Of a stretch of DNA of 64,000 nucleotides, positions 1 to 64,000 are shown piece by piece. Location: assembly GCF_017811155.1 (NCBI RefSeq), contig NZ_JACVCV010000002.1:62001-126000 (forward strand), given 5' to 3'. Under the pieces are notes generated by a model. It did no database searches. It was not told where the DNA came from and saw nothing but the letters and a program-made list of their open reading frames with translations. The DNA comes from Lunatimonas salinarum (GTDB taxonomy: Bacteria > Bacteroidota > Bacteroidia > Cytophagales > Cyclobacteriaceae). Every line of letters starts with the position of its first letter. Positions within the stretch are counted from its first letter, which is position 1. The position numbers and the translations under genes were made by a program.

Positions 1-223
1 GGACTTCATTGTCCACATCACACATGGCTACACAGACCGCCCGACCGGTACGCAGGATCTCCCGCAGCACGTTGTAGCCTTTGTTACGGCAGCCGATTAC
101 GCCGACCCGAATCCGGTCGTTGGTGGGTCTCTCGGAACCGGCCCAAGCGACGGCACTGCTAGTTCCCAAGACCAGATACCCCAGTCCAGACGCCTTTAAA
201 AATGATCTCCTTGAAACTCCCAT
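1..223 (-). CDS. Gfo/Idh/MocA-family oxidoreductase, N-terminal part (cut by window start)
   Basis: The minus strand opens with an ATG at 223 and stays open to the window edge, giving about 74 residues. The N-terminus has a Tat-like signal (MGVSRRSFLKASGLGYLVLG). It is followed by the Rossmann start DRIRVGVIGCRNKGYNVLRE, a GxGxxG-like dinucleotide-binding loop in which the second and third glycines are replaced (GCRNKG). This layout is typical of secreted Bacteroidota Gfo/Idh/MocA proteins, NAD(P)-dependent sugar or cyclitol oxidoreductases. The substrate cannot be told from this fragment. The rest of the gene lies outside the window. Confidence 0.8.
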   Translation of the reverse strand, partial: MGVSRRSFLKASGLGYLVLGTSSAVAWAGSERPTNDRIRVGVIGCRNKGYNVLREILRTGRAVCVAMCDVDNEV

Positions 224-308
224 CGTATTTTATTTTCATATAGCCGGCCTTCCATCCAGTAGCTGGTCTACCTATCCCGTAAACAGAGGCTATTCGGGCT
301 ATTCCCTT

Positions 309-1112
309 CTACAATTCCAATGTAAAAAAGCCTTCAAACATCTTTACAGCGTTTCCCTTTAGGAGCACCCGGTCGTCCATTTTGGAAAGCCCAAGGATCC
401 CACCCCGGCTACTGGCCTGGAAGGCCGTAAAATGCTCCCACCCTGTTTTCCGGTGCCAATAATCTACCAGGGCACAGTGGGCAAAGCCGGTTACCGGATC
501 TTCCGGAATCCCAAGGTTGGGTGCAAAGTACCGAGAAACCATGTCATACCCTCCTGTGGAAGCCGCCGTGACGATGACCCCCTCCTCGCTGTGGTGGGTA
601 AGCTCTGACCATACCGGGGTCACATATTCCACGGCCTTGGGGCTTGCCAATTCCAACAGCCAGTTGCGGGCTAGTTTGGCCGACCCAATCACCTGCTGTC
701 CGAAAAACATATCCGAAAAGTAGGGGTGTACCGCCTCCTGTGTAGGAATTAGCGGAAAATCCAAGGCGATCGCAAATCCTCCTACCTGCCAAGAAGCCTT
801 TAAGGAACCACTTTTCGAGGAAAAAACAATTTCCTTCCCCTTGTCGGCGAGCTCTGCGGTATACAGCAAAAAGGCCGATGCCAGCGTGGCATGTCCGCAT
901 AAGTCCACCTCCTTCTCCGGCGTGAACCATCGAATGCGATAACTTTGTTCGTCAATGGTCTCCAGAAAAGCCGTTTCGCTAAGATTTACTTCGGCAGCAA
1001 TACGCTGCATCCATTCCGGCGAAAGGGAACCTGGCAGCAAACAGATGCCGGCGGGGTTGCCACTAAATGGCTTATCGGTAAATGCGTCGACGGTAACGAG
1101 CGGAAGTTCCAT
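309..1112 (-). CDS. PhzF family isomerase/epimerase
   Basis: A 267-residue protein matching the full length of PhzF-fold (diaminopimelate-epimerase-like) enzymes. Near the N-terminus is the family pattern FSGNPAGIC (17-25), then NLSETAF with the presumed catalytic Glu46. The C-terminal half has EDPVTG (204-209), the counterpart of the second-lobe signature. PhzF isomerises a dihydro-hydroxyanthranilate in phenazine producers, but most homologues have no known substrate and nothing here suggests phenazine synthesis. It is cytoplasmic with no signal peptide. The 160-bp gap to the divergent beta-lactamase-like gene must hold both promoters. Confidence 0.9.
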   Translation of the reverse strand: MELPLVTVDAFTDKPFSGNPAGICLLPGSLSPEWMQRIAAEVNLSETAFLETIDEQSYRIRWFTPEKEVDLCGHATLASAFLLYTAELADKGKEIVFSSKSGSLKASWQVGGFAIALDFPLIPTQEAVHPYFSDMFFGQQVIGSAKLARNWLLELASPKAVEYVTPVWSELTHHSEEGVIVTAASTGGYDMVSRYFAPNLGIPEDPVTGFAHCALVDYWHRKTGWEHFTAFQASSRGGILGLSKMDDRVLLKGNAVKMFEGFFTLEL

Positions 1113-1273
1113 GAGGTGTAGGTTTTTAACTGGTCAAGATCGCACTACTGCTTAGCGTAAGTTGGTGATTTTTTTACTGAATTCCTATGCTCATACGCGT
1201 TAAATTGAGGTGACCGTATTGCTTGAATGGCCTTCCCTTAGTACCTTTCCAACTGATCATTTCCATCAAAGCC

Positions 1274-2137
1274 ATGTACCTATTCCGACATTCACTTTTG
1301 CTCCTCTTTGCTCTCTCCCTTGTTCCCGGCTTCTCGCAGGGCCAGACGCTCATGGAAACCCTCGAAAGGGAGTTATCGGGCTTTAATGGCACAGCAGGGC
1401 TTTATGCGATGAACCTCAAAACAGGAGAAGAAATCGCTATAAACGCTGACACGCTGTTTCCCACCGCTAGCGTCATAAAAGTCCCTATTTTGGTAGGGGT
1501 ATTTGATAAAATCGAGCAGGGAGCGCTTTCTTACACCCAACCGTTGATTTACCGGGATTCCCTGAAATACGGAGGGTCGGGGCTTATGCAGTTTTTTAAG
1601 GACTCCACCGAAACAGACCTGAGTGTATTGGTTTCCCTTATGATCACCTATTCTGACAACACCACTTCCCTATGGTGCCAGGCACTTGCAGGAGGCGGGG
1701 TCGCCATCAATGCCCTCATGGAAAACCTCGGACTTGTCCACACGCGTGTAAATTCTCGGACGCCGGGCCGAGAAGCCAATTGGCAGCAATATGGATGGGG
1801 ACAGACCACTCCACGGGAAATGACCCAACTGCTGGTAAAAATCCGAAAAGGTGAAGTAGTCAGCCCCCAAGCATCCGAGCGCATGTACCGCTTGATGACC
1901 AATATCTATTACGACGGCAACGCACTTTCCGCTATCCCACCTTACATTCAGACCGCCTCCAAACAGGGAATGGTAAATGCGTCCCGTTCTGAATTGGTCA
2001 TGGTAAATGCTCCAAGTGGCGATTACGTTTTTTACATCGCCACCAAAAACAATACCGACCAACGTTGGGAAGAAGACAACGAATCCTATGTCCTCAAGCG
2101 TACGGTATCAAGGTTGTTATGGGAAGCTTGGCAATAG
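1274..2137 (+). CDS. class A beta-lactamase-like serine hydrolase
   Basis: A 287-residue secreted protein; the ATG at 1274 puts the signal peptide (MYLFRHSLLLLFALSLVPGF) at the N-terminus, so the longer upstream frame is not used. The serine beta-lactamase motifs are present in order: SxxK (SVIK, 66-69), SDN (127-129) and a Glu-containing omega-loop region REANWQQYGWGQ (166-177). The third motif, normally KTG or KSG, reads KQG (230-232), a substitution at a position that contacts substrate carboxylates. It could be a true penicillinase or a related peptidoglycan-active hydrolase. Fold assignment is firm; drug hydrolysis is not. Confidence 0.85.
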   Translation: MYLFRHSLLLLFALSLVPGFSQGQTLMETLERELSGFNGTAGLYAMNLKTGEEIAINADTLFPTASVIKVPILVGVFDKIEQGALSYTQPLIYRDSLKYGGSGLMQFFKDSTETDLSVLVSLMITYSDNTTSLWCQALAGGGVAINALMENLGLVHTRVNSRTPGREANWQQYGWGQTTPREMTQLLVKIRKGEVVSPQASERMYRLMTNIYYDGNALSAIPPYIQTASKQGMVNASRSELVMVNAPSGDYVFYIATKNNTDQRWEEDNESYVLKRTVSRLLWEAWQ

Positions 2138-2165
2138 CCGCTTGGATATCGTCCATGTACTTCCT

Positions 2166-2618
2166 TCACCAAGCGGTGTTAAACCGGCGGGCTACCTGAT
2201 TTACCTGAATACCGGGATTGAGTGTAAGTAGGTCATGGATAAGTTCTTCGGGATCCATAGGGGCTACGAACACATCATCATACCGGTTGTATTTGATAAG
2301 TATGCCACGGGTTGCAAGCGCAGCCCGCTCACCTACCCACCGGGTTGTTCCAACATCGATTGATTTGATAGAGTCAACGTCCACTTCCCCTTTCATAAAA
2401 CCTGATCGATAAAAAAATGATGGACCCTGTATCCAATACTTGGTATTGAATAGGTGGTAAAGGAGATAGGCAAATGGAAACAAGAAAAAAGATAATGATC
2501 CCAGTATATCGGGAAATTCCTGTTCGGAAAAATGCCAACGAGTAATTATAAAGGCTAGCAACAAGGCTACCACGAGGTATATCAGCAAGCCTTTTTTGGG
2601 TTTATAATGCTTTATCAT
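2166..2618 (-). CDS. small membrane protein with PH-like domain
   Basis: About 150 residues. I chose the ATG at 2618 because AGGA lies five bases before it; a TTG ten codons upstream is the alternative. Two hydrophobic segments occupy roughly residues 9-27 and 38-57. They are followed by a soluble beta-rich C-terminus with the pattern GEVDVDSIKSIDVGTT and a regular strand layout resembling bacterial PH domains. It is convergent with the beta-lactamase-like gene, 28 bases from its end. Function is unknown; a membrane-anchored PH-like domain is an inference from the pattern. Confidence 0.6.
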   Translation of the reverse strand: MIKHYKPKKGLLIYLVVALLLAFIITRWHFSEQEFPDILGSLSFFLFPFAYLLYHLFNTKYWIQGPSFFYRSGFMKGEVDVDSIKSIDVGTTRWVGERAALATRGILIKYNRYDDVFVAPMDPEELIHDLLTLNPGIQVNQVARRFNTAW

Positions 2619-2830
2619 AATCCTAGTAATACTGGCTAATATTATCAACTAAATATAAATAGCTTTAATCAAAAATCAAATTTTCTACATCTATTAATTT
2701 TTCGATTATTCCATTTTAGTTACAAAAGCTATAGCAAATTAAACTTTACTAACAAAAAGAAGGTGATTTGCGAGTTCTATCGTTGTGCCTGCGGAACATG
2801 GCAGGGCCGCCTAATTTACCGTATATAGCC

Positions 2831-2861
2831 ACTGACCTTGCCTTGGGAAGGCAAGGTCAGT
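2831..2861 (-). terminator. strong perfect hairpin between convergent-side gene ends
   Basis: A perfect 14-bp inverted repeat (ACTGACCTTGCCTT / AAGGCAAGGTCAGT) with a 3-nt loop, 53 bases past the stop of the PQQ dehydrogenase gene. There is no T-tract on either side, so intrinsic termination is not certain; RNA 3'-end protection is the other reading. Confidence 0.5.
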
Positions 2862-2913
2862 GGTACCGGCAAGGGTCTACAACTTTACCCCCACTACCTT
2901 ACCAAAATGCAGC

Positions 2914-5598
2914 TTAGTTCCTCCCGTCAAAATAGACGGTTTTCAGCAGGAATGAACCCCATATGTCCACGCCCGTCTCGGTCTGAAAAACAAGGTAAAG
3001 GTCTGTCACCTCGCTAGAATTTTCAATTGGGATGGAAACCTCAAACCATTTGCCTGTTTCCGCTTCTGACCTCAGGTCGTTGCTAAGCACTTCGCTTTTA
3101 CCCAAAAGTATTCCATCGGGTCGGCCTTGCCTGACCTCGAACCAGCCGGTTCTCCTATTTGGATCAATGGATAATCTAATCTCACCAACATACTTAAGAT
3201 CAACACGTTCGAAACCAATATACGACTTGTCCTCTGTGAATTTGACCAATCTGGAGTTCTCAAAATTTGCTTTGGCGGTACCCTGAAAGTACTCTGCATT
3301 CGCCGCAAGCACCAAGGGATGTCTGAGTACCAACTGCTCCCTGCGCAGGATGGGAGGAATTCCATTGGCACCCTTATCCTGATAACTGGCGGTCAGAAGG
3401 TAGGTACCCTGAGTACGGTGTTGATCCAGCGTTACTTCACCGGAAATACCCAATCTGTTTTTTTGACTGACTGCTGATTGCGGAGACAGGGAAAGCACAT
3501 AATCGATCATTTGAATGATATCCCCCTCCTTCAGATGGGCATGGGAAGGCATCAGCCGCTCACCCCATACTCCCGCACCTCCGTTCGTTACTTTTTGAAG
3601 GAGCATTTTGGGAGCTTCCGGATTGGCCGAATAGCGTTCAGCCACTGCCTTGTAGCTAGGACCTACGGAGGCATTTTCCAAACCGTGACAGGCATTGCAG
3701 CCACTTTTCACCAAAAGGTTCTGTCCCAAAAGCTGTCCGCTGCTTTCGGTTTGCTGATGACCCATTTCAGCGATTATTTTGTCAAATCCTTCCTCCAAAA
3801 AATCCCAGGTCACCACCACATCATTTTCTGAAATGAAACCATCTTCCTTGTCCTGCACGTCAACTTGATAAGGAAGCGTAGGCTTGCCCCAATAAAAACT
3901 ACGGTTTCCTTGCCAATTAACCTGAATTACCGGCGGTTCATTCCCTACCGCGACGGGAATGACTGCCTGACTTTGGAGACCCGAGGGATCCCGAACGGTC
4001 AGTATGGTATTGAATTCCCCTGCTCTATCAAAGGCAAATGTAGGATCAGCCTCCCGAGAGGTACTGCTTCCATCCCCGTAAAAATCCCATTCGTAGGTAA
4101 GGTTATCCCCATCCAGGTCCATACTTCCCGCACTGCTGAACTGTACCTGTAGGGGTGCGGCCCCCTGCCTGACATCCGCACTGCCGCGGGCAATGGGCTT
4201 GCGGTTTCCAGGATTAAACTCGATCCGGTAAATTCCGGAATCATCGTTTTGGGAATTCCAGTACGTGCCATATTCGAGTACATACAATGCACCATCTGCA
4301 CCAAACTGCATATCGATGGGTTTATCAAACTGGGTAGTCGGCATAAATTCCTCCAAGCCCGCAAAATCACCGTTCTCATCGAACTGAACGGTAAATACCC
4401 AATTCCTCATCCAATCATAGATAAACAACTTCCCATGGTAATACTTGGGGAATTTCACATCCGAAGCCAGAAAAAGGTCGTGGTAATACACGGGTCCTGC
4501 CATGGCATTTCGGCCACCGGAACCCAGGATGGGAAACTCCTCCGAATCGGCATACGGATACCAGATCATCGCCTTCTGCGCAGGTGGCAGCAAGTTCACT
4601 CCGGTATTAATGGGAGAATGGTTCACAGGTGCTGCAGGGTCATACGCAAAGACGCTCTCCTGTTTTTCAAAGTCATAATACCAATAGGGCTTATTGTCGG
4701 CGACAAAATAGGGCCAGCCATAAAACCCGGCTTTTTTGGCCTGATTGACCTCGTCGTGGCCACGTGGACCTCTGCGGAGGCTATCAGACTGCGCATCCGG
4801 ACCCACCTCTCCCCAATACAAAAATCCGTTTTTGGGATCCACGGAGATACGAAAGGGATTTCGGTTTCCCATGACATAGATCTCGGGTCGGGTATTGGGC
4901 GTGCCTTCCGGGAAAAGATTCCCCTCAGGAATGCTGTAGGTCCCGTCAGGCTGCGGGGTGATTCTCAGGATTGAACCCCGAAGGTCATTCGAATTGGAAG
5001 AACTCCGCTGAGCGTCCACGTTTTCCGGTCTTCCGGGACGTTCATCGATGGGGTTATAATTGTCGGATTCAAAGGGGGTGGTATCATCTCCCAGGGACAG
5101 AAAAAGGTTGCCCTTGCTGTCAAATTCGATGGATCCCCCACTGTGGCAGCAACCTCTGAAATGGGGGATTTCCAGTAAAACCGCCTCGGAATCCGGGTCA
5201 AGGATATCCGATACCAGTGTAAATCGCGACAACCGATTGATACTCTCCTGGCCTTGCGGGGAATAATACAGATAGATCCAGTGGTTATTGTAAAAATCCG
5301 GATCCTTTGCCAATCCAAGAAGGCCGTCTTCTGCCTCAAAATAGACCGGAATGGCCCCAATATCCGTTACCAAACCGGTGGTCGGATCAAACATCCGGAT
5401 TTTACCTTTTCGTTCGATAAAAATAATCCGGCCATCCTGCAGTACTTCAAATTCCATGGGTTCGTCCAGCCGCTCCACCAAGGTGACTTTCGTAAACCGG
5501 CTTTCTTCCGGCCTTTCGACTACAAATTTTTCCGGCTCGTTTTTGCAGGATCCCAATACAATCCCAAGAAGAAGTAGTATCAAATAGTTCGTTCGCAT
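2914..5598 (-). CDS. secreted PQQ-dependent sugar dehydrogenase fused to PKD and cytochrome c domains
   Basis: An 894-residue lipoprotein (lipobox LGSC, Cys18). Residues about 30-470 resemble the soluble glucose/sorbosone dehydrogenase propeller (e.g. GLLGLAKDPDF, PIDMQFGADGALYVLEYG). A PKD-like domain follows at about 480-560 (YEWDFYGDGSSTS). A c-type cytochrome follows with heme site CNACH near residue 632 and a downstream Met ligand in ERLMPSHAH. The C-terminal ~120 residues look like a carbohydrate-binding beta-sandwich. The fusion suggests periplasmic or surface sugar oxidation with electrons passed directly to the attached heme. PQQ use is inferred from the family. Confidence 0.85.
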   Translation of the reverse strand: MRTNYLILLLLGIVLGSCKNEPEKFVVERPEESRFTKVTLVERLDEPMEFEVLQDGRIIFIERKGKIRMFDPTTGLVTDIGAIPVYFEAEDGLLGLAKDPDFYNNHWIYLYYSPQGQESINRLSRFTLVSDILDPDSEAVLLEIPHFRGCCHSGGSIEFDSKGNLFLSLGDDTTPFESDNYNPIDERPGRPENVDAQRSSSNSNDLRGSILRITPQPDGTYSIPEGNLFPEGTPNTRPEIYVMGNRNPFRISVDPKNGFLYWGEVGPDAQSDSLRRGPRGHDEVNQAKKAGFYGWPYFVADNKPYWYYDFEKQESVFAYDPAAPVNHSPINTGVNLLPPAQKAMIWYPYADSEEFPILGSGGRNAMAGPVYYHDLFLASDVKFPKYYHGKLFIYDWMRNWVFTVQFDENGDFAGLEEFMPTTQFDKPIDMQFGADGALYVLEYGTYWNSQNDDSGIYRIEFNPGNRKPIARGSADVRQGAAPLQVQFSSAGSMDLDGDNLTYEWDFYGDGSSTSREADPTFAFDRAGEFNTILTVRDPSGLQSQAVIPVAVGNEPPVIQVNWQGNRSFYWGKPTLPYQVDVQDKEDGFISENDVVVTWDFLEEGFDKIIAEMGHQQTESSGQLLGQNLLVKSGCNACHGLENASVGPSYKAVAERYSANPEAPKMLLQKVTNGGAGVWGERLMPSHAHLKEGDIIQMIDYVLSLSPQSAVSQKNRLGISGEVTLDQHRTQGTYLLTASYQDKGANGIPPILRREQLVLRHPLVLAANAEYFQGTAKANFENSRLVKFTEDKSYIGFERVDLKYVGEIRLSIDPNRRTGWFEVRQGRPDGILLGKSEVLSNDLRSEAETGKWFEVSIPIENSSEVTDLYLVFQTETGVDIWGSFLLKTVYFDGRN

Positions 5599-5660
5599 GT
5601 GTCAATAACTTGTTGTCCCGCTACAAGTGTTCCAAAGTCCCGCGTAAAATTAGCAATTCT

Positions 5661-5930
5661 TTAAGTTTTTCCTCGGGCTGAATGAATGTCCTTCATTGCA
5701 TAAATTGGCTGCTCTAATTGCATGTTGACTTGGTCGGTAGTAGGCCGAAAAACAATACTCCTAAAATCTTCTGCTTGTAAAAACTAAGGCTCCCATAGGC
5801 CCACTGCTACGGATGTTTGTATCCTATCTGTGGTATCGGTACCCAAGCGATCAATGTAACCCGCAACGTAAAGAGGCTCGGCAATTAATGGATTTGCCGG
5901 CACGGAAGTGTGCAATTGTCTCAGTTTATA
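5661..5930 (-). pseudogene. remnant of AlbA_2/RecG-like ATP-binding gene, C-terminal part with in-frame stop
   Basis: Reading the minus strand from about 5930 gives a frame with LRQLHTSVPANPLIAEPLYV then AGYIDRLGTDTTDRI. This matches the conserved C-terminal HATPase-like part of Schlafen/AlbA_2 'putative DNA binding' proteins (NPLIAEPLYxxGYIExxGTGT). A TAG at 5784-5786 interrupts it. The same frame then continues 41 codons with FLQAEDFRSIVFRP, again the expected family continuation, to a TAA at 5661. The catalytic-like N-terminal region is gone. It lies directly downstream of the restriction operon and is probably a decayed former member of that island. Confidence 0.6.
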
Positions 5931-6112
5931 GGTGGTCCAACGAATGGGGAGTATAACACCTGGCCCAGTGCAACGTCCACCGACGTCTTTTTGGCCTCAA
6001 CGACGGCAAGTAGGAGAAAATATTTCGAAATTTTCTCTCGGGTGGCAAAGGTGGAAGCTCTTTGGCAAGCTTTGGTCTGTGCCTTGGCTATAGGTGTATC
6101 TTGTCCTGTCAT
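5921..6112 (-). pseudogene. short HsdR- or nuclease-like remnant overlapping the hsdR stop
   Basis: An ATG overlaps the hsdR stop codon (TGATG) and opens a 63-codon frame. Its middle contains LLLAVVEAKKTSVDVALGQV, resembling the (D/E)xK nuclease core of type I R subunits and related nucleases (LAVVEAKKTSVDP). The frame ends soon after and runs out of phase into the AlbA_2-like remnant. Too short to be a nuclease. Translation is possible through coupling to hsdR, but I read it as a scar of an earlier gene at the island edge. Confidence 0.4.
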
Positions 6113-8631
6113 CAAGCTGCTTTCTCTTTGTAAAGGTGTTCCTGGAATTCTATAAAGAGACGGCTGATGCTGGCCACATCGCCCAAAATTTCTTTTGCAT
6201 CTTCCAGGGACTGATACTTGTTGGTCAGTAAGATGGGTAATTTCTCCTGATCCAACTCGTCGACTCCCGTTTCGATATATTTGCTCAATACGAATGAGAT
6301 AAACTCTTTCTGCTTGTCATTAAGCAGCGCAAAAATAGTCGCTTCGGCTGCTTTGGCCCGGGCTTCTCTTGTCATTGCGATATAGTCGCCATTGAAAACG
6401 TATTCCAACACATCATACAAGTCACTTTTTTCCATATCCACCAACTTTTGCAAAGTCAGTAAATCGTCTTTCGGGAAACCTGCTGCATCTAAGTTTTCAA
6501 GTAATATTTTTCTTGTCAATGGATTGCTCCATAGTTTCCGCAGTTCTTCTTCGTCCTTGAAAAGTTTAGGCAATTCGCCAAATAGATTATTCAAAAATTC
6601 GTCTGCTGAAATGGGCTTGCCGTCTGCACTCCAAAACGAAGTGGAAACCATATGCTGAATTTCTCGCTCCTTGCCGTTTTTGAGTTTGATTTTCACTTTC
6701 TTCTTGCACACACACGGTCTCTGTCCGCATTTCTCGCAAGACTGTGGTGGTTCTTTCTCACAAACACACGGTCTTTGTCCGCAAATGGGGCAAGACTTTG
6801 GTGGCACATATTCACACTCACACGGATTTTGTCCGCAATTTTCGCAAGGTTCTCCGGCTATTGGTTCTCCGTCCCATTCGGGGTCTGAAAAATGTTTGTA
6901 AGCATCTACAAAATCGTAAATGGTGAAAAATTCTTTTCCGTCAAATAATCGTGTGCCACGTCCAACGATTTGTTTAAACTCAATCATTGAATTGACCGGC
7001 CTAAGCAAAACGATATTACGAATGTTCCTTGCATCAACACCTGTGGAGAGTTTTTGCGAAGTAGTCAAAATCGTTGGCAATGTTTTTTCATTGTCCTGAA
7101 ATTCTCTCAACAGTCTTTCGCCTTCTTCTCCGTCATTGGCAGTTACACGAACACAATAAAAAGCGTCTTTGCATTTGGCGTTTTGATTTACCAAATCCCT
7201 TATCAATGCTGCGTGTGCTTGATTCGCACAAAAGATGTTTATTCGTTTGGCTTCTCGTTCTACAATTTCAATCGTTCGGTTAAAGTCTTTTTCTTCATAA
7301 AGTTTGCCTTCTTCAATTTCACCTTCCACAATGGTATCGTCCGAAGTGTAGCGGTAATCGTCCAACGTAGTTTTGATGCGTTTTACTTTGAATGGCGTTA
7401 AGAAACCGTCATTGATCCCTTCTTTTAGCGAATAGATGTAAACGGGTTCGCCAAAGTAACGGTAAGTGTCCACATTGTCTTTTCGCTTGGGTGTGGCCGT
7501 TAAACCCAATTGCACTGCCGGACTGAAATATTCCAAAATTCCCCGCCAATTGCTTTCGTCATTGGCTCCGCCACGGTGGCACTCGTCAATGATAATAAAA
7601 TCGAAAAAATCGGGTGGGTATTGGCCGAAATTGTAATTTTTTGAATTGTATTTTTCTTCCGGTTCTGCTGCTATTGCGAGAGGCGTTTGTAACTGGTTTA
7701 CAGGTTCGCTGCTTTCAGGGCCGGAAGTCATAAAGGTTTGAAAAATGGTAAAGAAAATGCTGCCGTTGGTCGGCACTCTTCCGCTTTTCTTTATTTCATT
7801 GGGTTTTATTCGTACCAAAGCATCTTCAGGAAATGCCGAAAATGAATTGTAGGCTTGGTCGGCTAATATGTTTCTGTCTGCTAAAAATAAAATGCGCGGT
7901 CTGCGGCTCACTTCGGCTTCGCCCAGTGACCGCACCGACAAGTTCCAACGGGTTTGAAACAGTTTCCAAGCGATTTGAAAAGCAATTGCCGTTTTTCCTG
8001 TTCCTGTGGCAAGGGTGAGCAAAATTCTGTCTTTGCCTTGTGCAATGGCTTCAACGGTTCTCTGAACGGCTATTTCCTGATAATATCGTAACTGCCAACT
8101 TCCGCTTTTATCCTCAAAGGGTACATGGGCAAATTTCTCTCTCCACAGCTCGACATTTCGACTACGCTCAATGTCCGATTCGCTAAGCTCTGCATCTGAG
8201 CCTGTCGAAGATGTCGAAGCCACCGGATATGTTTTGTTCCAAAGTTCATCTGGGCTTAAAAAGTTGGTGACCAAACCCTCATCGCCTGACTTCATACATA
8301 TTTGGTAAATGGCTTTGCCGTTGGTGCTGTAAGTGGTTTCTAATTGCAGTTTCTGAGCATATTTTTTGGCTTGCATTACACCTTCGCCCACTTCCTGTTC
8401 ATCACTTTTGGCTTCTACAATGGCCAGTTTGATGCCTTTGTAAACCAACACATAATCGGCAATTTCACGTTTACCCCTCCGTTCGACACCGCTCACGGAC
8501 CAACCGCCTGCTTGTATTTTGCCTGCGGTAATGCTGTATTCACGAAGGACTTTAGAGCCTTCCACAACGCCCCAACCACAAGCCTTTAGCTTTGGGTCTA
8601 TGAGTTCTGCTCTTGTTTCTGCTTCGTTCAT
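6112..8631 (-). CDS. hsdR: type I restriction enzyme R subunit (HsdR)
   Basis: An 839-residue R subunit. The ATG at 8631 overlaps the fic stop (ATGA), so the longer upstream frame is rejected. The N-terminal nuclease core shows Asp59 and EAK (73-75); Walker A is ATGTGKT (208-214) and the DEAD-like box is DECH (349-352), so it cleaves and translocates DNA with ATP. Residues 596-642 hold three tandem CxxCGQxPCxC units (twelve Cys), probably zinc-binding. Two stretches, about 136-160 and 231-242, are encoded by repeat-like palindromic DNA and look like insertions. It would work with HsdM and HsdS of the same operon. Confidence 0.92.
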   Translation of the reverse strand: MNEAETRAELIDPKLKACGWGVVEGSKVLREYSITAGKIQAGGWSVSGVERRGKREIADYVLVYKGIKLAIVEAKSDEQEVGEGVMQAKKYAQKLQLETTYSTNGKAIYQICMKSGDEGLVTNFLSPDELWNKTYPVASTSSTGSDAELSESDIERSRNVELWREKFAHVPFEDKSGSWQLRYYQEIAVQRTVEAIAQGKDRILLTLATGTGKTAIAFQIAWKLFQTRWNLSVRSLGEAEVSRRPRILFLADRNILADQAYNSFSAFPEDALVRIKPNEIKKSGRVPTNGSIFFTIFQTFMTSGPESSEPVNQLQTPLAIAAEPEEKYNSKNYNFGQYPPDFFDFIIIDECHRGGANDESNWRGILEYFSPAVQLGLTATPKRKDNVDTYRYFGEPVYIYSLKEGINDGFLTPFKVKRIKTTLDDYRYTSDDTIVEGEIEEGKLYEEKDFNRTIEIVEREAKRINIFCANQAHAALIRDLVNQNAKCKDAFYCVRVTANDGEEGERLLREFQDNEKTLPTILTTSQKLSTGVDARNIRNIVLLRPVNSMIEFKQIVGRGTRLFDGKEFFTIYDFVDAYKHFSDPEWDGEPIAGEPCENCGQNPCECEYVPPKSCPICGQRPCVCEKEPPQSCEKCGQRPCVCKKKVKIKLKNGKEREIQHMVSTSFWSADGKPISADEFLNNLFGELPKLFKDEEELRKLWSNPLTRKILLENLDAAGFPKDDLLTLQKLVDMEKSDLYDVLEYVFNGDYIAMTREARAKAAEATIFALLNDKQKEFISFVLSKYIETGVDELDQEKLPILLTNKYQSLEDAKEILGDVASISRLFIEFQEHLYKEKAA
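7903..7933. repeat. palindromic repeat element inside hsdR (first)
   Basis: An imperfect inverted repeat (arms GCGGcTCACT / AGTGACCGC around TTCGGCTTCGCC) sits in frame and encodes the SLGEAEVS stretch between two conserved helicase motifs. The motif resembles short dispersed palindromes of the GTCACTGAGCGAAGTCGAAGTGAC type, which I recall from Bacteroidota intergenic DNA. Confidence 0.5.
8152..8219. repeat. palindromic repeat elements inside hsdR (second)
   Basis: GACATT / AATGTC arms (8152-8157, 8170-8175) enclose TCGACTACGCTC, followed by CTGAGCCTGTCGAAG at 8197-8211. Both resemble dispersed Bacteroidota palindromes. The stretch is in frame and encodes a low-complexity Ser/Asp/Glu-rich linker (STSSTGSDAELSESDIERS) between the nuclease and helicase domains. 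Confidence 0.45.
8543..8631 (-). repeat. 89-bp direct repeat, copy at hsdR start
   Basis: The first 30 codons of hsdR. The same 89 bp, with five differences, forms the start of the chimeric ORF at 9591-9679 in the same orientation. Confidence 0.95.
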
Positions 8632-9404
8632 TGCTCGGTTATTTTTGGCAACATCAACAAAAAAGGTAATGCTTGTGAATAATCCAACTCGGGATATTCT
8701 AAACCTAATAAGCGAATATTTTTGTAGTAGGTGTTGTGTTGGTTGTAATACATTTTTTCGCTCTGCAAAAACCAAGCTTTGTCTCCCAATTTTTGTGCGA
8801 TGAACCATTTTTCTATGAGCCTTGCACTGCGACCGTTACCATCATTCCACGGGTGGATTTTTACAAACACCAAATGAATAAACGCTGCATAGTAAAACAC
8901 TTCTTCAATACTCAAATTTTGCTGGAGCAACGCTGCTATGTCGTTATAAAGTTTGGTCATCTCCTCTTCTACTTCGAATGGCGATGCTGCTACATATTCT
9001 ATCTTGCCGTCAGGAGTAGCCACATACATATTGTGTGAACGGTATTTGCCTAGTTTGTTTTCTTCTACAAAGTTGGCAGCCAACAATGCGTGAATTTTGC
9101 TGATATTTTGCGGGGTAAGTGCATTTTGTTTGGCAAAGGTGTAGGCATTATAGAGGTCGTCTATTTTTTTGGTGTAGTCGGGTTTAAACTCCATACCCAT
9201 TGCTTTGTGCTTGATATAGCTGTCCAATTCAATGTCTTCACCTTCAATTTTGCTCGAAAACACAGAAGCGACCGAAGTATAGAAACTAAAAGTAGAAGTC
9301 GAAATTTCTGCTTCGTGCAAAGCATCAAAATTGGTTTGCAAATCTTTGGGCACTTGTTCCAAATATGCCGAAAGTAATGAGGTGGGTATTATCTCTAATT
9401 TCAT
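8628..9404 (-). CDS. Fic family protein (AMPylase-like)
   Basis: A 258-residue Fic-domain protein with core motif HPWNDGNGR (184-192), which fits the active HPFx[D/E]GNGR pattern with Trp in place of Phe. The N-terminal part has SSKIEG (50-55), matching the inhibitory [S/T]xxxE[G/N] helix of class II Fic proteins that control themselves. Fic enzymes usually transfer AMP to target-protein hydroxyls. Both ends overlap neighbours by ATGA (chimeric ORF upstream, hsdR downstream), so it is made together with the restriction subunit. Its target is unknown; regulation of, or backup to, the restriction system is an inference. Confidence 0.92.
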   Translation of the reverse strand: MKLEIIPTSLLSAYLEQVPKDLQTNFDALHEAEISTSTFSFYTSVASVFSSKIEGEDIELDSYIKHKAMGMEFKPDYTKKIDDLYNAYTFAKQNALTPQNISKIHALLAANFVEENKLGKYRSHNMYVATPDGKIEYVAASPFEVEEEMTKLYNDIAALLQQNLSIEEVFYYAAFIHLVFVKIHPWNDGNGRSARLIEKWFIAQKLGDKAWFLQSEKMYYNQHNTYYKNIRLLGLEYPELDYSQALPFLLMLPKITEQ

Positions 9405-9679
9405 AATGCTAACGCTTTTTCAGTTTTTGGTTCGGCAGGCTCACTACCACGCAACTCCCCCGCAAATGCCTTTTGCAAGATACTCTTTTTCGGTTCTTCC
9501 AAATCCGCCAGTTTTTTTTGATACACCGCTTCCAGCTTTTGCGTTTCGGACCGCAGGGCATCTAATTGGCGGACGATAGTTTGTTGGAAACGAAGGACTT
9601 TAGAGCCTTCCACCACGCCCCAACCACAAGCTTTTAGCTTTGGGTCCATGAGTTCCGCTCTTGTTTCTGCTTCGTACAT
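9401..9679 (-). CDS. chimeric small ORF: HsdR N-terminus joined to HsdS C-terminus
   Basis: A 92-residue frame. Residues 1-30 (MYEAETRAELMDPKLKACGW and onward) match the first 30 residues of HsdR almost exactly. Residues 32-75 (QQTIVRQLDALRSETQKLEA and onward) match the C-terminal coiled-coil of HsdS. The last 17 (GSEPAEPKTEKALAL end) match neither. It is preceded by a 14-bp gap after the KAP gene and overlaps fic by ATGA. It may be a scar of recombination between old hsdR and hsdS copies, or a retained small protein able to bind the complex. No frameshift interrupts it. Confidence 0.7.
   Translation of the reverse strand: MYEAETRAELMDPKLKACGWGVVEGSKVLRFQQTIVRQLDALRSETQKLEAVYQKKLADLEEPKKSILQKAFAGELRGSEPAEPKTEKALAL
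9453..9586 (-). repeat. 134-bp direct repeat, copy in chimeric ORF
   Basis: Matches 11110-11243 (3' end of hsdS) over equal length with no gaps that I can see, in the same orientation and frame; clearly diverged at the stop-proximal end and near identical at the other. Confidence 0.9.
9591..9679 (-). repeat. 89-bp direct repeat, copy at chimeric ORF start
   Basis: Partner of 8543-8631. Five substitutions are visible, three of them synonymous. The repeat stops exactly at the junction with the hsdS-derived part. Confidence 0.95.
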
Positions 9680-9693
9680 ACCAAAAATTGGTT

Positions 9694-11088
9694 TTATTTT
9701 AAAGAATCTAAAATTTCAATTTTAGTCAACAAATCATCAAGGTCCGATATACCATCTAACCCTTCTTCTTCAAATAGCTCTATTACTTTTATAATTTCCT
9801 CTTTTGTTCCGAATTTTGGCTCAAATTTCAAATCTTTATTGTCATCATTAATTTCAATCAATTTCCTGCTCATGTTTTTAGTAACTGATTTATGATAAAG
9901 ATAAATTAACAATCCTTCAATTGAATAAAAATTAATATTACTATTATTCTTAATTTTAAGATCAATAGAGTCATGGAATCCATTTAACAAATCCTGATAT
10001 TGAAGTTGCTTATTTTTTAAGCTATTATAAAAATTAGTTTTCTCAAACTTTAAGAATAGTAAAAGAAATAGAATTTCGGGAAAAGCTCTATCTTTTACAT
10101 TGAAGGTTTTTAAAACTATGGCTAGATGTGAAATTATTTTTTCTATTGTTCTTAAGTTTGAACCGCTTTGAGAAAACAAGGTGTTCGCCATGTTGTAAAA
10201 ATAATCCTTTTCATTTCTACCATAATATTGTTTTAGTCTTTCTGGATTTTCAATAAAAGTTGATACTCCTGAATTTTCGAAAATAAGTTTTAAAAAATCT
10301 CTAATAGGAGGTGAAGGAATTGTGAATTCCAAATCAAGAAATCTCCTCAAATATTCATCTGAATCAATATTATCACTTCCATAATATCCTCTTATAGCAT
10401 TTCCAAGTTGTTCTTTATCAACAGATAAAACAAAAACAATTCCTTTTACAGAAAAAAAGTGTTTTACAATCTCCAAAACTTCTACAGCATATTTAGGATT
10501 GCATCGATCTAATTCATCAATAAAAAATATTAATGGCTTTGATAAACAGGAAACATATTCCTCTAAAGCTTCTTTAAACTCTTCTAAACTTTGCTTTTTC
10601 TTTGAATATTCATCGACTTCAGTTTTGAAAATTTCAATAGACTTTTTACTAATTTCTTCAACCCCTTTTGTAATTGTCTCTGTATCAATATACTCTTCAG
10701 CTAAAGCTTTTAATAGAATGGGTAGAGCATGTACCGATAATTTTCCGGCCTTTTGAATAATTTCATTAAGTTTTGCTCCATTATCAATGTTTAAAGTCTT
10801 TATTTCTGACAAGATAGCTGCCATAGGATCGTGACCAAAATCATGTTCCCATGCATTAAAGTAAATTGTTTTAAAACCATTCTGAGATAAGTTTAAATAT
10901 TTAATCCACATTTCAATAAATGTGGTTTTTCCTTCCCCCCATTTATTATTTATAGATAATACAAATCCATCTGAATAGCTATTAATGATTTGAGTGAGGG
11001 TTTCTGCATATTTTTTCCTCCCTAACTTACAATTCAAAAATGGATCACCTGCCGGAGATTTAATTTTTAAGCTCCTTAACGAATTCAT
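9694..11088 (-). CDS. KAP family P-loop NTPase
   Basis: A 464-residue protein with Walker A KWGEGKTT (49-56) and Walker B with the KAP signature LIFFIDELDRCNPKYAVEVL (186-205). The KAP core is followed by a helical C-terminus. Unlike some KAP proteins, no clear transmembrane helices are inserted; residues 119-129 are only mildly hydrophobic. The ATG overlaps the hsdS stop (ATGA), so it is part of the restriction operon. Codon use here is distinctly AT-rich compared with the flanking hsd genes, suggesting a separate origin. KAP NTPases occur in several defence contexts, but their role in type I loci is not known to me. Confidence 0.88.
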   Translation of the reverse strand: MNSLRSLKIKSPAGDPFLNCKLGRKKYAETLTQIINSYSDGFVLSINNKWGEGKTTFIEMWIKYLNLSQNGFKTIYFNAWEHDFGHDPMAAILSEIKTLNIDNGAKLNEIIQKAGKLSVHALPILLKALAEEYIDTETITKGVEEISKKSIEIFKTEVDEYSKKKQSLEEFKEALEEYVSCLSKPLIFFIDELDRCNPKYAVEVLEIVKHFFSVKGIVFVLSVDKEQLGNAIRGYYGSDNIDSDEYLRRFLDLEFTIPSPPIRDFLKLIFENSGVSTFIENPERLKQYYGRNEKDYFYNMANTLFSQSGSNLRTIEKIISHLAIVLKTFNVKDRAFPEILFLLLFLKFEKTNFYNSLKNKQLQYQDLLNGFHDSIDLKIKNNSNINFYSIEGLLIYLYHKSVTKNMSRKLIEINDDNKDLKFEPKFGTKEEIIKVIELFEEEGLDGISDLDDLLTKIEILDSLK

Positions 11089-12332
11089 ATCTCAACCTCC
11101 TCCCTGGTTAACTCTCCTGTAAAAGCCTTCTGCAAAATACTTTTCTTCAACTCCTCCAAATCGGCAATCTTCTTCCGATACACCGCTTCCAGCTTTTGTG
11201 TTTCGGCGCGCAGGGCATCTAATTGGCGGACGATGGTTTGTTGTTCTTCTACTGATGGAATTCTAATCGGTAATTCAGAAAGAATTGTTTGATTTAAATT
11301 ACTCATTGTTGCACCAATAGAAGATTTTTCAAGTTGTTGCTTTACAGAGTTTGAACTTAGAATTAAATTTAAAAAATTGCTGTCTGCCTTTTTGGGATTC
11401 ACTCGAATAACAAAACTACCTGTTCCGCATAACCAATTTATATTTTCTTTCCTTACAACCGCACATCTTCCCATTTCGCCCCTTCGTGCAATTACAATAT
11501 CACCAAGTATCAAAGCGTATTTTGCAAGTCTCGAAAATGTATCTTGATTAATCATTGTCTTTGACAATGGAACAATCTTACCATCAACTATATTCTGTGG
11601 ATTTACAACAGGTATCCCTTCTTCAACATAATCTGATTGATGAAGCATACTACCAAATGGTCCTGTCATTATTTTGCCTACAACTTCACCCAAATTCTTC
11701 TCTTCCCAACCATCACATTTTTTCTCAAACACCCCCTGCAAATAGCTTTCAAAAAGTTCTTTGGCGTTTTTGAGGTTTTGTTCGGCATTGGCTTTTGCCT
11801 TGTCTATGGCGGCAAAGCAACGTTCTAAAATGGAAACAATGCGTTGTTGTTCGGGGAGGAATTTTGGATAACGAAGAAAAACACCTTTTACTTCTGTATC
11901 AGTCACCGCTGGATAACTTGCACCTTTTTGGAGTTTCTCCATTTGCTTATTAAATTCATCTGTAAGCAAAAAATAGAATAGATACTTGTTGTTAATGTTT
12001 TCTTTACCACGCAAAACGATATATCCAGTGCTGCAAACTTGTCCGTCATATTCTTTTGTAATTAATGCAACTCTGCTGTGTGTTGGTCTAACAGTAGCAA
12101 AAATCACATCATTTACTTTAACTAATTTTCTTGCTCGGCTTGGAGCATCTTTTCCAAGTAAAACAGCTGGACCTTCAATTACCTTTGTTTCTTTGTTAAC
12201 GCTTGAAACATCAAGGTAGGTAAACTCTTTTTCAGGGCATTTAGTAGGGTCAACCATTTCAGTTTTCACCAAAACATCCCCCAACTTCTTTATTTCCCAA
12301 CCTTCTGGTAACTGAGCTTGTCGAATGTTCAT
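11085..12332 (-). CDS. hsdS: type I restriction-modification specificity subunit (HsdS)
   Basis: A 415-residue specificity subunit with the usual two-fold layout: target-recognition domain 1 (about 1-155), a central coiled-coil starting LPEQQRIVSILERCFAAIDK, target-recognition domain 2 (about 210-355), and a C-terminal coiled-coil starting EEQQTIVRQLDALRAETQ. The two domains read different half-sites of a bipartite DNA target. The start overlaps the RhuM-like gene (ATGA) and the end overlaps the KAP gene. The C-terminal 134 bp are repeated in the chimeric ORF, which could feed gene conversion of this region. Confidence 0.93.
   Translation of the reverse strand: MNIRQAQLPEGWEIKKLGDVLVKTEMVDPTKCPEKEFTYLDVSSVNKETKVIEGPAVLLGKDAPSRARKLVKVNDVIFATVRPTHSRVALITKEYDGQVCSTGYIVLRGKENINNKYLFYFLLTDEFNKQMEKLQKGASYPAVTDTEVKGVFLRYPKFLPEQQRIVSILERCFAAIDKAKANAEQNLKNAKELFESYLQGVFEKKCDGWEEKNLGEVVGKIMTGPFGSMLHQSDYVEEGIPVVNPQNIVDGKIVPLSKTMINQDTFSRLAKYALILGDIVIARRGEMGRCAVVRKENINWLCGTGSFVIRVNPKKADSNFLNLILSSNSVKQQLEKSSIGATMSNLNQTILSELPIRIPSVEEQQTIVRQLDALRAETQKLEAVYRKKIADLEELKKSILQKAFTGELTREEVEI
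11110..11243 (-). repeat. 134-bp direct repeat, copy in hsdS
   Basis: Encodes the C-terminal coiled-coil of HsdS; partner of 9453-9586. Confidence 0.9.
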
Positions 12333-13204
12333 ACCAATTCCTTTATTTCGTTCAAAATTCCTTCTACCGATTTGGTTTCCAGCTTAGAAAACGCAAACCA
12401 TTTTTTACCCAAATCTTTCAGCGAAGCACCCAAGTGATAAACTTCTATGCCGTCAATTATCAAAAAGCGGTCGTGGCTGTGGGTAAATACTTTTGCTGTA
12501 AAGTTGCCATATTGTTCATTAGCCTTTTTAATGTCTAATGTGAGTTGTTTATTCACATTTTTAGTGAGCAGGTACACCTTTACGCCTTTGTTCTTTTTAG
12601 CTAAGTGGGTAAGGGTGTTTTCGTCTATGTAATTATCAATTAGTACTATGCTTTCCTTTGCTGAGCGGATGATGCGAGAAGCTAATTCATACGCATCAAA
12701 TATTTGTCCGTCAAAGAATACGCCTTGGGTGGGGATGAGGTGGGTGTTTATTTGCAGGTCAATCTGATTGACTTTTTTCGAGAGTGAATCGAGATTATCT
12801 TCCAATCGATTCATTCGGTTGTTGATGGCATAGCCTTTCAGCAAATACTCTTTTAGAATACGGTTTGCCCAAATGCGGAATAGAGTGCCTTGCTTGGAAT
12901 TGACCCGATATCCCACTGATAAAATCGCATCAAGATTGTAAAACTTCACATTTTTAGTTTGGGTCTTTCCGGCAATTGCCCCATGTGAAGTGGTATGTGC
13001 AAAAAATGCACTAACCACTTTTTCCTCTAATTCTCCCTCTTTAAAAATGTTTTTTAGGTGCTTGGTAATAACACTTCTTTCTCTTCCAAAAAGTTGAGCA
13101 ATTTGCTCTTGGGTGAGCCAAAGCGTTTCTCCTTCCTCGTCCAAGCGCACTTCAATATGCTGTGCCAACTCATCTGGGCGATATAAAACAATTTCGTCTT
13201 TCAT
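12329..13204 (-). CDS. RhuM-family protein with C-terminal PLD-like domain
   Basis: A 291-residue protein. The N-terminal part has an HTH-like segment LWLTQEQIAQLFGRERSVIT (about 29-48) and the RhuM pattern KFYNLDAILSVGYRVNSKQG. A short coiled-coil (about 129-148) links to a C-terminal domain with IVLIDNYIDENTLTHL and HDRFLIID, a phospholipase-D-like half-site in which the usual Lys of HxKxxxxD is Arg. Activity of that site is therefore doubtful. Located one base after hsdM and overlapping hsdS. RhuM genes are often found inside type I loci; their role is unknown. Confidence 0.85.
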   Translation of the reverse strand: MKDEIVLYRPDELAQHIEVRLDEEGETLWLTQEQIAQLFGRERSVITKHLKNIFKEGELEEKVVSAFFAHTTSHGAIAGKTQTKNVKFYNLDAILSVGYRVNSKQGTLFRIWANRILKEYLLKGYAINNRMNRLEDNLDSLSKKVNQIDLQINTHLIPTQGVFFDGQIFDAYELASRIIRSAKESIVLIDNYIDENTLTHLAKKNKGVKVYLLTKNVNKQLTLDIKKANEQYGNFTAKVFTHSHDRFLIIDGIEVYHLGASLKDLGKKWFAFSKLETKSVEGILNEIKELV

Positions 13205-13205
13205 A

Positions 13206-14678
13206 TTAAATCAGACTTTTAATTGCTTCTAATATCTCCGCACTTTCTTCATCCAATGCTTTCATTTCTTCCAAAATATCGTGTGGTAAGCGGAGTCGAA
13301 CCACTTCCTTTTTGTTCGGGTTCTTTACGCTTAGGTCAAACGTATTTTGGTCAATGTTAGCCACATTTACTGTCCAAGAATTATCACTATCGGCAAAGGT
13401 TTTCTGTAGTGCTACAAAATCCGCTAAGTCGTTTTCGTTCAGTGGATTGGTCTTGCCCAAATTGCGGTCAAGGTTCAATTGATAAAACCAAACTTTCTGC
13501 GTGGGTTTACCTTTTTCGAAAAACAGCACTACGGTTTTTACGCCTGCACCGGTAAATGTTCCGCCCGGCAAATCCAACACGGTATGCAGGTTGCAGTTTT
13601 CCAACAAGGTTTTGCGTATGGCCACCGTAGCACTGTCGGTATTGCTCAAAAAGGTATTTTTAATTACCACACCTGCCCTGCCACCTGCTTTCAAAATCTT
13701 AATGAAATGCTGCAAAAAGAGTGAAGCGGTTTCGCCTGTTTTAATCGGGAAGTTTTGTTGCACTTCGGCACGTTCCTTTCCGCCAAAAGGCGGATTGGCC
13801 AGCACTACATCATAGCGGTCTTTTTCCTGTATGTCGGCCAGGTTTTCGGCTAGCGTATTGGTATGAATGATATTGGGAGCTTCCACTCCATGAAAAATCA
13901 TATTCATAATGCCAATGATGTAGGCCAATGATTTTTTCTCCTTTCCGTAGAAGGTGCGTTTTTGAAGGGTTTCCCAATCTTTGGTAGAAAGTCCCGGTTT
14001 ATTCAGATAGGAAAAGGCTTCGCAGAGGAAACCCGCAGAACCCACAGCACCGTCATAGATCTTGTCACCAATTTTAGGATCTACCACTTTGACGATGGTG
14101 GTAATCAGTGGTCGGGGGGTGTAATATTCGCCACCGTTTCGCCCTGCATTACCCATATTTTTTATTTTGTCTTCATACAGGTGGCTCATTTCGTGCTTCT
14201 CTGCGTGGGTGCGGAAACGCAATTCGTCAATGCGGTTAATTACTTCACGCAAATTGTAGCCGCTTTGTATACGGTTTTTCAGTTCGCTGAAAATCTCCCC
14301 AATCTTGTATTCAATGGTATCGGCACTTTCGGCACTGAGCTTAAACTTTTTGAGGTAAGGGAACAGTTTGTTGTTTACAAAGTCGGTAAGGTCATCTCCT
14401 GTCAGGGCATTGTGGTGGTCGAGAACCTCCTCCCGGCCTCCCCCATTGGGGGAGGTGATTTTAGGCATGGCCCAAACAGACCATTGGTATTCCTTGTCAA
14501 TGATAGGCGTGTAAGACTTGCCTGTAAGTTCGGCTGCTGTGGCACGGTCTTTCTCTAGGTCGTCCAAATATTTGAGAAACAAAATCCAAGAGGTTTGCTC
14601 CACGTAATCGAGTTCACTTCCGCAACCTGCGTCTTTGTGAAGTATGTCATCTATATTTTTAAAAGTCTGCTCGAACAT
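13206..14678 (-). CDS. hsdM: type I DNA methyltransferase subunit (HsdM)
   Basis: A 490-residue N6-adenine methyltransferase. The N-terminal helical HsdM_N domain runs to about 150. The SAM-binding motif is YDGAVGSAGFL (208-218), a variant of the usual DPxxGxGGFL. The catalytic motif is NPPF (295-298). It methylates the host copies of the target with HsdS. Residues 74-86 (ITSPNGGGREEVL) interrupt the N-terminal domain and are encoded by a palindromic element, so they look like an in-frame insertion. This is the first gene of the operon; its promoter must be in the 14679-15126 gap. Confidence 0.93.
   Translation of the reverse strand: MFEQTFKNIDDILHKDAGCGSELDYVEQTSWILFLKYLDDLEKDRATAAELTGKSYTPIIDKEYQWSVWAMPKITSPNGGGREEVLDHHNALTGDDLTDFVNNKLFPYLKKFKLSAESADTIEYKIGEIFSELKNRIQSGYNLREVINRIDELRFRTHAEKHEMSHLYEDKIKNMGNAGRNGGEYYTPRPLITTIVKVVDPKIGDKIYDGAVGSAGFLCEAFSYLNKPGLSTKDWETLQKRTFYGKEKKSLAYIIGIMNMIFHGVEAPNIIHTNTLAENLADIQEKDRYDVVLANPPFGGKERAEVQQNFPIKTGETASLFLQHFIKILKAGGRAGVVIKNTFLSNTDSATVAIRKTLLENCNLHTVLDLPGGTFTGAGVKTVVLFFEKGKPTQKVWFYQLNLDRNLGKTNPLNENDLADFVALQKTFADSDNSWTVNVANIDQNTFDLSVKNPNKKEVVRLRLPHDILEEMKALDEESAEILEAIKSLI
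14437..14455. repeat. near-perfect palindrome inserted in hsdM
   Basis: CCTCCCCCA / TGGGGGAGG arms of 9 bp around a single base. It encodes part of the PNGGG stretch that breaks the otherwise ordinary HsdM N-terminal domain. Similar GC-rich palindromes are dispersed in Bacteroidota genomes. Confidence 0.6.
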
Positions 14679-15126
14679 TATTTATCTCTGTTTTAATTTC
14701 GACTGGCTCAATTACCATCAATTCGTAAAGTTATCATTCTTGTCGGTGCGTTGGCAAAAAATGGCTCTTTTGGCTTTGCGCACGGATTTGTATGTTTTTC
14801 AGCGGTATTCGCGAAGGGTCGGCATTTGCGAAGGGTCGGCTTACTCGCTGTCCGTTTGAAATATGGTCTATATATTGGTCACCTGTCAAGCTGGTTACTG
14901 TTTTTGTCTTTCATTTTCTTGTTGTCGTGTCGTTCTCTACGCATGCTGCTAGCAAACACGTCGTATGGAGTTTAGCTGCCATATATCCCTGGAAGAATCT
15001 TAAAAAACTTTCCCTAAAAGGTGTGGCCCAAACACTTTTTAAAACGCCAAAGTTTTTCCACCTCCTAAAACTAACTCTTTCCATTTTATAATAAAACTTT
15101 TACCCCCATCCCTAGTTCCTACCAAA
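14679..15126. other. non-coding gap upstream of hsdM with short tandem repeat
   Basis: No convincing gene. A 17-bp unit starting GCGAAGGGTCGGC is repeated twice at 14811-14840. The gap separates the divergent hsdM operon and photolyase gene and should contain both promoters and the right boundary of the restriction island; I see no tRNA or clear attachment site. Confidence 0.6.
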
Positions 15127-16596
15127 ATGGAACAGGTCAATGTGGTTTGGTTTAAGCGGGATCTGAGGCTGGGCGACCATGCTCCGCTCAAAAACGCCAT
15201 AGCGGATGGCCTTCCCCTGATATTAGTCTATTGCTTTGAACCTGACCTAATCGCCTCTCCCAAGTCGGACACCCGACATTGGCGATTTGTTTGGCAAAGT
15301 TTGAGTGATTTATCGGTCCGATTGCAACCTTTCGATGCGCGTATTCATATTTTTTACCTTGACCCGCTACATTTATTCCAGCGATTAACACAAGTGTACG
15401 AGGTAAAAAACGTCTTTTCCCATCAGGAAACCGGGATCCAAATCACCTACGAACGGGATAAGCGGGTCGCAGCGTTTTTCAGAACCAAGGGCATATACTG
15501 GCAGGAATTTTCCCAACAAGGTGTACAACGAGGCAGAAAAAACCGGAAAAACTGGTCCCAGGATTGGTACACCCTCATGTCCGCGGCGCAAGAAAATCCC
15601 GACCTGCAAAAAGGAAAATACTATACCCTTTCCAATGCCTTCTTGCATAGCTTGTCTTCCCTTGTAATACCGGAGGAATGGAAAACGCCCCAACCCGGCA
15701 TGCAACAAGGTGGAGAGTCTACTGCCTGGAAATATGCGGATTCCTTTTTCAAGGAGCGAGTCAAAAACTACAACCGGCATATATCGAAACCTCTGTTGAG
15801 CCGGACAGGATGCAGTCGGCTGTCGCCCTACCTGGCTTGGGGCAACCTGTCCATCCGACAGGTTTACCAGGCTGCGGAGAAAAAAAAGAAGGAGGGTTTC
15901 CAGACCAAAAACCTGACGAATTTTCAATCCCGGCTACGCTGGCATTGCCACTTTATCCAGAAATTTGAAATGGAGTGCAGGATGGAGTATGAACACATCA
16001 ACCGGGGCTTTGATGACTTTTTGAAGCCAAGCGATGAACACAAAATAACCGCTTGGGAAGCCGGAATGACGGGATATCCCCTGTTAGATGCCTGCATGCG
16101 CTGCCTGCGGGAGACTGGATACCTGAATTTCAGAATGCGGGCCATGTTGGTGTCCTTTTTGACCCATCACCTTTTTCAGGATTGGCGGGCAGGTGCAGCC
16201 CATTTAGCGCGAATGTTCCTGGATTTTGAACCCGGCATTCACTACCCGCAGTTACAGATGCAGGCCGGGGTGACAGGGATCAACACCGTAAGAATCTATA
16301 ACCCGGTCAAGCAATCCTTGGAGCACGATGCCGATGGGTCCTTTATCAAAAAATGGGTTCCCGAACTGGCAGCTTTACCGCTTCACCTCCTTCACGAACC
16401 CTGGAAAATCACCGGTATCGAATCGACGCTGTATGGATTTCGGTTGGGCAACGACTATCCCCTTCCCATCGTGGACCTGGAGACCTCCGGAAAATTTGCC
16501 CGGGAGCATATCTGGAAAGCCCAGAAATGGGAAGGGGTACAGAAAGAAGCGCAGCGGATCCTGAATAAGCATACGGTACCCGATCGATGGCCATAA
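15127..16596 (+). CDS. cryptochrome/DNA photolyase family protein
   Basis: A 489-residue protein. The N-terminal photolyase alpha/beta domain begins [20 protein letters not shown]. The C-terminal FAD-binding helical domain carries [18 protein letters not shown], the [11 protein letters not shown] segment and [21 protein letters not shown], then [20 protein letters not shown]. These are the FAD-binding signatures of light-driven DNA repair enzymes; many residues of the active-site pocket (Asn/Arg-Met) are kept. Whether it repairs cyclobutane dimers or acts as a cryptochrome cannot be told. It is a single gene, convergent with the small membrane protein 32 bases away. Confidence 0.9.
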
Positions 16597-16628
16597 AAAG
16601 ACATGCTAATAAACGAACTGTATTTGCC

Positions 16629-16829
16629 CTATTCGTAACGATTACCTCGGCGGATAGCCAAAGCCGATGCGCCACCTACCAAAATCCCCAAGGCAGTAGC
16701 AGCTACCGAAATAACGAGCAAGCGGTCACGCTCCCATTCGAAGCCATTGTTTGCAACATGCGCTATGGAGTTGCCGAACAAGGCACCCAATAACACCAAT
16801 AGGATGAATACCAGTTGACGATTGTTCAT
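16629..16829 (-). CDS. small two-helix membrane protein
   Basis: 66 residues from the ATG at 16829, preceded by GGAAAAAACG; an in-frame ATG at 16841 is the alternative start. Two hydrophobic helices (about 5-19 and 37-57) are separated by a short loop NNGFEWERD, and the C-terminus is basic (RRGNRYE). No family recognised. Probably inner-membrane. Located between convergent photolyase and a hairpin-rich gap. Confidence 0.5.
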   Translation of the reverse strand: MNNRQLVFILLVLLGALFGNSIAHVANNGFEWERDRLLVISVAATALGILVGGASALAIRRGNRYE

Positions 16830-16938
16830 CGTTTTTTCCATTTTATGAAGGAAAGAGCGAGGCCGAAAGCTATAAAATTTGACCCCCACCCGTACTTCGA
16901 TCCGTATCGGATTTCCAGTACTCTAAACTTACAATAAC

Positions 16939-16982
16939 GAGGGTGAAAAAAAATTTCAGTAGGCTAATTTTTTTTCACCCTC
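16939..16982. terminator. bidirectional A/T-flanked hairpin
   Basis: Perfect 17-bp arms (GAGGGTGAAAAAAAATT / AATTTTTTTTCACCCTC) with a 10-nt loop. The T-run lies inside the arm. It stands 158 bases past the sulfatase stop and upstream of the small membrane protein. Confidence 0.55.
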
Positions 16983-16990
16983 CCAATGGC

Positions 16991-17079
16991 ATTCAACCTG
17001 AGGTCAGCCGTTTTTGGCATTTACAATTCGTTAGTTCACCCGCCAAACCGTGGTAGGAGTTCTAATCCTCAGGTTGAAT
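16991..17079. repeat. 13-bp inverted repeat bracketing 63 bp
   Basis: ATTCAACCTGAGG (16991-17003) and its exact complement CCTCAGGTTGAAT (17067-17079) enclose a non-coding 63 bp. It may be a structured RNA 3' end of the sulfatase transcript or the ends of a very small mobile element. Confidence 0.5.
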
Positions 17080-17140
17080 ATCTTAACCTATGAAGGTAGC
17101 CGTCGTCGTATCCTTTCCCTTGGGAGTAACAAATTTCAAA

Positions 17141-18670
17141 TCACTCACCCAATGCAGCAAAGCGCCACCTAGGATTGGCAGCCGGCACGTGAGCCTGTGC
17201 CACGATTTGCTCCACCTTTTGGACAAGGTCCGGATGTTCCTCCGCCAGATTTACCTGTTCCATGGGGTCTTTTTCCAAGTCAAAAAGCTGCCATTCGGAG
17301 GTTTCCTCCTGCATGTTCAACCGAAGTGCTTTCCATTTACCCATCCTGATGGCCATTTGGCCCCCATAGGATGGGAATTCCCAGTACAAATAGTCATGCT
17401 CGGGCTGTTTTTCTCCTTTGAGCACAGGGAAAAAGCTGACTCCGTCCGAGTCAAAGGTCTCCGTTACGCCTGCTATCTCTGCCAGTGTGGGCATGACATC
17501 GTAAAAAGCTGAGATGTGGTCACTCCTTGCCCCCTTTTGAATCACCTCTGGCCAGGAAGCGATCATGGGCACGCGAATTCCTCCTTCGTAGAGATACCCT
17601 TTACCAAAGCCCTGCTCTTCCCGAAAGGGCCCTGCACTGTTAAACCACGGTGAGTCTGTACCGCCATTAAAAGTCGGTCCATTGTCGGAGGTGAATATAA
17701 TCAGCGTATTGTCGTAAATACCCTGATCTTTTAGCTGCTGCACCAACTGCCCAACCTGCTCATCAAGATAACTGACCATAGCCGCATAGGTGGCCCTGGG
17801 GTAGCGGGCCGGAAAGTAGGAATTGTTCCCCAGATAGGGTTCTTCTTCACCAAATTTCTCCACATAGTAGTCAATCCACTTCCTTGGTACCTGCAGGGGT
17901 ACGTGGGGAATGGGCGAGGCCCAGTACAGAAAAAAAGGATCTTTCTGCTGCTTGGAGACAAAATCCGTGATGCGCTCAAACATTATATCCGGTGCGTAAT
18001 CAGTCAGAAAATAATCGGAATAGTTTTCCAACACATAGGGATCAGTCCCATCGGACAGTCTTTTATTTGGCGCGATGGTATCGTTTCTTAGGTAAACCCG
18101 ACGGTCGTTTTCCCAGAGATGGAGCGGATATAACGTATGCGCCTGTCGTTGGCAATTGTATCCGAAAAAGTAATCGAAGCCCTGTTTATTAGGGACACCT
18201 ACGGTATGTGGTGCACCCAGGCCCCACTTTCCGACGATAGCCGTAGTATATCCGGCTCCCTGAAGTAAAGTTCCCAGCGTGACCGTTCCTTCTGCAATCG
18301 GCCGCTGACCCTCCAAGGTCGAGTCTGCCAGCATGGCCAGATAATTCCATACGTCTCCCCGATCGGCCCACTCGTCATTGCCCCGCACCTGCGCCCTGCC
18401 ACTGTGCTGTCCCGTGAGCAGTACGGCCCTTGCAGGGGCACATACCGGAGAGCCGGAATAGTGTTGGGTAAACAACATACCGCCTGCGGCAAGCGCATCA
18501 ATATGAGGGGTTTCAATCTTTTGCTGTCCATAACACCCCAGATCTCCATATCCCAGGTCATCGGCCAATATATAGATGATATTTGGTGCACTATTGGATG
18601 GTTGCTTTTCTGCCGAACAAGCAACCAAAAGCAGGGCAATCATTGAAAGGCTAATATATCTGAGAGTCAT
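17141..18670 (-). CDS. secreted arylsulfatase (S1 family), lipoprotein
   Basis: 509 residues with a lipobox (LLVAC, Cys19). The formylglycine site is SPVCAPARAVLLTG; Cys77 in the CxPxR consensus is oxidised to formylglycine by a partner enzyme not seen in this window. Metal-binding DD (37-38) and LIIFTSDNGPTFNGGTDSPW further support the S1 fold. It removes sulfate esters from sugars in the periplasm or at the surface. It is the last gene of a minus-strand block with putative glycoside hydrolases, suggesting a sulfated polysaccharide as target, which is an inference. Confidence 0.92.
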   Translation of the reverse strand: MTLRYISLSMIALLLVACSAEKQPSNSAPNIIYILADDLGYGDLGCYGQQKIETPHIDALAAGGMLFTQHYSGSPVCAPARAVLLTGQHSGRAQVRGNDEWADRGDVWNYLAMLADSTLEGQRPIAEGTVTLGTLLQGAGYTTAIVGKWGLGAPHTVGVPNKQGFDYFFGYNCQRQAHTLYPLHLWENDRRVYLRNDTIAPNKRLSDGTDPYVLENYSDYFLTDYAPDIMFERITDFVSKQQKDPFFLYWASPIPHVPLQVPRKWIDYYVEKFGEEEPYLGNNSYFPARYPRATYAAMVSYLDEQVGQLVQQLKDQGIYDNTLIIFTSDNGPTFNGGTDSPWFNSAGPFREEQGFGKGYLYEGGIRVPMIASWPEVIQKGARSDHISAFYDVMPTLAEIAGVTETFDSDGVSFFPVLKGEKQPEHDYLYWEFPSYGGQMAIRMGKWKALRLNMQEETSEWQLFDLEKDPMEQVNLAEEHPDLVQKVEQIVAQAHVPAANPRWRFAALGE

Positions 18671-18752
18671 AAAATCGTTAGTTTTTTAAAGGCCGCTGGT
18701 TTTCCCGTAAAGAATAGATAGGCGGGTATACCATGCGGCTTAGTCAAAAGAT

Positions 18753-21233
18753 TCAGTCATAGGTAAACCAAGCTGTTGCCTCGCAATCGCTGTCTGATAC
18801 AAGCCTTACCCAACGAGCCTCCAAGCCCTTCGGAAACTCAAGTTGAATGGTTTCTCCCGGTGGTACGGTGATTTGTTTCCATGTAAGCCATGGCCCATGA
18901 CCAACAGGCTCGAACTGGATGCTGAATATAACCGGCGTGGTAGCCGAGTGCTTTAACTCCACCCTTTTATTATCGTAGAAACCAAACAAATAGGGATCGG
19001 AAGGAACTCCCTTTGCCACTCGCGTATTGACCCATGGCCCGCCACTGCCGGTGGGCTTGCCAAGCTTCCACAGGTCATCGATCACCCCTGCCCATACCGC
19101 AAGCTGCTTGTCTTTGGACCGGATCACATGAGGGTTCGAATCGGCCATGTCTGGATCCACACCGGAAATCACCAACATACCTCTGTACGATGCATAGTCG
19201 GTAACCAGCAAATCATGGGAGGCTACTGGCCGAATCTTCGCATAACCATCGGCATTCTCCGCCGGAAGCTCGTAGAATGTACCGTGGCAGTTAAACAAAT
19301 CCCGCTCCGTTGCCACTTCCCGGCAGATGCGCATCTGACCATTCATAGACCAACTGTCAAACTTCCTGTCCCCCAAAGGTAATCGCCAGCGACGGTTGCG
19401 GTCGTCCACCACCAACACAGACCCCTCCTCCACGGTGACCACCTGCTCCGGAATGGCGAACTTTGTGGTGATAAAGGACTCCATTTCCGGATCCTCCACA
19501 CGGTTAAGCTCCATCGAAGCGTCCAACTCATAATAGCCTGCCTCCACGAACTTCCCATCCTCCATACGCTTGGCGGCAAGGCCAAGTTTGCGTCGATTGT
19601 CTCCCAATCCATACAACAAGGCGCCCGATGCCGGTTGGTTGTCCACTTTGTTGATCCCTGCGAACAGGGCATCTTGTTGGGTTCCACGACTATCTTGGGT
19701 CACATAGGCGAGATGGGCGGTGGCTTTGGTGGCTGATTTGGGAATGATCCGCATCCACTCTGCCTGCTCGGCCGCACCAAACGTAATGGTCTCTGACGCG
19801 CCGGGTTGGATGTCCAAGCTTCGGTAGTCCTTCCATTCTCCTTTTCCTGAAGGGTCGATTTGTAAGGTAAACTGGGCTGGTTTGGCGCCCTGATTCTGAA
19901 TCCATAGGGTAATGTGATCCCAACCGGTGAAAAGCACAGGTTCGGAGGACATCCCAGCACCTACGTCTTCGTTTAGCCAAACCGCGGCGTTGGCGGTAGC
20001 GGGTCCAAACCGGTCGAGCATACCCGACTCAACAAACCATAGATTGGAATTGGATTGCCCGGGACCTTCCAGGCTGCCCTTTGCGCGGCGTTTGTTCAGG
20101 AATTCCTTGTTCGCAGAGTCGTCAGCACCGAATACCACCCGGTCCTGCCAACGGGCAAAATCCCCGATCACTTTCAGATAGGCTGACCGTGGACGGATAC
20201 CGGAAGTGCTTGCCTGTGAAAAATCCGAAGGAAAACTCCAGAACATCCCGTGCATAGTCATCAAGTAGTCGGGCTTATCCTCCGTACCTACGTCCCGTAT
20301 GCGGGGCCATTCGGTATTCCATCCATGGGCGCCATCGTAGCTATGGCTGGCTTTGGGTAGCCGGAAAAATTGCCAACCTGCATCCGCAGCCCGTACGCCC
20401 AGTAAAACCGACTTATGATCCCATCCCGTAGCCCAAATCGGGTCGGTATCGGGATTTTTATTGCCATGAATGCCTCCCGGTCCGGTCACCTCTACAAACT
20501 GGTTTCGGCGTACCATGTGCCATTCATTCCCATCCCACTCATACAGCGAGCCTGCTTCTATGTCAAATTCTTCCAGCGCCCATTGACCGGATTCACCGTT
20601 ATTGGAATAAACCATGACCCCCTGCCCGGAATAAAGGCCCTTGCCATGGGCTCCGAGTAATAATTTTGTATCCAAAGGCTCCCCGGGTGGCCGGGTCACA
20701 TTGCCGTCCACATAGAGGGTGTTGACTTCCAGCGTATGTACGTCCACTTCGTAAAATCCTTCCTCCATGGTACCATAATAGATCTTTCCGCTCGGGTCGG
20801 AAAGGTGGCGGGCGTTTCCGGTATGCCTGCCGGGCATTTGTTCGTAAGGTATCACCCGCACCTCTCGGGATTGGGAGATGGCATAAGGACCTATAAACAA
20901 TTGCTGACTTTCGGCGTGAATCATACGGTTGGCAGAGGTACCTCCAATGCTTTCCGGTCGCACAATCTGCTGTAGATCGGGGGTGATCTCATAGAGTTTA
21001 TCCGAAGACCCATAGGGCAAATGCGGGCCATAGGTAATCACCCAAAGCCGGTCCGCCCAAGGCACCACAGCGCCCGTGCCACACTCGGATTCTTCGTTGT
21101 AATAAGCCAAATGGGGGTAAACCCCACTGAAATTCGGGTAGCTGGACGCTAGGTCAGAGGTGGATGAAGGGGCAGAACAGCCTGCCAACAGGATTAGGAT
21201 AATCGCGGGAAATAGGAAATTGATCTTGTACAT
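18753..21233 (-). CDS. unknown secreted lipoprotein with two related beta-sandwich modules
   Basis: 826 residues, lipobox LLAGC (Cys19). Residues about 40-400 have regular strand-rich repeats suggesting a beta-propeller (LWVITYGPHLPYG, IYYGTMEEGFYEV). Residues 430-511 and 745-825 resemble each other: EPVLFTGWDHITLWIQ against DPYLFGFYDNKRVELK, and AEWMRIIPKSATKATAHLAY against ARWVRLVSDSDCEATAWFTY. They may be ligand-binding modules. I do not recognise a named family. Its position between a sulfatase and a putative hydrolase suggests a role in glycan breakdown or binding. Confidence 0.8.
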   Translation of the reverse strand: MYKINFLFPAIILILLAGCSAPSSTSDLASSYPNFSGVYPHLAYYNEESECGTGAVVPWADRLWVITYGPHLPYGSSDKLYEITPDLQQIVRPESIGGTSANRMIHAESQQLFIGPYAISQSREVRVIPYEQMPGRHTGNARHLSDPSGKIYYGTMEEGFYEVDVHTLEVNTLYVDGNVTRPPGEPLDTKLLLGAHGKGLYSGQGVMVYSNNGESGQWALEEFDIEAGSLYEWDGNEWHMVRRNQFVEVTGPGGIHGNKNPDTDPIWATGWDHKSVLLGVRAADAGWQFFRLPKASHSYDGAHGWNTEWPRIRDVGTEDKPDYLMTMHGMFWSFPSDFSQASTSGIRPRSAYLKVIGDFARWQDRVVFGADDSANKEFLNKRRAKGSLEGPGQSNSNLWFVESGMLDRFGPATANAAVWLNEDVGAGMSSEPVLFTGWDHITLWIQNQGAKPAQFTLQIDPSGKGEWKDYRSLDIQPGASETITFGAAEQAEWMRIIPKSATKATAHLAYVTQDSRGTQQDALFAGINKVDNQPASGALLYGLGDNRRKLGLAAKRMEDGKFVEAGYYELDASMELNRVEDPEMESFITTKFAIPEQVVTVEEGSVLVVDDRNRRWRLPLGDRKFDSWSMNGQMRICREVATERDLFNCHGTFYELPAENADGYAKIRPVASHDLLVTDYASYRGMLVISGVDPDMADSNPHVIRSKDKQLAVWAGVIDDLWKLGKPTGSGGPWVNTRVAKGVPSDPYLFGFYDNKRVELKHSATTPVIFSIQFEPVGHGPWLTWKQITVPPGETIQLEFPKGLEARWVRLVSDSDCEATAWFTYD

Positions 21234-21248
21234 AAGGAAAATGCTTCA

Positions 21249-21263
21249 CTAGCCAGTGGCTAG
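21249..21263. promoter_or_regulatory. 15-bp palindrome upstream of the 826-aa lipoprotein gene
   Basis: CTAGCCA-G-TGGCTAG, a perfect 7-bp dyad 16 bases before the start codon of the 826-residue lipoprotein gene. It may be an operator; no other copy was noticed. Confidence 0.35.
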
Positions 21264-21389
21264 CAAAGCGATTGTTCGATTTTTTTTCTTTCTGTCTAAA
21301 TCTAGAACTTATCCCATGTATTCACAATTTCCCGCTGCTATTTTTCCGGTTCAGGTTGGAAATTTTACCATCTATGGTCTGTATCCGCC

Positions 21390-23756
21390 CTACTCCTTTA
21401 GCAACCAAACATCCGAAATCTTGGAATGCTGCCTCCAGTTGAGGTGGGACTCCTCGGGCTCGTCAAAGGATACCTCCAGATGGCCCTTACGGGAAAGCTC
21501 CAACGGGACAATCCACTCTTTAAAGGTGTTGGGGTCTTTGGAATAGGTGACGGGAGAAAGCCTCCTGCCATCTACCCGCAACAGTGCCTCCCCGGAACCG
21601 AAGACCCGGATCTTGTACCTTGCCCCCGGGTCCAGGTTTTCGTAGTGTAGTTTGGGAGTCTTCTGAAACAACTGGGTAGACAAACGTTCCCGGCTGAAAC
21701 CATTGTCCCACCAAGCCACATCGGTGGCGTCAAAGGAAACGGTCTGTACGCGAGGTCCCTTGGACACATGGGAAATATCGTCGTAAAAGCTACCCGGACC
21801 GGGGTTTTCCCAGGTGGCAATTCTCGTGAGGTGGGCCAACCGCTCCTCCTCATTCTTCATATTCAATAGTATGGCAGCTTGATCTGCCAGCCACCATCGG
21901 TTATTCAACGGATAGTCGAGAAAATCCAGCATCGCTCCACGTTCATAGCCCCTTGCTTGGTACTTGGGCACACTGGATTGCAACCCTATGCTTTGAAACA
22001 ACTCCTCAAACAACTCCACGATACGCGCCCGCAGGTCCACGTTGATGGGCTGGGTATCGGCGCGGTTGATGATTTCCAAGGCCGTCTCCAGGCGCTGTCT
22101 GCTGTCGAATCCCGATGGATCAAGCAGTACGGCGTTGGCGGCTTTTTCCAAGCCTTGCTCATACATTAACCGGCGGCGGGTGTAGGCGTCGTAGTAAGCC
22201 CTGACCAAAAACATCTGCCAGCGCCAGTTGTCGCGGGTCAATTCCGGGTATGCTGCTTCAAGCTTTTTCCAGAAGTGAAGGGTCGCTTCCACCCCACCGT
22301 TGCCGGCGAGTGGCCCGTCCCAATTTTTCTCCAGCGCAAAAATCCCGTTGGCTGCATCTTCGGCCAATGCTGACCCAAAAAAGAAGCGGGCATACTCCTC
22401 CATGATTTGGGTGACGTCCATTTCCGGATCCCAACCCCGCATGCTCCAGACTACCTTGTTCACATTGTCTGTGCTTCCATCCGAATACGCCACAAAACCG
22501 TCGGTGAAGGGGGCATAGGTTTCATGGATTTTGGCATAATAAAAGGGCTCCGGATTGATGGGTTCACGCCCTAAGGTCAACGCAAAGGCCTGGTCCCAAT
22601 TGGGTGTCGGAAACTCGCAGCGCACGGTATGGGTGATATCGGGGTATTGCCGGTGCCGATAGCGGCTAGGCAGCCGAAACCGTGTCTCCGCTATGGGTGG
22701 GCTACTGGGTCCGGACACCACACCCATCAGCCAGTCCGGCTGCTGGGTTTCCAGGTAGTTGTAGAAGTAATCCACCTGCTCCACACTGAAGCCCTGAAGA
22801 GATATCCACATTCCTGCGTTGGGATGATAGGTTGTCAGCCGCTCGTGCAGGTCTTTTAGAAAGGGCATAACCTCATGGGGATGATTATGTCCTGGATCAC
22901 CCCCTGGAAAGAAAATATGGTCAATATGAGGGGTTTCCCGGTAGAACGCCTCGTGTTTCATCAAGGCTTCCGCTCGTTTCTCTGGATCTATCAGGTCAAT
23001 GGTAACCGGCGTCCATGCCCAAAAATCAATTCCATATTTGTGACAGATTTCGCTGATCCGCTGATTCATCTCGAGGGGAGGCGTCTTCATGTGGACGCTA
23101 AGGGTAGCATCCTCCTTGTCGATGATGGGAATGGTTTCCACCGCATTGGTACCAAAAATCGCCAATTCCCGGATGTATTGCTCGTATTGCTCGGGTGACC
23201 AGGCGTCGTAGGTATTGGCTGTATTTCGATAGCCCAATTGATGCCCCCGTATCGGATAGGCCGGTGCTGTAGCAACGTCCACTGGCAGTGCCAATGACAG
23301 GTGATCCCGCTCCATGTGTAGATTCCGCAATAACCACCCGGCACCAAATAAGGCTCCGCGTGCGCCATTAGTCAATATCCAGATGACTGGCCTGCTCTCT
23401 CCCGCATCAGCATAGACCTGGTATCCTTCTGCCCCGAGTTCCGTCAACTTGCTCTTGGAAGGCACCGAATACCCTGCCAGAGAGGTGTCACGCGAATGTG
23501 CGATTGCGATAATGGAGGATGGTGTACTGCCTCCGTTGGTATTTACCTCCGGCAAGAAAATGCCCGTCCGCTTTTGGATTTCTTCCTGCACCATGCGCAG
23601 GATGGTCTCGCGTTGGGGTGAAGGTAAGTTACTTGAGACCGCAATGCGGGATTCGGCAAGGTCTACAGGGAGTTGTTGGGCTACGAGAAAACCGGTGGGC
23701 AAAATAAACAGCCCGAGGCAAAGTAAGAAGGTGGCGTACCGTAAGGTTGAGATCAT
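21390..23756 (-). CDS. putative secreted glycoside hydrolase with alpha-glucuronidase-like N-terminal domain
   Basis: 788 residues with a signal peptide (to about residue 26). Residues 27-165 form the alpha/beta domain found before the catalytic barrel of GH67/GH20-type enzymes (ESRIAVSSNLPSPQRETIL, GARGALFGAGWLLRNLHM). The TIM-barrel-like region follows (YPIRGHQLGYRNTANTYDAW, FFPGGDPGHNHP). The C-terminal ~100 residues look like a galactose-binding fold. I cannot place it in one CAZy family; candidate acids are in IPIIDKEDA and MKHEAFYRE. Likely periplasmic. Confidence 0.75.
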   Translation of the reverse strand: MISTLRYATFLLCLGLFILPTGFLVAQQLPVDLAESRIAVSSNLPSPQRETILRMVQEEIQKRTGIFLPEVNTNGGSTPSSIIAIAHSRDTSLAGYSVPSKSKLTELGAEGYQVYADAGESRPVIWILTNGARGALFGAGWLLRNLHMERDHLSLALPVDVATAPAYPIRGHQLGYRNTANTYDAWSPEQYEQYIRELAIFGTNAVETIPIIDKEDATLSVHMKTPPLEMNQRISEICHKYGIDFWAWTPVTIDLIDPEKRAEALMKHEAFYRETPHIDHIFFPGGDPGHNHPHEVMPFLKDLHERLTTYHPNAGMWISLQGFSVEQVDYFYNYLETQQPDWLMGVVSGPSSPPIAETRFRLPSRYRHRQYPDITHTVRCEFPTPNWDQAFALTLGREPINPEPFYYAKIHETYAPFTDGFVAYSDGSTDNVNKVVWSMRGWDPEMDVTQIMEEYARFFFGSALAEDAANGIFALEKNWDGPLAGNGGVEATLHFWKKLEAAYPELTRDNWRWQMFLVRAYYDAYTRRRLMYEQGLEKAANAVLLDPSGFDSRQRLETALEIINRADTQPINVDLRARIVELFEELFQSIGLQSSVPKYQARGYERGAMLDFLDYPLNNRWWLADQAAILLNMKNEEERLAHLTRIATWENPGPGSFYDDISHVSKGPRVQTVSFDATDVAWWDNGFSRERLSTQLFQKTPKLHYENLDPGARYKIRVFGSGEALLRVDGRRLSPVTYSKDPNTFKEWIVPLELSRKGHLEVSFDEPEESHLNWRQHSKISDVWLLKE

Positions 23757-23960
23757 CTGGGTGTAGTTTGCGTACTAGCACCCCAAGCTACACCAACCAT
23801 TCGGACAAAAGTTTCTCTTAAAATTTCGAGCAGCTTTCCAAATGGCTGTTTTGGCTTGGGGGTTTGGGATAATACATTCCACAAGCCAAAAAAGACTATC
23901 TGTATCGATCAAACCGGCCAAACAGTAGCCGGAGCAACAGCCTTACAGGATCGTTTTACC

Positions 23961-26090
23961 TTATTTTTCCATCTCCCGCACAATCGCGTCAAAGGCTGCC
24001 AATTTTGCATCATCCAACTTGGCGAGCTGTTTCCACTCCTCCGACCCATATACGCCAGCTTGGGTATAATCAAATGGCTTAAAACCAATCTTACGGGCAA
24101 CGGAGAGGGATTTCAACCGGAAATCACGGTTTTCCGCGTCCACAAATCCTGGATCTGCCAGGATAGAGTTTTTATCCTTGTGCTTTTTCCATTCCCGGAA
24201 AGGCATATTTTGAAACAACGGCTCCCTCGTACGGGTATCCCAATAGCAGTTGTTCTCCATCCTGATGTCAGCATCCTTTACGTTGCCCAAAAGCATGTCA
24301 CCACTAGATGCGTACACGATGTTATGGACAAAGTCAAAGGAACGGTGCTTTTCTACACGTGTAAACTGCAATTGTCCCTTGAGATTAAAGGCAAAAATAT
24401 TGTTCCGTATCGTGTTTTCCTTTCCGTAGTGCTGATGAAAGCCAGAGTTCTTGCAGTCATATAGCAGGTTGTTCTCCATGGTAACGTGGGTGGCTCCCTC
24501 GTCGGTGTACAGGCCCCAGCCTCCATAGGTAGCCGAGTAAACGTGGTGGATAACATTATGGTGCACATGGGTACCAAAGGCCTCGGATAAAATGTAGACT
24601 CCACCCATATCCGAAAGCTCCCCCCATCCCAGGTGATGGATATGATTGTAAGCGATAACGTTGCCCGTAGCGGGACTTTTCAGGTGATCTTCTCGCCATC
24701 TCGAAAGACCGTGTTTATCCGGCACGTTGGTTGCCACCTTGGTAGCTTCGTAACCCCACATCCATCCCACCGAAATGCCCGAATACCTAAAATCCGCAAT
24801 CTCGTTGTGGGAGATTTCGTTATCGCGGGCATGGAAAACGATCACTCCCACCGCACTGGGAAACAAATGGCCGCCGTCACGTATGATGCTGTTATGAACC
24901 AAATTGTTGGCCGATACCTCTTTGTCCTCCTCATGATAGAGGAAATCACCGATCTTCACCCCGCCCGCTCCCAAGTCGTGCAAATAAGAGCTTTTGATTT
25001 TGCTATTGGTAACTTGTCTTCTAAACCAAACACCATACAAGCCTGTATGTGCGATCTCACAGTTTTCAAATACGATGTGATCCGCATAATCCACCATGAT
25101 ACTTGCCTCCAAGGGCGCAGCTGCCTGCAACGGATCATCGCCCTGCTTGGGCAATTGGTATCCCGCTACTTTAAAGCGGATATTCTTGAAGATTTTGTTC
25201 TTGACCGGGTTTGACTTATCCCCCCTAATGATCATGAATTTGTCCGTGATGGGCACATAAGCCGACAAAGACGCAAGCTCATCCCCTTCTCTGGGAATGT
25301 AATACACGTAGCGGTCTTCCTTTACCAACCATTCCCCCGGTGCATCCAACGCTACCGGTATGTTTTCGATTCTGTACTTGGTTATGCCATCGAGCTGATT
25401 CCAGGGCTGCATGCCCTTCCCCCGAATGTATACCGCAGACGAATCGGGATCAAAATGGTCGATGTACTTGCGCGTAACATCCCATTTGTGATAGAACGTG
25501 ATCACCGCATTTTTGATATTAACAGGACTCTCCTCTTGCAAAAAGCCTGCATCCCCGGGATCTAGGGAGATTTTTTGAATGGCAAATTCCGGCAAACGAT
25601 CCCGCCCCCTGTCCACTATCGTTTCTTCCACTGCCTTCACTTGGAAAAACCCCGTATTGGGCATTCTGGCACGGATGGCCCGCTCACCATTTACAAAAAG
25701 TTGCTCAAAGCCAGCTCTGCCGTGATAGGGCAAAGGGACAGGTGCCCTCCACAACCTGTCGCTAACCCTTTCCCAACCGGAAATGGAAACCCCTCCATAA
25801 AAGGTAACCCGATCGTCCATCCCCTCAAACACGATCGGTGTCGCATCGGCGGATGTGAGCTCCAAGGGCTTTGTCAAATGGTAATCCCCAGGTGCTATCT
25901 TCACATAGACCGTATCGGAGGTTTGCAGCTTCCGGATCAAATCCCGAGCTCCCGTCAAGGACAATAGAGGCGCTTCCTGTGTACCGGGATTGGTATCCAA
26001 TCCATTCGGCGCAAGGTATAGGGTGGTTGGTTCAGACAATGCTGAAAACCAGAACCCAAGAATATATAAAAACAGCGTAGCAGGTATCAT
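23961..26090 (-). CDS. secreted right-handed beta-helix protein, GH141/GH120-like
   Basis: 709 residues with a signal peptide. The start TLYLAPNGLDTNPGTQEAP and the following FEQLFVNGERAIRARMPN are typical of beta-helix glycoside hydrolases of the GH120/GH141 kind (xylosidases, fucosidases). The middle has repeated helix rungs (IVFENCEIAHTGLYGVWFRR, NVIAYNHIHHLGWGELSDMG, HVTMENNLLYDCKNSGFH). It lies 10 bp after the upstream gene of the same strand, so likely one transcript. A polysaccharide lyase is the other reading of the same fold. Confidence 0.75.
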   Translation of the reverse strand: MIPATLFLYILGFWFSALSEPTTLYLAPNGLDTNPGTQEAPLLSLTGARDLIRKLQTSDTVYVKIAPGDYHLTKPLELTSADATPIVFEGMDDRVTFYGGVSISGWERVSDRLWRAPVPLPYHGRAGFEQLFVNGERAIRARMPNTGFFQVKAVEETIVDRGRDRLPEFAIQKISLDPGDAGFLQEESPVNIKNAVITFYHKWDVTRKYIDHFDPDSSAVYIRGKGMQPWNQLDGITKYRIENIPVALDAPGEWLVKEDRYVYYIPREGDELASLSAYVPITDKFMIIRGDKSNPVKNKIFKNIRFKVAGYQLPKQGDDPLQAAAPLEASIMVDYADHIVFENCEIAHTGLYGVWFRRQVTNSKIKSSYLHDLGAGGVKIGDFLYHEEDKEVSANNLVHNSIIRDGGHLFPSAVGVIVFHARDNEISHNEIADFRYSGISVGWMWGYEATKVATNVPDKHGLSRWREDHLKSPATGNVIAYNHIHHLGWGELSDMGGVYILSEAFGTHVHHNVIHHVYSATYGGWGLYTDEGATHVTMENNLLYDCKNSGFHQHYGKENTIRNNIFAFNLKGQLQFTRVEKHRSFDFVHNIVYASSGDMLLGNVKDADIRMENNCYWDTRTREPLFQNMPFREWKKHKDKNSILADPGFVDAENRDFRLKSLSVARKIGFKPFDYTQAGVYGSEEWKQLAKLDDAKLAAFDAIVREMEK

Positions 26091-26100
26091 ATTTATAGTT

Positions 26101-28923
26101 CTATTTCAAGATAAAATACGCATATCCCTTTTTTGGGATAGAAACTTCCAGACTGATATGGTAATTGCGACTTACCTCCATCCTCTCGGTTTGTCCCCAT
26201 TGGTCCTCTACCAGCACGGTATCGTCTAGACCGGTGTAATAAACCGGCACCTGAACAGTCCGTCGGATATCCTCATCCAGCGGATTGTAAAGCATCAGTA
26301 ATCCCTTTTCCTGCCCGGAGGGATTTACGTGTAGAATCCCGTCCCAGTCCCGTCCATCGGGTCGGCGGAGGTGGATAATATCGGCATCCAGCACTTCCCG
26401 GTGTTTTTTGTAAAAACCAACCCAATGCTCCACCATCTCTTTGGTTTCCGGCGCGTCGTACAGCTGCGGCCCACGGTAGGTGGCCTGCACCCCTGCCCCA
26501 AAGAGATTGGCCATGCGCTGCCCGTAATGCGGCAAATGCTCCCTCAATGGTTCTATAGTGGCGGCTTCCCCCCCTCCATGGTATTCCACCAAAGGCACGA
26601 ACATCCAACCCATACTGGGGGTTTTGGTCCAAGTACCGTCAAAGATATTCTGCCGTTCGATGATTTCCTGCTGCTCCCTTGGCAGGGACCAATTTGTCTC
26701 CCGGTATCCCATGGCCGTCTTGTTGCTGCCGGCCAAGAAATAATAATCGGGAATATTGAGATAAATGCCTTCCGAACGACTCCACTGGTAAAAATCAGCA
26801 ATGCGGCTGTACTGATTCCATTGGGAGTCGGCCAATCCCCGGTGCCCCGGATGGTGCTCCGCCGCGCAGACGTCCCCCGGATAGGAACCATCGTGTTCGA
26901 ACACATCCATACCGGTTTTTTGGTAAAGATTGTACAGCTTGCCAAAATAAGCGTGCCCCCATTCACTTTCCAGACAGGGGGAGTTCCCAAATCGAGGAGT
27001 CATTCCTTCCGGCATCACCACATCATGCCCACCTCCGATGCGGCGGCTCGCCAACAACGAATAACCTCCCAAGGCCACTCCTTTGCTATGGGCATAATCC
27101 ACCAGGCTTTTGATTCGGTGGATGTTTTCCTCGCTGTCATCTTCGGCATTAAACCCACTTCCAAAGGTCATGATGACCATCTCGAAGCCCACTTCGGCAC
27201 TTTGGTCGATGGCCTTCTTGACCGCCTCGGTTTCGGCACTCCGCACATGCATCAGTATCGGGTTTTCAGTTACCCACGGAGCCATGGCCCGCATCATTCT
27301 CCGGTGTTCCAATCCTTTTCTCTCCCGTTCCCACGAATCGTGAAAAAGCTCCCAGACGCGATATGAAGCAAATGTCCCTCCGGGCAATATTTCCTGCTCG
27401 GGGCCGTATTTCGGCGCAACCTCCAAAAGAACTGGTGTGGTGCGCTCATAATTCACCTGTGTCAGGTACAGCGGATCGGTCTTCCAAGCAATACTGGAGC
27501 GAAAGATGTTTTCGGCCGTCATGCCTCCAAAGTTATAGTCTGTCTCTACGGTGATATTGGGATAAAGCCATTTTTCCGTCGGGTCCACATGACTTTCCGG
27601 CTCGGTTACAGCGAGAATTTCACTTTTGAAGGTGTTTAGCGTAATCGCTTTTCCGGAATGGTTCTTTACTGTGATCCACTTGCCAATCACCGGCAGACCG
27701 TCATAAAGTTCATAGTGAATATTTACGGTAATTTCTTTCAAATAGCGGTATGCCTCCAACGGCGAATCGTTGCCCTTGGTCTCCCCGAGCATGTAAAACG
27801 CCTCTATCCTGCTTCGCTCCGATTGGCCTTTGGCGGTAGGATGATCACTGTTTTTGCCGGTTGGATCCATCTTTCCTACCCGCACAGATACGGGAGACTG
27901 CGCATATGCGACCTCTCCTGCCGGTGTCCACACGTTGTTATCGTAAGACCAGAAAGCCAGCAGCTTGTTGTCGCGCAATTCCATCCGTAGCCATACCGAA
28001 ACTCCCGGTGACAAACCCTTTACAACCAACTCTTTCTCTCCATCAAAGAATCCAATCGCCTTATCTCCCGGACGAAGATTAAGCTTCACTACCCGATCGG
28101 AAAAAACGAGTCCAATACCTGGCCCCCAAGAGCTGCTCTTATCCGTGCCCGGATTGATGCGAGCGATGAAAACCGACGCTTGCGGCAACACCGATTGCTC
28201 GGCATATACCGCTGTATTTGCCAAGGCCATGATTTCACCCGCTTTTCCTTCGTTGATAAAAGAATTACGTTCATCTGCATCGGATTCAACGCGTTTCCAT
28301 TCGTTGCGCAGGGATTCAAAGGCATCATCCACCAGCCGTTCACGCCCCTCATCAGAGTTCAGACGTTTTCCAAGCTCCTCCAAAGCAGCCTCATCCAGTT
28401 TATACGAAAACACCAGTTCTTTTCCCGGTGCCGGCCAAGGCATGTCTTTGGGCATCCAATCCTTGCGCTTTTTCCACGAAAAGCGCTCTTTGGTTTCGGC
28501 TATGCGATACCCTTGGAGCTTAAAGGATCCGGGACTTGCCTCCATGGATTCCAGCCATTCCGGAAGCAGGTAATTATGAATGGGCTGTCCGACCAAGCCA
28601 CCTACATCGAACAAGATCCCATCAATCTGCACTTCTGCTTCGGGCCGCACCGACCGCAAAAACGATTCTCCGGTCTGCAGGTGATCCACACCGATGGTGG
28701 CCCCGTTCGGAGCAATAGAAAAAGCACGGCTAACCAAGCCGTTGCTTAGAACCAGATGCCCATTCGGTGTCGTGTAAAGTGCCGCCGGTTGGTTGGCCTG
28801 ATACAACAGCCAATCCCGCGAGGCCTTGACCTTCGTAGGTTGGTAAACCGGAAGGGCTTCCTGGGCGAATGAAGCCGAAAGGATGAAAACACTTAGGTAG
28901 ATCAGGATGAGTTTTTGTATCAT
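26101..28923 (-). CDS. large secreted glycoside hydrolase-like protein (alpha-galactosidase clan-like)
   Basis: 940 residues with signal peptide (cleavage near ASFAQE). The N-terminus resembles the beta-supersandwich of GH36-type enzymes (HLVLSNGLVSRAFSIAPNG). An inserted lectin-like or DUF1349-like beta domain spans about 240-370 (LLAFWSYDNNVWTPAGEVAY). The barrel contains KTGMDVFEHDGSYPGDVCA, with an Asp in the usual position of the clan GH-D nucleophile, and YLNIPDYYFLAGSNKTAMGY. A C-terminal beta domain closes it. First gene of the 17-29 kb block. Substrate is unknown; galactoside-like is an inference from the clan. Confidence 0.7.
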   Translation of the reverse strand: MIQKLILIYLSVFILSASFAQEALPVYQPTKVKASRDWLLYQANQPAALYTTPNGHLVLSNGLVSRAFSIAPNGATIGVDHLQTGESFLRSVRPEAEVQIDGILFDVGGLVGQPIHNYLLPEWLESMEASPGSFKLQGYRIAETKERFSWKKRKDWMPKDMPWPAPGKELVFSYKLDEAALEELGKRLNSDEGRERLVDDAFESLRNEWKRVESDADERNSFINEGKAGEIMALANTAVYAEQSVLPQASVFIARINPGTDKSSSWGPGIGLVFSDRVVKLNLRPGDKAIGFFDGEKELVVKGLSPGVSVWLRMELRDNKLLAFWSYDNNVWTPAGEVAYAQSPVSVRVGKMDPTGKNSDHPTAKGQSERSRIEAFYMLGETKGNDSPLEAYRYLKEITVNIHYELYDGLPVIGKWITVKNHSGKAITLNTFKSEILAVTEPESHVDPTEKWLYPNITVETDYNFGGMTAENIFRSSIAWKTDPLYLTQVNYERTTPVLLEVAPKYGPEQEILPGGTFASYRVWELFHDSWERERKGLEHRRMMRAMAPWVTENPILMHVRSAETEAVKKAIDQSAEVGFEMVIMTFGSGFNAEDDSEENIHRIKSLVDYAHSKGVALGGYSLLASRRIGGGHDVVMPEGMTPRFGNSPCLESEWGHAYFGKLYNLYQKTGMDVFEHDGSYPGDVCAAEHHPGHRGLADSQWNQYSRIADFYQWSRSEGIYLNIPDYYFLAGSNKTAMGYRETNWSLPREQQEIIERQNIFDGTWTKTPSMGWMFVPLVEYHGGGEAATIEPLREHLPHYGQRMANLFGAGVQATYRGPQLYDAPETKEMVEHWVGFYKKHREVLDADIIHLRRPDGRDWDGILHVNPSGQEKGLLMLYNPLDEDIRRTVQVPVYYTGLDDTVLVEDQWGQTERMEVSRNYHISLEVSIPKKGYAYFILK

Positions 28924-29488
28924 GGTCGTTGAAAAAAAAGCTTATTGTTTAACAAAAAAACAAAACCCAACCAACTATACCGCAAAGGAGCCCAAGTATT
29001 TTTGACAAACGGCAAAACCCTGCTTCAGCTATTTCGAACTCGGCTTGCTTGGTCTTGAAAAGGAAGGCTAACCAAACAGCCGTCAACTAACTACAGTCCT
29101 TGTGTTTGAATTGTGAATGCTACACGGATACCCTATTTTTAGCCATGGGAGACTAAATGTGTTCAAGCGCAGGAAATCAAGCGTGACGAAACCATCGAAT
29201 TAATGAATTTATAATAGAGAGATTCGATCTGACCGCTTAAGAACAAATTATAAACAGATGAATTATGCGGGATTAGGTGGTTTGATACGGGTATATTATT
29301 GGTAGTTCCGTCCATTTCCAATTGCAAATTGGAAAGGATAGAAAGGTAGACCAAGATGGGGAAAAGAATACGTGCTGACAACACCGAAAAACTGAAAAAA
29401 AGAACCAGAAATACCATTTGCAGGAGTGAACGATACTTAACTGAACATAAAAATCGTTACCTTTATTTGAAAATTTAAACACCATTTG
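28924..29488. other. non-coding gap before the toxin-antitoxin pair
   Basis: No gene recognised. Holds repeat copy A (29121-29290), and should hold the promoters of the divergent 26101-28923 gene and of the antitoxin. Open frames here are short and AT-rich without start signals. Confidence 0.6.
29121..29290. repeat. ~170-bp direct repeat, copy A
   Basis: Aligns almost gap-free with 30185-30355 at roughly 80-85% identity by eye (shared blocks include TACACGGATA, GTGTTCAAG, AAACCATCGAAT, ATGAATTTATAATAG). It lies upstream of the toxin-antitoxin pair in the same orientation as copy B. Confidence 0.85.
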
Positions 29489-29722
29489 ATGGACAACGCG
29501 ATAAAATACAGGATCATATCGGAAATAATCAACAGCAATGATGAACATCTTCTGAATGCAATCAAATCACTTTTAAACATCGAGGAGGAGGTGGATTTTT
29601 GGGAAGAGTTAAGTGCGGAAGACCGAGCGGCCATCGATGAAGGGTTGGAGCAACTAGATAAAGGCCAGTACGTCTCCCATAAATCCGTCCGGGAAGAAAT
29701 CAAAAACCGGTTCAAGTTTTAG
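29489..29722 (+). CDS. antitoxin of a ParE/RelE-type pair
   Basis: 77 residues from the ATG at 29489 (a TTG directly before it is less likely). Mostly helical and acidic (EEEVDFWEELSAEDRAAIDE) with a basic C-terminus, like the antitoxins paired with ParE/RelE toxins in Bacteroidota. The pattern DRAAIDEGLEQLDKGQYVSH is common to that antitoxin group. It ends two bases before the toxin frame. It would neutralise the toxin and repress the operon. A DNA-binding fold is not obvious, so repression is an inference. Confidence 0.8.
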   Translation: MDNAIKYRIISEIINSNDEHLLNAIKSLLNIEEEVDFWEELSAEDRAAIDEGLEQLDKGQYVSHKSVREEIKNRFKF

Positions 29723-29724
29723 GT

Positions 29725-30021
29725 TTGGCATTGACGGTCCGCTATTCGCTTCGTGCCAGGCATGAGGAAATAGAGTTATTGGAATATATTGTTCAGAGGT
29801 TTGGGCTGAAGAAGGCGGAAGAAATCTATATCAGTATTGAAAAGACGCTAGATAGGATATCGAAGACCCCCGAAATGTACCGTATATCCAAAAGAAGGGA
29901 AGGTCTGAGAAAATGCCCTTTCAGTAAACAGACGAGTATTTATTACCGCATCAGGCAAGACCATATTGAGGTTGTAAGCTTTAGACCCAACCGGAAAGAC
30001 CCAAGAAAATTTAAAGCATAA
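29725..30021 (+). CDS. ParE/RelE-superfamily toxin
   Basis: 98 residues. The first possible start is a TTG at 29725 (a second TTG two codons on); there is no ATG before residue 52, so a non-ATG start is required. The pattern RYSLRARHEEIELLEYIVQR, SIEKTLDRISKTPEMY and YYRIRQDHIEVVSFRPNRKD fits the ParE/RelE fold. Such toxins act on DNA gyrase or on ribosome-bound mRNA. Two bases after the antitoxin, so translation is coupled. The weak start may keep toxin below antitoxin. Confidence 0.88.
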   Translation: MALTVRYSLRARHEEIELLEYIVQRFGLKKAEEIYISIEKTLDRISKTPEMYRISKRREGLRKCPFSKQTSIYYRIRQDHIEVVSFRPNRKDPRKFKA

Positions 30022-30184
30022 ACAACCGACCGCACCTTTAACCGCCCAGACCGGGTGTTGAATCGGCTACACCCGACTATTCCTAACCTCCTTTGCAGGA
30101 GTAATCCCATTGATACCATTTGCAATGACCTACTAAAGAACGTCTTAGTAAACATATGTTCGCAATATGGAGATCGGAAATTTC

Positions 30185-30355
30185 TACACGGATAACCTAT
30201 TTTTAGCTATGGGAAACTTTTTGTGTTCAAGAGCAAGAAATCGAGCGTGACAAAACCATCGAATAAATGAATTTATAATAGCGAGATTCCATCTGACCTT
30301 TGAAAAACAAAAAATAAACAGATGAAACTATGCGGGTTTAGGTTGTTTGATAGCC
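30185..30355. repeat. ~170-bp direct repeat, copy B
   Basis: Partner of 29121-29290, 164 bases past the toxin stop. Neither copy holds an open frame conserved along its length. Confidence 0.85.
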
Positions 30356-30404
30356 GTGGATCATTGGAGGATGTAGTTGCAAACTACACTCAGCTGAAGT
30401 CCGT

Positions 30405-30429
30405 TAAATCAGTCCTGTGGACTGATTTA
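30405..30429. terminator. 11-bp perfect hairpin
   Basis: TAAATCAGTCC / GGACTGATTTA with a 3-nt loop. No T-tract follows, so it may be a repeat-element dyad rather than a terminator. Confidence 0.35.
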
Positions 30430-30500
30430 GGCTTGGGCCGGAAAGAAGGGTGGGCAAACTAGACCTAGATAGGGGCATCTGGTTACAAAGATTGATTTAC

Positions 30501-30830
30501 TTAGTTGACTGTTTCGCCCTCACGTTCCAAAAACTGAGCAACCTGCCGTCCTACAAACGCATTTTCGTGCGGTAACAAGCCCTTCAGTGCCTCGTAGAGT
30601 TTAGGTTCCCGAACGTCATGTCTATCATATAATTTTAACTATCGGATTACTTGCTGCCCACTCAGCCCACCGATCATGCCAAAGGAGTGATCCAACGCAG
30701 AGGGGCTAAGTCTACTTACCTCAGACAACCGTTCGATTACCGCCGTCTCCAAATTGGAACCAACCGTTCCGATCAACTTGAAAAGCTCCAGCTGTAGGTT
30801 ATCCGACTCCATCTGCTCTGGGGAAAGTGA
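30501..30830 (-). pseudogene. truncated second copy of the FMN-binding-like gene (C-terminal third)
   Basis: Nearly identical in DNA to 32158-32469 of the intact gene, with only a handful of differences across about 320 bp. The frame has no start codon region of its own: homology ends abruptly at GGGAAAGTGA (30821-30830). At the other end this copy reads through the intact gene's stop (TAG versus GAG) and adds REGETVN before its own TAA at 30501. It encodes only the HEAT-like tail and is presumably not expressed as a functional protein. Confidence 0.85.
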
Positions 30831-31268
30831 GTGGATTTTAATTAAAAAAATGGCAACTAAGAATCGTTAACTAATTCCTTGCGAATTCTATGCTAATTTT
30901 TAAGCCTAATTTTTCGATAATAATCTGAATTTCAGGCCTGTTTCTTAAATTAAAAACCAATGTGACGCTATCTAAATTCCACCAAGACTGATTTTGCCGG
31001 CTATGAAGACAGACAGGTTTCCCAAGCTCCATTAAGTATAGTTTGGACTCAGTATTGGGATAAAAAAAGGCCTTGCCAGCTTCTTCAAAAAAGGCGGGAA
31101 AACGCGGGTTGATTTTTGGTTAGGTCAAAGCTTTTTTAGGTAAAAATTATTTAACTAATGCCCATTGGAAATGACTGGAGTTCTGCCTAGCTTTCGTATA
31201 AATCATACCCGAAATTAATTTTAAAAATCAAGTAACGTTTTCAAAATCCATCAACCTTAAAACACCGT
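30831..31268. other. AT-rich gap with an unrecognised open frame on the minus strand
   Basis: On the minus strand 31119-30871 is open for 82 codons (contains FEEAGKAFFYPNTESKLYLM and ends EKLGLKISIEF) but begins without a clear start codon. No family recognised; its last codons resemble the minus strand at 36.82-36.85 kb. It is probably debris of an older gene. The promoter of the barrel gene at 31269 should also lie here. Confidence 0.4.
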
Positions 31269-31850
31269 ATGAAAAAAGCATTTCTTGCTTTGTGCTTTGC
31301 CTTATTATTCAGTGCAACACAAGTATTCCCACAAAGCGCTGAGAAACCAATTACCGCTAAATTTTTAATTGATGCGGGTTTTGATTGGGGTGGTGATGAA
31401 ATCCTTCAAGTATTCTTCACCAATGGCAATGATCAAACCATGCGTGCGGGCCAAGGAATCAACTTAGGAGTTGGCGGAGAATTTCAATTTGCCAACGTAA
31501 AGCAGTTGATGGTTCGCTCCGCCATCAGTTTAAAGTGGTCACCCACCGCAGCCGATGATGCAAACATTATGTTTTTGAGGTTTCCTGTTCACTTGACGCC
31601 CTTTTGGAAAATCAATGAGGACTTCCGGTTTGGGGTTGGCATTACTACCCATTTAAGCCCTAAATTAAGGGGAGATGAATTTTTTCCAGATGTATCTTAC
31701 ACAAGTTCGACCAACGCACGATTCGAGTTTGGATATAAATGGTTTGCCTTGACTTATACACCCATGAACTATACGGATCGGCAAGGTGAAGTTTTCTCCG
31801 GGAATTCAGTCGGGGTTTCTTTTTCGGGTACACTACCTAGTAGAAAATAG
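31269..31850 (+). CDS. outer-membrane beta-barrel protein, small
   Basis: 193 residues with a clear signal peptide (cleavage near VFPQSA). The mature part alternates hydrophobic residues in strands (GINLGVGGEFQFANV, LMVRSAISLKWSP, FRFGVGITTHLSP, FEFGYKWFALTYTPM, SVGVSFSG), as in eight-stranded outer-membrane barrels of the OmpW/PorT-like kind. It is isolated, between gene debris and a bidirectional terminator. Function unknown. Confidence 0.7.
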   Translation: MKKAFLALCFALLFSATQVFPQSAEKPITAKFLIDAGFDWGGDEILQVFFTNGNDQTMRAGQGINLGVGGEFQFANVKQLMVRSAISLKWSPTAADDANIMFLRFPVHLTPFWKINEDFRFGVGITTHLSPKLRGDEFFPDVSYTSSTNARFEFGYKWFALTYTPMNYTDRQGEVFSGNSVGVSFSGTLPSRK

Positions 31851-32157
31851 CCTCCGTCACAGGAAACTTAATTTAGAAGGCTTCCTAGGCGTGTGATTTG
31901 GACCAAGGGAGAAAAGGAACCGGAGTATTCGCCCAAAGGAACTTCGCAGGGATGTCGTTATCCGTAGGAGACCGGTTTGGCTAAACGAATAAAGGCCCTC
32001 CAAGAGTACTTGGAAGGCCCTTTGGTTAGGTCTGGGAGGGAATGTCTAAATGGATACCCTGAAATAGATAGGATGGTGTCTACTTACTCCTAAATGGACG
32101 CTATGCACGCATTGCAGTTTTTGTCAGGTTACCTACTTTTCCAACGGTTGTCTTTTC
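31851..32157. other. gap between convergent genes
   Basis: Holds the terminator at 31991-32023. A ~40-bp stretch beginning at 31870 (AATTTAGAAGGCTTCC) resembles 37116 onward. No gene seen. Confidence 0.5.
31991..32023. terminator. bidirectional terminator
   Basis: AAAGGCCCTCCAAG / CTTGGAAGGCCCTTT with loop AGTA and one mismatch, 140 bases after the barrel gene and 134 bases after the convergent FMN-binding-like gene. Confidence 0.7.
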
Positions 32158-33234
32158 CTAACGTTCTAGAAAATGAGCAACCTGTCGTCCTACAAACGCA
32201 TTTTCGTGCGGTAACAAACCCTTCAGTGCCTCATAGAGTTTGGGTTCCCGAACGTCATGTCTATCATATAGTTTTAACAATCGGATTACTTGCTGCCCAC
32301 TCAGCCCACCGATCATGCCAAAGGAGTGATCCAACGCAGAGGGGCTAAGTCTACTTACCTCAGACAACCGTTCGATTACCGCCGTCTCCAAATTGGAACC
32401 AACCGTTCCGATCAACTTGAAAAGCTCCAGCTGTAGGTTATCCGACTCCATCTGCTCCGGGGAAAGTGACCTAAGCAACAGGTATCCCTGAAAGTAGTCG
32501 CCCTCGCGAAGCAGGCGGACGACAGCAGCTAACGCTTCATGGTCCATCTTTTGGAGCAATGCCACCCGTTCGGCAGCCCAGGTTTGGTCACTTGGATCGG
32601 GGCTTTCCAGGATCTTTGAAAAGAGATGGGAATCCAGGCTTGCTTCGGTCAAGGCGCTGACCTGCTCCCGGGTTTCGCCATGAACAATGTTCCAAAGCTT
32701 GTGCGTGGTGTAGGCGGCCCCCTCCACCACGTATTGCAGCACCTCCTTGGAAGTAGCCCCGGAAACCCCGTCCACCTCATCCGATCCGGTGTCAGGTATT
32801 TTCACCAGTTCTTCAAAGGAATAGTTTCCCAAAGGCAGAAAAGGATCCGCTAAGAGAGCGTGGAGCTGCTCGTACTCCGCATCGGTGAAGGGTTCGTGGT
32901 CGTATTTGCTAAGGTACTCCCCATCCAGCAGCTCGAAGCCAAGGTACCTCCCGGTAATGTTCCAATAGACCACGATTTTCAGGGGCCTGCACTTGTTGTC
33001 AAAGCAGATGCCCGTATGGAGGTCCATGGAGTAGTTTAAGGGAGTAACGCCGGACAAGTCTTTTCCTCGGATTTCCTGTCTGCTCAACGAATCGTTGATG
33101 GCTACGGATACGGCCACCGTACCCTCCTCCTGGGTAAGGGTGGCGGGCCGAAAATAGCGGATATTCTCCCCGCTGATCCCTGCGAGGAGTATAATTGTCA
33201 ATAGGGCAAAAAAACCGTTGATCCAGCTGATCAT
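32158..33234 (-). CDS. FMN-binding-domain-like membrane-anchored protein with HEAT-like tail
   Basis: 358 residues with an N-terminal signal or anchor (4-20). The middle has VDGVSGATSKEVL (154-166). SGAT[S/T] is the site where FMN is attached to Thr in NqrC/RnfG-type and related FMN-binding domains. Residues about 200-358 are helical repeats resembling HEAT repeats (EALAAVVRLLREGDYFQGYL, LFKLIGTVGSNLETAVIERL). Ten bases downstream of the FAD oxidoreductase in the same operon, so it may pass electrons to or from it. Its stop (TAG) may be recent, since the partial copy at 30.5 kb reads five codons further. Confidence 0.7.
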   Translation of the reverse strand: MISWINGFFALLTIILLAGISGENIRYFRPATLTQEEGTVAVSVAINDSLSRQEIRGKDLSGVTPLNYSMDLHTGICFDNKCRPLKIVVYWNITGRYLGFELLDGEYLSKYDHEPFTDAEYEQLHALLADPFLPLGNYSFEELVKIPDTGSDEVDGVSGATSKEVLQYVVEGAAYTTHKLWNIVHGETREQVSALTEASLDSHLFSKILESPDPSDQTWAAERVALLQKMDHEALAAVVRLLREGDYFQGYLLLRSLSPEQMESDNLQLELFKLIGTVGSNLETAVIERLSEVSRLSPSALDHSFGMIGGLSGQQVIRLLKLYDRHDVREPKLYEALKGLLPHENAFVGRQVAHFLER

Positions 33235-33244
33235 GTATTATACG

Positions 33245-34630
33245 TTAAGCCAGGGCTTGGGGAACAATCCCACCATGCTCCTTTATCATCGCTTTCAGCT
33301 CGGCCAGCGGTACGTTGGCCGGTGTGACCCGGTGTCTGATGGCCAGCACGGCGGCCGCAGCGGCAGCCTGCCCCATGCCCATGCAGGATGCCTGCACCCG
33401 CAAGGCCGAATTGGAAAGCCTATCGCTACTTAGGCAACGCCCGGCCACCAGGAAATTTTGGCTGCCCTTTGGGATCAGCGCACGCAACGGGATGGTTGCT
33501 ACCACGTCCTCTTTCAGAAACTCCTGGTAGATGGACTGTCCGTTGCGATGTAGGTCAATCGGATAAAAGGAATAGGAAATCGAATCTTCAAACACCCTTC
33601 CGGTGACATAATCCTCGTGGGTGACCTGGTACAGTCCGTCTATACGATACGTCTCCCGGACGGCGGTTTCGGGTTGCGCCGTCACCAGCTTCAGCTTCTC
33701 GCATCCCGGAAAGGTCCGAAGTTTCCTGATCAATTTGAGCAGCTCGGCACGCCCCTCCAAATTTGCCTTGGTATGGAGTTCCGCCGAGGAGGAATCGGCA
33801 CCATGCACATAGACGTAGTTATAGGGCACGGTAGGCGGAAAGTTGTTTACCGAAGACTCCACCTTCACCTCCTCGTTTATCAGCATGTTTTGCCGAAGCC
33901 GGCTATGGTACTCTTGGGGTATCTTGGACAGGTCCAGGGAATCGAAATCGTATCCTCCCAACCGGAAGATAAAAGATCCGGGCTGCACGTCCTCCTCTCT
34001 CAGAAGTTTGAATCCTGCAATGGAGGCGGCTGCCGCATTACCCGAACAATCGATGAGCTGATCGCAGGTGATCTCATTTACCACCCCTTTGCCCATGGTT
34101 GTTACGGTCCATCGCCCATTGTGAAATTTGACCTCCGTTGGACTTTCGTAGTAGTGGATGGACACGCCCGCTTCCACACATTTTTCCTCTGCCAGCATGG
34201 CGTAGAGGGCACCGTTTACCGACACCTGATGCCTCCAGTGGCGGATGCTGGTGTTATTGGGAACGATGGAGAAATTGGGCAGGATATCGTCGTTCAGGCG
34301 TACGGCTTCCAGAACGAGTTCCCAACCAATGCCCCCAATGACCTGTTTGCCCCAGGCGTGAAAAATACCAGGAAAACAGACCCCCCCGGTGGTCGTGGTA
34401 CCTCCCAGTTGGCTGCCGCTTTCGATCAGGGTGGTTTTCATGCCTTCCCTGCCTGCCTGAATGGCCGCAACGACTCCGGCAGTGCCCCCGCCTATCACCA
34501 CTACCTGGGTATCGATTTTCCGGCGTTGGACTTGGTAGGGTTTATGGTATACTTCCCCTTTTGCCAGGCTTGGCGCGGCCATCCCAACGGAAATCGCACC
34601 CATCTTGGCCAATACGTCTCTTCGATTCAT
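33245..34630 (-). CDS. FAD-dependent oxidoreductase (FAD_oxidored type), exported
   Basis: 461 residues. The N-terminus MNRRDVLAKMGAISVGMAAP is a Tat-like signal. The FAD-binding Rossmann motif is VVVIGGGTAGVVAAIQAG (43-60) with Glu70 for ribose, followed by SQLGGTTTTGGVCFPGIFHA, typical of the FAD_oxidored (PF12831) group. The C-terminal ALRVQASCMGMGQAAAAAA completes the flavin site. Substrate unknown; members in Bacteroidota often sit with glycan enzymes. Upstream gene of a two-gene operon with the FMN-binding-like protein. Confidence 0.88.
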   Translation of the reverse strand: MNRRDVLAKMGAISVGMAAPSLAKGEVYHKPYQVQRRKIDTQVVVIGGGTAGVVAAIQAGREGMKTTLIESGSQLGGTTTTGGVCFPGIFHAWGKQVIGGIGWELVLEAVRLNDDILPNFSIVPNNTSIRHWRHQVSVNGALYAMLAEEKCVEAGVSIHYYESPTEVKFHNGRWTVTTMGKGVVNEITCDQLIDCSGNAAAASIAGFKLLREEDVQPGSFIFRLGGYDFDSLDLSKIPQEYHSRLRQNMLINEEVKVESSVNNFPPTVPYNYVYVHGADSSSAELHTKANLEGRAELLKLIRKLRTFPGCEKLKLVTAQPETAVRETYRIDGLYQVTHEDYVTGRVFEDSISYSFYPIDLHRNGQSIYQEFLKEDVVATIPLRALIPKGSQNFLVAGRCLSSDRLSNSALRVQASCMGMGQAAAAAAVLAIRHRVTPANVPLAELKAMIKEHGGIVPQALA

Positions 34631-35053
34631 GTTTTTATAAATGTATTTTGGTGGTCAAAACCTGTACCCTACCGAAAGTCGGTATCACTGCTAGCTAAAT
34701 TTTATGGGTCTTGGATATCTAGTGGATTTTCTTTTCTTAAATCTAAGCGAGTTGGGCTATTTTGCAAATCATAAGCAAGTTAAAAAAAAATCACTACTCA
34801 GGGTAGAAACCTTTACTTAGGATTTGTGAGCCACCATCAGTTACCATTTTCGACTATTCAGCCATCAAAACATCGAAAAGACAATTTTGTGCTGTCACTT
34901 CTTCCGAGGTACCTTCGACAGAAAGATCCAACGCATTTCCGCTTTTTCACGATGAGAAAATCACGCCTATAAAAGGAATTGGCTTCCTCAAAGGCAAATC
35001 GCATCCCTTTCCCAAGATCATCCCGTTTTTGAATCCTCAACTGATTACTGACT
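34631..35053. other. gap between arsS and the FAD oxidoreductase operon
   Basis: No gene that I can support. An 81-codon minus-strand frame overlaps the arsS end out of phase and has no family resemblance. The promoter for the FAD oxidoreductase should be at its low-coordinate end; no clear terminator for arsS was seen. Confidence 0.5.
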
Positions 35054-36106
35054 TTATGCCGTGGCACCTCCACAGCTAGACCCTGCACCGGCCGTGCAGC
35101 CAAAACAATGATTATTGATCACAATGGACCTTTCTGCTATGGCTTTAGCATCCCAATGGGAAATATGCTGGGTTTTTGCAGAATCGATTTTCAGATCCAG
35201 CATCTGATTGAAATCACAGTCATACAGATACCCGTCCCAGCCTGCCGAAATGGTGTTCCTGCACATGACTCCTGCCGCAGCTACGGGATTGAACGCATCG
35301 ATCAGCCTTTCCATGTAATTCTCGTAGTTGCCGGAACGAAGCAAAAATTCCAAAAATCGGGAAATTGGGAGATTGGTGATCGTAAATAAGGAGTTGAATT
35401 TAATCTGATACCGATCCCAAAGCTTCTTTTTAAACTCAGCTTCCAACTCAATCTGAGAACCGGGCAAAAAGGCGCCGGAAGGATTGTACACCAGATTGAG
35501 AGTCAAACCGGAATTTTCTTCCCCATAGCCAACGGCGTTAAGCATTTTCAAAGCCTGAATGGATTTGTCAAAAACCCCCTCTCCTCTTTGCGAATCTGTT
35601 TTCATCGCCGTAAAGTAGGGTAAGGAAGACACCACCTCTAGTTGGTTTTCCTTAAAGAATACCGGTAAATCGTGAAATTTCGGATTTGCCAGAATGATAG
35701 TCAGATTGCATCGGACGATAATCTTCATATCCGGTCTTCGACTTCTGATTTCGGAGACAAACCACCTGAATTCAGGATTCATTTCCGGTGCACCACCCGT
35801 CAGGTCGACCGTAGTCAGGCTGGATTCCCTTTCGATAATGGATAGGCACTGGGTCATGGTCTCCCGAGTCATGATTTCCTTTCGGTCAGGACCTGCATCC
35901 ACATGGCAGTGCTTACAGACCTGATTGCACATCTTACCCACGTTAATTTGGAAAATTTCCAAAAGTGTAGGCCGGAGGGGAAATAACCCAATCGTCTGTA
36001 AATGGTGCTTAAAATCGGAACGTCCTCCCGGAAGGGTTTCCTCAAGGATTTGCATTTCCTCCTCCGGGTTGGCCAAACTATGATTCTGCGCTTTTAGGGA
36101 CTTCAT
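35054..36106 (-). CDS. arsS: arsenosugar biosynthesis radical SAM protein ArsS
   Basis: 350 residues. The radical SAM cluster motif is CNQVCKHC (Cys60, Cys64, Cys67), followed by TTVDLTGGAPEMNP. The C-terminal part has DGYLYDCDFNQMLDLKI and a terminal Cys-rich tail NHCFGCTAGAGSSCGGATA, the mark of the ArsS family. ArsS is thought to join a 5'-deoxyadenosyl group to dimethylarsinous acid in arsenosugar formation. The ATG overlaps the stop of the AhpD-like gene (TAATG). No arsenic methyltransferase (ArsM) is visible in the window. Confidence 0.9.
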   Translation of the reverse strand: MKSLKAQNHSLANPEEEMQILEETLPGGRSDFKHHLQTIGLFPLRPTLLEIFQINVGKMCNQVCKHCHVDAGPDRKEIMTRETMTQCLSIIERESSLTTVDLTGGAPEMNPEFRWFVSEIRSRRPDMKIIVRCNLTIILANPKFHDLPVFFKENQLEVVSSLPYFTAMKTDSQRGEGVFDKSIQALKMLNAVGYGEENSGLTLNLVYNPSGAFLPGSQIELEAEFKKKLWDRYQIKFNSLFTITNLPISRFLEFLLRSGNYENYMERLIDAFNPVAAAGVMCRNTISAGWDGYLYDCDFNQMLDLKIDSAKTQHISHWDAKAIAERSIVINNHCFGCTAGAGSSCGGATA

Positions 36107-36438
36107 TACATGGAGATTTCATTGATCTTGTTCATCATTTGGGTGGCATGAACCAAGGATGCACCGCCCCGTATGGCTGCTGCTACGTGCACTGCCTCCA
36201 TCATTTGCTCCTCATCACATCCTTTCTCCAAGGTATCTGTCGTGTAAGCATCGATACAATAGGGACACTGAATGGCATGTGCGACCGCCAAGGCTATCAG
36301 CGATTTTTCACGGGCAGTGAGGGCGCCTTCTTTGAAGACTTCAGCATAGTAAGCGAAAAACTTATCTCCCATCGCCTTTTGGAGATCGGTGATGTTGCCA
36401 AATTTTTTGAGGTCCTCGGGATTGTAGTAGGTTTTCAT
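36106..36438 (-). CDS. AhpD/carboxymuconolactone decarboxylase-like protein associated with ArsS
   Basis: 110 residues, one carboxymuconolactone-decarboxylase domain. It carries the redox pair CPYC (about 58-61) in HAIQCPYCIDAYTTDTLEKG and the downstream HVAAAIRGGASLVHA with a conserved His, as in AhpD-type peroxidases. A peroxidase-like partner of this kind is regularly found next to arsS. Stop overlaps the arsS start, so the two are translated together. Reductase partner not seen. Confidence 0.88.
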   Translation of the reverse strand: MKTYYNPEDLKKFGNITDLQKAMGDKFFAYYAEVFKEGALTAREKSLIALAVAHAIQCPYCIDAYTTDTLEKGCDEEQMMEAVHVAAAIRGGASLVHATQMMNKINEISM

Positions 36439-36858
36439 TTTATTCAGTAAGGGTTAAACAAAGTCGGAAAATACAGATGTATCCTATCCTAAAAAAGCTT
36501 TTAGGGCCAAGAAGTTTAAATTACACCAAAAAAGACACCCCGGTATACTTGTTTCTCGCCTGTGAGTAAACTCTAAAAGGTGTGTTTTCTTATCAACCGA
36601 GGAAAACTGGAATGATAAAACGTCGTCAAAAAGAATCTGGATGGAAACTTTCTTCTCCCTGATATTCCGCTGCGCTTTCTCCATTATTATGACGGCGGCA
36701 CCCTTGTCAGGGCTGGAGTGCATTTATTTTACCCAAGTGCATTGAACCACCTCGACGGTAGGTAGAAAAACCCGATGTAAGCATTAATTTTTAATTATTA
36801 CGCGTATTTTTTAAATTTTATTCTAATTTTTAGGCCTAATTTTTAGAATATAATCGAA
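36439..36858. other. gap with AT-rich debris
   Basis: No supported gene. A 79-codon minus-strand frame (36484-36723) has no recognisable family or start signal. 36821-36856 resembles 30884-30925 (shared CTAATTTTTA[A/G]GCCTAATTTTT). Confidence 0.5.
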
Positions 36859-37140
36859 AAATTATTGAAAGCATTGGCGTTTCAGGTGGGTAGTGAGGTA
36901 AGCTATCACGAATTGGCTCAAACCGTTGGCAATATTGATACGGCAACGGTAGAAAGGTACTTGGATTTGCTTGAAAAGGTTTTTGTCATATTCAAGCTGC
37001 TGGCATTTAGCCGCAACCTTCGAAACGAAATCAAGAAGGAAAAAAAGGCAAAGTTTTCTACCTCCTTCCTTCAGGCCTATCCGCAGCATCAAACACAACT
37101 AATCAGTAAAGCTAATTTCGAAAGTTTCTTGGGCGTTTGA
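36859..37140 (+). pseudogene. remnant of an AAA ATPase with DUF4143 domain
   Basis: The frame LLKALAFQVGSEVSYHELAQ, then TVERYLDLLEKVFVIFKL and FSRNLRNEIKK, is the DUF4143 part found after the AAA domain in a large family of prokaryotic ATPases. The P-loop half is missing, and after FSRNLRNEIKK the sequence no longer follows the family; the expected KGKK-YFYD-G-RN continuation is only faintly visible in the +1 frame. It starts immediately after an AT-rich non-coding segment. Broken at both ends. Confidence 0.75.
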
Positions 37141-37236
37141 TTTGGCTCAGGGGTCAAAACGACACACAAGGTTCACCCCTTGGGCACTTAAGCAAAAAAA
37201 CTCCCACCCATTAATACGGATTTCCTTGACGGAGAA

Positions 37237-37267
37237 AAGGCCCTCCAGCTTCATTTTGGAGGGCCTT
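37237..37267 (-). terminator. terminator of the PhoD-like phosphatase gene
   Basis: AAGGCCCTCCA / TGGAGGGCCTT, perfect 11-bp arms, 9-nt loop; on the minus strand it is followed by TTCTCC. 49 bases after the stop codon. Confidence 0.7.
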
Positions 37268-37315
37268 CAGTTACTTTTCGGAGAGTAGATCTCTTTGAGA
37301 TCGGGGCATTTTCGG

Positions 37316-39937
37316 TCAGGCCAATGGATCGGCACCTGCTTCCACCTGAATGGACGCTACGCCAAGGGTATCAATGGCAAGCCCTGCCAAGGTCTTTGGG
37401 AAGTCAGATTCACTGGCTTTTACCTGCACCCGGAAGGTTCCCTCCCGAAACACTTTGGGCCGAAATCGGCTTCCCTTTACCCGTAGGGTGTATTCCTTCT
37501 CTCCGGTCGCCTCATGGATAACCGTTACCACAGGGTTCTCTACTTCCAGAAAATCCAGTTCAGGCAGGTATCCCAGGGCCTTTTTGGAATAATTGTCCTC
37601 TTGGCTAATGGTGATCGGCCAACCGCTGTATTGTCCTTTTGGATAGGTAATCGGATCCACGTACCTGGGCCAGCACTCGATCCGCATGGTGCGTTCCTTT
37701 TTGTTGAAAACCACCATGCCATAACCGGTAGATCGGTCATAAATCCTCGCGGGCAAACGACCGGTTTGCCTGGGATTGGCAACTGCATGAACCGTCATCC
37801 GATTTCCAAATCCGTCAAAGAAGTTCCCCGTGTACTTGGGTTGGCCCTCCAAGGGCTGGTGATTTTCGGGAACAGGAGGCCACCAACGCCGGGGAAATAA
37901 GTTGTTCAGTGCGGGTCCCGCAAAGGCATAGCCTGCGTCCCCAAACTCATCGATCCCATACCGTACCACACTGGCCAAGTGCTGATCTCCGGCAATGTGC
38001 AGCGCAAAAGCCTTCCGTAGCATCCGCAAGGCATTATCCCTTCCTTTTTGGGGCCACCCATTGGAATCCATATCAGTGGTCGGCGCATCTCCCTGCACGT
38101 ATTCGCCAAGCTTGGGAATGGGAAGAGTGGGAACAATGCTGTCTATGATGCTTCCCTCAGGCAACGTGGCCACGGTACAGAAATTGGTCTGAGAGAGCGC
38201 CACTTTCATCTCCACCTCATCCCCCCAATCCTCGGACCACTTCTCCAAAAACTCCATCTGAGGATCACCCAACAAGTTTGCATCGATATGGTAATGGGCC
38301 TTGATGTCAAATTCCCGGTTTTGAATAAAACCATTGAGTACTTTAGCTTCCTCAGGCAAAACATTCTTCGGTGCAGATTTGAATTTCCGATCCTCCAAAA
38401 TCGCCATACTGATCCCGCCATACACCCAGTCCGTATAATAGCTGCCTATCCCTTGTATCAGAGGAGAGGGATCAAAGGGTGGCGGCAGGTGGCCGGTTTG
38501 GGTTAATTGCACCATGTTGACCCAATCGGGGGGCATTTTATAGCCTCCCTGATCCTGCGAGCCGTAACTCCAGCCCAGCTCCACCGGGGCCTTTTTGCCT
38601 CCTTCGCCCCATACATTCCCGTGGTACACATCGTGGTCATCTGGGATAAATATGCAGGGTATGTTCCGGAAAATCTCACGATAAGACCATCCAAACATGT
38701 ACCACTTACGGAGATAATCCAAACTTGCCCTGTCCGTGGGTGCCGTTTCAATGCCAAACCCACCGGTTCCCTCGTAAAACTGGTCACCCAGAAATACGGC
38801 GATGTCCGGCCGATGTTTGCCCACGTTATCCGAGACTTCCTGATCGGGAAAACCGTGGTCTGCGTTGCAGCTAAAAACAGCCATTTTTACCTCTGCCTGT
38901 GACAGTGGTTCAGCGGCAATCTTACCTTCGTAATAGTACTTCGTTAGCCCCTTAGCAAAAGGCAAATCCAATCGCACCCGGTAAGGAACCTCTGACGAGC
39001 CGTTCCAGTCACGGACCAAAAACTGCGCTACCCTACCCATGCGGTTAATGGTGGCCTCGGCAACTTGCTCCCATATACCATGTTTAAATAATTCCAGGTA
39101 GATTTTGTGGTGTACAAAATTTTCTACAGGCGCCATTTGCGCCGTCAGCCTTAGCTCCTTTTGGTGCAGGGTATAATAGGCGAAGCAGATCGGCCCAAAC
39201 TGACGGTCTGCGTGGTAATCAAGTTTTTGGCCGCTCATCTCCCAGGAAATAAATTCCGCCGATGTCTCCACCTTGTTTTCAGCTTCTCCACCTGAGTGGG
39301 AAACCAGTCCCAATTGACCTACCAACTGTTCCGGCGCGATCCCGGAAGCGTTTACTGCGGTCAACACCTGATGGGAAACGGGATGCAGCGCCTCCAATTG
39401 TAGGCTAAATGTACCCTGATCCGGCATGGCCCTTAGTTGCAGATGGATCGGATTTGACAGATCGGCAATTGCCCCTTCCGAAACCCTGTCTCCTATAAAC
39501 AGTCGGCCATCTCCTTTGACCCCGCAATCCAATCCTGTGCCAAACACAACCGCTGACCGGTAGTCATCAAAGGGACCCTTTGCGCCAAGCCTTAGCCCGG
39601 CATAACTTTCTGCGTGCTCTCGGTTGATAAGGGAAAACGCCACGGTACACTGGAACCCCTGGCGACGGTCGGAAAGCCGGATCCCCATATGATACAGGGT
39701 TCGGTTTTTGCCACTGACCACACAAGTCGCCTTTCCCTGCACAATCTTCCAATCCTGTAGGCGGTTTCCCCAGTATTCCGGGCCTATCCAATCCAGGTTC
39801 GGCCATTGATCCCAATCACTTTGAAAGGTGCTTTCTAATGGCTTGGGCGGGGTATTTGACCCGAACGTATTTCCGGCAAGCAAGGAGGTTCCTAATCCAC
39901 CTAATGCGAGTACTTTGACGGCTTTTCTTCTTTGCAT
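37316..39937 (-). CDS. PhoD-like alkaline phosphatase family protein
   Basis: 873 residues with a Tat-like start (MQRRKAVKVLALGGLGTSLL). An N-terminal lectin-like beta domain spans about 30-240. The metallophosphatase core has FSCNADHGFPD, VFLGDQFYEG, CIFIPDDHDVYHGNVWGEGG and HIAGDQHLASVVRYG, which are the metal ligands of PhoD-like enzymes. A C-terminal beta domain follows. It is longer than classical PhoD because of the added domains. Likely a periplasmic phosphodiesterase or phosphatase. Single gene with its own terminator. Confidence 0.88.
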   Translation of the reverse strand: MQRRKAVKVLALGGLGTSLLAGNTFGSNTPPKPLESTFQSDWDQWPNLDWIGPEYWGNRLQDWKIVQGKATCVVSGKNRTLYHMGIRLSDRRQGFQCTVAFSLINREHAESYAGLRLGAKGPFDDYRSAVVFGTGLDCGVKGDGRLFIGDRVSEGAIADLSNPIHLQLRAMPDQGTFSLQLEALHPVSHQVLTAVNASGIAPEQLVGQLGLVSHSGGEAENKVETSAEFISWEMSGQKLDYHADRQFGPICFAYYTLHQKELRLTAQMAPVENFVHHKIYLELFKHGIWEQVAEATINRMGRVAQFLVRDWNGSSEVPYRVRLDLPFAKGLTKYYYEGKIAAEPLSQAEVKMAVFSCNADHGFPDQEVSDNVGKHRPDIAVFLGDQFYEGTGGFGIETAPTDRASLDYLRKWYMFGWSYREIFRNIPCIFIPDDHDVYHGNVWGEGGKKAPVELGWSYGSQDQGGYKMPPDWVNMVQLTQTGHLPPPFDPSPLIQGIGSYYTDWVYGGISMAILEDRKFKSAPKNVLPEEAKVLNGFIQNREFDIKAHYHIDANLLGDPQMEFLEKWSEDWGDEVEMKVALSQTNFCTVATLPEGSIIDSIVPTLPIPKLGEYVQGDAPTTDMDSNGWPQKGRDNALRMLRKAFALHIAGDQHLASVVRYGIDEFGDAGYAFAGPALNNLFPRRWWPPVPENHQPLEGQPKYTGNFFDGFGNRMTVHAVANPRQTGRLPARIYDRSTGYGMVVFNKKERTMRIECWPRYVDPITYPKGQYSGWPITISQEDNYSKKALGYLPELDFLEVENPVVTVIHEATGEKEYTLRVKGSRFRPKVFREGTFRVQVKASESDFPKTLAGLAIDTLGVASIQVEAGADPLA

Positions 39938-40544
39938 GTGTTTATGGTCTTTTATTCAGTCTAGCCCGTTTGGGTTTGATCGAATAATTTACACTTAATA
40001 TTTTATCTGTTTAAAATTAGTTTTATTGGTTAGAATTTGTCACTTAGCTCGGGATGGAATGCCCAAAATAATCATAGGTTATTGAATAAGATTAGGGTTG
40101 ATGTTTGTCTCCGCCTGAGGAATTGGCCACTTTTCATCTACGCCTACTCGGAAGTTCTTGGTAGTTATGTGCCACCTGTGCAGTGTGTCAGATTTTCTGG
40201 AAACCTGAGGCAATCTGGTCGGTTTAGAAAGATAATAAATTGCATCTCTGATAGCCTAAAGTAGACAAAAAATCAAGCACACCAAAAAAAGCAATCTTTA
40301 AATTTTAGCTGTCTTTCGACAAACTTGACATCTATACCTAACTTCAGCTTGGTAATTTCTAACCGGGGTATCCTGCAAAAAAACGCTATTCAAATCGCAG
40401 ATCATACCTAGACCAATCTCAAAACAAACACTCAATCTAAATAGCTGCTAAAGCAAATGCCATTGTACTCCCAAGTCTCACCTCATAAAAGAGCCGAAAC
40501 AACTCTAAAGTTGCTTCGGCTAAGATATTTTGAAAAAAAGTATA
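39938..40544. other. 607-bp gap between SusD gene and PhoD-like gene
   Basis: Holds the SusD terminator hairpin (40492-40521) and presumably the phosphatase promoter. A 75-codon plus-strand frame at 40037-40264 has no recognisable features. No RNA gene seen. Confidence 0.6.
40492..40521 (-). terminator. terminator after susD
   Basis: AGCCGAAACAACT / AGTTGCTTCGGCT with 4-nt loop and one wobble pair; followed on the minus strand by CTCTTTTATG. Confidence 0.7.
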
Positions 40545-42062
40545 TCAATAATCTGGATTTTGGATCAGAACACCCTGACTTCGATCAATTTCAGACTGTG
40601 GCAGTGGCCAATGATAAAATCGCTCTTCAAAGTTGTAAGGTATGACTCCATCTGTAACATTATCCAATACCTCATGTGCTATTTTCCATCTTTTCAAATC
40701 AAAATAACGCATACCCTCAAATGCTAACTCGACACGCCGTTCATGTCGGATACGATCCCTCATTTCTGATTGGTCAAGTCCATTTGGCAATGGAGGCATC
40801 CCTACCCGGGCACGAATCAAGTTTAGTGATTCATAAACTTCAGTTGTTGGCCCTTCCAATTCATTCACAGTTTCAGCATACAAAAGTAATACATCTGCAT
40901 AGCGCATCATTACCCAGTCCTGCTGACTTCTGGTAGCGTAGCCATAGGGAACCAAATCAGGAGACAAAAACTTCACAACGCCATAACCTGTTGGTCTATT
41001 ATTTGACGGAGAGTGTGTCGTGCCATCATCAAACTTCACAAAGTCCTCAAAGATAGTATACCGTAACCTGGGGTCTCTTCCATGAAAAATTGATTCCTCG
41101 TCATAAACATCTGACTGCCCTATCTGATCCGGATCAATGAATTCAAATTCATCAACTAAGTTTTGGAGCGGAGAAACCACCAACCAATCACCAAACCATT
41201 GGTCCATTGGCGTGAAATTGTTCGGAGCCAAAAACTTGATCGAAAATATGATTTCTTGATTTCCTTCTTGGCTTCCATCTCTAAATACATTGGTGAACTC
41301 CGGATCAAGTGAATATCCAACACCCATCACGCTCTCCAATAAGACCCTAGCCCGAGCTAGCGATTCAGGATCGGATTCAGTTGAACTCAAATATCCATCA
41401 TATAAATGTAACCTTGCCAGTAATAACTCAGCACTTGATTTTACTACTCTGCCACCGTTTGATGCAAAATGAACATCAGGTAAAATGCTTATTGACGATT
41501 CAAGGTCTGCGACAATTTGATTTTTCACCTCAGAAGCACTCGCTTTGGGTTGTAACTGGTTTTCTAGCGAAAGTGGTTCTGTTACAAGCGGAACTTCTCC
41601 GTAGGACTTGTAAAGATATAAATAGTAATAAGCTCTAATAAATCTTGCCTCTCCTACCATTCGTGAGCGGTCAGATTCGTCTAAATCATCCCCTGAATAA
41701 TCTTCCAACTGTCGTAAAAAAATATTTATTCGGGCTATTGCCCTATAGGAGACATTGTAAATATCTGTAATATACCCTCCTGTAGAAGGGAAAATATTTC
41801 CCTGGACAATGCCATTACTCCCCCAGTAGTTGTGTTGACCGAATCCGTTGTCGGTCAAAGCGTCCCAATTGGGCATTCCGTATGAAAACATCCCGTTTTG
41901 AAGCGTAGCATATACCGCTGTTAACGCAAAATCGAAATCCTCTCTACTTTCCCAAAACACCTCTGAAGACAATTGATCGGGTGGATTCTTATCTAAGAAA
42001 TCTTCACAAGCTGGCAAGAAGGCAACTAAGATTATGATATATATATAATGTAGCTTTTTCAT
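40545..42062 (-). CDS. susD: RagB/SusD family glycan-binding lipoprotein
   Basis: 505 residues from the ATG at 42062, chosen because AGGA precedes it by four bases and it puts the lipoprotein signal first (lipobox LPAC, Cys19). The mature start EDFLDKNPPDQLSSEVFWES, the TPR-like helical region and the end RYFDLKRWKIAHEVLDN are typical SusD. It binds glycan at the cell surface and closes over its SusC partner, whose stop is 25 bases upstream. The pair imports oligosaccharides. Substrate cannot be read from the sequence. Confidence 0.95.
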   Translation of the reverse strand: MKKLHYIYIIILVAFLPACEDFLDKNPPDQLSSEVFWESREDFDFALTAVYATLQNGMFSYGMPNWDALTDNGFGQHNYWGSNGIVQGNIFPSTGGYITDIYNVSYRAIARINIFLRQLEDYSGDDLDESDRSRMVGEARFIRAYYYLYLYKSYGEVPLVTEPLSLENQLQPKASASEVKNQIVADLESSISILPDVHFASNGGRVVKSSAELLLARLHLYDGYLSSTESDPESLARARVLLESVMGVGYSLDPEFTNVFRDGSQEGNQEIIFSIKFLAPNNFTPMDQWFGDWLVVSPLQNLVDEFEFIDPDQIGQSDVYDEESIFHGRDPRLRYTIFEDFVKFDDGTTHSPSNNRPTGYGVVKFLSPDLVPYGYATRSQQDWVMMRYADVLLLYAETVNELEGPTTEVYESLNLIRARVGMPPLPNGLDQSEMRDRIRHERRVELAFEGMRYFDLKRWKIAHEVLDNVTDGVIPYNFEERFYHWPLPQSEIDRSQGVLIQNPDY

Positions 42063-42086
42063 CTTTTCCTGATTTTCACTTTTCAT

Positions 42087-45000
42087 CTATAACTGAATCT
42101 GGAGTCCCAATGCATAAACTTTGTTTTGCGGGTAATTCACAAAATTACCGCTACCTGTACGCTCTGGGTCCAGTCCAGGAAATTGGGTAAAAGTTAAAAG
42201 ATTGTCTCCTGAGAAATAAACCCTAGCTCTATTGAGACCAATTCTTTCTACCACATACTTAGGAATTGTATAACCTACCGCTATATTCTTCATCCGAAGA
42301 AATGTTGCATCCCGAAGAAAATAGGTGGAATTTCGAGAAGTTTTGCCTGCATCATCCCAGCCCCAATACATTCGAGGCATTGTCTCGCTGGGATTTTCTG
42401 GAGTCCACCTATCTCTCCAATCAACTGTTGGAGGAGAACCCTGAATAAAGGGAAGCATCCCCCAATTATTTACAAATATATCCCTTCTATGCACCCCTTG
42501 AAAAAACACTGACACGTCAAAACCATTCCAATCAGCACTGAGATTAAAGCTGTACTCAAACGCGGGAAATGGGTTACCTGTCACCACCCGATCATCGTCA
42601 TTTACTAGTCCATCACTATTTTGATCCACAAACCTTAAATCACCAGGCTGTGTGTTATCATTGAACTGGCGGGGGCTGTTGTCAATTTCCTGTTGTGTCT
42701 GAAATATACCATCCCATTCTAGCATAAAGAACGAATTCCAGGGAAGCCCCTCTCTTCTGATATTTATGCCGCTAATTTCTTCGGCTCCAAAACGTACCAG
42801 CTCGTTCTTAAAATGATCTACATAAACCTGCGCTTGATAATTCAGCCCAGAAAATTTCCCCCCTTTTATAAAGTTTCGATAGTTCAACATTACTTCCAAT
42901 CCCGTATTGCGTAGAACTCCATCGTTGATGGTCGGGGGATCCAAACCTACCACGCCAGTAACTTGGGATCCTCGAAGAATATCTGATGTTGTTCTTCTGT
43001 ACCAATCTAAGGTCAGTGTCAAGCCATTAAGGACCATCATGTCCAATCCAATATCCACTACCTTAGTAGTCTCCCAAAGAATACTCCTGTTTGAAAGCCT
43101 TGTTTGGGCTACTCCGGGATATAGATCGTTGTTATCGAAAGGATATGCGCCGGCAAATTGTAGTATATCTTGGTACGGATATAGGCCAATATTCTGATTG
43201 CCTAGCTCCCCATACGAGGCTCGAATTTTTAAATCATCCAGCCAATTTCCGGTAGCACCTGACATAAAAGACTCCTCTGATAGGCGCCAGCCCCCAGAAA
43301 CTGAAGGAAATACTCCCCAACGGGTCTCTGGGCTTAAACGGCTTGTACCGTCGTATCTCATATTGAATTCAAACAGGTACTTCTCGTCGAAAGTATAACC
43401 AAGTCTTCCGAACATCGACTGTATAGCCCATGAATTACTTGTTCCTGATGCGTTTTGTACCGCTGGGCTACCTGCGTCGAGCTCTCTAAGTAGGTTACTT
43501 GGAAATCGCTCCCTATATCCGGTAACAGTCTCAAAATTATTCTCTTCTTGACTGTATCCAACCTGCACATTCAATTGATGCTGCTCATTGAAAAGCTTTG
43601 AGTAATTCAGATAGGAAAAGAGGTTTGTGTAAAGATTGTGGTTATTTGTGATATTTAAGCCCCGTCCTCCGACATCTAAATCGGTCATAAACTCTCCCGT
43701 CCGGTAATTGTATAATGGAACCTCAGGTCTCCAATCTCTGGTACGGATGAAGTCTCCAACAATCGCTGCTTTGGTATACCAAGTCAACTCTTCTGTAAAA
43801 CTAATTTCAGTCCAAGCCTGTGCGTTTATAGAATAATCACGCTGAATGTTAAGAACTTCATTTTCTACAATTGCTATTGGATTTTTGTTATTACTTTCAA
43901 AGTCAAAAGCTTTAAACGCATATCGACCTGATCCGTCAGGCAATCTTGGCCCGTAGGTTGGCGCCTGAGAAAGCGTTGATAGAAAGGTATCCTGTGCTCC
44001 TTGGCGTGGATTCCGCCTGTCTCCCCTCTTCATAAAAAGATTGGTCCCAAAGCGAATTTTGTCATTGATACCAGAGCTAAGGTTAATCCGAAAGTTATAC
44101 CTCTCAAAATCAAACCCCTTCATCACGCCTTCTTGGTTTACATATCCTAGAGATATATTGTAAGTAGTTAGGTTTTCACCACCATTAAAGGAGAGGTTGT
44201 GCGTTTGTGTTGGAGCCGGATTAAACATCAGACCCATCCAATCAGTACTTGGATAAAGACTTTGGTCTGTAGCATTTCTATACATGTTAATTTGATCTTG
44301 GGTATACAGGCCTGCCGTAATATTACTGTTTGCCTTTGCCTCGTTCCAGAGTTCCATATATTCTGCAGAGTCCGTGATCAAATCAAAAAGGCGAGTGGGT
44401 GTATGGATAGCAAAATTTCCATGGTAATCAATACGCAAGGCACCCTTCTCTCCCTTTTTGGTAGTAACGAGAACAACACCGTTGGCTGCTCGCGATCCAT
44501 ATACCGACGCAGAAGCAGCATCTTTCAAAACAGAAACACTCTCTATATCATTAGGATCTATGGAATTTAGATCTCCTTCCACACCATCGATCAAAACAAG
44601 AGGGTTGGAACCAGCCCCACTGAAAGTACCCTGCCCCCTCACCTGTATAGCTATGCCTTCAGCACCTGGCTGTCCTGAGTTCTGCACTACGCGCACACCG
44701 GGCATTCTTCCTTGCAGCATTGATGCAGCATTGGTTACTGGCCGCTGAATAAGTTCATCACCACCTACTGTTGCAACAGAACCAGTTAGATTGATTTTCT
44801 TTTGTGTGCCAAATCCAACTACAACAACCTCCTCAAGCGCATTTGAGTCTTGATTCATCTGTACGTTAATGGTATCCGAAGCCCCAACTTGCTTTCGTTG
44901 ATTTTCGTAGCCTACAAATGAAAAAATCAATATTACACCAGACTCGGTATCAAGCGAATAACCCCCGTCTATATCTGTTACAGTACCGACATTGGTACCC

Positions 45001-45467
45001 TCCACCAAAATTGTTACGCCCGGCATGGGATCACCGTTCTCATCGGTCACTACACCTCTAACGGTTACCGGTTCTGCAGTTTGGACCATTGAGACTTCCG
45101 CGCCTTTCCGCTTAACCACATCAATACTGTGGTTTACCTGTCTGAAGGTCAAATCACTCTGAACCGCCACATCACGTAACAGATCAATGACTAACCCTTG
45201 CCTGTTTTCCAAGGTCACGGCTAACTGCCTGTCCACATCCTGGTTTTCATAAGAAAACTTAAAGGGCGTCTGCCGCTGCACCTCACGGAAGAACTGCTGC
45301 AACGTCAATGTCTCATTGGAAAGGGTGACCCTTACCTCATCGATGGTTTTGTATTGGCCGTTTGCAGCGGTGGCCGAAACCAGATTCAAAAGAAGGGTCT
45401 GCATGACCAATCCATACACAAAGCACTTGGACAACATAATAATTGTCTTTAGTAAGTTATTTTTCAT
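42087..45467 (-). CDS. susC: SusC/RagA family TonB-linked outer membrane protein with STN domain
   Basis: 1126 residues. Signal peptide, then an STN signalling domain (about 45-120, LTLQQFFREVQRQTPFKFSY), a carboxypeptidase-like beta domain (about 130-215, VRGVVTDENGDPMPGVTI), the plug (SVLKDAASASVYGSRAANG) and a 22-strand barrel ending FVNYPQNKVYALGLQIQL. The STN domain lets it signal to the FecR/ECF pair encoded just upstream. Energy comes from TonB. It forms the import channel with the SusD protein downstream. Confidence 0.96.
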   Translation of the reverse strand: MKNNLLKTIIMLSKCFVYGLVMQTLLLNLVSATAANGQYKTIDEVRVTLSNETLTLQQFFREVQRQTPFKFSYENQDVDRQLAVTLENRQGLVIDLLRDVAVQSDLTFRQVNHSIDVVKRKGAEVSMVQTAEPVTVRGVVTDENGDPMPGVTILVEGTNVGTVTDIDGGYSLDTESGVILIFSFVGYENQRKQVGASDTINVQMNQDSNALEEVVVVGFGTQKKINLTGSVATVGGDELIQRPVTNAASMLQGRMPGVRVVQNSGQPGAEGIAIQVRGQGTFSGAGSNPLVLIDGVEGDLNSIDPNDIESVSVLKDAASASVYGSRAANGVVLVTTKKGEKGALRIDYHGNFAIHTPTRLFDLITDSAEYMELWNEAKANSNITAGLYTQDQINMYRNATDQSLYPSTDWMGLMFNPAPTQTHNLSFNGGENLTTYNISLGYVNQEGVMKGFDFERYNFRINLSSGINDKIRFGTNLFMKRGDRRNPRQGAQDTFLSTLSQAPTYGPRLPDGSGRYAFKAFDFESNNKNPIAIVENEVLNIQRDYSINAQAWTEISFTEELTWYTKAAIVGDFIRTRDWRPEVPLYNYRTGEFMTDLDVGGRGLNITNNHNLYTNLFSYLNYSKLFNEQHQLNVQVGYSQEENNFETVTGYRERFPSNLLRELDAGSPAVQNASGTSNSWAIQSMFGRLGYTFDEKYLFEFNMRYDGTSRLSPETRWGVFPSVSGGWRLSEESFMSGATGNWLDDLKIRASYGELGNQNIGLYPYQDILQFAGAYPFDNNDLYPGVAQTRLSNRSILWETTKVVDIGLDMMVLNGLTLTLDWYRRTTSDILRGSQVTGVVGLDPPTINDGVLRNTGLEVMLNYRNFIKGGKFSGLNYQAQVYVDHFKNELVRFGAEEISGINIRREGLPWNSFFMLEWDGIFQTQQEIDNSPRQFNDNTQPGDLRFVDQNSDGLVNDDDRVVTGNPFPAFEYSFNLSADWNGFDVSVFFQGVHRRDIFVNNWGMLPFIQGSPPTVDWRDRWTPENPSETMPRMYWGWDDAGKTSRNSTYFLRDATFLRMKNIAVGYTIPKYVVERIGLNRARVYFSGDNLLTFTQFPGLDPERTGSGNFVNYPQNKVYALGLQIQL

Positions 45468-45562
45468 ACTTTTACTTAGGTTTATTGAATAAGACAGTTT
45501 GGTAAACCCAACCTAGCATGGTGCCATTCCCCAATGTTTGCCGTGCTTCGGTTGCGCATGTC

Positions 45563-45590
45563 GCCGGAAAGGAGCTCTCTCTTTTCCGGC
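45563..45590. terminator. hairpin between fecR and susC
   Basis: GCCGGAAA / TTTCCGGC with inner GAG/CTC pairing; T-rich on the plus-strand side, A-rich before it on the minus strand. It may attenuate transcription between the FecR gene and susC. Confidence 0.45.
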
Positions 45591-45627
45591 CTTTTTCTAG
45601 GATGTGTTGAACGGTTCCATCGTTGTA

Positions 45628-46674
45628 TTAGAATTTTATCGTTACGGTTCCATTTTCATTCAGTTGATACTCGAATCCCTGTATAAAGGACATACTCTCC
45701 AACACGTCAACCAATACCTGCTGACGGTATTCGCCGGAAAACTGCCACGTCACTCCTCCTGCATTTTCAGCACTAATCTCTACTCCATACCACTCCTCCA
45801 AGGCCTGTATTACCTCCTGCAGGGACGCCTTCTGAAACAGCAATACTCCCTCCTTCCATGCCAATACCTCAGAGGGCTTAAATCCTCTAATCCGAGTGGA
45901 ATCCAAGGTCCCCTGAAAATCCAGCATTTGACCGGCATTCATAATAACTTCTTTTTGGGTGTCAGAAACTGCGACTTTCCCAGTGATCAAGGCGATTTGG
46001 GTATTTGCTGGATTCTTTGCATTTACATTGAAGCTAGTTCCCAATACCGTGGTAGTAAGCCCATCTGTGAAAACTGTAAATGGCCGCAGGCTGTCGTGGG
46101 CCACCTCCAAATACACTTCTCCCTTAACGGTGATGTTTCTGCGGTCAGATTCAAATTTCTCCGGAAAGACTACCTCGCTGGAAGAGTTCATCCAGATCTT
46201 CGTGCCATCAGCAAGCGTTAACTGCAGCTTTTCGCCCGCCGCTGTTTTCTTCACGAGAATCGCGGCTTCCGCTGCTACCATGGATGGGGCTTTGGACTCT
46301 GGGGTGGGCCCCAGCATCCAGGCCAAGATCAAGCAGGTAACCAAAATAGCAGCAACCCGGGTCATCTGCCCCAGTTTATTCCAGAAGCTGTCTTTGATTC
46401 CTTTTGATCGCTTCGAATGATTCGTATTTGCGTAACCCACGGATTTAGCTTTTATGCGGAGAACCTCTGCCATTACTTCCTCCTTCAAGCCCTGAGGAGG
46501 CTTAACACGGTCAACGTTTGACCTCAATAAGATCTCCTTCGCCATCTTCATGGGCGCCAACTGCTCGGGATTGGCCTTTCGCCACTGTTCCCAGTAGGCT
46601 TCCAGTTCTTTGTCCGGATTTTTCACCCAGCGGATAAACTCCGGGTCTGTCAAAAAATCCTCGATGTGCTTCAT
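45628..46674 (-). CDS. FecR-family anti-sigma factor
   Basis: 348 residues from the ATG at 46674 preceded by GGTGG; a GTG three codons upstream is the alternative. The N-terminal cytoplasmic part binds the sigma factor. One transmembrane helix is at about 115-135 (VAAILVTCLILAWMLG). The periplasmic FecR domain follows (LTLADGTKIWMNSSSEVVFP, FTVFTDGLTTTVLGTSFNVN), with a C-terminal domain resembling DUF4974 (ASLQEVIQALEEWYGVEISA). It holds the ECF sigma factor until the STN domain of SusC signals glycan uptake. Confidence 0.94.
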   Translation of the reverse strand: MKHIEDFLTDPEFIRWVKNPDKELEAYWEQWRKANPEQLAPMKMAKEILLRSNVDRVKPPQGLKEEVMAEVLRIKAKSVGYANTNHSKRSKGIKDSFWNKLGQMTRVAAILVTCLILAWMLGPTPESKAPSMVAAEAAILVKKTAAGEKLQLTLADGTKIWMNSSSEVVFPEKFESDRRNITVKGEVYLEVAHDSLRPFTVFTDGLTTTVLGTSFNVNAKNPANTQIALITGKVAVSDTQKEVIMNAGQMLDFQGTLDSTRIRGFKPSEVLAWKEGVLLFQKASLQEVIQALEEWYGVEISAENAGGVTWQFSGEYRQQVLVDVLESMSFIQGFEYQLNENGTVTIKF

Positions 46675-46753
46675 ATTTTCCACCGCTATGATAGTATCTG
46701 ATGATAATGGTTTAGTTCAATTTTCTTACACAAAATGTACCCTTTAGTCCTGC

Positions 46754-47362
46754 CTAAAGCAACCTTCTGAGTTCTTTGATCGCTTTGTACATCAAATTCC
46801 GAACGCTTTGTTCGCTTTCCATACCCATGATTTCCCGGACCTGTCGGTAGGTAAACCCTTCAAAGAAGGTATAGTAGATAATCTCCCGCTGCCGCTTGCT
46901 TAAATTGGCTATGGCATCATTCAACTGGTTTAGCTTATCAGCAGACAACTGCTTATCAATCAACTGAGATTCGTGGGAAAGGGTAAATAGGAAGTCTCCG
47001 GGTAGGGTATCAATAGATTCCCTGTTGCCCTGCCATTTGGTCAAATCCTTAAACAATTTTCTCTTCAGGGAAGCAAAAAGGTAGAATTTGATTGAATCGG
47101 TGGCTCCTAACCTTGACCTTCTTTCCCTAAGTTCCACAAACAAATCCTGGAGAGCATCTTTGACGATATGGGTATCGGCGATGATACTGTATCCATACCC
47201 AAATAACACCTCAAAATAATTCTCGTAAATGAAAATAAAAGCCGATTCATTCCCGTCTCTGAATGCATTCCAGGCTTCTGAATCCGAAGAAAAGGCCGAA
47301 ATGGAATCGGAATGGGGAGTAACCTCCGATGGGATATTGGTTAAAATCTTCTTTTCAGGCAT
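46754..47362 (-). CDS. ECF RNA polymerase sigma factor (sigma-70 family)
   Basis: 202 residues. Region 2 includes YGYSIIADTHIVKDALQDLF; region 4 has LSKRQREIIYYTFFEGFTYR then QVREIMGMESEQSVRNLMYK, a helix-turn-helix for the -35 element. It is longer at the N-terminus than many members. It is upstream of fecR (79 bases) and with it forms the control module of the susCD pair. It probably drives transcription of susCD and perhaps its own operon. Confidence 0.94.
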   Translation of the reverse strand: MPEKKILTNIPSEVTPHSDSISAFSSDSEAWNAFRDGNESAFIFIYENYFEVLFGYGYSIIADTHIVKDALQDLFVELRERRSRLGATDSIKFYLFASLKRKLFKDLTKWQGNRESIDTLPGDFLFTLSHESQLIDKQLSADKLNQLNDAIANLSKRQREIIYYTFFEGFTYRQVREIMGMESEQSVRNLMYKAIKELRRLL

Positions 47363-47554
47363 TTTGGGTCAGGAAGAAATCCAAGTATATAAAATCACTG
47401 CTTTGATTTAAAATGCCCAAAAATCCAGGCATTCCAAAATCCAAACCGGGTTTTGAAAGGTAAAGCGGAATAATGAAAAAACGTAACCTATCTTTTGGAA
47501 AAAAAAATCAACCAAAAAATTAACACCTTGAAAATCAGCTATATTAAAACAAAA

Positions 47555-48487
47555 TTACTCGTCAAATCTCAACCGAAGGACATGCTCGGAAGCATTCCTC
47601 GCCATAAAAACGCCCAACCCATTCTCCACATTGGTATGCACCAATACCGGCTGGGACAGAAAATCTCCCCGATTGTCGTATTGTAGGTCTGCCGTATCAT
47701 AATACCTAAAATAGGACTCGGTCACGTGAGCAAGGTTTAGGGTTACTTCCAGTAGTTCATAGTCAGTAGGGACCGAAATCCGAAAGACAAGTTCCGATTC
47801 TTCCCCTCCCAACAGGCCATCATCAAACAGCAGCACACTGCGTAATAAATGTTCCTTTTCAAAAGCGGGGTTAGTAGGCCGTGGGTATAAATCCGAACTG
47901 TATTGACGAATAAACGGCTGCCCTTGGGATTCGGTCGTCTCGCTTCCAAAAATCCGCCCGGACAACTCGTAAAAATTGCGGCCTGAAGGATCTGTAAAAC
48001 GAACACGAATCTCAACCAACTCGGAAGTATCCCAAGAACCATCCGGACCCAAACGTACCGTTTCCACGGATTGGATAGGCACAGTGGTAGGGACTACTTG
48101 AAAGGTACGAATGCGTTCAAAGCCGGGGGCCTCCGCCACGAGGTGATAGGATTGATTGGGTTGAAAGACGAATTCAGGTAGCTGATAAAAGGCATTGGGA
48201 TCGTAGGGCCTGCTTCTATCCACATATTCCAACCGGTGCCTATCTCCCGACTCGGTTTCCAAATAAACCGCTGCATCCGAAATCAAGTCGAAAAACTCCT
48301 CATATTCACGATCCTCCAAGATACCCCTCGAACTAGTCAGGAATACCTTCAAGGTATCTGAGGGATCTAACAGGGCATTCAATACCATTCTAGGCTCCTG
48401 CCCGGGCAAGTCCACCTCCAAAAACTGCTCACAAGAAACAAAAATCAAAAATCCGACCGGTATAATATACTTAGATAGGTAACGCAT
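47555..48487 (-). CDS. DUF4249 family lipoprotein
   Basis: 310 residues with lipobox FVSC (Cys19). The start EQFLEVDLPGQEPRMVLNAL and SDTLKVFLTSSRGIL are typical of DUF4249 proteins. These are surface lipoproteins nearly always next to a CarboxypepD-type TonB receptor, as here, where the receptor ends two bases before this gene. By analogy with SusD they may be the receptor's lid or ligand-binding subunit; function is not proven. Confidence 0.9.
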   Translation of the reverse strand: MRYLSKYIIPVGFLIFVSCEQFLEVDLPGQEPRMVLNALLDPSDTLKVFLTSSRGILEDREYEEFFDLISDAAVYLETESGDRHRLEYVDRSRPYDPNAFYQLPEFVFQPNQSYHLVAEAPGFERIRTFQVVPTTVPIQSVETVRLGPDGSWDTSELVEIRVRFTDPSGRNFYELSGRIFGSETTESQGQPFIRQYSSDLYPRPTNPAFEKEHLLRSVLLFDDGLLGGEESELVFRISVPTDYELLEVTLNLAHVTESYFRYYDTADLQYDNRGDFLSQPVLVHTNVENGLGVFMARNASEHVLRLRFDE

Positions 48488-48489
48488 GA

Positions 48490-50856
48490 CTAAAAGGTAA
48501 AACGGTAAGAAACAGATGGCACAATGGGAAACAAGCTAAACTGCCGCAATTGGTTTCGCTGTTGGTCATAGTTGAAGCTGATGTCCATAAAGAAAGGGTT
48601 CAGTCGGCTATAGACGTTGTACACCGATACATTCCAGGTGCGTTTTCCCCATCGCTTCGCTTTGTGAAAATTGACTCCCACATCCAGGCGGTGGTAGCTT
48701 CGCATCTGAAAGTTGTTTCGGGATTCAAAATAATCCAAATAAAGCCCACCAAAACGCATAAATTGATTATTGACCACGGAGGTAGCATGTTGATATCGCC
48801 GGGTCGGCACCGTGATGAAGTTGCCTGTGCCAAATACCCAGGTACCGGATAGGTCAATCCGATCACTCAGTTGATGGACGGCAACCACACTGATGTCGTG
48901 TCTCCGATCGTAGCGAAATGGAAACCAGGCGCCGTCGTTGAGATCATCAAAGCGTCTATCGGTCTTGGATAGGGTGTACCCTACCCAACCGGTTGTTTTT
49001 CCAGTCTTCTTCTGCAAAAGTAGTTCCACCCCAGAGCTTCTGCCTTCTCCGGCTGTCACTTTATTTTGCCAATCTTCGGTGGTGTCCAAAAACGATGCTC
49101 CATCCTGGTATTCGATTAACCCATCCATTGTCTTGTGGTAGGCTTCCACACTGAATTCCAGGCCGTACCCCAGATTCTTGAAATACCCCACCGAGACTTG
49201 GCGGCTTTGCTGAGGGGCAATGCGGTCTGTAGAGGGCACCCACAGGTCAGTGGGCAGGCCCAAGCCCGCATTGGTCAGCAGGTGGATGAACTGGGCCATT
49301 TCTACATAGGAAAACTTCAGGGAAGACCCCGGATCCAACAAATACCTCATGGCAAAACGGGGCTGCAGGGAAGTGTAGGTTTTTGTGTCTGCGAGAAAAC
49401 CGGAAGCATGGGCCCCCAAGTTGAATTTCAGACGATCCCCTACCGAAAAATCATCTTCCAAGTAGAAGGAAAACTCCTGGCTATCGGTAGGTTTACCTCC
49501 TTCCCGTATTTCAGGCCGTTGGCTTTCCTGAGATACAAAAACCCCGGGAGTAAACCGGTGATTGATCCACATACCCCCCCAGCGAAGGTAATGCTGCGGA
49601 TTGGGAATATAGTCAAAATCTGCCTTCAACGCCAGGTCTCGGATACCTGAAAAATAGTCTGCTGCGTAGAAATCGCGAATGGGCGCCTGCCCTTGATTGC
49701 CGGTAAAATTATCCTCATACTCGGTAAACACCCTGAACCGATAGCGTGTGTAGGTTCCCGTGAAATTGGCAAACAGACGCTGATTAAAGACATGGTTCCA
49801 GCGGGCCGCAGCTATTCGGTTGCCCCAGCCCAGCCCGGCACGTTCCCTACTGGAAAATACTCCCTGCGAATTCTCCCTGTTCGATTGAAACCGGGAATAC
49901 CCCCGATCCTCTCCTCCGTAATAACTCAGGTAAAGGCGGTCCTTTTTGTTGAAGATATGGTTTACCTTTGCATTCATGTCGTAGAAATAGTATCCTACGC
50001 TTTCCCGGCCCCCGCTAGTCCTACGAATAATTGGACTCGCAATCATATCGAGGTAGGTACGTCTGCCGGAGAACAGGAAGGAGGTTTTGTCCTTGGCTAT
50101 AGGCCCCTCCACCGTTACTTTGGAGGCTATCAGCCCAAGGCTTCCTTCTCCCTGAAATTTCTTCATATTCCCCTCCTTCATGGTAATATCGACCACCGAA
50201 GAGAGTCGCCCTCCATAGCGGGAGGGGAAGCCCCCTTTGATCAGTTCCACGTTGTTAATAGCCCCGTCGTTGAAAATGGAGAAAAATCCAAACAGGTGGC
50301 TGGCATTGTAGACCGGTACCCCATCCAATAAAACGAGGTTTTGGTCCGGACTGCCGCCTCTTACGTAAAGCCCGGAAGCACCCTCGGCCCCCGACTGCAC
50401 ACCGGGCAATAATTGAATCACTTTAAAAATATCCACTTCGCCCATCAGGGCCGGAAGGTTTTTGATCTCGCGAAGCGGCACATTCACCGCACCCATCTGC
50501 GTACTCTCTTGGATGGGATCGGCACGGTCACTTTGTACCACCACCTCTCCCAACAGCCCGGAAGGCACCATTTCTACGGTCAAAATCGAATCATTGCTTA
50601 CCGACAAAGAAAGTGGCTCGTAACCTACATAGGTAAACACCAACTCCACCTCCTCGGTAGGCGACGTGTAACTAAAAAATCCATAATTGTTGGTGACCGT
50701 ACCTTTCTGCTGTCGTTTGTCGAAAACATGCACACCAATCAGCGACTCACCAGTCTCTGAGTCCTTAACGGTTCCACTGACAGTGACACGCTGCGCAAAA
50801 CCACGCGAAGAAAAAGTCACCATAAAAACTAAAAATAGTATTACAATTACCCGCAT
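48490..50856 (-). CDS. TonB-dependent receptor with carboxypeptidase-like N-terminal domain
   Basis: 788 residues from the ATG at 50856, which places the signal peptide first (MRVIVILFLVFMVTFSSRGF). The N-terminal beta domain starts VTVSGTVKDSETGESLIGVH; the plug follows (GEVDIFKVIQLLPGVQSGAE, GLYVRGGSPDQNLVLLDGVP); the barrel ends SLFPIVPSVSYRFTF. It has no STN domain, so it is not a signalling receptor. It may take up a ligand bound by DUF4249. It is separated from the peptide-export operon upstream by a terminator-like hairpin. Confidence 0.93.
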   Translation of the reverse strand: MRVIVILFLVFMVTFSSRGFAQRVTVSGTVKDSETGESLIGVHVFDKRQQKGTVTNNYGFFSYTSPTEEVELVFTYVGYEPLSLSVSNDSILTVEMVPSGLLGEVVVQSDRADPIQESTQMGAVNVPLREIKNLPALMGEVDIFKVIQLLPGVQSGAEGASGLYVRGGSPDQNLVLLDGVPVYNASHLFGFFSIFNDGAINNVELIKGGFPSRYGGRLSSVVDITMKEGNMKKFQGEGSLGLIASKVTVEGPIAKDKTSFLFSGRRTYLDMIASPIIRRTSGGRESVGYYFYDMNAKVNHIFNKKDRLYLSYYGGEDRGYSRFQSNRENSQGVFSSRERAGLGWGNRIAAARWNHVFNQRLFANFTGTYTRYRFRVFTEYEDNFTGNQGQAPIRDFYAADYFSGIRDLALKADFDYIPNPQHYLRWGGMWINHRFTPGVFVSQESQRPEIREGGKPTDSQEFSFYLEDDFSVGDRLKFNLGAHASGFLADTKTYTSLQPRFAMRYLLDPGSSLKFSYVEMAQFIHLLTNAGLGLPTDLWVPSTDRIAPQQSRQVSVGYFKNLGYGLEFSVEAYHKTMDGLIEYQDGASFLDTTEDWQNKVTAGEGRSSGVELLLQKKTGKTTGWVGYTLSKTDRRFDDLNDGAWFPFRYDRRHDISVVAVHQLSDRIDLSGTWVFGTGNFITVPTRRYQHATSVVNNQFMRFGGLYLDYFESRNNFQMRSYHRLDVGVNFHKAKRWGKRTWNVSVYNVYSRLNPFFMDISFNYDQQRNQLRQFSLFPIVPSVSYRFTF

Positions 50857-51002
50857 ATTGACCGCTTCTGAAAATCTCCACAAAAGTAATCATAATTTGA
50901 TGTTTACCAAAAATGGCAATTTCTAATGGGATACCGCATTGATAAATGCATGATAACGGTAGATAGATACGCCAAAAATGGGGAAAAAGGATAAACTAGG
51001 TG

Positions 51003-51043
51003 TGATCAAAAGGACGTATACCAATCACCCGCCCCTTTGATCA
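51003..51043 (-). terminator. hairpin after the HTH gene
   Basis: TGATCAAA / TTTGATCA arms with a 25-base loop; AAAGG and CCCCT next to the arms extend it imperfectly. Lies between the peptide-export operon and the TonB receptor. Confidence 0.45.
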
Positions 51044-51128
51044 TCAGCCAAGCTGCTTACCGGGCACTTCGGCTGACTGCACTTCTTCGCATTCGTAGGC
51101 ACACTTTATCAAATTAGCGGTTTGTGTC

Positions 51129-51347
51129 TCAATTTACCGTTGCCCTATCTTCAAAGACATAGCTCCGGTCCCGCTCGGAATAGACGATCTTTCTTTCAAA
51201 GCCCAGCTTTACAGAATCCAAAATATTGTACACGGTCCGTTCGGTCACGCCAAACTTCCTCGCCAGGTCCTTGGGGGAACCGGTTTTGCCTTTCTCGATC
51301 AGTTCCAACAATCTCATTGTTCGCTCGTAGTATTTTAATCCTGCCAT
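51129..51347 (-). CDS. small HTH DNA-binding protein at end of export operon
   Basis: 72 residues from the ATG at 51347; the 13 codons before it belong to the overlapping exporter end. A winged-helix HTH_11-like fold is suggested by RLLELIEKGKTGSPKDLARK then FGVTERTVYNILDSVK, with GFERKIVYSERDRSYVF as the wing. It starts 11 bases after the exporter stop. It may regulate the operon. Short regulators of this kind are common in exported-peptide loci of Bacteroidota, as I recall. Confidence 0.7.
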   Translation of the reverse strand: MAGLKYYERTMRLLELIEKGKTGSPKDLARKFGVTERTVYNILDSVKLGFERKIVYSERDRSYVFEDRATVN

Positions 51348-51358
51348 TGTTTTAATGA

Positions 51359-53551
51359 TTAAGCGGTTGCGTGTAAGTAAGTCCATTCCTGATATGCCTT
51401 GGCATACAAATTATCCCCGTCGATCAATGCCGCATGGGAACCCTGGGCAGCCACCCTGCCCTCCTCCAATACCACAATGCGGTCGCACTGCCTAGCTAAC
51501 CCCAACCGATGGGTGACCAGCATCAGTCCAACCTGCTTGCGTTTACAGTAGGTATTCAATAAAGAAATCACTTGCTTCTCCATGCCAAAATCCATGGCAG
51601 AAGTCGACTCGTCCAAAATCAAATAGGGGCTATCTTTATAAAGGGCCCTAGCCAGACAAACAAGTTGTCTCTGACCACCGGAAAGGTGCTTACCCTCCTC
51701 TCCACAAAGCGTAAAGAGGCCCTGACCAATGTCGTTAAGCAGGGTACCAAATCCCGTCTCGGACAAAAATAAGGCAACCTTTTCCAGTTCATTGGGGTCA
51801 TTGGTCAGCGCAATATTGTCCAAAATGGTGGTGTTGAATACTTTTTCGTGCTGTCCGACCACGGCTATCTCTTTTCGCCACTCCTGTACCGAGCTCTCCG
51901 ATAGCCTCGTTTCTCCCATAACCAAACTCCCTTGCTCCGGCTGATAGAAGCCTTGAAGAATATCCACTAGGGTGCTTTTTCCACTGCCTATTTTTCCAAA
52001 CACGCCAATCGAATCTCCAGGATGCAGCGCTAGATCAATTTGGTCCAACAACTTGGATTTACCGGGAAACCTAAACGATACTTTTTCCAAACGCAAGGCC
52101 CCCAAAGGTCTTGTAGGATGCTGCTGATAATGCCCTATCGACAAGTCCTCCACCTCCAACTTGGAAATCTCAAACAACCGGTCAAATGCCACTTTGGCTT
52201 CCTGAAGCTGAAAATTCACCAGAACCAGCCCGGAAATTGCCGGAAGCAGTGAACCTCCCACGGTGACCAAAGCCATCATCTCGCCGAGTTGAAGCTGATC
52301 CTGCAATACCAGCCACACGCCGAAGCCAAAAATCAACGTGATGTACACACCGGCAACTAATTGGGTCGCAAATGAAAAGGAATTGCCCAACAAGGCCAGG
52401 GTATAGCCCTTGGTTTGAAATAAATCAAACACCCGATTGATCCGGTCACCAAAAACCCCCTCCTTGCCATAAGATTTGATGGTAGACATACCTGATAGGG
52501 ATTCGATGTATTGGGATTCATTCATTGAGTGTGCCGCCATCATTTCCCGTTGGGAGCTGACAATGGGTTCGTGGTATTTTTTAGCAACCAAAAAATAAAC
52601 CGCCAAGCCACTCAGCCCGAGTAAGCCCAACTCCCAAGCGTAATAAAACAGGTAGGCAAGTGACACCAGGATTACGAGAAAGTTGATCACCAAGCTGCCT
52701 ATCACTAAGGATACCGCATTTCGTATCCTTCCAGAGTCATTTAAGCGGGCAATCAAATCTCCCGTGCTGCTCCCTCTAAAAAACGAGATGGGAAGCTTTA
52801 TGACGGTTGATAGGAATGATTCCACCAATCTAACATTTAGATCCTTACCCTGTCTGGCCATAAAGATCCCTTGCAGATAGCCAAGAAATGACCGTATCAC
52901 CAGCAGGCCTCCCAAAACGGCCAAACCGATTAAAATCATTGGCACATCCTTTTCCGGCAAAAAATCATCGATCAGCTTCTGAGAGAAAATAGCGGTTGAA
53001 AGACCGGTCACAGCCACCAATAAACCTAAAATCGCAGAAATTACCAATATGGGAATATCTGCCTTGATAAGTGATTGGAACCATTTCCACTGCGACTTAG
53101 CTGCTTCCCGCTTAGCTTCAAACCTGTCGGTAGGCAATAGCTCGAGTAGTGCCTTTGACTGCCAGATACTGTCCAGCTCCTCCGGCAGTAGGTAAATGAC
53201 CCCCCAACCAGGATCGCCTATAACAAACTTGTCCTCCTCAAACCCAAAGCAAACCACAAAATGAAGCCGATTGTCCTTCACCACGTGCAGGATCACGGGG
53301 TGATCTAAGGTTTTCAAATGCTCCAAAGAGCATTCAAAGCCCTTGGCTGCAAACCCTATTTTTTGGGCCGCCTGGCATAGTCCCAGCAGAGAGGTACCAT
53401 TCAGGGTGGTGCCACTGTTTTTCCGAAGTTCATCCTGTGAACATGCTCCACCATACCAGTTGGCGAGGGTACTGAGGCAAGCTAGCCCGCAAGCAAACTC
53501 TCCGAGCTGTTTCACATGGATCCGATCGAGTTTTTCCTTAGACAACTTCAT
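51359..53551 (-). CDS. peptidase C39 domain-containing ABC exporter
   Basis: 730 residues from the ATG at 53551. The N-terminal C39 peptidase has Cys21 (EFACGLACL), His97 (RLHFVVCF) and Asp113 (IGDPGWG); the residue before the catalytic Cys is Ala where Asp is usual. Six transmembrane helices span about 150-430. The ATPase has Walker A GKIGSGKSTLVD, signature LSGGQRQLVCLARAL and Walker B YLILDESTSAMD. Such proteins cut double-glycine-type leaders and export the peptide. The gene overlaps the glycosyltransferase by 14 bases, so peptide glycosylation and export are likely linked. Confidence 0.93.
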   Translation of the reverse strand: MKLSKEKLDRIHVKQLGEFACGLACLSTLANWYGGACSQDELRKNSGTTLNGTSLLGLCQAAQKIGFAAKGFECSLEHLKTLDHPVILHVVKDNRLHFVVCFGFEEDKFVIGDPGWGVIYLLPEELDSIWQSKALLELLPTDRFEAKREAAKSQWKWFQSLIKADIPILVISAILGLLVAVTGLSTAIFSQKLIDDFLPEKDVPMILIGLAVLGGLLVIRSFLGYLQGIFMARQGKDLNVRLVESFLSTVIKLPISFFRGSSTGDLIARLNDSGRIRNAVSLVIGSLVINFLVILVSLAYLFYYAWELGLLGLSGLAVYFLVAKKYHEPIVSSQREMMAAHSMNESQYIESLSGMSTIKSYGKEGVFGDRINRVFDLFQTKGYTLALLGNSFSFATQLVAGVYITLIFGFGVWLVLQDQLQLGEMMALVTVGGSLLPAISGLVLVNFQLQEAKVAFDRLFEISKLEVEDLSIGHYQQHPTRPLGALRLEKVSFRFPGKSKLLDQIDLALHPGDSIGVFGKIGSGKSTLVDILQGFYQPEQGSLVMGETRLSESSVQEWRKEIAVVGQHEKVFNTTILDNIALTNDPNELEKVALFLSETGFGTLLNDIGQGLFTLCGEEGKHLSGGQRQLVCLARALYKDSPYLILDESTSAMDFGMEKQVISLLNTYCKRKQVGLMLVTHRLGLARQCDRIVVLEEGRVAAQGSHAALIDGDNLYAKAYQEWTYLHATA

Positions 53552-54947
53552 AAAAATCACGTTTGGTATAGTTAGGATAAATCAACTTCATTTCTTCCAG
53601 CAGGATACGGAGTCTCTGATGTTCCTGCTCGTTTACCGGTGTCATGCCTGCCTTAAATGAGCGGATGGCGGCTTGATATCTAACCGCATGATCCAACATA
53701 TATCTGATCTTTTGCTCCATCAAACCCAAGGAGTCTTTACGGATATTCCCCATTTGACCCAGCCCTAGGTAAACCAGCCTTGCCGCACAGCCCGGCTGAT
53801 CCCATTTTAGCGATAGTGGAAAAGCCAACATAGGAACTTCAGCAGCAATGCATTCCTTGATTGAATTGATTCCCCCGTGATGAATCATTAAATCCACGTG
53901 GGAAAGCAGTATTCGCTGCGGAACACTTGAAAACACCGAAACATTGGCGGGCGTCTTGCCTAGGCGGTGGATATCTAAAAAACCACCTATACTCAACACG
54001 AAAAAAGCATGCGCTATCCTACCGGCAAGGCTTATCACGTTGTTGAAAAAACGCTCGCAAATACCAAGATCGTTTATCGTCACCGTTCCCAGCGAACAGA
54101 AAACCAGCCTTTTGCCAGAGGACTTGACCAAATCAATCACTTTTATGAGCCGTTGATCCTGAATAGACTGCTCCGAGGGAATATCAGGTAATCGACCAAA
54201 ATAGTATTTGTTTTCCTTGTGTGATGCCGCGGCAAAATCAAAGGATTTGGGATAGGCGGCAATGATAGGCAACTCTTTTACACCAATTCCGAAGCAACGA
54301 TCGGTATCCAAGGTCAATTTGGATAACCGGTACTTTGATCTTATGACATTTACGTGGTTAGTTTCACCTAACAATAATTCCTTCCAAAAACGGCTACACC
54401 ATCTGGAAAACAACACCCTATTCCAAGAAATACGAATCCGCAGTGCGGAGAATGCAGATGTAGCCGGCATTTGAACACTTTGAAAGGGCGGAGTACCCGA
54501 TACTCTATGCGGCAGCGTCATGGTTGATACCAATAGCGTAGGCAGCGAGATACGCTCGTATAAAAAAGCTTTCAGGGCAAAATGATCGTCCAGAAATACC
54601 AATGAGGGAGAAACAGAACGCAAGGCGACGGCGTACTCTAACCTTCGTGCTTTCATCTCTTCTATCAAACGAGGCTTTCTCTTTCCGGATATGCGCTCGA
54701 CCAACACGCTGACCCACCCTGCCTGCTGTATCTCTGACTTCTCCGGCGCTAAAAGAAATGGGTTCACTAGAATTACCCGATATCCCCTACTAGTGACTAC
54801 CGAGGAAAAATCAGGATTGGTCAAAAAAACAATCTCAAACCCTTGCTCCTTCATCCAATCGGCCAAATTTAAGAATGCTTGCACGTGACCCATGGCAGGA
54901 AAAGGATCCATCAATACCACCGAGGAAGCTGATTTTTCCGCATTCAT
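53538..54947 (-). CDS. UGT/MGT-type glycosyltransferase (GT1)
   Basis: 469 residues, GT-B fold. The N-terminal domain starts VVLMDPFPAMGHVQAFLNLA, and the C-terminal donor site is LVFCSLGTVTIND, SVPQRILLSHVDLMIHHGGI, EVPMLAFPLSLKWDQPGCAA. The HHGG and DQPGCAA parts match the NDP-sugar binding motif of GT1 enzymes that decorate small hydrophobic acceptors. No membrane segment. Gene context (redoxin upstream, C39 exporter downstream, overlapping) suggests the acceptor is a peptide or other exported product; the acceptor is not proven. Confidence 0.88.
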   Translation of the reverse strand: MNAEKSASSVVLMDPFPAMGHVQAFLNLADWMKEQGFEIVFLTNPDFSSVVTSRGYRVILVNPFLLAPEKSEIQQAGWVSVLVERISGKRKPRLIEEMKARRLEYAVALRSVSPSLVFLDDHFALKAFLYERISLPTLLVSTMTLPHRVSGTPPFQSVQMPATSAFSALRIRISWNRVLFSRWCSRFWKELLLGETNHVNVIRSKYRLSKLTLDTDRCFGIGVKELPIIAAYPKSFDFAAASHKENKYYFGRLPDIPSEQSIQDQRLIKVIDLVKSSGKRLVFCSLGTVTINDLGICERFFNNVISLAGRIAHAFFVLSIGGFLDIHRLGKTPANVSVFSSVPQRILLSHVDLMIHHGGINSIKECIAAEVPMLAFPLSLKWDQPGCAARLVYLGLGQMGNIRKDSLGLMEQKIRYMLDHAVRYQAAIRSFKAGMTPVNEQEHQRLRILLEEMKLIYPNYTKRDFYEVV

Positions 54948-54948
54948 A

Positions 54949-55473
54949 TCACAGGCTTTTGGGTAAGTTATTCAACAAAGAAGAAACTTTAGCAGGTCCT
55001 TCAAACCTCCAAACCAGGTGCATGTCCTTACTGAAAATCAGGGAAACAGGCACGTTAAAAACTTCTAAGGTCTTGGCTATACTCGCGTCTTCGTCGACCA
55101 AAAAATAGGTAGGAACGTTGGATTCCCAGTCAAACGAGTTCTTAAACGCGTCGATTTCATTTGGGTCTTCGGAGGAAATAAAAAGTAACAAAGCAGGTTC
55201 AAACGCCTCTAAATGCTGATTGATTTGTGCTATCTCATGCTTGCATAGATCACAACTCGAATTGAAATAAATCAAGACAATTGGAACCTGACCCGCAAAC
55301 TTCGATAGGTCCAGCCAGGTTCCATCCACTGTTTTAACCGGCAGATCCATCAGTGAAACGGTAACCGGTTTTGGCGTTTGAAGGCTTTTGTATTTTCCGA
55401 TCATGGCCCAGCCCATGACGCCCAAAAACAAAAAAACGAAAGCTAACAAGGCATTTTTAGTTATCTTTTTCAT
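54949..55473 (-). CDS. membrane-anchored redoxin (TlpA-like thioredoxin fold)
   Basis: 174 residues with an N-terminal anchor (8-26). The thioredoxin-like region has VPIVLIYFNSSCDLCKHEIA with the redox pair CDLC (74-77) and the end FNVPVSLIFSKDMHLVWRFE, with a cis-Pro-like NVPVS. It faces the periplasm and could make or reduce disulfide bonds, perhaps in the exported product. It begins directly after the upstream stop (TAAATG) and is followed by TGATATG of the glycosyltransferase, so the frames are coupled. Confidence 0.85.
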   Translation of the reverse strand: MKKITKNALLAFVFLFLGVMGWAMIGKYKSLQTPKPVTVSLMDLPVKTVDGTWLDLSKFAGQVPIVLIYFNSSCDLCKHEIAQINQHLEAFEPALLLFISSEDPNEIDAFKNSFDWESNVPTYFLVDEDASIAKTLEVFNVPVSLIFSKDMHLVWRFEGPAKVSSLLNNLPKSL

Positions 55474-56112
55474 TTACATCACATTTAGGGTTAAGAACAT
55501 GACCAAGACCACCCAGCATACCATTCCTACTCCATAGGAAGAGAGCACGATTCGGGAACTTTTTAGTAACGGGAGCTCTACCTCTTCCTTTAGGAAGTAA
55601 ATCAGTAGCACCATATAGACCAGCTCAAACGCATTGAGCAATTGTAAGGGATATACAAAAACCTGATGCAACCCCGCAGCATCGAAAAAATTAATGGCTG
55701 ACAGCGGGTAATACTTCATAAAGGCATCGTAAGAGAAATTACCGGAAGAAATCACGAGAATTTTTATCAGAACGGCTATCACGAGTATGCTTTCTGCGTA
55801 TACGGCAACATGAAATAGACGGGAAAGTGGTTGGTTTTCGTGACTGTCCGCAAAAAATAACCCCGCATAAAGTAGAGACGCTACCAAAAATGCCTTCACC
55901 ACATAAATGAACACCGAAAAAAGAAGGCTGAATTTACTCCAATACCTCATTTGATCCAGGCTCTCCAAAAGGACATGCTCCGGAATATCCAAATCACCCT
56001 GTTCCATAAACTGACGGAAGAGTAAACCTTCTATATCGACGAAATAGAAGTTTACGGTGTAAATCACTCCCGCATAGAAGACAATGATTACGAAGCTCTT
56101 CATAAAAAACAT
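55474..56112 (-). CDS. multi-pass membrane protein, first gene of the export operon
   Basis: 212 residues with about five hydrophobic helices (6-24, 58-86, 105-126, 155-175, 185-208). A loop between helices 1 and 2 is acidic (EQGDLDIPEHVLLESLDQ). I do not recognise the family. Similar unknown membrane proteins accompany redoxins in peptide loci of this phylum, as far as I remember. The stop and the redoxin start form TAAATG. It might feed electrons to the redoxin or confer immunity; both are guesses. Confidence 0.65.
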   Translation of the reverse strand: MFFMKSFVIIVFYAGVIYTVNFYFVDIEGLLFRQFMEQGDLDIPEHVLLESLDQMRYWSKFSLLFSVFIYVVKAFLVASLLYAGLFFADSHENQPLSRLFHVAVYAESILVIAVLIKILVISSGNFSYDAFMKYYPLSAINFFDAAGLHQVFVYPLQLLNAFELVYMVLLIYFLKEEVELPLLKSSRIVLSSYGVGMVCWVVLVMFLTLNVM

Positions 56113-56738
56113 GTTAAAGAAACTGCACCTAAATTAACCAGCCTTTCGGCCCTCCACACCTGCCTTCAACACACAAATGAATACACTTACAAACAAAAGA
56201 ACGGAACGATGATTTGATAAGAGATTCTGCCAAAAGGAACAAAAAATTAGCGCTATACGACTATGCTTGCATGTTTTTGATCCTTGAAGAATAATCCCGA
56301 TAAAATTATCACCCAAAAGGCATGTTCAATTACTACCTAACGAGATAAATCAGATATAACTTACAATTTTTCATCAAATCATTACAATCACATAATATTA
56401 AAAATTAATCCTTTCAATGTCAAGCTATTGAAGCAGAAAAAAAACAAACTTTTTATATTGATCAATCAAAAACACCAAATAGTAGATGAAATGAAGGCTA
56501 CCTACTGGAAAGACAGGGATTTCTTGTTACCGTTGAAAAATCAATTATAGACACATGCTATAATCTCAACAACACATTAGGCTGTGCTGAACCAAAAAAA
56601 AAGCAACGCCCTGATACATGCAAACTGAAAACGACCGTGCTCTTCATCCGCAATAATTAGATATCGCGCTAAAAAAGTCTGTGAAGCTGTAAAGAGCGTT
56701 AACAAGGTTTTAGTCAAACAGAAAGACCGTTCGGAATC
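56113..56738. other. 626-bp gap upstream of the export operon
   Basis: Contains the operon promoter by position. I read all short frames on both strands and found no double-glycine leader or Cys-rich precursor with a start codon; a 60-codon minus-strand frame (56134-56316) begins at TTG and has no leader-like features. AT-rich, no hairpin of note. Confidence 0.6.
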
Positions 56739-57404
56739 TTACTTGCTAATCAACTCCTCAAAATCATCCCGTACATAGATCACGTTGCGGCCTAGTTCGA
56801 TCCAGCGCTTTTTCTCCAGTTGCTTGAGCAGTCGGGAAATGACCTCCCGGGAGGTACCGAGTTCGTTGGCAATCTCCTGATGGGTGGTATGGAGCTCGTT
56901 GGCACGCAGCTGCTTCATCTTGGTCACAATATACCGCATCAGGCGCTCGTCCATACGCTTAAATGCCACCGCATCCAAGGCCACCAGCATCTCCTGAAAA
57001 CGGTGCTGATAGGTGCTGGATACGTAATCCTTCCATTGCTTGTATTCATCCATCCACTGCTCGTGCAACTGCACCGGCACGGCCAAAATGGTTGTTTTTT
57101 CCTCCGCTACCGCCCGGATTTCACTCGGACGATTGGCACTGCAGCAGGTAAGCGAAAGGGCGCAGGTCTCTCCGGGTTCCAAGTAGTAAAGAAAGAGCTC
57201 CCTCCCGTCCTCATCCGTTCGCAGTACTTTGATGGCACCATCCAAGACGATTGGCACCATTCGGACGAACTGACCGGGCTCCATGATGGCCTTATCCGCT
57301 TCAAACTGCATTATTTTCCCCTCTTTTGCCAAAACCTCCAGTAACCGGGTATCGGTAATGGCCGGCAAGCGGTCCCGCAGATCTGCTATTTCTATCGTAT
57401 TCAT
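56739..57404 (-). CDS. Crp/Fnr-family transcriptional regulator
   Basis: 221 residues. The N-terminal cyclic-nucleotide-binding-like domain has FEADKAIMEPGQFVRMVPIV and YYLEPGETCALSLTCCS; the C-terminal winged HTH has THQEIANELGTSREVISRLL. Cys residues in ALSLTCCSA are not the Fnr iron-sulfur pattern, so the signal is unknown. It lies six bases after the doxX gene in the same operon and may control it. Confidence 0.92.
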   Translation of the reverse strand: MNTIEIADLRDRLPAITDTRLLEVLAKEGKIMQFEADKAIMEPGQFVRMVPIVLDGAIKVLRTDEDGRELFLYYLEPGETCALSLTCCSANRPSEIRAVAEEKTTILAVPVQLHEQWMDEYKQWKDYVSSTYQHRFQEMLVALDAVAFKRMDERLMRYIVTKMKQLRANELHTTHQEIANELGTSREVISRLLKQLEKKRWIELGRNVIYVRDDFEELISK

Positions 57405-57410
57405 ACTACC

Positions 57411-57812
57411 CTAAGATTTATTCTTTGATAAGTAACCATCGATTGAAAAGGTATTGGATGGCATAAACTGGATCAGGAGCACAAAAAACCCGAGATGGAT
57501 CATCTGCGAGGGATAAGCACCCCAGTTTTCGATTGACGCCGTTCCCAGCATCAATAACAGCATAAAGATCGCCCCAGCTACCGCACTCCAGGTACTTTTA
57601 TATCCCAACAGCAATAGCAAACCCAGCCCGAATTCGACAAACGGGATCGCCAAGCTAAAAGGCCGCACCAGCAGCGATGGCAACATGGATTCCGCAAAAT
57701 CAGCCACCATTTTGTCGCTAAAGGATGTAAGCTTGGGCAAGCGTACCAGGCCATGCCCAAACATGCTAATCCCTATGCCAAGTCGGATAAAGAGATAGGA
57801 AATTGGATTCAT
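57411..57812 (-). CDS. DoxX family membrane protein
   Basis: 133 residues, four transmembrane helices. The DoxX pattern LIRLGIGISMFGHGLVRLPK at the start, FVEFGLGLLLLLGYKST and LLMLGTASIENWG follow. Members serve as redox-linked membrane partners in several pathways; the role here is unknown. Upstream of the Crp/Fnr gene by six bases, so first gene of a two-gene operon. Confidence 0.88.
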   Translation of the reverse strand: MNPISYLFIRLGIGISMFGHGLVRLPKLTSFSDKMVADFAESMLPSLLVRPFSLAIPFVEFGLGLLLLLGYKSTWSAVAGAIFMLLLMLGTASIENWGAYPSQMIHLGFFVLLIQFMPSNTFSIDGYLSKNKS

Positions 57813-58150
57813 ATGTTTCTTGTTTTTTCTCGGGGAACATAGCCGGCCTGCCCGATATATCCATCCGAATTCATAATGCGCCGTGGCGCTTTATCCAAAA
57901 TTGCCACAAATTCCGCAAACGCCCAAAAAAGCCGGGAGAAGATTACGCTTTCAAAAAAAAAGCAGCTACGGCAAATAGGCCAAAACCAGACATCGTCAGC
58001 ATGCCTGTTTGATCATGAAAATAAATAAACGGACGCAAGGTCAGGGAATTACAAAAAAACTGATCCAATGGATAGCTTAAACGCCCCGAAAACAACAAAA
58101 AAGCCCGGTAGTGAACCGGGCGAGAAAATCAAAAGGAATCGGTGGAGAAA
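57813..58150. other. gap upstream of doxX
   Basis: No gene. Holds the promoter of the doxX-crp pair by position and the terminator at 58103-58121. Confidence 0.6.
58103..58121 (-). terminator. intrinsic terminator
   Basis: GCCCGGT / ACCGGGC with 5-nt loop, followed on the minus strand by TTTTTTGTTG. 30 bases after the 140-residue gene. Confidence 0.85.
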
Positions 58151-58573
58151 CTAACGGGATCTCCAAAGATCCTTTAACGATTTGCCGTTAATCTGCATCA
58201 CAAAACGGGCGGGGTTGGCTACCAGCACAATACGCACATCTTGACCATCAAACTGTTCGGATTCGATAGGCACTCCTTCTTTACCCTTTATCTCATAGGA
58301 AACGACACCCCGCGCATCTGCCTGCAACGGCACGTATCGATTGGCCAGATAAGCAGAAGGAAGTAACACATCGTTGTCTGAATTCAGTGCGTCGTAAATA
58401 CGTTCCAACTCAGCCTCCAATCCATCGCCATAGGTTTCGTTGAAATCATCTTCCAGGTCATGAAGCTCCTCCTCCAAATCATCGTAATCGGGCTCGGCAT
58501 AAGTCTTCTTGCTTAGCTTTATTCGCAGTTCAATGATAGTAGTGAGATCTTGGTCCAGTTGATTTAAATCCAT
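58151..58573 (-). CDS. hypothetical acidic two-part protein
   Basis: 140 residues. Residues 1-65 form an acidic helical hairpin (YDDLEEELHDLEDDFNETYG), residues 70-140 a beta-rich part (YVPLQADARGVVSYEIKGKE, VRIVLVANPARFVMQINGKS). No signal or membrane segment. No family that I can name. It has its own promoter region and a strong terminator, so it is a real single gene. Confidence 0.7.
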   Translation of the reverse strand: MDLNQLDQDLTTIIELRIKLSKKTYAEPDYDDLEEELHDLEDDFNETYGDGLEAELERIYDALNSDNDVLLPSAYLANRYVPLQADARGVVSYEIKGKEGVPIESEQFDGQDVRIVLVANPARFVMQINGKSLKDLWRSR

Positions 58574-58789
58574 AGTATAATCGGCTCTTTAAATTTTAGG
58601 AATGAAGGTAGATAATAATGAAACAGTTTCCAAGAACTACCCGATGAATTGGGGGCTTTGGAAATGAAACGAACCAAAGGATTCGAGTCATCTTCCCGGC
58701 CGAAAAAGGCAGGTTCCAAAAAATCCAGAATAAATTTTCCGTTTCCCATACGTTAACCCACATAAATTCCTAATTTCATTCCTTCATAA

Positions 58790-58797
58790 TAACTTTG
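58790..58797 (+). promoter_or_regulatory. candidate Bacteroidota-type -7 element before the phosphoglucomutase gene
   Basis: TAACTTTG fits the TAnnTTTG -7 consensus of Bacteroidota promoters and lies 27 bases before the ATG; a clear -33 TTTG is not seen. Confidence 0.35.
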
Positions 58798-58823
58798 TAC
58801 CAGAACCAAACTTTTTCCAAACT

Positions 58824-60551
58824 ATGACAGATGCTTCTATCTTGAATAAAGCCCAAACTTGGCTTAACAGCAACATCGACGAGGAATCCAAAAAACAAAT
58901 CAAAGCCCTGATGGAGGCCTCGGATTCCAGCGAATTGATTGATTCATTCTATAAAGACCTGGAGTTTGGCACAGGAGGTCTTCGCGGGCTGATGGGGGTC
59001 GGTTCGAACCGCATGAACGTCTATACCGTGGGGATGGCTACCCAAGGCCTTGCCAACTACCTGCTGGCATCCTTTCCAGGGCAGCAGATTTCAGTGGCGG
59101 TCACCCACGATTCCCGGATCAACAATACGCTGTTTGCCGACACCACCGCCAACGTAATGAGCGCCAACGGCATACACGTTAAGTACTTCCGGGAGATGCG
59201 GCCCACGCCCATGCTTTCGTTTGCCATCCGACATTTTAAGTGCCAAAGCGGCGTGATGGTCACCGCTTCCCACAACCCGAAAGAATACAACGGATACAAA
59301 GTTTATTGGGAAGATGGGGGACAGGTGGTGCCCCCTCACGATAAAAACATCATTACAGAAGTAATGAAAATCAAATCGGTAGACGATGTCAAATGGACCC
59401 GGAACGAAGCCCTGATCTCATACATCGAAGAGGATCACGACTTGGTATACCTGGCCGAAGTAAAAAAGCTCTCCATGTCACCGGAAGCTATCATCGCACA
59501 AAAAGACCTAAGCATCGTATTTTCACCGATTCATGGGGCCTCCGGAACCATGGTACCAAAGGCATTGAAGATTTTTGGCTTCGAAAACATCCACATTGTC
59601 AAGGAACAGGCAGAACCAGACGGAAGATTTCCCACCGTCATATACCCCAATCCCGAAGAAGCCGAGGCGCTAGCCATGTCGGTAGCCCTCGCTCAAAAAG
59701 TAAAAGCAGACCTGGTGCTGGCCTGTGACCCTGACGGTGACCGGTATGCCGCCGTAGTTCCCAATGAAAAAGGAGAATACGAACTGCTCAACGGGAACCA
59801 AACCGGATCTGTCATCGTCTACTATCTCCTAAACAAATGGCGGGAACACGGGAGGCTGACCGGCAAGGAATATACCGTAAGTACCATTGTCACTACCGAC
59901 CTGATTGGTGAAATTAGCAGGGGCTTTGAAACGGAATATTTCTCCACCCTGACGGGCTTCAAGTACATCGCCGAAGTGATCCGGGCAAACGAGGGGAAGA
60001 AGACCTTCATAGCCGGGGGCGAAGAAAGCTACGGTTTCTTGGTAGGGGATTTCGTACGGGACAAGGACGGCGTGTCGGCCTGTGCCATCGTAGCGGAAAT
60101 CGTGGCTTATTACAAGACCAAGGGCATGAACCTCATTGATGTCTTGGCCGAAATCTATATGCAGTTCGGGTTTTACAAGGAATCCCTGATCTCCATTACC
60201 AAAAAAGGGAAAGACGGTGCCGAGCAAATCCAACAACTGATGCAGGGCTTCCGCACCAATCGGCCAAACGCAATTAACGGCGTGAAGGTAACCAAAATCA
60301 TCGATGTTAAAGAAAGCAAGGTATATGACATGGTAACCGGAACTGAGGAGATGCTCCATTTGGACAAATCAAACGTGATTCAGTTCTACCTGGAAGACGG
60401 AAGCAAGATCTCCGCTAGGCCATCCGGTACGGAACCCAAAATCAAATACTACATCTCGGTAAACGAAAAACTACCTAATCGGGAAGCCTACAGATCAGTG
60501 GAAGCCATATTAGACAAACGAATAGATGACCTGAGGAAATTCTTTGGCTGA
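58824..60551 (+). CDS. phosphoglucomutase/phosphomannomutase
   Basis: 575 residues, full-length alpha-D-phosphohexomutase. Domain 1 has the phosphoserine loop GVMVTASHNPKEYNG (Ser149); domain 2 has the metal site LACDPDGDRYA near residue 303; domain 3 has TFIAGGEESYGFLVGD; domain 4 has the phosphate-binding SARPSGTEPKIKYY. The presence of GTGGLRGLMGVG near the start matches the group of larger PGM enzymes (PgcA-like). It moves phosphate between C1 and C6 of glucose (or mannose) and links catabolism to wall and glycan synthesis. Confidence 0.94.
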   Translation: MTDASILNKAQTWLNSNIDEESKKQIKALMEASDSSELIDSFYKDLEFGTGGLRGLMGVGSNRMNVYTVGMATQGLANYLLASFPGQQISVAVTHDSRINNTLFADTTANVMSANGIHVKYFREMRPTPMLSFAIRHFKCQSGVMVTASHNPKEYNGYKVYWEDGGQVVPPHDKNIITEVMKIKSVDDVKWTRNEALISYIEEDHDLVYLAEVKKLSMSPEAIIAQKDLSIVFSPIHGASGTMVPKALKIFGFENIHIVKEQAEPDGRFPTVIYPNPEEAEALAMSVALAQKVKADLVLACDPDGDRYAAVVPNEKGEYELLNGNQTGSVIVYYLLNKWREHGRLTGKEYTVSTIVTTDLIGEISRGFETEYFSTLTGFKYIAEVIRANEGKKTFIAGGEESYGFLVGDFVRDKDGVSACAIVAEIVAYYKTKGMNLIDVLAEIYMQFGFYKESLISITKKGKDGAEQIQQLMQGFRTNRPNAINGVKVTKIIDVKESKVYDMVTGTEEMLHLDKSNVIQFYLEDGSKISARPSGTEPKIKYYISVNEKLPNREAYRSVEAILDKRIDDLRKFFG

Positions 60552-60576
60552 TCGACCGAACATCTGATCACTAAAA

Positions 60577-60618
60577 AGGACAGCGCATCGCCAATACGGC
60601 TAATGCGCTGCCTTTTTT
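60577..60618 (+). terminator. intrinsic terminator after the phosphoglucomutase gene
   Basis: GGACAGCGCATCGCC / GGCTAATGCGCTGCC imperfect stem followed by seven T; 25 bases after the stop. Confidence 0.8.
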
Positions 60619-60708
60619 TAAGGGGCAACCAAAAAATCGCCTTTCATTCAACTTTACGTTCCCCTCCTTACCCTTCTACTCAAAAATAACATAAACCGCC
60701 TGCTCACT

Positions 60709-61554
60709 TCATGCATCACCTTCCAATCCCAGATTAATAGACCATACGGGCAAATTCAGGTAGGTGACCAGGTTTTCCGTCACGCTGGGTGCAAATAGCT
60801 GCTGCAAATCAGAACGCCCATGTGTGGCTACAGCAACCATATCGGCTCCCAATTTTTCGGCAAACTGAATAATTCCACGTTCCTCCTTGTAGGCGCTGTA
60901 ATGATGAACCGGGTAGTCCGAATCCGCATATTTTTCCAGAAACTCCCCAGCCAGCTGCTCAATCTGGGAATCTTCCAAGAAGTTTGCGGGTGTGTTCACA
61001 TACAATAAGTGCAGATAGAGTCCCATTTTCGCCGCAAATTCCGCCACTTGTTTCAGTGCCTTGCCTGAGTTCTCCTTCAGATCCGTCGCAAAGACGATAC
61101 GATTAAACGAAACCGGATCTTCGATATTCTTCACCACCAAAACGGGAACCCGGGCCTTCCGCAACACATGGTAGGTATTCGACCCCAGCATATGCTCCTT
61201 CCATCCGTATTGCCCGTGCGACCCCATCACTACCATGGAAGCATGCTCTCGTTCTACAAAAGAAATGATCTGATCCTTCCCGTCGCTAAAGCACAGCTGC
61301 TCTCCTACTGCGACGCCTTTGGTTTTGGCCTTGTCAACCCGCTCCGCCAAGGCCGCTCTCGCCCTGCGGATGGCCTCTTGGGTCTCCGGAAACAACCGCT
61401 CTTGGTCTTTGGAAAGCTTTGCCCAATTCACTGGTGTATGAAGGACATGGAGCAGTACTACCTCCCCCGGCTGCTTTTGGGCCAACTGGATGGCGTAATC
61501 GAAGGCAGCATCCGCATGGGGGGAGAAATCGGTGGGAACTAGGATCTTGTTCAT
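60709..61554 (-). CDS. tandem universal stress protein (two UspA domains)
   Basis: 281 residues from the ATG at 61554, where the UspA domain begins (NKILVPTDFSPHADAAFDYA); upstream frame codons are rejected. The first domain has the ATP-binding pattern MGSHGQYGWKEHMLGSNTYH (G-2x-G-9x-GS). The second domain ends ADMVAVATHGRSDLQQLF and is less complete (no following GS pair). Cytoplasmic stress or persistence factor. No clear operon partner. Confidence 0.9.
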   Translation of the reverse strand: MNKILVPTDFSPHADAAFDYAIQLAQKQPGEVVLLHVLHTPVNWAKLSKDQERLFPETQEAIRRARAALAERVDKAKTKGVAVGEQLCFSDGKDQIISFVEREHASMVVMGSHGQYGWKEHMLGSNTYHVLRKARVPVLVVKNIEDPVSFNRIVFATDLKENSGKALKQVAEFAAKMGLYLHLLYVNTPANFLEDSQIEQLAGEFLEKYADSDYPVHHYSAYKEERGIIQFAEKLGADMVAVATHGRSDLQQLFAPSVTENLVTYLNLPVWSINLGLEGDA

Positions 61555-61764
61555 CTGAAATGGCTCTTTAGAAGATTCATAATGATAAATATAAAAAAAA
61601 CAGTATATTACAAAGCTAGTTTGTGTCAGCATGTTTCATGACTTTGGTCATGCCTGTCTACTACAGGGAAGGTAAAGAAAAGCGATTCAACCATAAGGCC
61701 CGTGCAACACGCCTGACTGCTTTCGGACGGGCTTGCAGTTAATGGGTATTCGATAAACTTAAAA

Positions 61765-62958
61765 ATGACATTTTACCTTAGAGATCTCTGGTTTTTACCT
61801 TGTATATCAACCCTTTGGTTGGGATGTTCGGGAAAAGACACGTCCCAGGGAGGTCTTTTTCCTACGGTTCTGATAGAAGCCTCCCAAATCCTGCCTTTTG
61901 ATCAAGCCGCCGCAGAGGTAAGTTTCATTCCCTTGCGAATTCCGGAAAACCAAGCCATTAACCTTTCCTGTCGTTCCTCCGAACTGACCGTATACGGGAA
62001 CGAGCTTTATTTCGCCACTAAATGCATGAATCAATTCGCCATCCATGTTTTTGGTTGGGAGGGGAACTACCGTCGAAGCTACGAAAAACAGGGAGATGGC
62101 CCGGAGGAGTACGCTTGGCTACAGGGTCTGCACATAAAAAACGACACCCTCATCCTAAGTGCTGGCCAGGGCGAGCTTGTGGAATACCGATTACCCGACT
62201 TTCGGTTTTTAAGGCGGATCGAGGTAGGGAGCTACCTTTTTCTCAACAATTTCAGGGCACTCGGGTCGGACACATGGCTGCTTTCCGGTGAATACGACGG
62301 AACGCTGGATGCGGATGGAAAATATCCCGTTTTCGTGAAAAAAGACATTCAATCGGAGAAATCTGAGGGAATAGGATTGCTCGGAACCCCTGTATCAGCC
62401 GAAATCAGCGAGGGAGAGATAGCTGACTTTGGCCAAGGATACCTGCTTAACTACGCCTTTTCGGACACTATTTTCCATTTCTCAAATGGCAAGGCAGAGC
62501 CTATCGTTCGGATGCATTACGGAAACCGGCACCCTCCTAAAACCGCTATCTACCTGGAGGAGGATGCATTTTTCGAATCTCTCCAAACCCAACGCATGGC
62601 ATTCAATATGGGAAACATTTGGCATACCGAAGGCACTTGTCGCGTTCGGGTTTTCGGCCTTGAAAAAAAGGCCTCTTTTGACCTGGATGATGCTGCCTCT
62701 TTTCCAATCTACGAGGTCTTCTTTTCGTTAGATTCCCCAGTACCGGTAGCGACGCCCATGCTTGGAGGCCTCCATGCGAAGGGAACCTCCCATGCAGGAT
62801 ATTTTTTCGATATCTTACAGCCTGAGGACTGGGTCCGCGCACTGGAAACTGGAAGCCTGGGTTCACATGGCGAAGCATTGCAGCAGGTAGTAAGCCAAGA
62901 CATCGATTTTGAAGAGCCTGTAATAGTCCGCTACCAGGTCAGGGCGAAAGGTCGATAG
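61765..62958 (+). CDS. putative 6-bladed beta-propeller lipoprotein
   Basis: 397 residues with lipobox WLGC (Cys21). Repeated strand patterns (NELYFATKCMNQFAIHVFGW, GDGPEEYAWLQGLHIKNDTL, ELVEYRLPDFRFLRRIEV) and the GDGPEEY turn fit the 6-bladed propeller lipoproteins frequent in Bacteroidota. Function unknown. Divergent from the universal stress protein; convergent with the SusD gene beyond a terminator. Confidence 0.75.
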   Translation: MTFYLRDLWFLPCISTLWLGCSGKDTSQGGLFPTVLIEASQILPFDQAAAEVSFIPLRIPENQAINLSCRSSELTVYGNELYFATKCMNQFAIHVFGWEGNYRRSYEKQGDGPEEYAWLQGLHIKNDTLILSAGQGELVEYRLPDFRFLRRIEVGSYLFLNNFRALGSDTWLLSGEYDGTLDADGKYPVFVKKDIQSEKSEGIGLLGTPVSAEISEGEIADFGQGYLLNYAFSDTIFHFSNGKAEPIVRMHYGNRHPPKTAIYLEEDAFFESLQTQRMAFNMGNIWHTEGTCRVRVFGLEKKASFDLDDAASFPIYEVFFSLDSPVPVATPMLGGLHAKGTSHAGYFFDILQPEDWVRALETGSLGSHGEALQQVVSQDIDFEEPVIVRYQVRAKGR

Positions 62959-63104
62959 GGAATTTCTTGGCCAAAATCATCCGTTCTGAAACGGCTATTT
63001 CGTAGATAAAAACATAGGGAATGCGATCACTGGCCGCAAGACAGTAGCCAAACAGACTGTCGGCATGAGACAGAGTCCGCTCGTAAAAATCCAATTTGAT
63101 GCCA

Positions 63105-63145
63105 CTAAAAAAGCCCTCTAAAATTTCTCTTGAGGGCTTTTTTAG
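63105..63145. terminator. bidirectional terminator
   Basis: Perfect 14-bp arms CTAAAAAAGCCCTC / GAGGGCTTTTTTAG with 13-nt loop, serving the propeller lipoprotein gene and the convergent SusD gene. Confidence 0.9.
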
Positions 63146-63183
63146 CAACTTCCGTTCTTCAGTTGGATGATAGCAAATGAACG

Positions 63184-64000
63184 TTAGTAACCTTCATTTT
63201 GATCAGCGCCTGAAAGAGCCGAATTGTTATCGATTTCATTTTGTGGTATAGGCAACCTATCGTGCACCTGCCGGTAGACCGCGATGGGTTCAGCGGCCAA
63301 TTTACCGGCTCTTCTCCATCTTCTAATATCCCGGTTTCGAACTTGCTCCCCTCCCAATTCCACTCTTCGTTCATGTTGGATCGCCCGGCGCATTTCTTCC
63401 TGTGTCCCGGTAGGGTATTGCGCGGTGGGGTATGGAGGCATATCCACGTCAGCCCTCGCCCTTACTTGATTGATATAAGGCAATGCGGCCGCAGGACCGG
63501 AAGTTTCATTTTCTACTTCCGCCATCATTAGCAACACATCGGCATAGCGGATTACCCTGAAGTTAATACCTGACCGGGTGTCTTCATTCTCCCGCTTATA
63601 GATCATCTGGTATTTCCTCCATGAAGGACGGGTAACATCGCCCTGCACCTTATCCGCAGTGAGTTCATTTTGACCATTATTATACATATCACCTATCCGG
63701 TAAAAGGAGTAAACCGACCGAGGGTCGTCCTTTTCGGCCCCATTGGCAACGGACTCAAACTCATCAACCAACGAAGCGCTGGGAATAACATTTCTCCAGG
63801 CTTTTGGACCATACTCCTGCCCCCTGAATGTAACTTCAGCAATATCGCTGCCATCGGCATTCCAACCACCGGCGTCCCCGAATTCCTCTGTAAACTGCAC
63901 CTCCCAAATGGACTCTGCATTATTTTCATTTTCTTCTTCGAAATTATCCAAGTAGCGATCCACCAGCCGGTACTGCCCAGATCCGATCACTGCCTCCAAA
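63184..64000 (-). CDS. RagB/SusD family protein, C-terminal part (cut by window end)
   Basis: The last 271 residues are visible. NFRVIRYADVLLMMAEVENE, AALPYINQVRARADVDMPPY and ERRVELGGEQVRNRDIRRWR are the usual C-terminal SusD pattern. The N-terminus and any SusC partner are beyond the window. It belongs to a second glycan-uptake locus. Confidence 0.9.
   Translation of the reverse strand, partial: LEAVIGSGQYRLVDRYLDNFEEENENNAESIWEVQFTEEFGDAGGWNADGSDIAEVTFRGQEYGPKAWRNVIPSASLVDEFESVANGAEKDDPRSVYSFYRIGDMYNNGQNELTADKVQGDVTRPSWRKYQMIYKRENEDTRSGINFRVIRYADVLLMMAEVENETSGPAAALPYINQVRARADVDMPPYPTAQYPTGTQEEMRRAIQHERRVELGGEQVRNRDIRRWRRAGKLAAEPIAVYRQVHDRLPIPQNEIDNNSALSGADQNEGY

Follow-up and report, generated by a model that had tools for sequence, protein, structure and literature searches.

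Class II microcins such as microcin V combine a GG leader, a Gly-rich core and cysteines with a C39-ABC exporter in a Gram-negative host, and in the blp regulons of Streptococcus pneumoniae one exporter serves several peptides accompanied by immunity genes and a shared operator. Both patterns have counterparts in the locus described here. It differs from the class II microcins in that the operon has no ORF for a membrane fusion protein and carries a redoxin and a GT1 glycosyltransferase, and from blp in its dispersed chromosomal loci, its small HTH protein in place of the response regulator and its occurrence in Bacteroidota. Glycosyltransferases of glycocins, such as SunS, belong to GT2.

According to the parts of PMC12457901 used here, the loci of the glycocins sublancin, glycocin F and thermoglycocin share with our operon a glycosyltransferase, a thioredoxin-like protein and a C39 exporter, and the precursors ThgA and OrgA contain seven and eight cysteines. 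Glycosyltransferases in predicted RiPP clusters of Bacteroidales have already been reported (PMC10352776); as described in the sections of that paper drawn on here, these clusters centre on radical-SAM and LanC enzymes, unlike the operon. A literature search over titles and abstract openings, covering few subscription journals, returned no description of such a system or of glycosylated bacteriocins from Bacteroidota; glycocin papers were among the results.

Compared by gene set as described, the better match appears to be the bacteroidetocin locus rather than the glycocin locus, to which a sequence-only reading had likened the logic of the operon. Bacteroidetocins, proposed class IIf bacteriocins that kill Bacteroidales, are associated with a five-TM protein of unknown role, a thiol oxidoreductase and a C39-ABC exporter; the peptides have a 15-16-aa GG leader and at least two cysteines, and further genes at their loci are mentioned in the legend of Figure 8c (Coyne et al. 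2019, PMC6671954). A C39-ABC exporter with its catalytic residues, a CxxC thiol oxidoreductase and a five-TM protein are all present in our operon, and peptides of the genome and its relatives show a GG leader of about 15 aa and at least two cysteines. Differences are the additional GT1 and HTH genes, Gly/Ala-rich two-cysteine cores with a probable immunity gene for most, and a palindrome linking the cassettes.

The operon and its relatives

The window, i.e. the whole stretch of DNA analysed (64,000 nucleotides of a Lunatimonas salinarum contig), contains the five abutting or overlapping genes claimed in the sequence-only reading, in the order TM protein, redoxin, GT1, C39-ABC exporter and HTH protein:

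55474..56112, minus strand: TM protein, 212 aa, five long helices; relatives in 46 of 49 exporter loci
54949..55473, minus strand: membrane-anchored AhpC/TSA-type redoxin with CxxC; PF00578 (3.9e-10); C74, C77, P142
53538..54947, minus strand: GT1 (GT-B) glycosyltransferase, putative peptide glycosyltransferase; PF00201; macrolide/YojK-like fold
51359..53560, minus strand: C39 peptidase-ABC exporter (PCAT); PF03412, PF00664, PF00005; likely start 53551
51129..51386, minus strand: small HTH protein, proposed cassette regulator; PF08279 below cut-off; likely start 51347

The same gene order is found in all three genomes of the genus (G000, G001 and G002). Since the order is kept in G001 and G002, catalytic residues are conserved and the core is found again at 49 loci, the arrangement is not a chance product. 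The exporter probably starts with the ATG at 53551, which gives a GT1 overlap of 14 bp as in L053. Because the motif M[AGS]G[LM]KYYERT is shared by 17 of 18 strong HTH relatives (the window's own included), 10 of the 18 beginning there, the HTH start was moved to the ATG at 51347 as the likely one, whereby the overlap with the exporter disappears. Neither Rfam nor tRNA scanning gave a match in the window.

No Pfam or NCBIfam match was obtained for the TM protein. Its AlphaFold2 model (pLDDT 94.3) shows five long helices, counted by eye, and a PDB fold search returned nothing at E below 1. Among the columns conserved to at least 90% in its relatives no cysteine is found, and a role as cysteine-based redox relay is therefore not favoured. 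The redoxin, an AhpC-TSA protein in Pfam, has a hydrophobic N-terminus by inspection of the sequence, and the three residues given above are kept in 39 of 39 aligned relatives. The exporter matches Peptidase_C39 (1.1e-28), ABC_membrane (4.5e-41) and ABC_tran (9e-27); the catalytic positions Q18 and C24 are kept in 46 of 47 relatives and H100 and D116 in all 47, and in the next-ranking match within the genome the query's C39 portion is missing. For the HTH protein, HTH_11 (7.5e-05) stays below the family cut-off, and a single match is found in G000.

The searches for exporter, GT1, peptide profile and palindrome each covered 295 genomes; because these share one family, the counts are not independent samples. 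The exporter search revealed 53 places, six of them in G000, G001, G002, G021 (two) and G032; 40 of the remaining 47 were taken, some cut by contig ends. The set of 49 exporter loci, which leaves out L049 (same contig as L053) and contains two species of one genus (L055 and L171), includes the TM protein in 46, the redoxin in 41, a strong HTH in 16 and GT1 in 9 cases.

Dispersed GG-leader peptides

The proposal of an operon that matures and exports GG peptides and includes GT1, here in a member of the Bacteroidota, had named the lack of any conserved small ORF, near homologous operons or genome-wide, as evidence against it. In both searches such ORFs were found, and this part of the proposal holds. 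A small ORF with a strict GG leader occurs in 39 of the 49 exporter loci compared to 0 of 22 control loci. In contrast to these loci and to those of the bacteroidetocins, neither pattern nor profile revealed a GG peptide next to the operon in any of the three genus genomes; the link between peptides and exporter thus rests on the motif, co-occurrence and the relatives.

In profile A4, built from 23 peptides from outside the genus, two cysteine columns are invariant; it matches at 5, 3 and 3 places in G000, G001 and G002, all away from the operon and two with an internal stop. The leader pattern gave 23, 24 and 29 matches in these genomes compared to 11, 8 and 12 in the control; the genus peptides were picked from these matches by reading, and 10 of the 11 later profile places had been caught by the pattern. 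A leader of about 15 aa, M[KR]EL...GG, precedes a core that is rich in Gly and Ala and bordered by two cysteines, and each of the 13 cores checked in GT1-bearing genomes contains two cysteines. Behind 11 of 12 peptides checked, a hydrophobic ORF follows within 400 nt, by a rule without control. The lone peptide without such an ORF is that of G266, where an ORF overlapping the peptide's end lies outside the distance rule.

In the family, the peptide was present in 34 of 50 exporter-positive genomes compared to 14 of 245 others. Without the 16 genomes that were the source of the profile, the ratio is 18 of 34 to 14 of 245 (Fisher 4.7e-11, kinship ignored). The co-occurrence is imperfect, with 16 of 50 exporter-bearing and 14 of 48 peptide-bearing genomes unmatched. 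Here and in the analysis of core composition the two genus peptides with internal stop were excluded. The candidate substrates look like dispersed toxin/immunity-like cassettes rather than a peptide adjoining the operon.

The target of the glycosyltransferase

In Pfam the glycosyltransferase matches UDPGT (8e-05) above and EryCIII-like_C (2.2e-06) below the cut-off; the NCBIfam match, TIGR01426, is also below cut-off. H21 and D383-Q384, which we take to be the catalytic residues, are kept in 7 of 7 relatives. The best PDB folds were YojK, OleD-type enzymes, Kcn28 and CalG, mostly small-molecule enzymes. Within the exporter loci GT1 is an accessory gene: of the nine copies one is broken and one cut; it is broken in G211, and in G032 it is placed 3.2 kb beyond the HTH gene.

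This nearness to macrolide and other small-molecule glycosyltransferases, together with the lack of GT1 in 40 of 49 exporter loci, would be in accordance with a bacteroidetocin-type unit in which GT1 is merely co-transcribed and glycosylates a lipid, a cell-wall component or a small molecule, for instance in self-protection. The missing acceptor signature of the cores points in the same direction. Cores from GT1-bearing and GT1-lacking genomes (13 and 17 peptides) were alike in Ser, Thr, Asn, Cys, length and Gly/Ala, every p being above 0.2, and no outstanding acceptor site was found in the cores examined. This comparison left out G002_C7 (near-identical to G000_C100a), the peptides of G211 and G124 and the second G266 place.

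The recurrent gene association speaks against such a target. In a tree of 25 rows the seven machinery-linked enzymes form one clade (100/99), and four enzymes at VKOR-thioredoxin/C39 loci with a GG system form a separate one (100/99); L161 (broken) and L171 (cut at contig end) were dropped from it, as were L220 (same contig as L050) and L237 (no GT1 ORF found). A further GT1 gene, at L221, belongs to a radical-SAM locus that also encodes a C39-like protein. At 5 of 8 loci, moreover, the GT1 and exporter reading frames share 4-23 bp. Because two GT1 clades are each tied to C39/GG maturation machinery, we consider it likely, with some reserve, that GT1 glycosylates peptides. The non-peptide target, somewhat doubtful yet to be taken seriously, differs from the best explanation given below in its third step only, so that the odds of the two overlap. 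As to the exported glycopeptide system suggested in the sequence-only reading, GG peptides and export machinery were found, while glycosylation is drawn from the repeated gene association.

Palindrome, candidate regulator and proposed pathway

Of nine intact peptides checked in the genus, eight follow the palindrome ACTGAAA-N5-TTTCAGT and one lacks it. Exact sites number 16, 20 and 18 in the three genus genomes compared to 0-2 in each of the 292 others of the family. A small hydrophobic ORF lies 15-250 nt from 25 of 45 sites compared to 11 of 172 in the control (Fisher 1.5e-12), by a rule that permits a few letter variants and with 13 of the 45 sites from loci fetched for a peptide; where the palindrome itself was the reason for fetching the locus, 18 of 32 sites have such an ORF. 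Some of the missed sites precede peptides that the hydrophobicity rule passed over. No palindrome was found at the operon itself; elsewhere in the window two features were noted:

16942..16960, no strand assigned: operator-like palindrome GGTGAAAAAAAATTTCAGT, 2 mismatches to consensus
16629..16889, minus strand: small membrane ORF downstream of the palindrome, immunity-like; matches to L126 and L294 ORFs

The letters of this site recur before the G000:C111 peptide. At up to 3 mismatches the window holds 3 palindromes compared to 3.82 expected, a count that alone is not above chance. The ORF resembles the palindrome-adjoining ORFs of L126 and L294 (37% and 33% over 49 aa; 1.5e-11 and 1.2e-08); the ATG of its 66-aa form is internal.

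The palindrome core was found 40-120 nt upstream of 15 of 18 peptides at strong-HTH loci compared to 3 of 29 others (shuffle rate 0.6%; 47 peptides, stricter leader rule, strong HTHs only), an association confounded by kinship because the strong-HTH loci are also those of the closest exporters. In a broader set of 54 small ORFs, some of them non-peptide, the ratio is 15 of 31 with any HTH to 1 of 23 without. At strong-HTH loci of other genera the palindrome lies 71-78 nt upstream of the peptide starts, its letters diverged and its symmetry kept. L163 combines two HTHs that share one helix type with two types of palindrome. By the association of palindrome and HTH and a comparison of helices, the HTH protein of the operon is the likely candidate for the reader of the palindrome. 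A CRP-type gene upstream of the operon (56739-57404) was considered as reader and then set aside.

The usual look of a class II bacteriocin with its immunity is a two-cysteine, Gly-rich GG-leader peptide adjoining a small membrane gene. The exported peptides could instead be signals or other secreted peptides, with the small membrane proteins as receptors or unrelated, as some palindromes precede small membrane genes without a peptide. This is unlikely, since the cassettes resemble class II bacteriocins with immunity; the killing of Bacteroidales by bacteroidetocins, which have the same type of machinery (PMC6671954), also speaks against it. Rather improbable, too, is a dispersed REP-like repeat or terminator in place of an operator. 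The numerous copies in one genus only, the ability to form a hairpin and the 20 of 45 sites without small hydrophobic ORF under the rule used would fit, but the near-fixed spacing in other genera despite diverged letters, the tie to the presence of an HTH gene and the enrichment before small membrane or peptide ORFs point towards an operator. Transfer of a true glycocin system into Bacteroidota is highly improbable and glycocin membership was rejected, as the function list matches (PMC12457901, in the parts used) but enzyme type (UDPGT/macrolide-type GT1 by profile and fold, instead of the SunS/GccA type) and precursor (two cysteines in all 13 cores instead of several, no multi-cysteine precursor found) are both wrong, the five-TM protein is additional and the host is Gram-negative.

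The operon is probably a unit of the bacteroidetocin type which matures and exports several dispersed, class II-like GG-leader peptides in trans. In the first step, scattered cassettes would produce two-cysteine precursors with a GG leader, most followed by a small, immunity-like membrane gene. The HTH protein would control these cassettes via the palindrome (second step), and the cytosolic GT1 would place a sugar on some or all precursors (third step). In the fourth step the C39 domain would cut the leader and the ABC exporter carry the core over the inner membrane, followed by formation of the Cys-Cys disulfide in the periplasm by the anchored redoxin, assisted by the five-TM protein (fifth step). 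From the sequence data, the first and fourth steps are well supported; association speaks for the second and fifth, and the recurrent gene association for the third. More tentative is the reading as a full regulon, in which one HTH protein would read about 16-20 scattered palindromes and a central unit would glycosylate (by GT1), cut, export and oxidise the peptides.

An odd operon could thereby become a testable system, in which machinery of a known type is combined with candidate substrates, immunity genes, an operator and a regulator, and the palindrome offers a handle for finding short peptide and immunity genes. If the reading as a full regulon is true, Bacteroidota would provide a case of class II bacteriocins that carry sugars, and GT1 enzymes would have been recruited to glycosylate peptides at least twice. 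If GT1 does act on peptides, the enzymes with which Bacteroidota glycosylate bacteriocins would belong to a class usually associated with small-molecule substrates.

Operon and machinery across the family

Five consecutive ORFs on the minus strand encode a membrane protein (212 aa), a redoxin (174 aa), a GT1 glycosyltransferase (469 aa), a C39-ABC exporter (733 aa) and an HTH protein (85 aa). In profile searches the redoxin and the exporter were backed, the glycosyltransferase and the HTH protein weakly so, and the membrane protein had no match at all. The structural model of the latter is confident (pLDDT 94.3) and contains five long helices; comparison of its fold with the PDB gave no match at E<1, and the alignment of its relatives contains no conserved cysteine column.

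The genome containing the window, G000, comprises 5.46 Mb in 166 contigs. Gene set and order are identical in both congeners analysed, G002 and G001, with identities to the window's proteins of 89% and 62% for the exporter, 68% and 42% for GT1, and 59% and 33% for the redoxin, respectively. A CRP-family regulator immediately upstream of the operon (56739-57404) is 96% (G002) and 93% (G001) identical and keeps its position in both. Downstream, at 46754-50883, lie a sigma-70-type factor, a DUF4249 protein and a TonB-dependent receptor, the last two of which hold the same position in G001 and G002.

A search with the exporter matched 50 of 295 family genomes at E<=1e-120. Iterative profiles were used to annotate 49 loci: 40 of the 47 other exporter places, the three genus genomes, genome G032, two loci of genome G021 and three named records. 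The membrane protein is present in 46 of them, the redoxin in 41, a close relative of the operon's HTH protein (strong HTH) in 16 and GT1 in nine, including a broken copy and a cut one. In alignments of relatives, omitting sequences under a length limit, exporter residues Q18 and C24 are kept in 46/47 and H100 and D116 in 47/47, redoxin C74, C77 and P142 in 39/39, and GT1 H21 and D383-Q384 in 7/7. Judged by its described gene set, this machinery is of a known kind, that of the bacteroidetocins (Coyne et al. 2019, PMC6671954); the kind of peptide is known as well.

Candidate substrate peptides

The sequence-only reading, which took the operon for a putative glycosylated-peptide maturation and export system, had proposed looking for a shared small ORF near homologous operons. 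Such an ORF, with a strict GG leader, was found in 39 of the 49 exporter loci (861 kb) compared to 0/22 control loci (371 kb). In 23 aligned peptides, none from the genus, two invariant cysteine columns flank a Gly/Ala-rich core. The profile built from them matched 48/295 family genomes at E<=0.01, namely 34/50 exporter genomes vs 14/245 others; without the 16 genomes that supplied the profile, the ratio is 18/34 vs 14/245 (Fisher 4.7e-11, a statistic that ignores kinship). Peptides of other related loci (L183, L184, L194, L198) look unlike the Gly/Ala-rich type, and a GGG[YF]QG-like core is common to L183, L184 and L198.

Beside the operon itself, neither pattern nor profile revealed a GG peptide in the three genus genomes. 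Elsewhere the profile found five places in G000 (one carrying an internal stop), three in G001 and three in G002 (one carrying a stop), 10/11 of which an earlier leader-pattern search had already flagged. A hydrophobic ORF follows within 400 nt in 11 of 12 peptides checked, by a rule applied without a control; seven of these ORFs measure 54-64 aa. They are read as putative immunity genes.

A palindrome linked to the peptides

The palindrome ACTGAAA-N5-TTTCAGT precedes eight of the nine intact genus peptides examined, seven times exactly and once with two mismatches, and ends 45-62 nt ahead of the ATG; the G000_C100a peptide lacks it. Exact copies number 16 in G000, 20 in G001 and 18 in G002, compared to 0-2 in each of the 292 other family genomes. 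Of 45 distinct sites in the loci retrieved, 25 are followed, at a distance of 15-250 nt, by a small hydrophobic ORF that runs away from the site, vs 11/172 control points (Fisher 1.5e-12). In loci L298 and L299, from G001 and G002, palindromes lie between arrayed similar small membrane genes sharing an SFNP.EIGFY motif by eye; in L296 one precedes two membrane genes which by eye resemble genes of the G032 locus. In G001 and G002 (L128, L090) it stands upstream of a second operon, HlyD-C39-ABC-HTH-GG peptide (HlyD by profile). In G000 the search gave no further exporter match that spans the C39 part.

At strong-HTH loci outside the genus the palindrome retains its position, 71-78 nt upstream of the peptide, and its letters differ, with half-site variants such as TGACA-N5-TGTCA and TGCAA-N5-TTGCA. 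A palindrome occurs at 15/18 peptides of strong-HTH loci vs 3/29 of the remaining ones (Fisher 6.7e-07), but the strong-HTH loci are the closer relatives as well. Recognition helix of the HTH and half-site tend to correspond, VYRIL being paired with TGACA at three loci in three genera, with L163 as an exception. The HTH gene has a single match in G000. We infer that its product binds the palindrome.

Far from the operon, the window contains a further candidate site:

16942-16960, palindrome with two mismatches to the consensus
16629-16889, small membrane ORF, immunity-like, related to two ORFs beside palindromes elsewhere

Counted alone, palindrome matches in the window are not above chance; this one is credible because the adjoining ORF has palindrome-linked relatives. 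The pair (16629-16960) is a probable member of the palindrome-linked regulon.

The glycosyltransferase and its acceptor

The nearest folds to GT1 are YojK, OleD-type, Kcn28 and CalG enzymes. Relatives at E<=1e-25 occur in 5/395 phylum and 22/295 family genomes, the window's genome being counted in both. In a tree of 25 GT1s, the seven machinery-linked enzymes, including that of Rhodohalobacter (L050), form one clade (100/99), split (96/95) from a second clade of four (100/99) from other genera (L222, L223, L231 and L233, with L088 as a neighbour). At all four loci of the second clade, VKOR and thioredoxin domains accompany C39-ABC or C39 domains, the L223 exporter being cut at the end of its stretch, and GG-type peptides are seen by eye. 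This set of loci is a candidate in its own right for glycosylated peptides. L221, the closest outgroup, belongs to a radical-SAM locus that also encodes a C39-like protein, DUF6734 and additional glycosyltransferase-like genes. By eye, the remaining 13 enzymes occur in other settings.

According to PMC10352776, glycosyltransferases were already noted in predicted Bacteroidales RiPP clusters. In the accessible parts of the open-access literature no description was found of GT1 in bacteroidetocin-type loci, of the trans layout with peptides away from the machinery, or of palindrome-linked peptide cassettes.

Against a peptide as acceptor stand the optional occurrence of GT1, its broken state in G211 and the absence of a GT1-linked difference between peptide cores (13 vs 17 peptides). 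GT1s have joined GG-peptide maturation loci more than once, and this repeated pairing favours a peptide as the acceptor.
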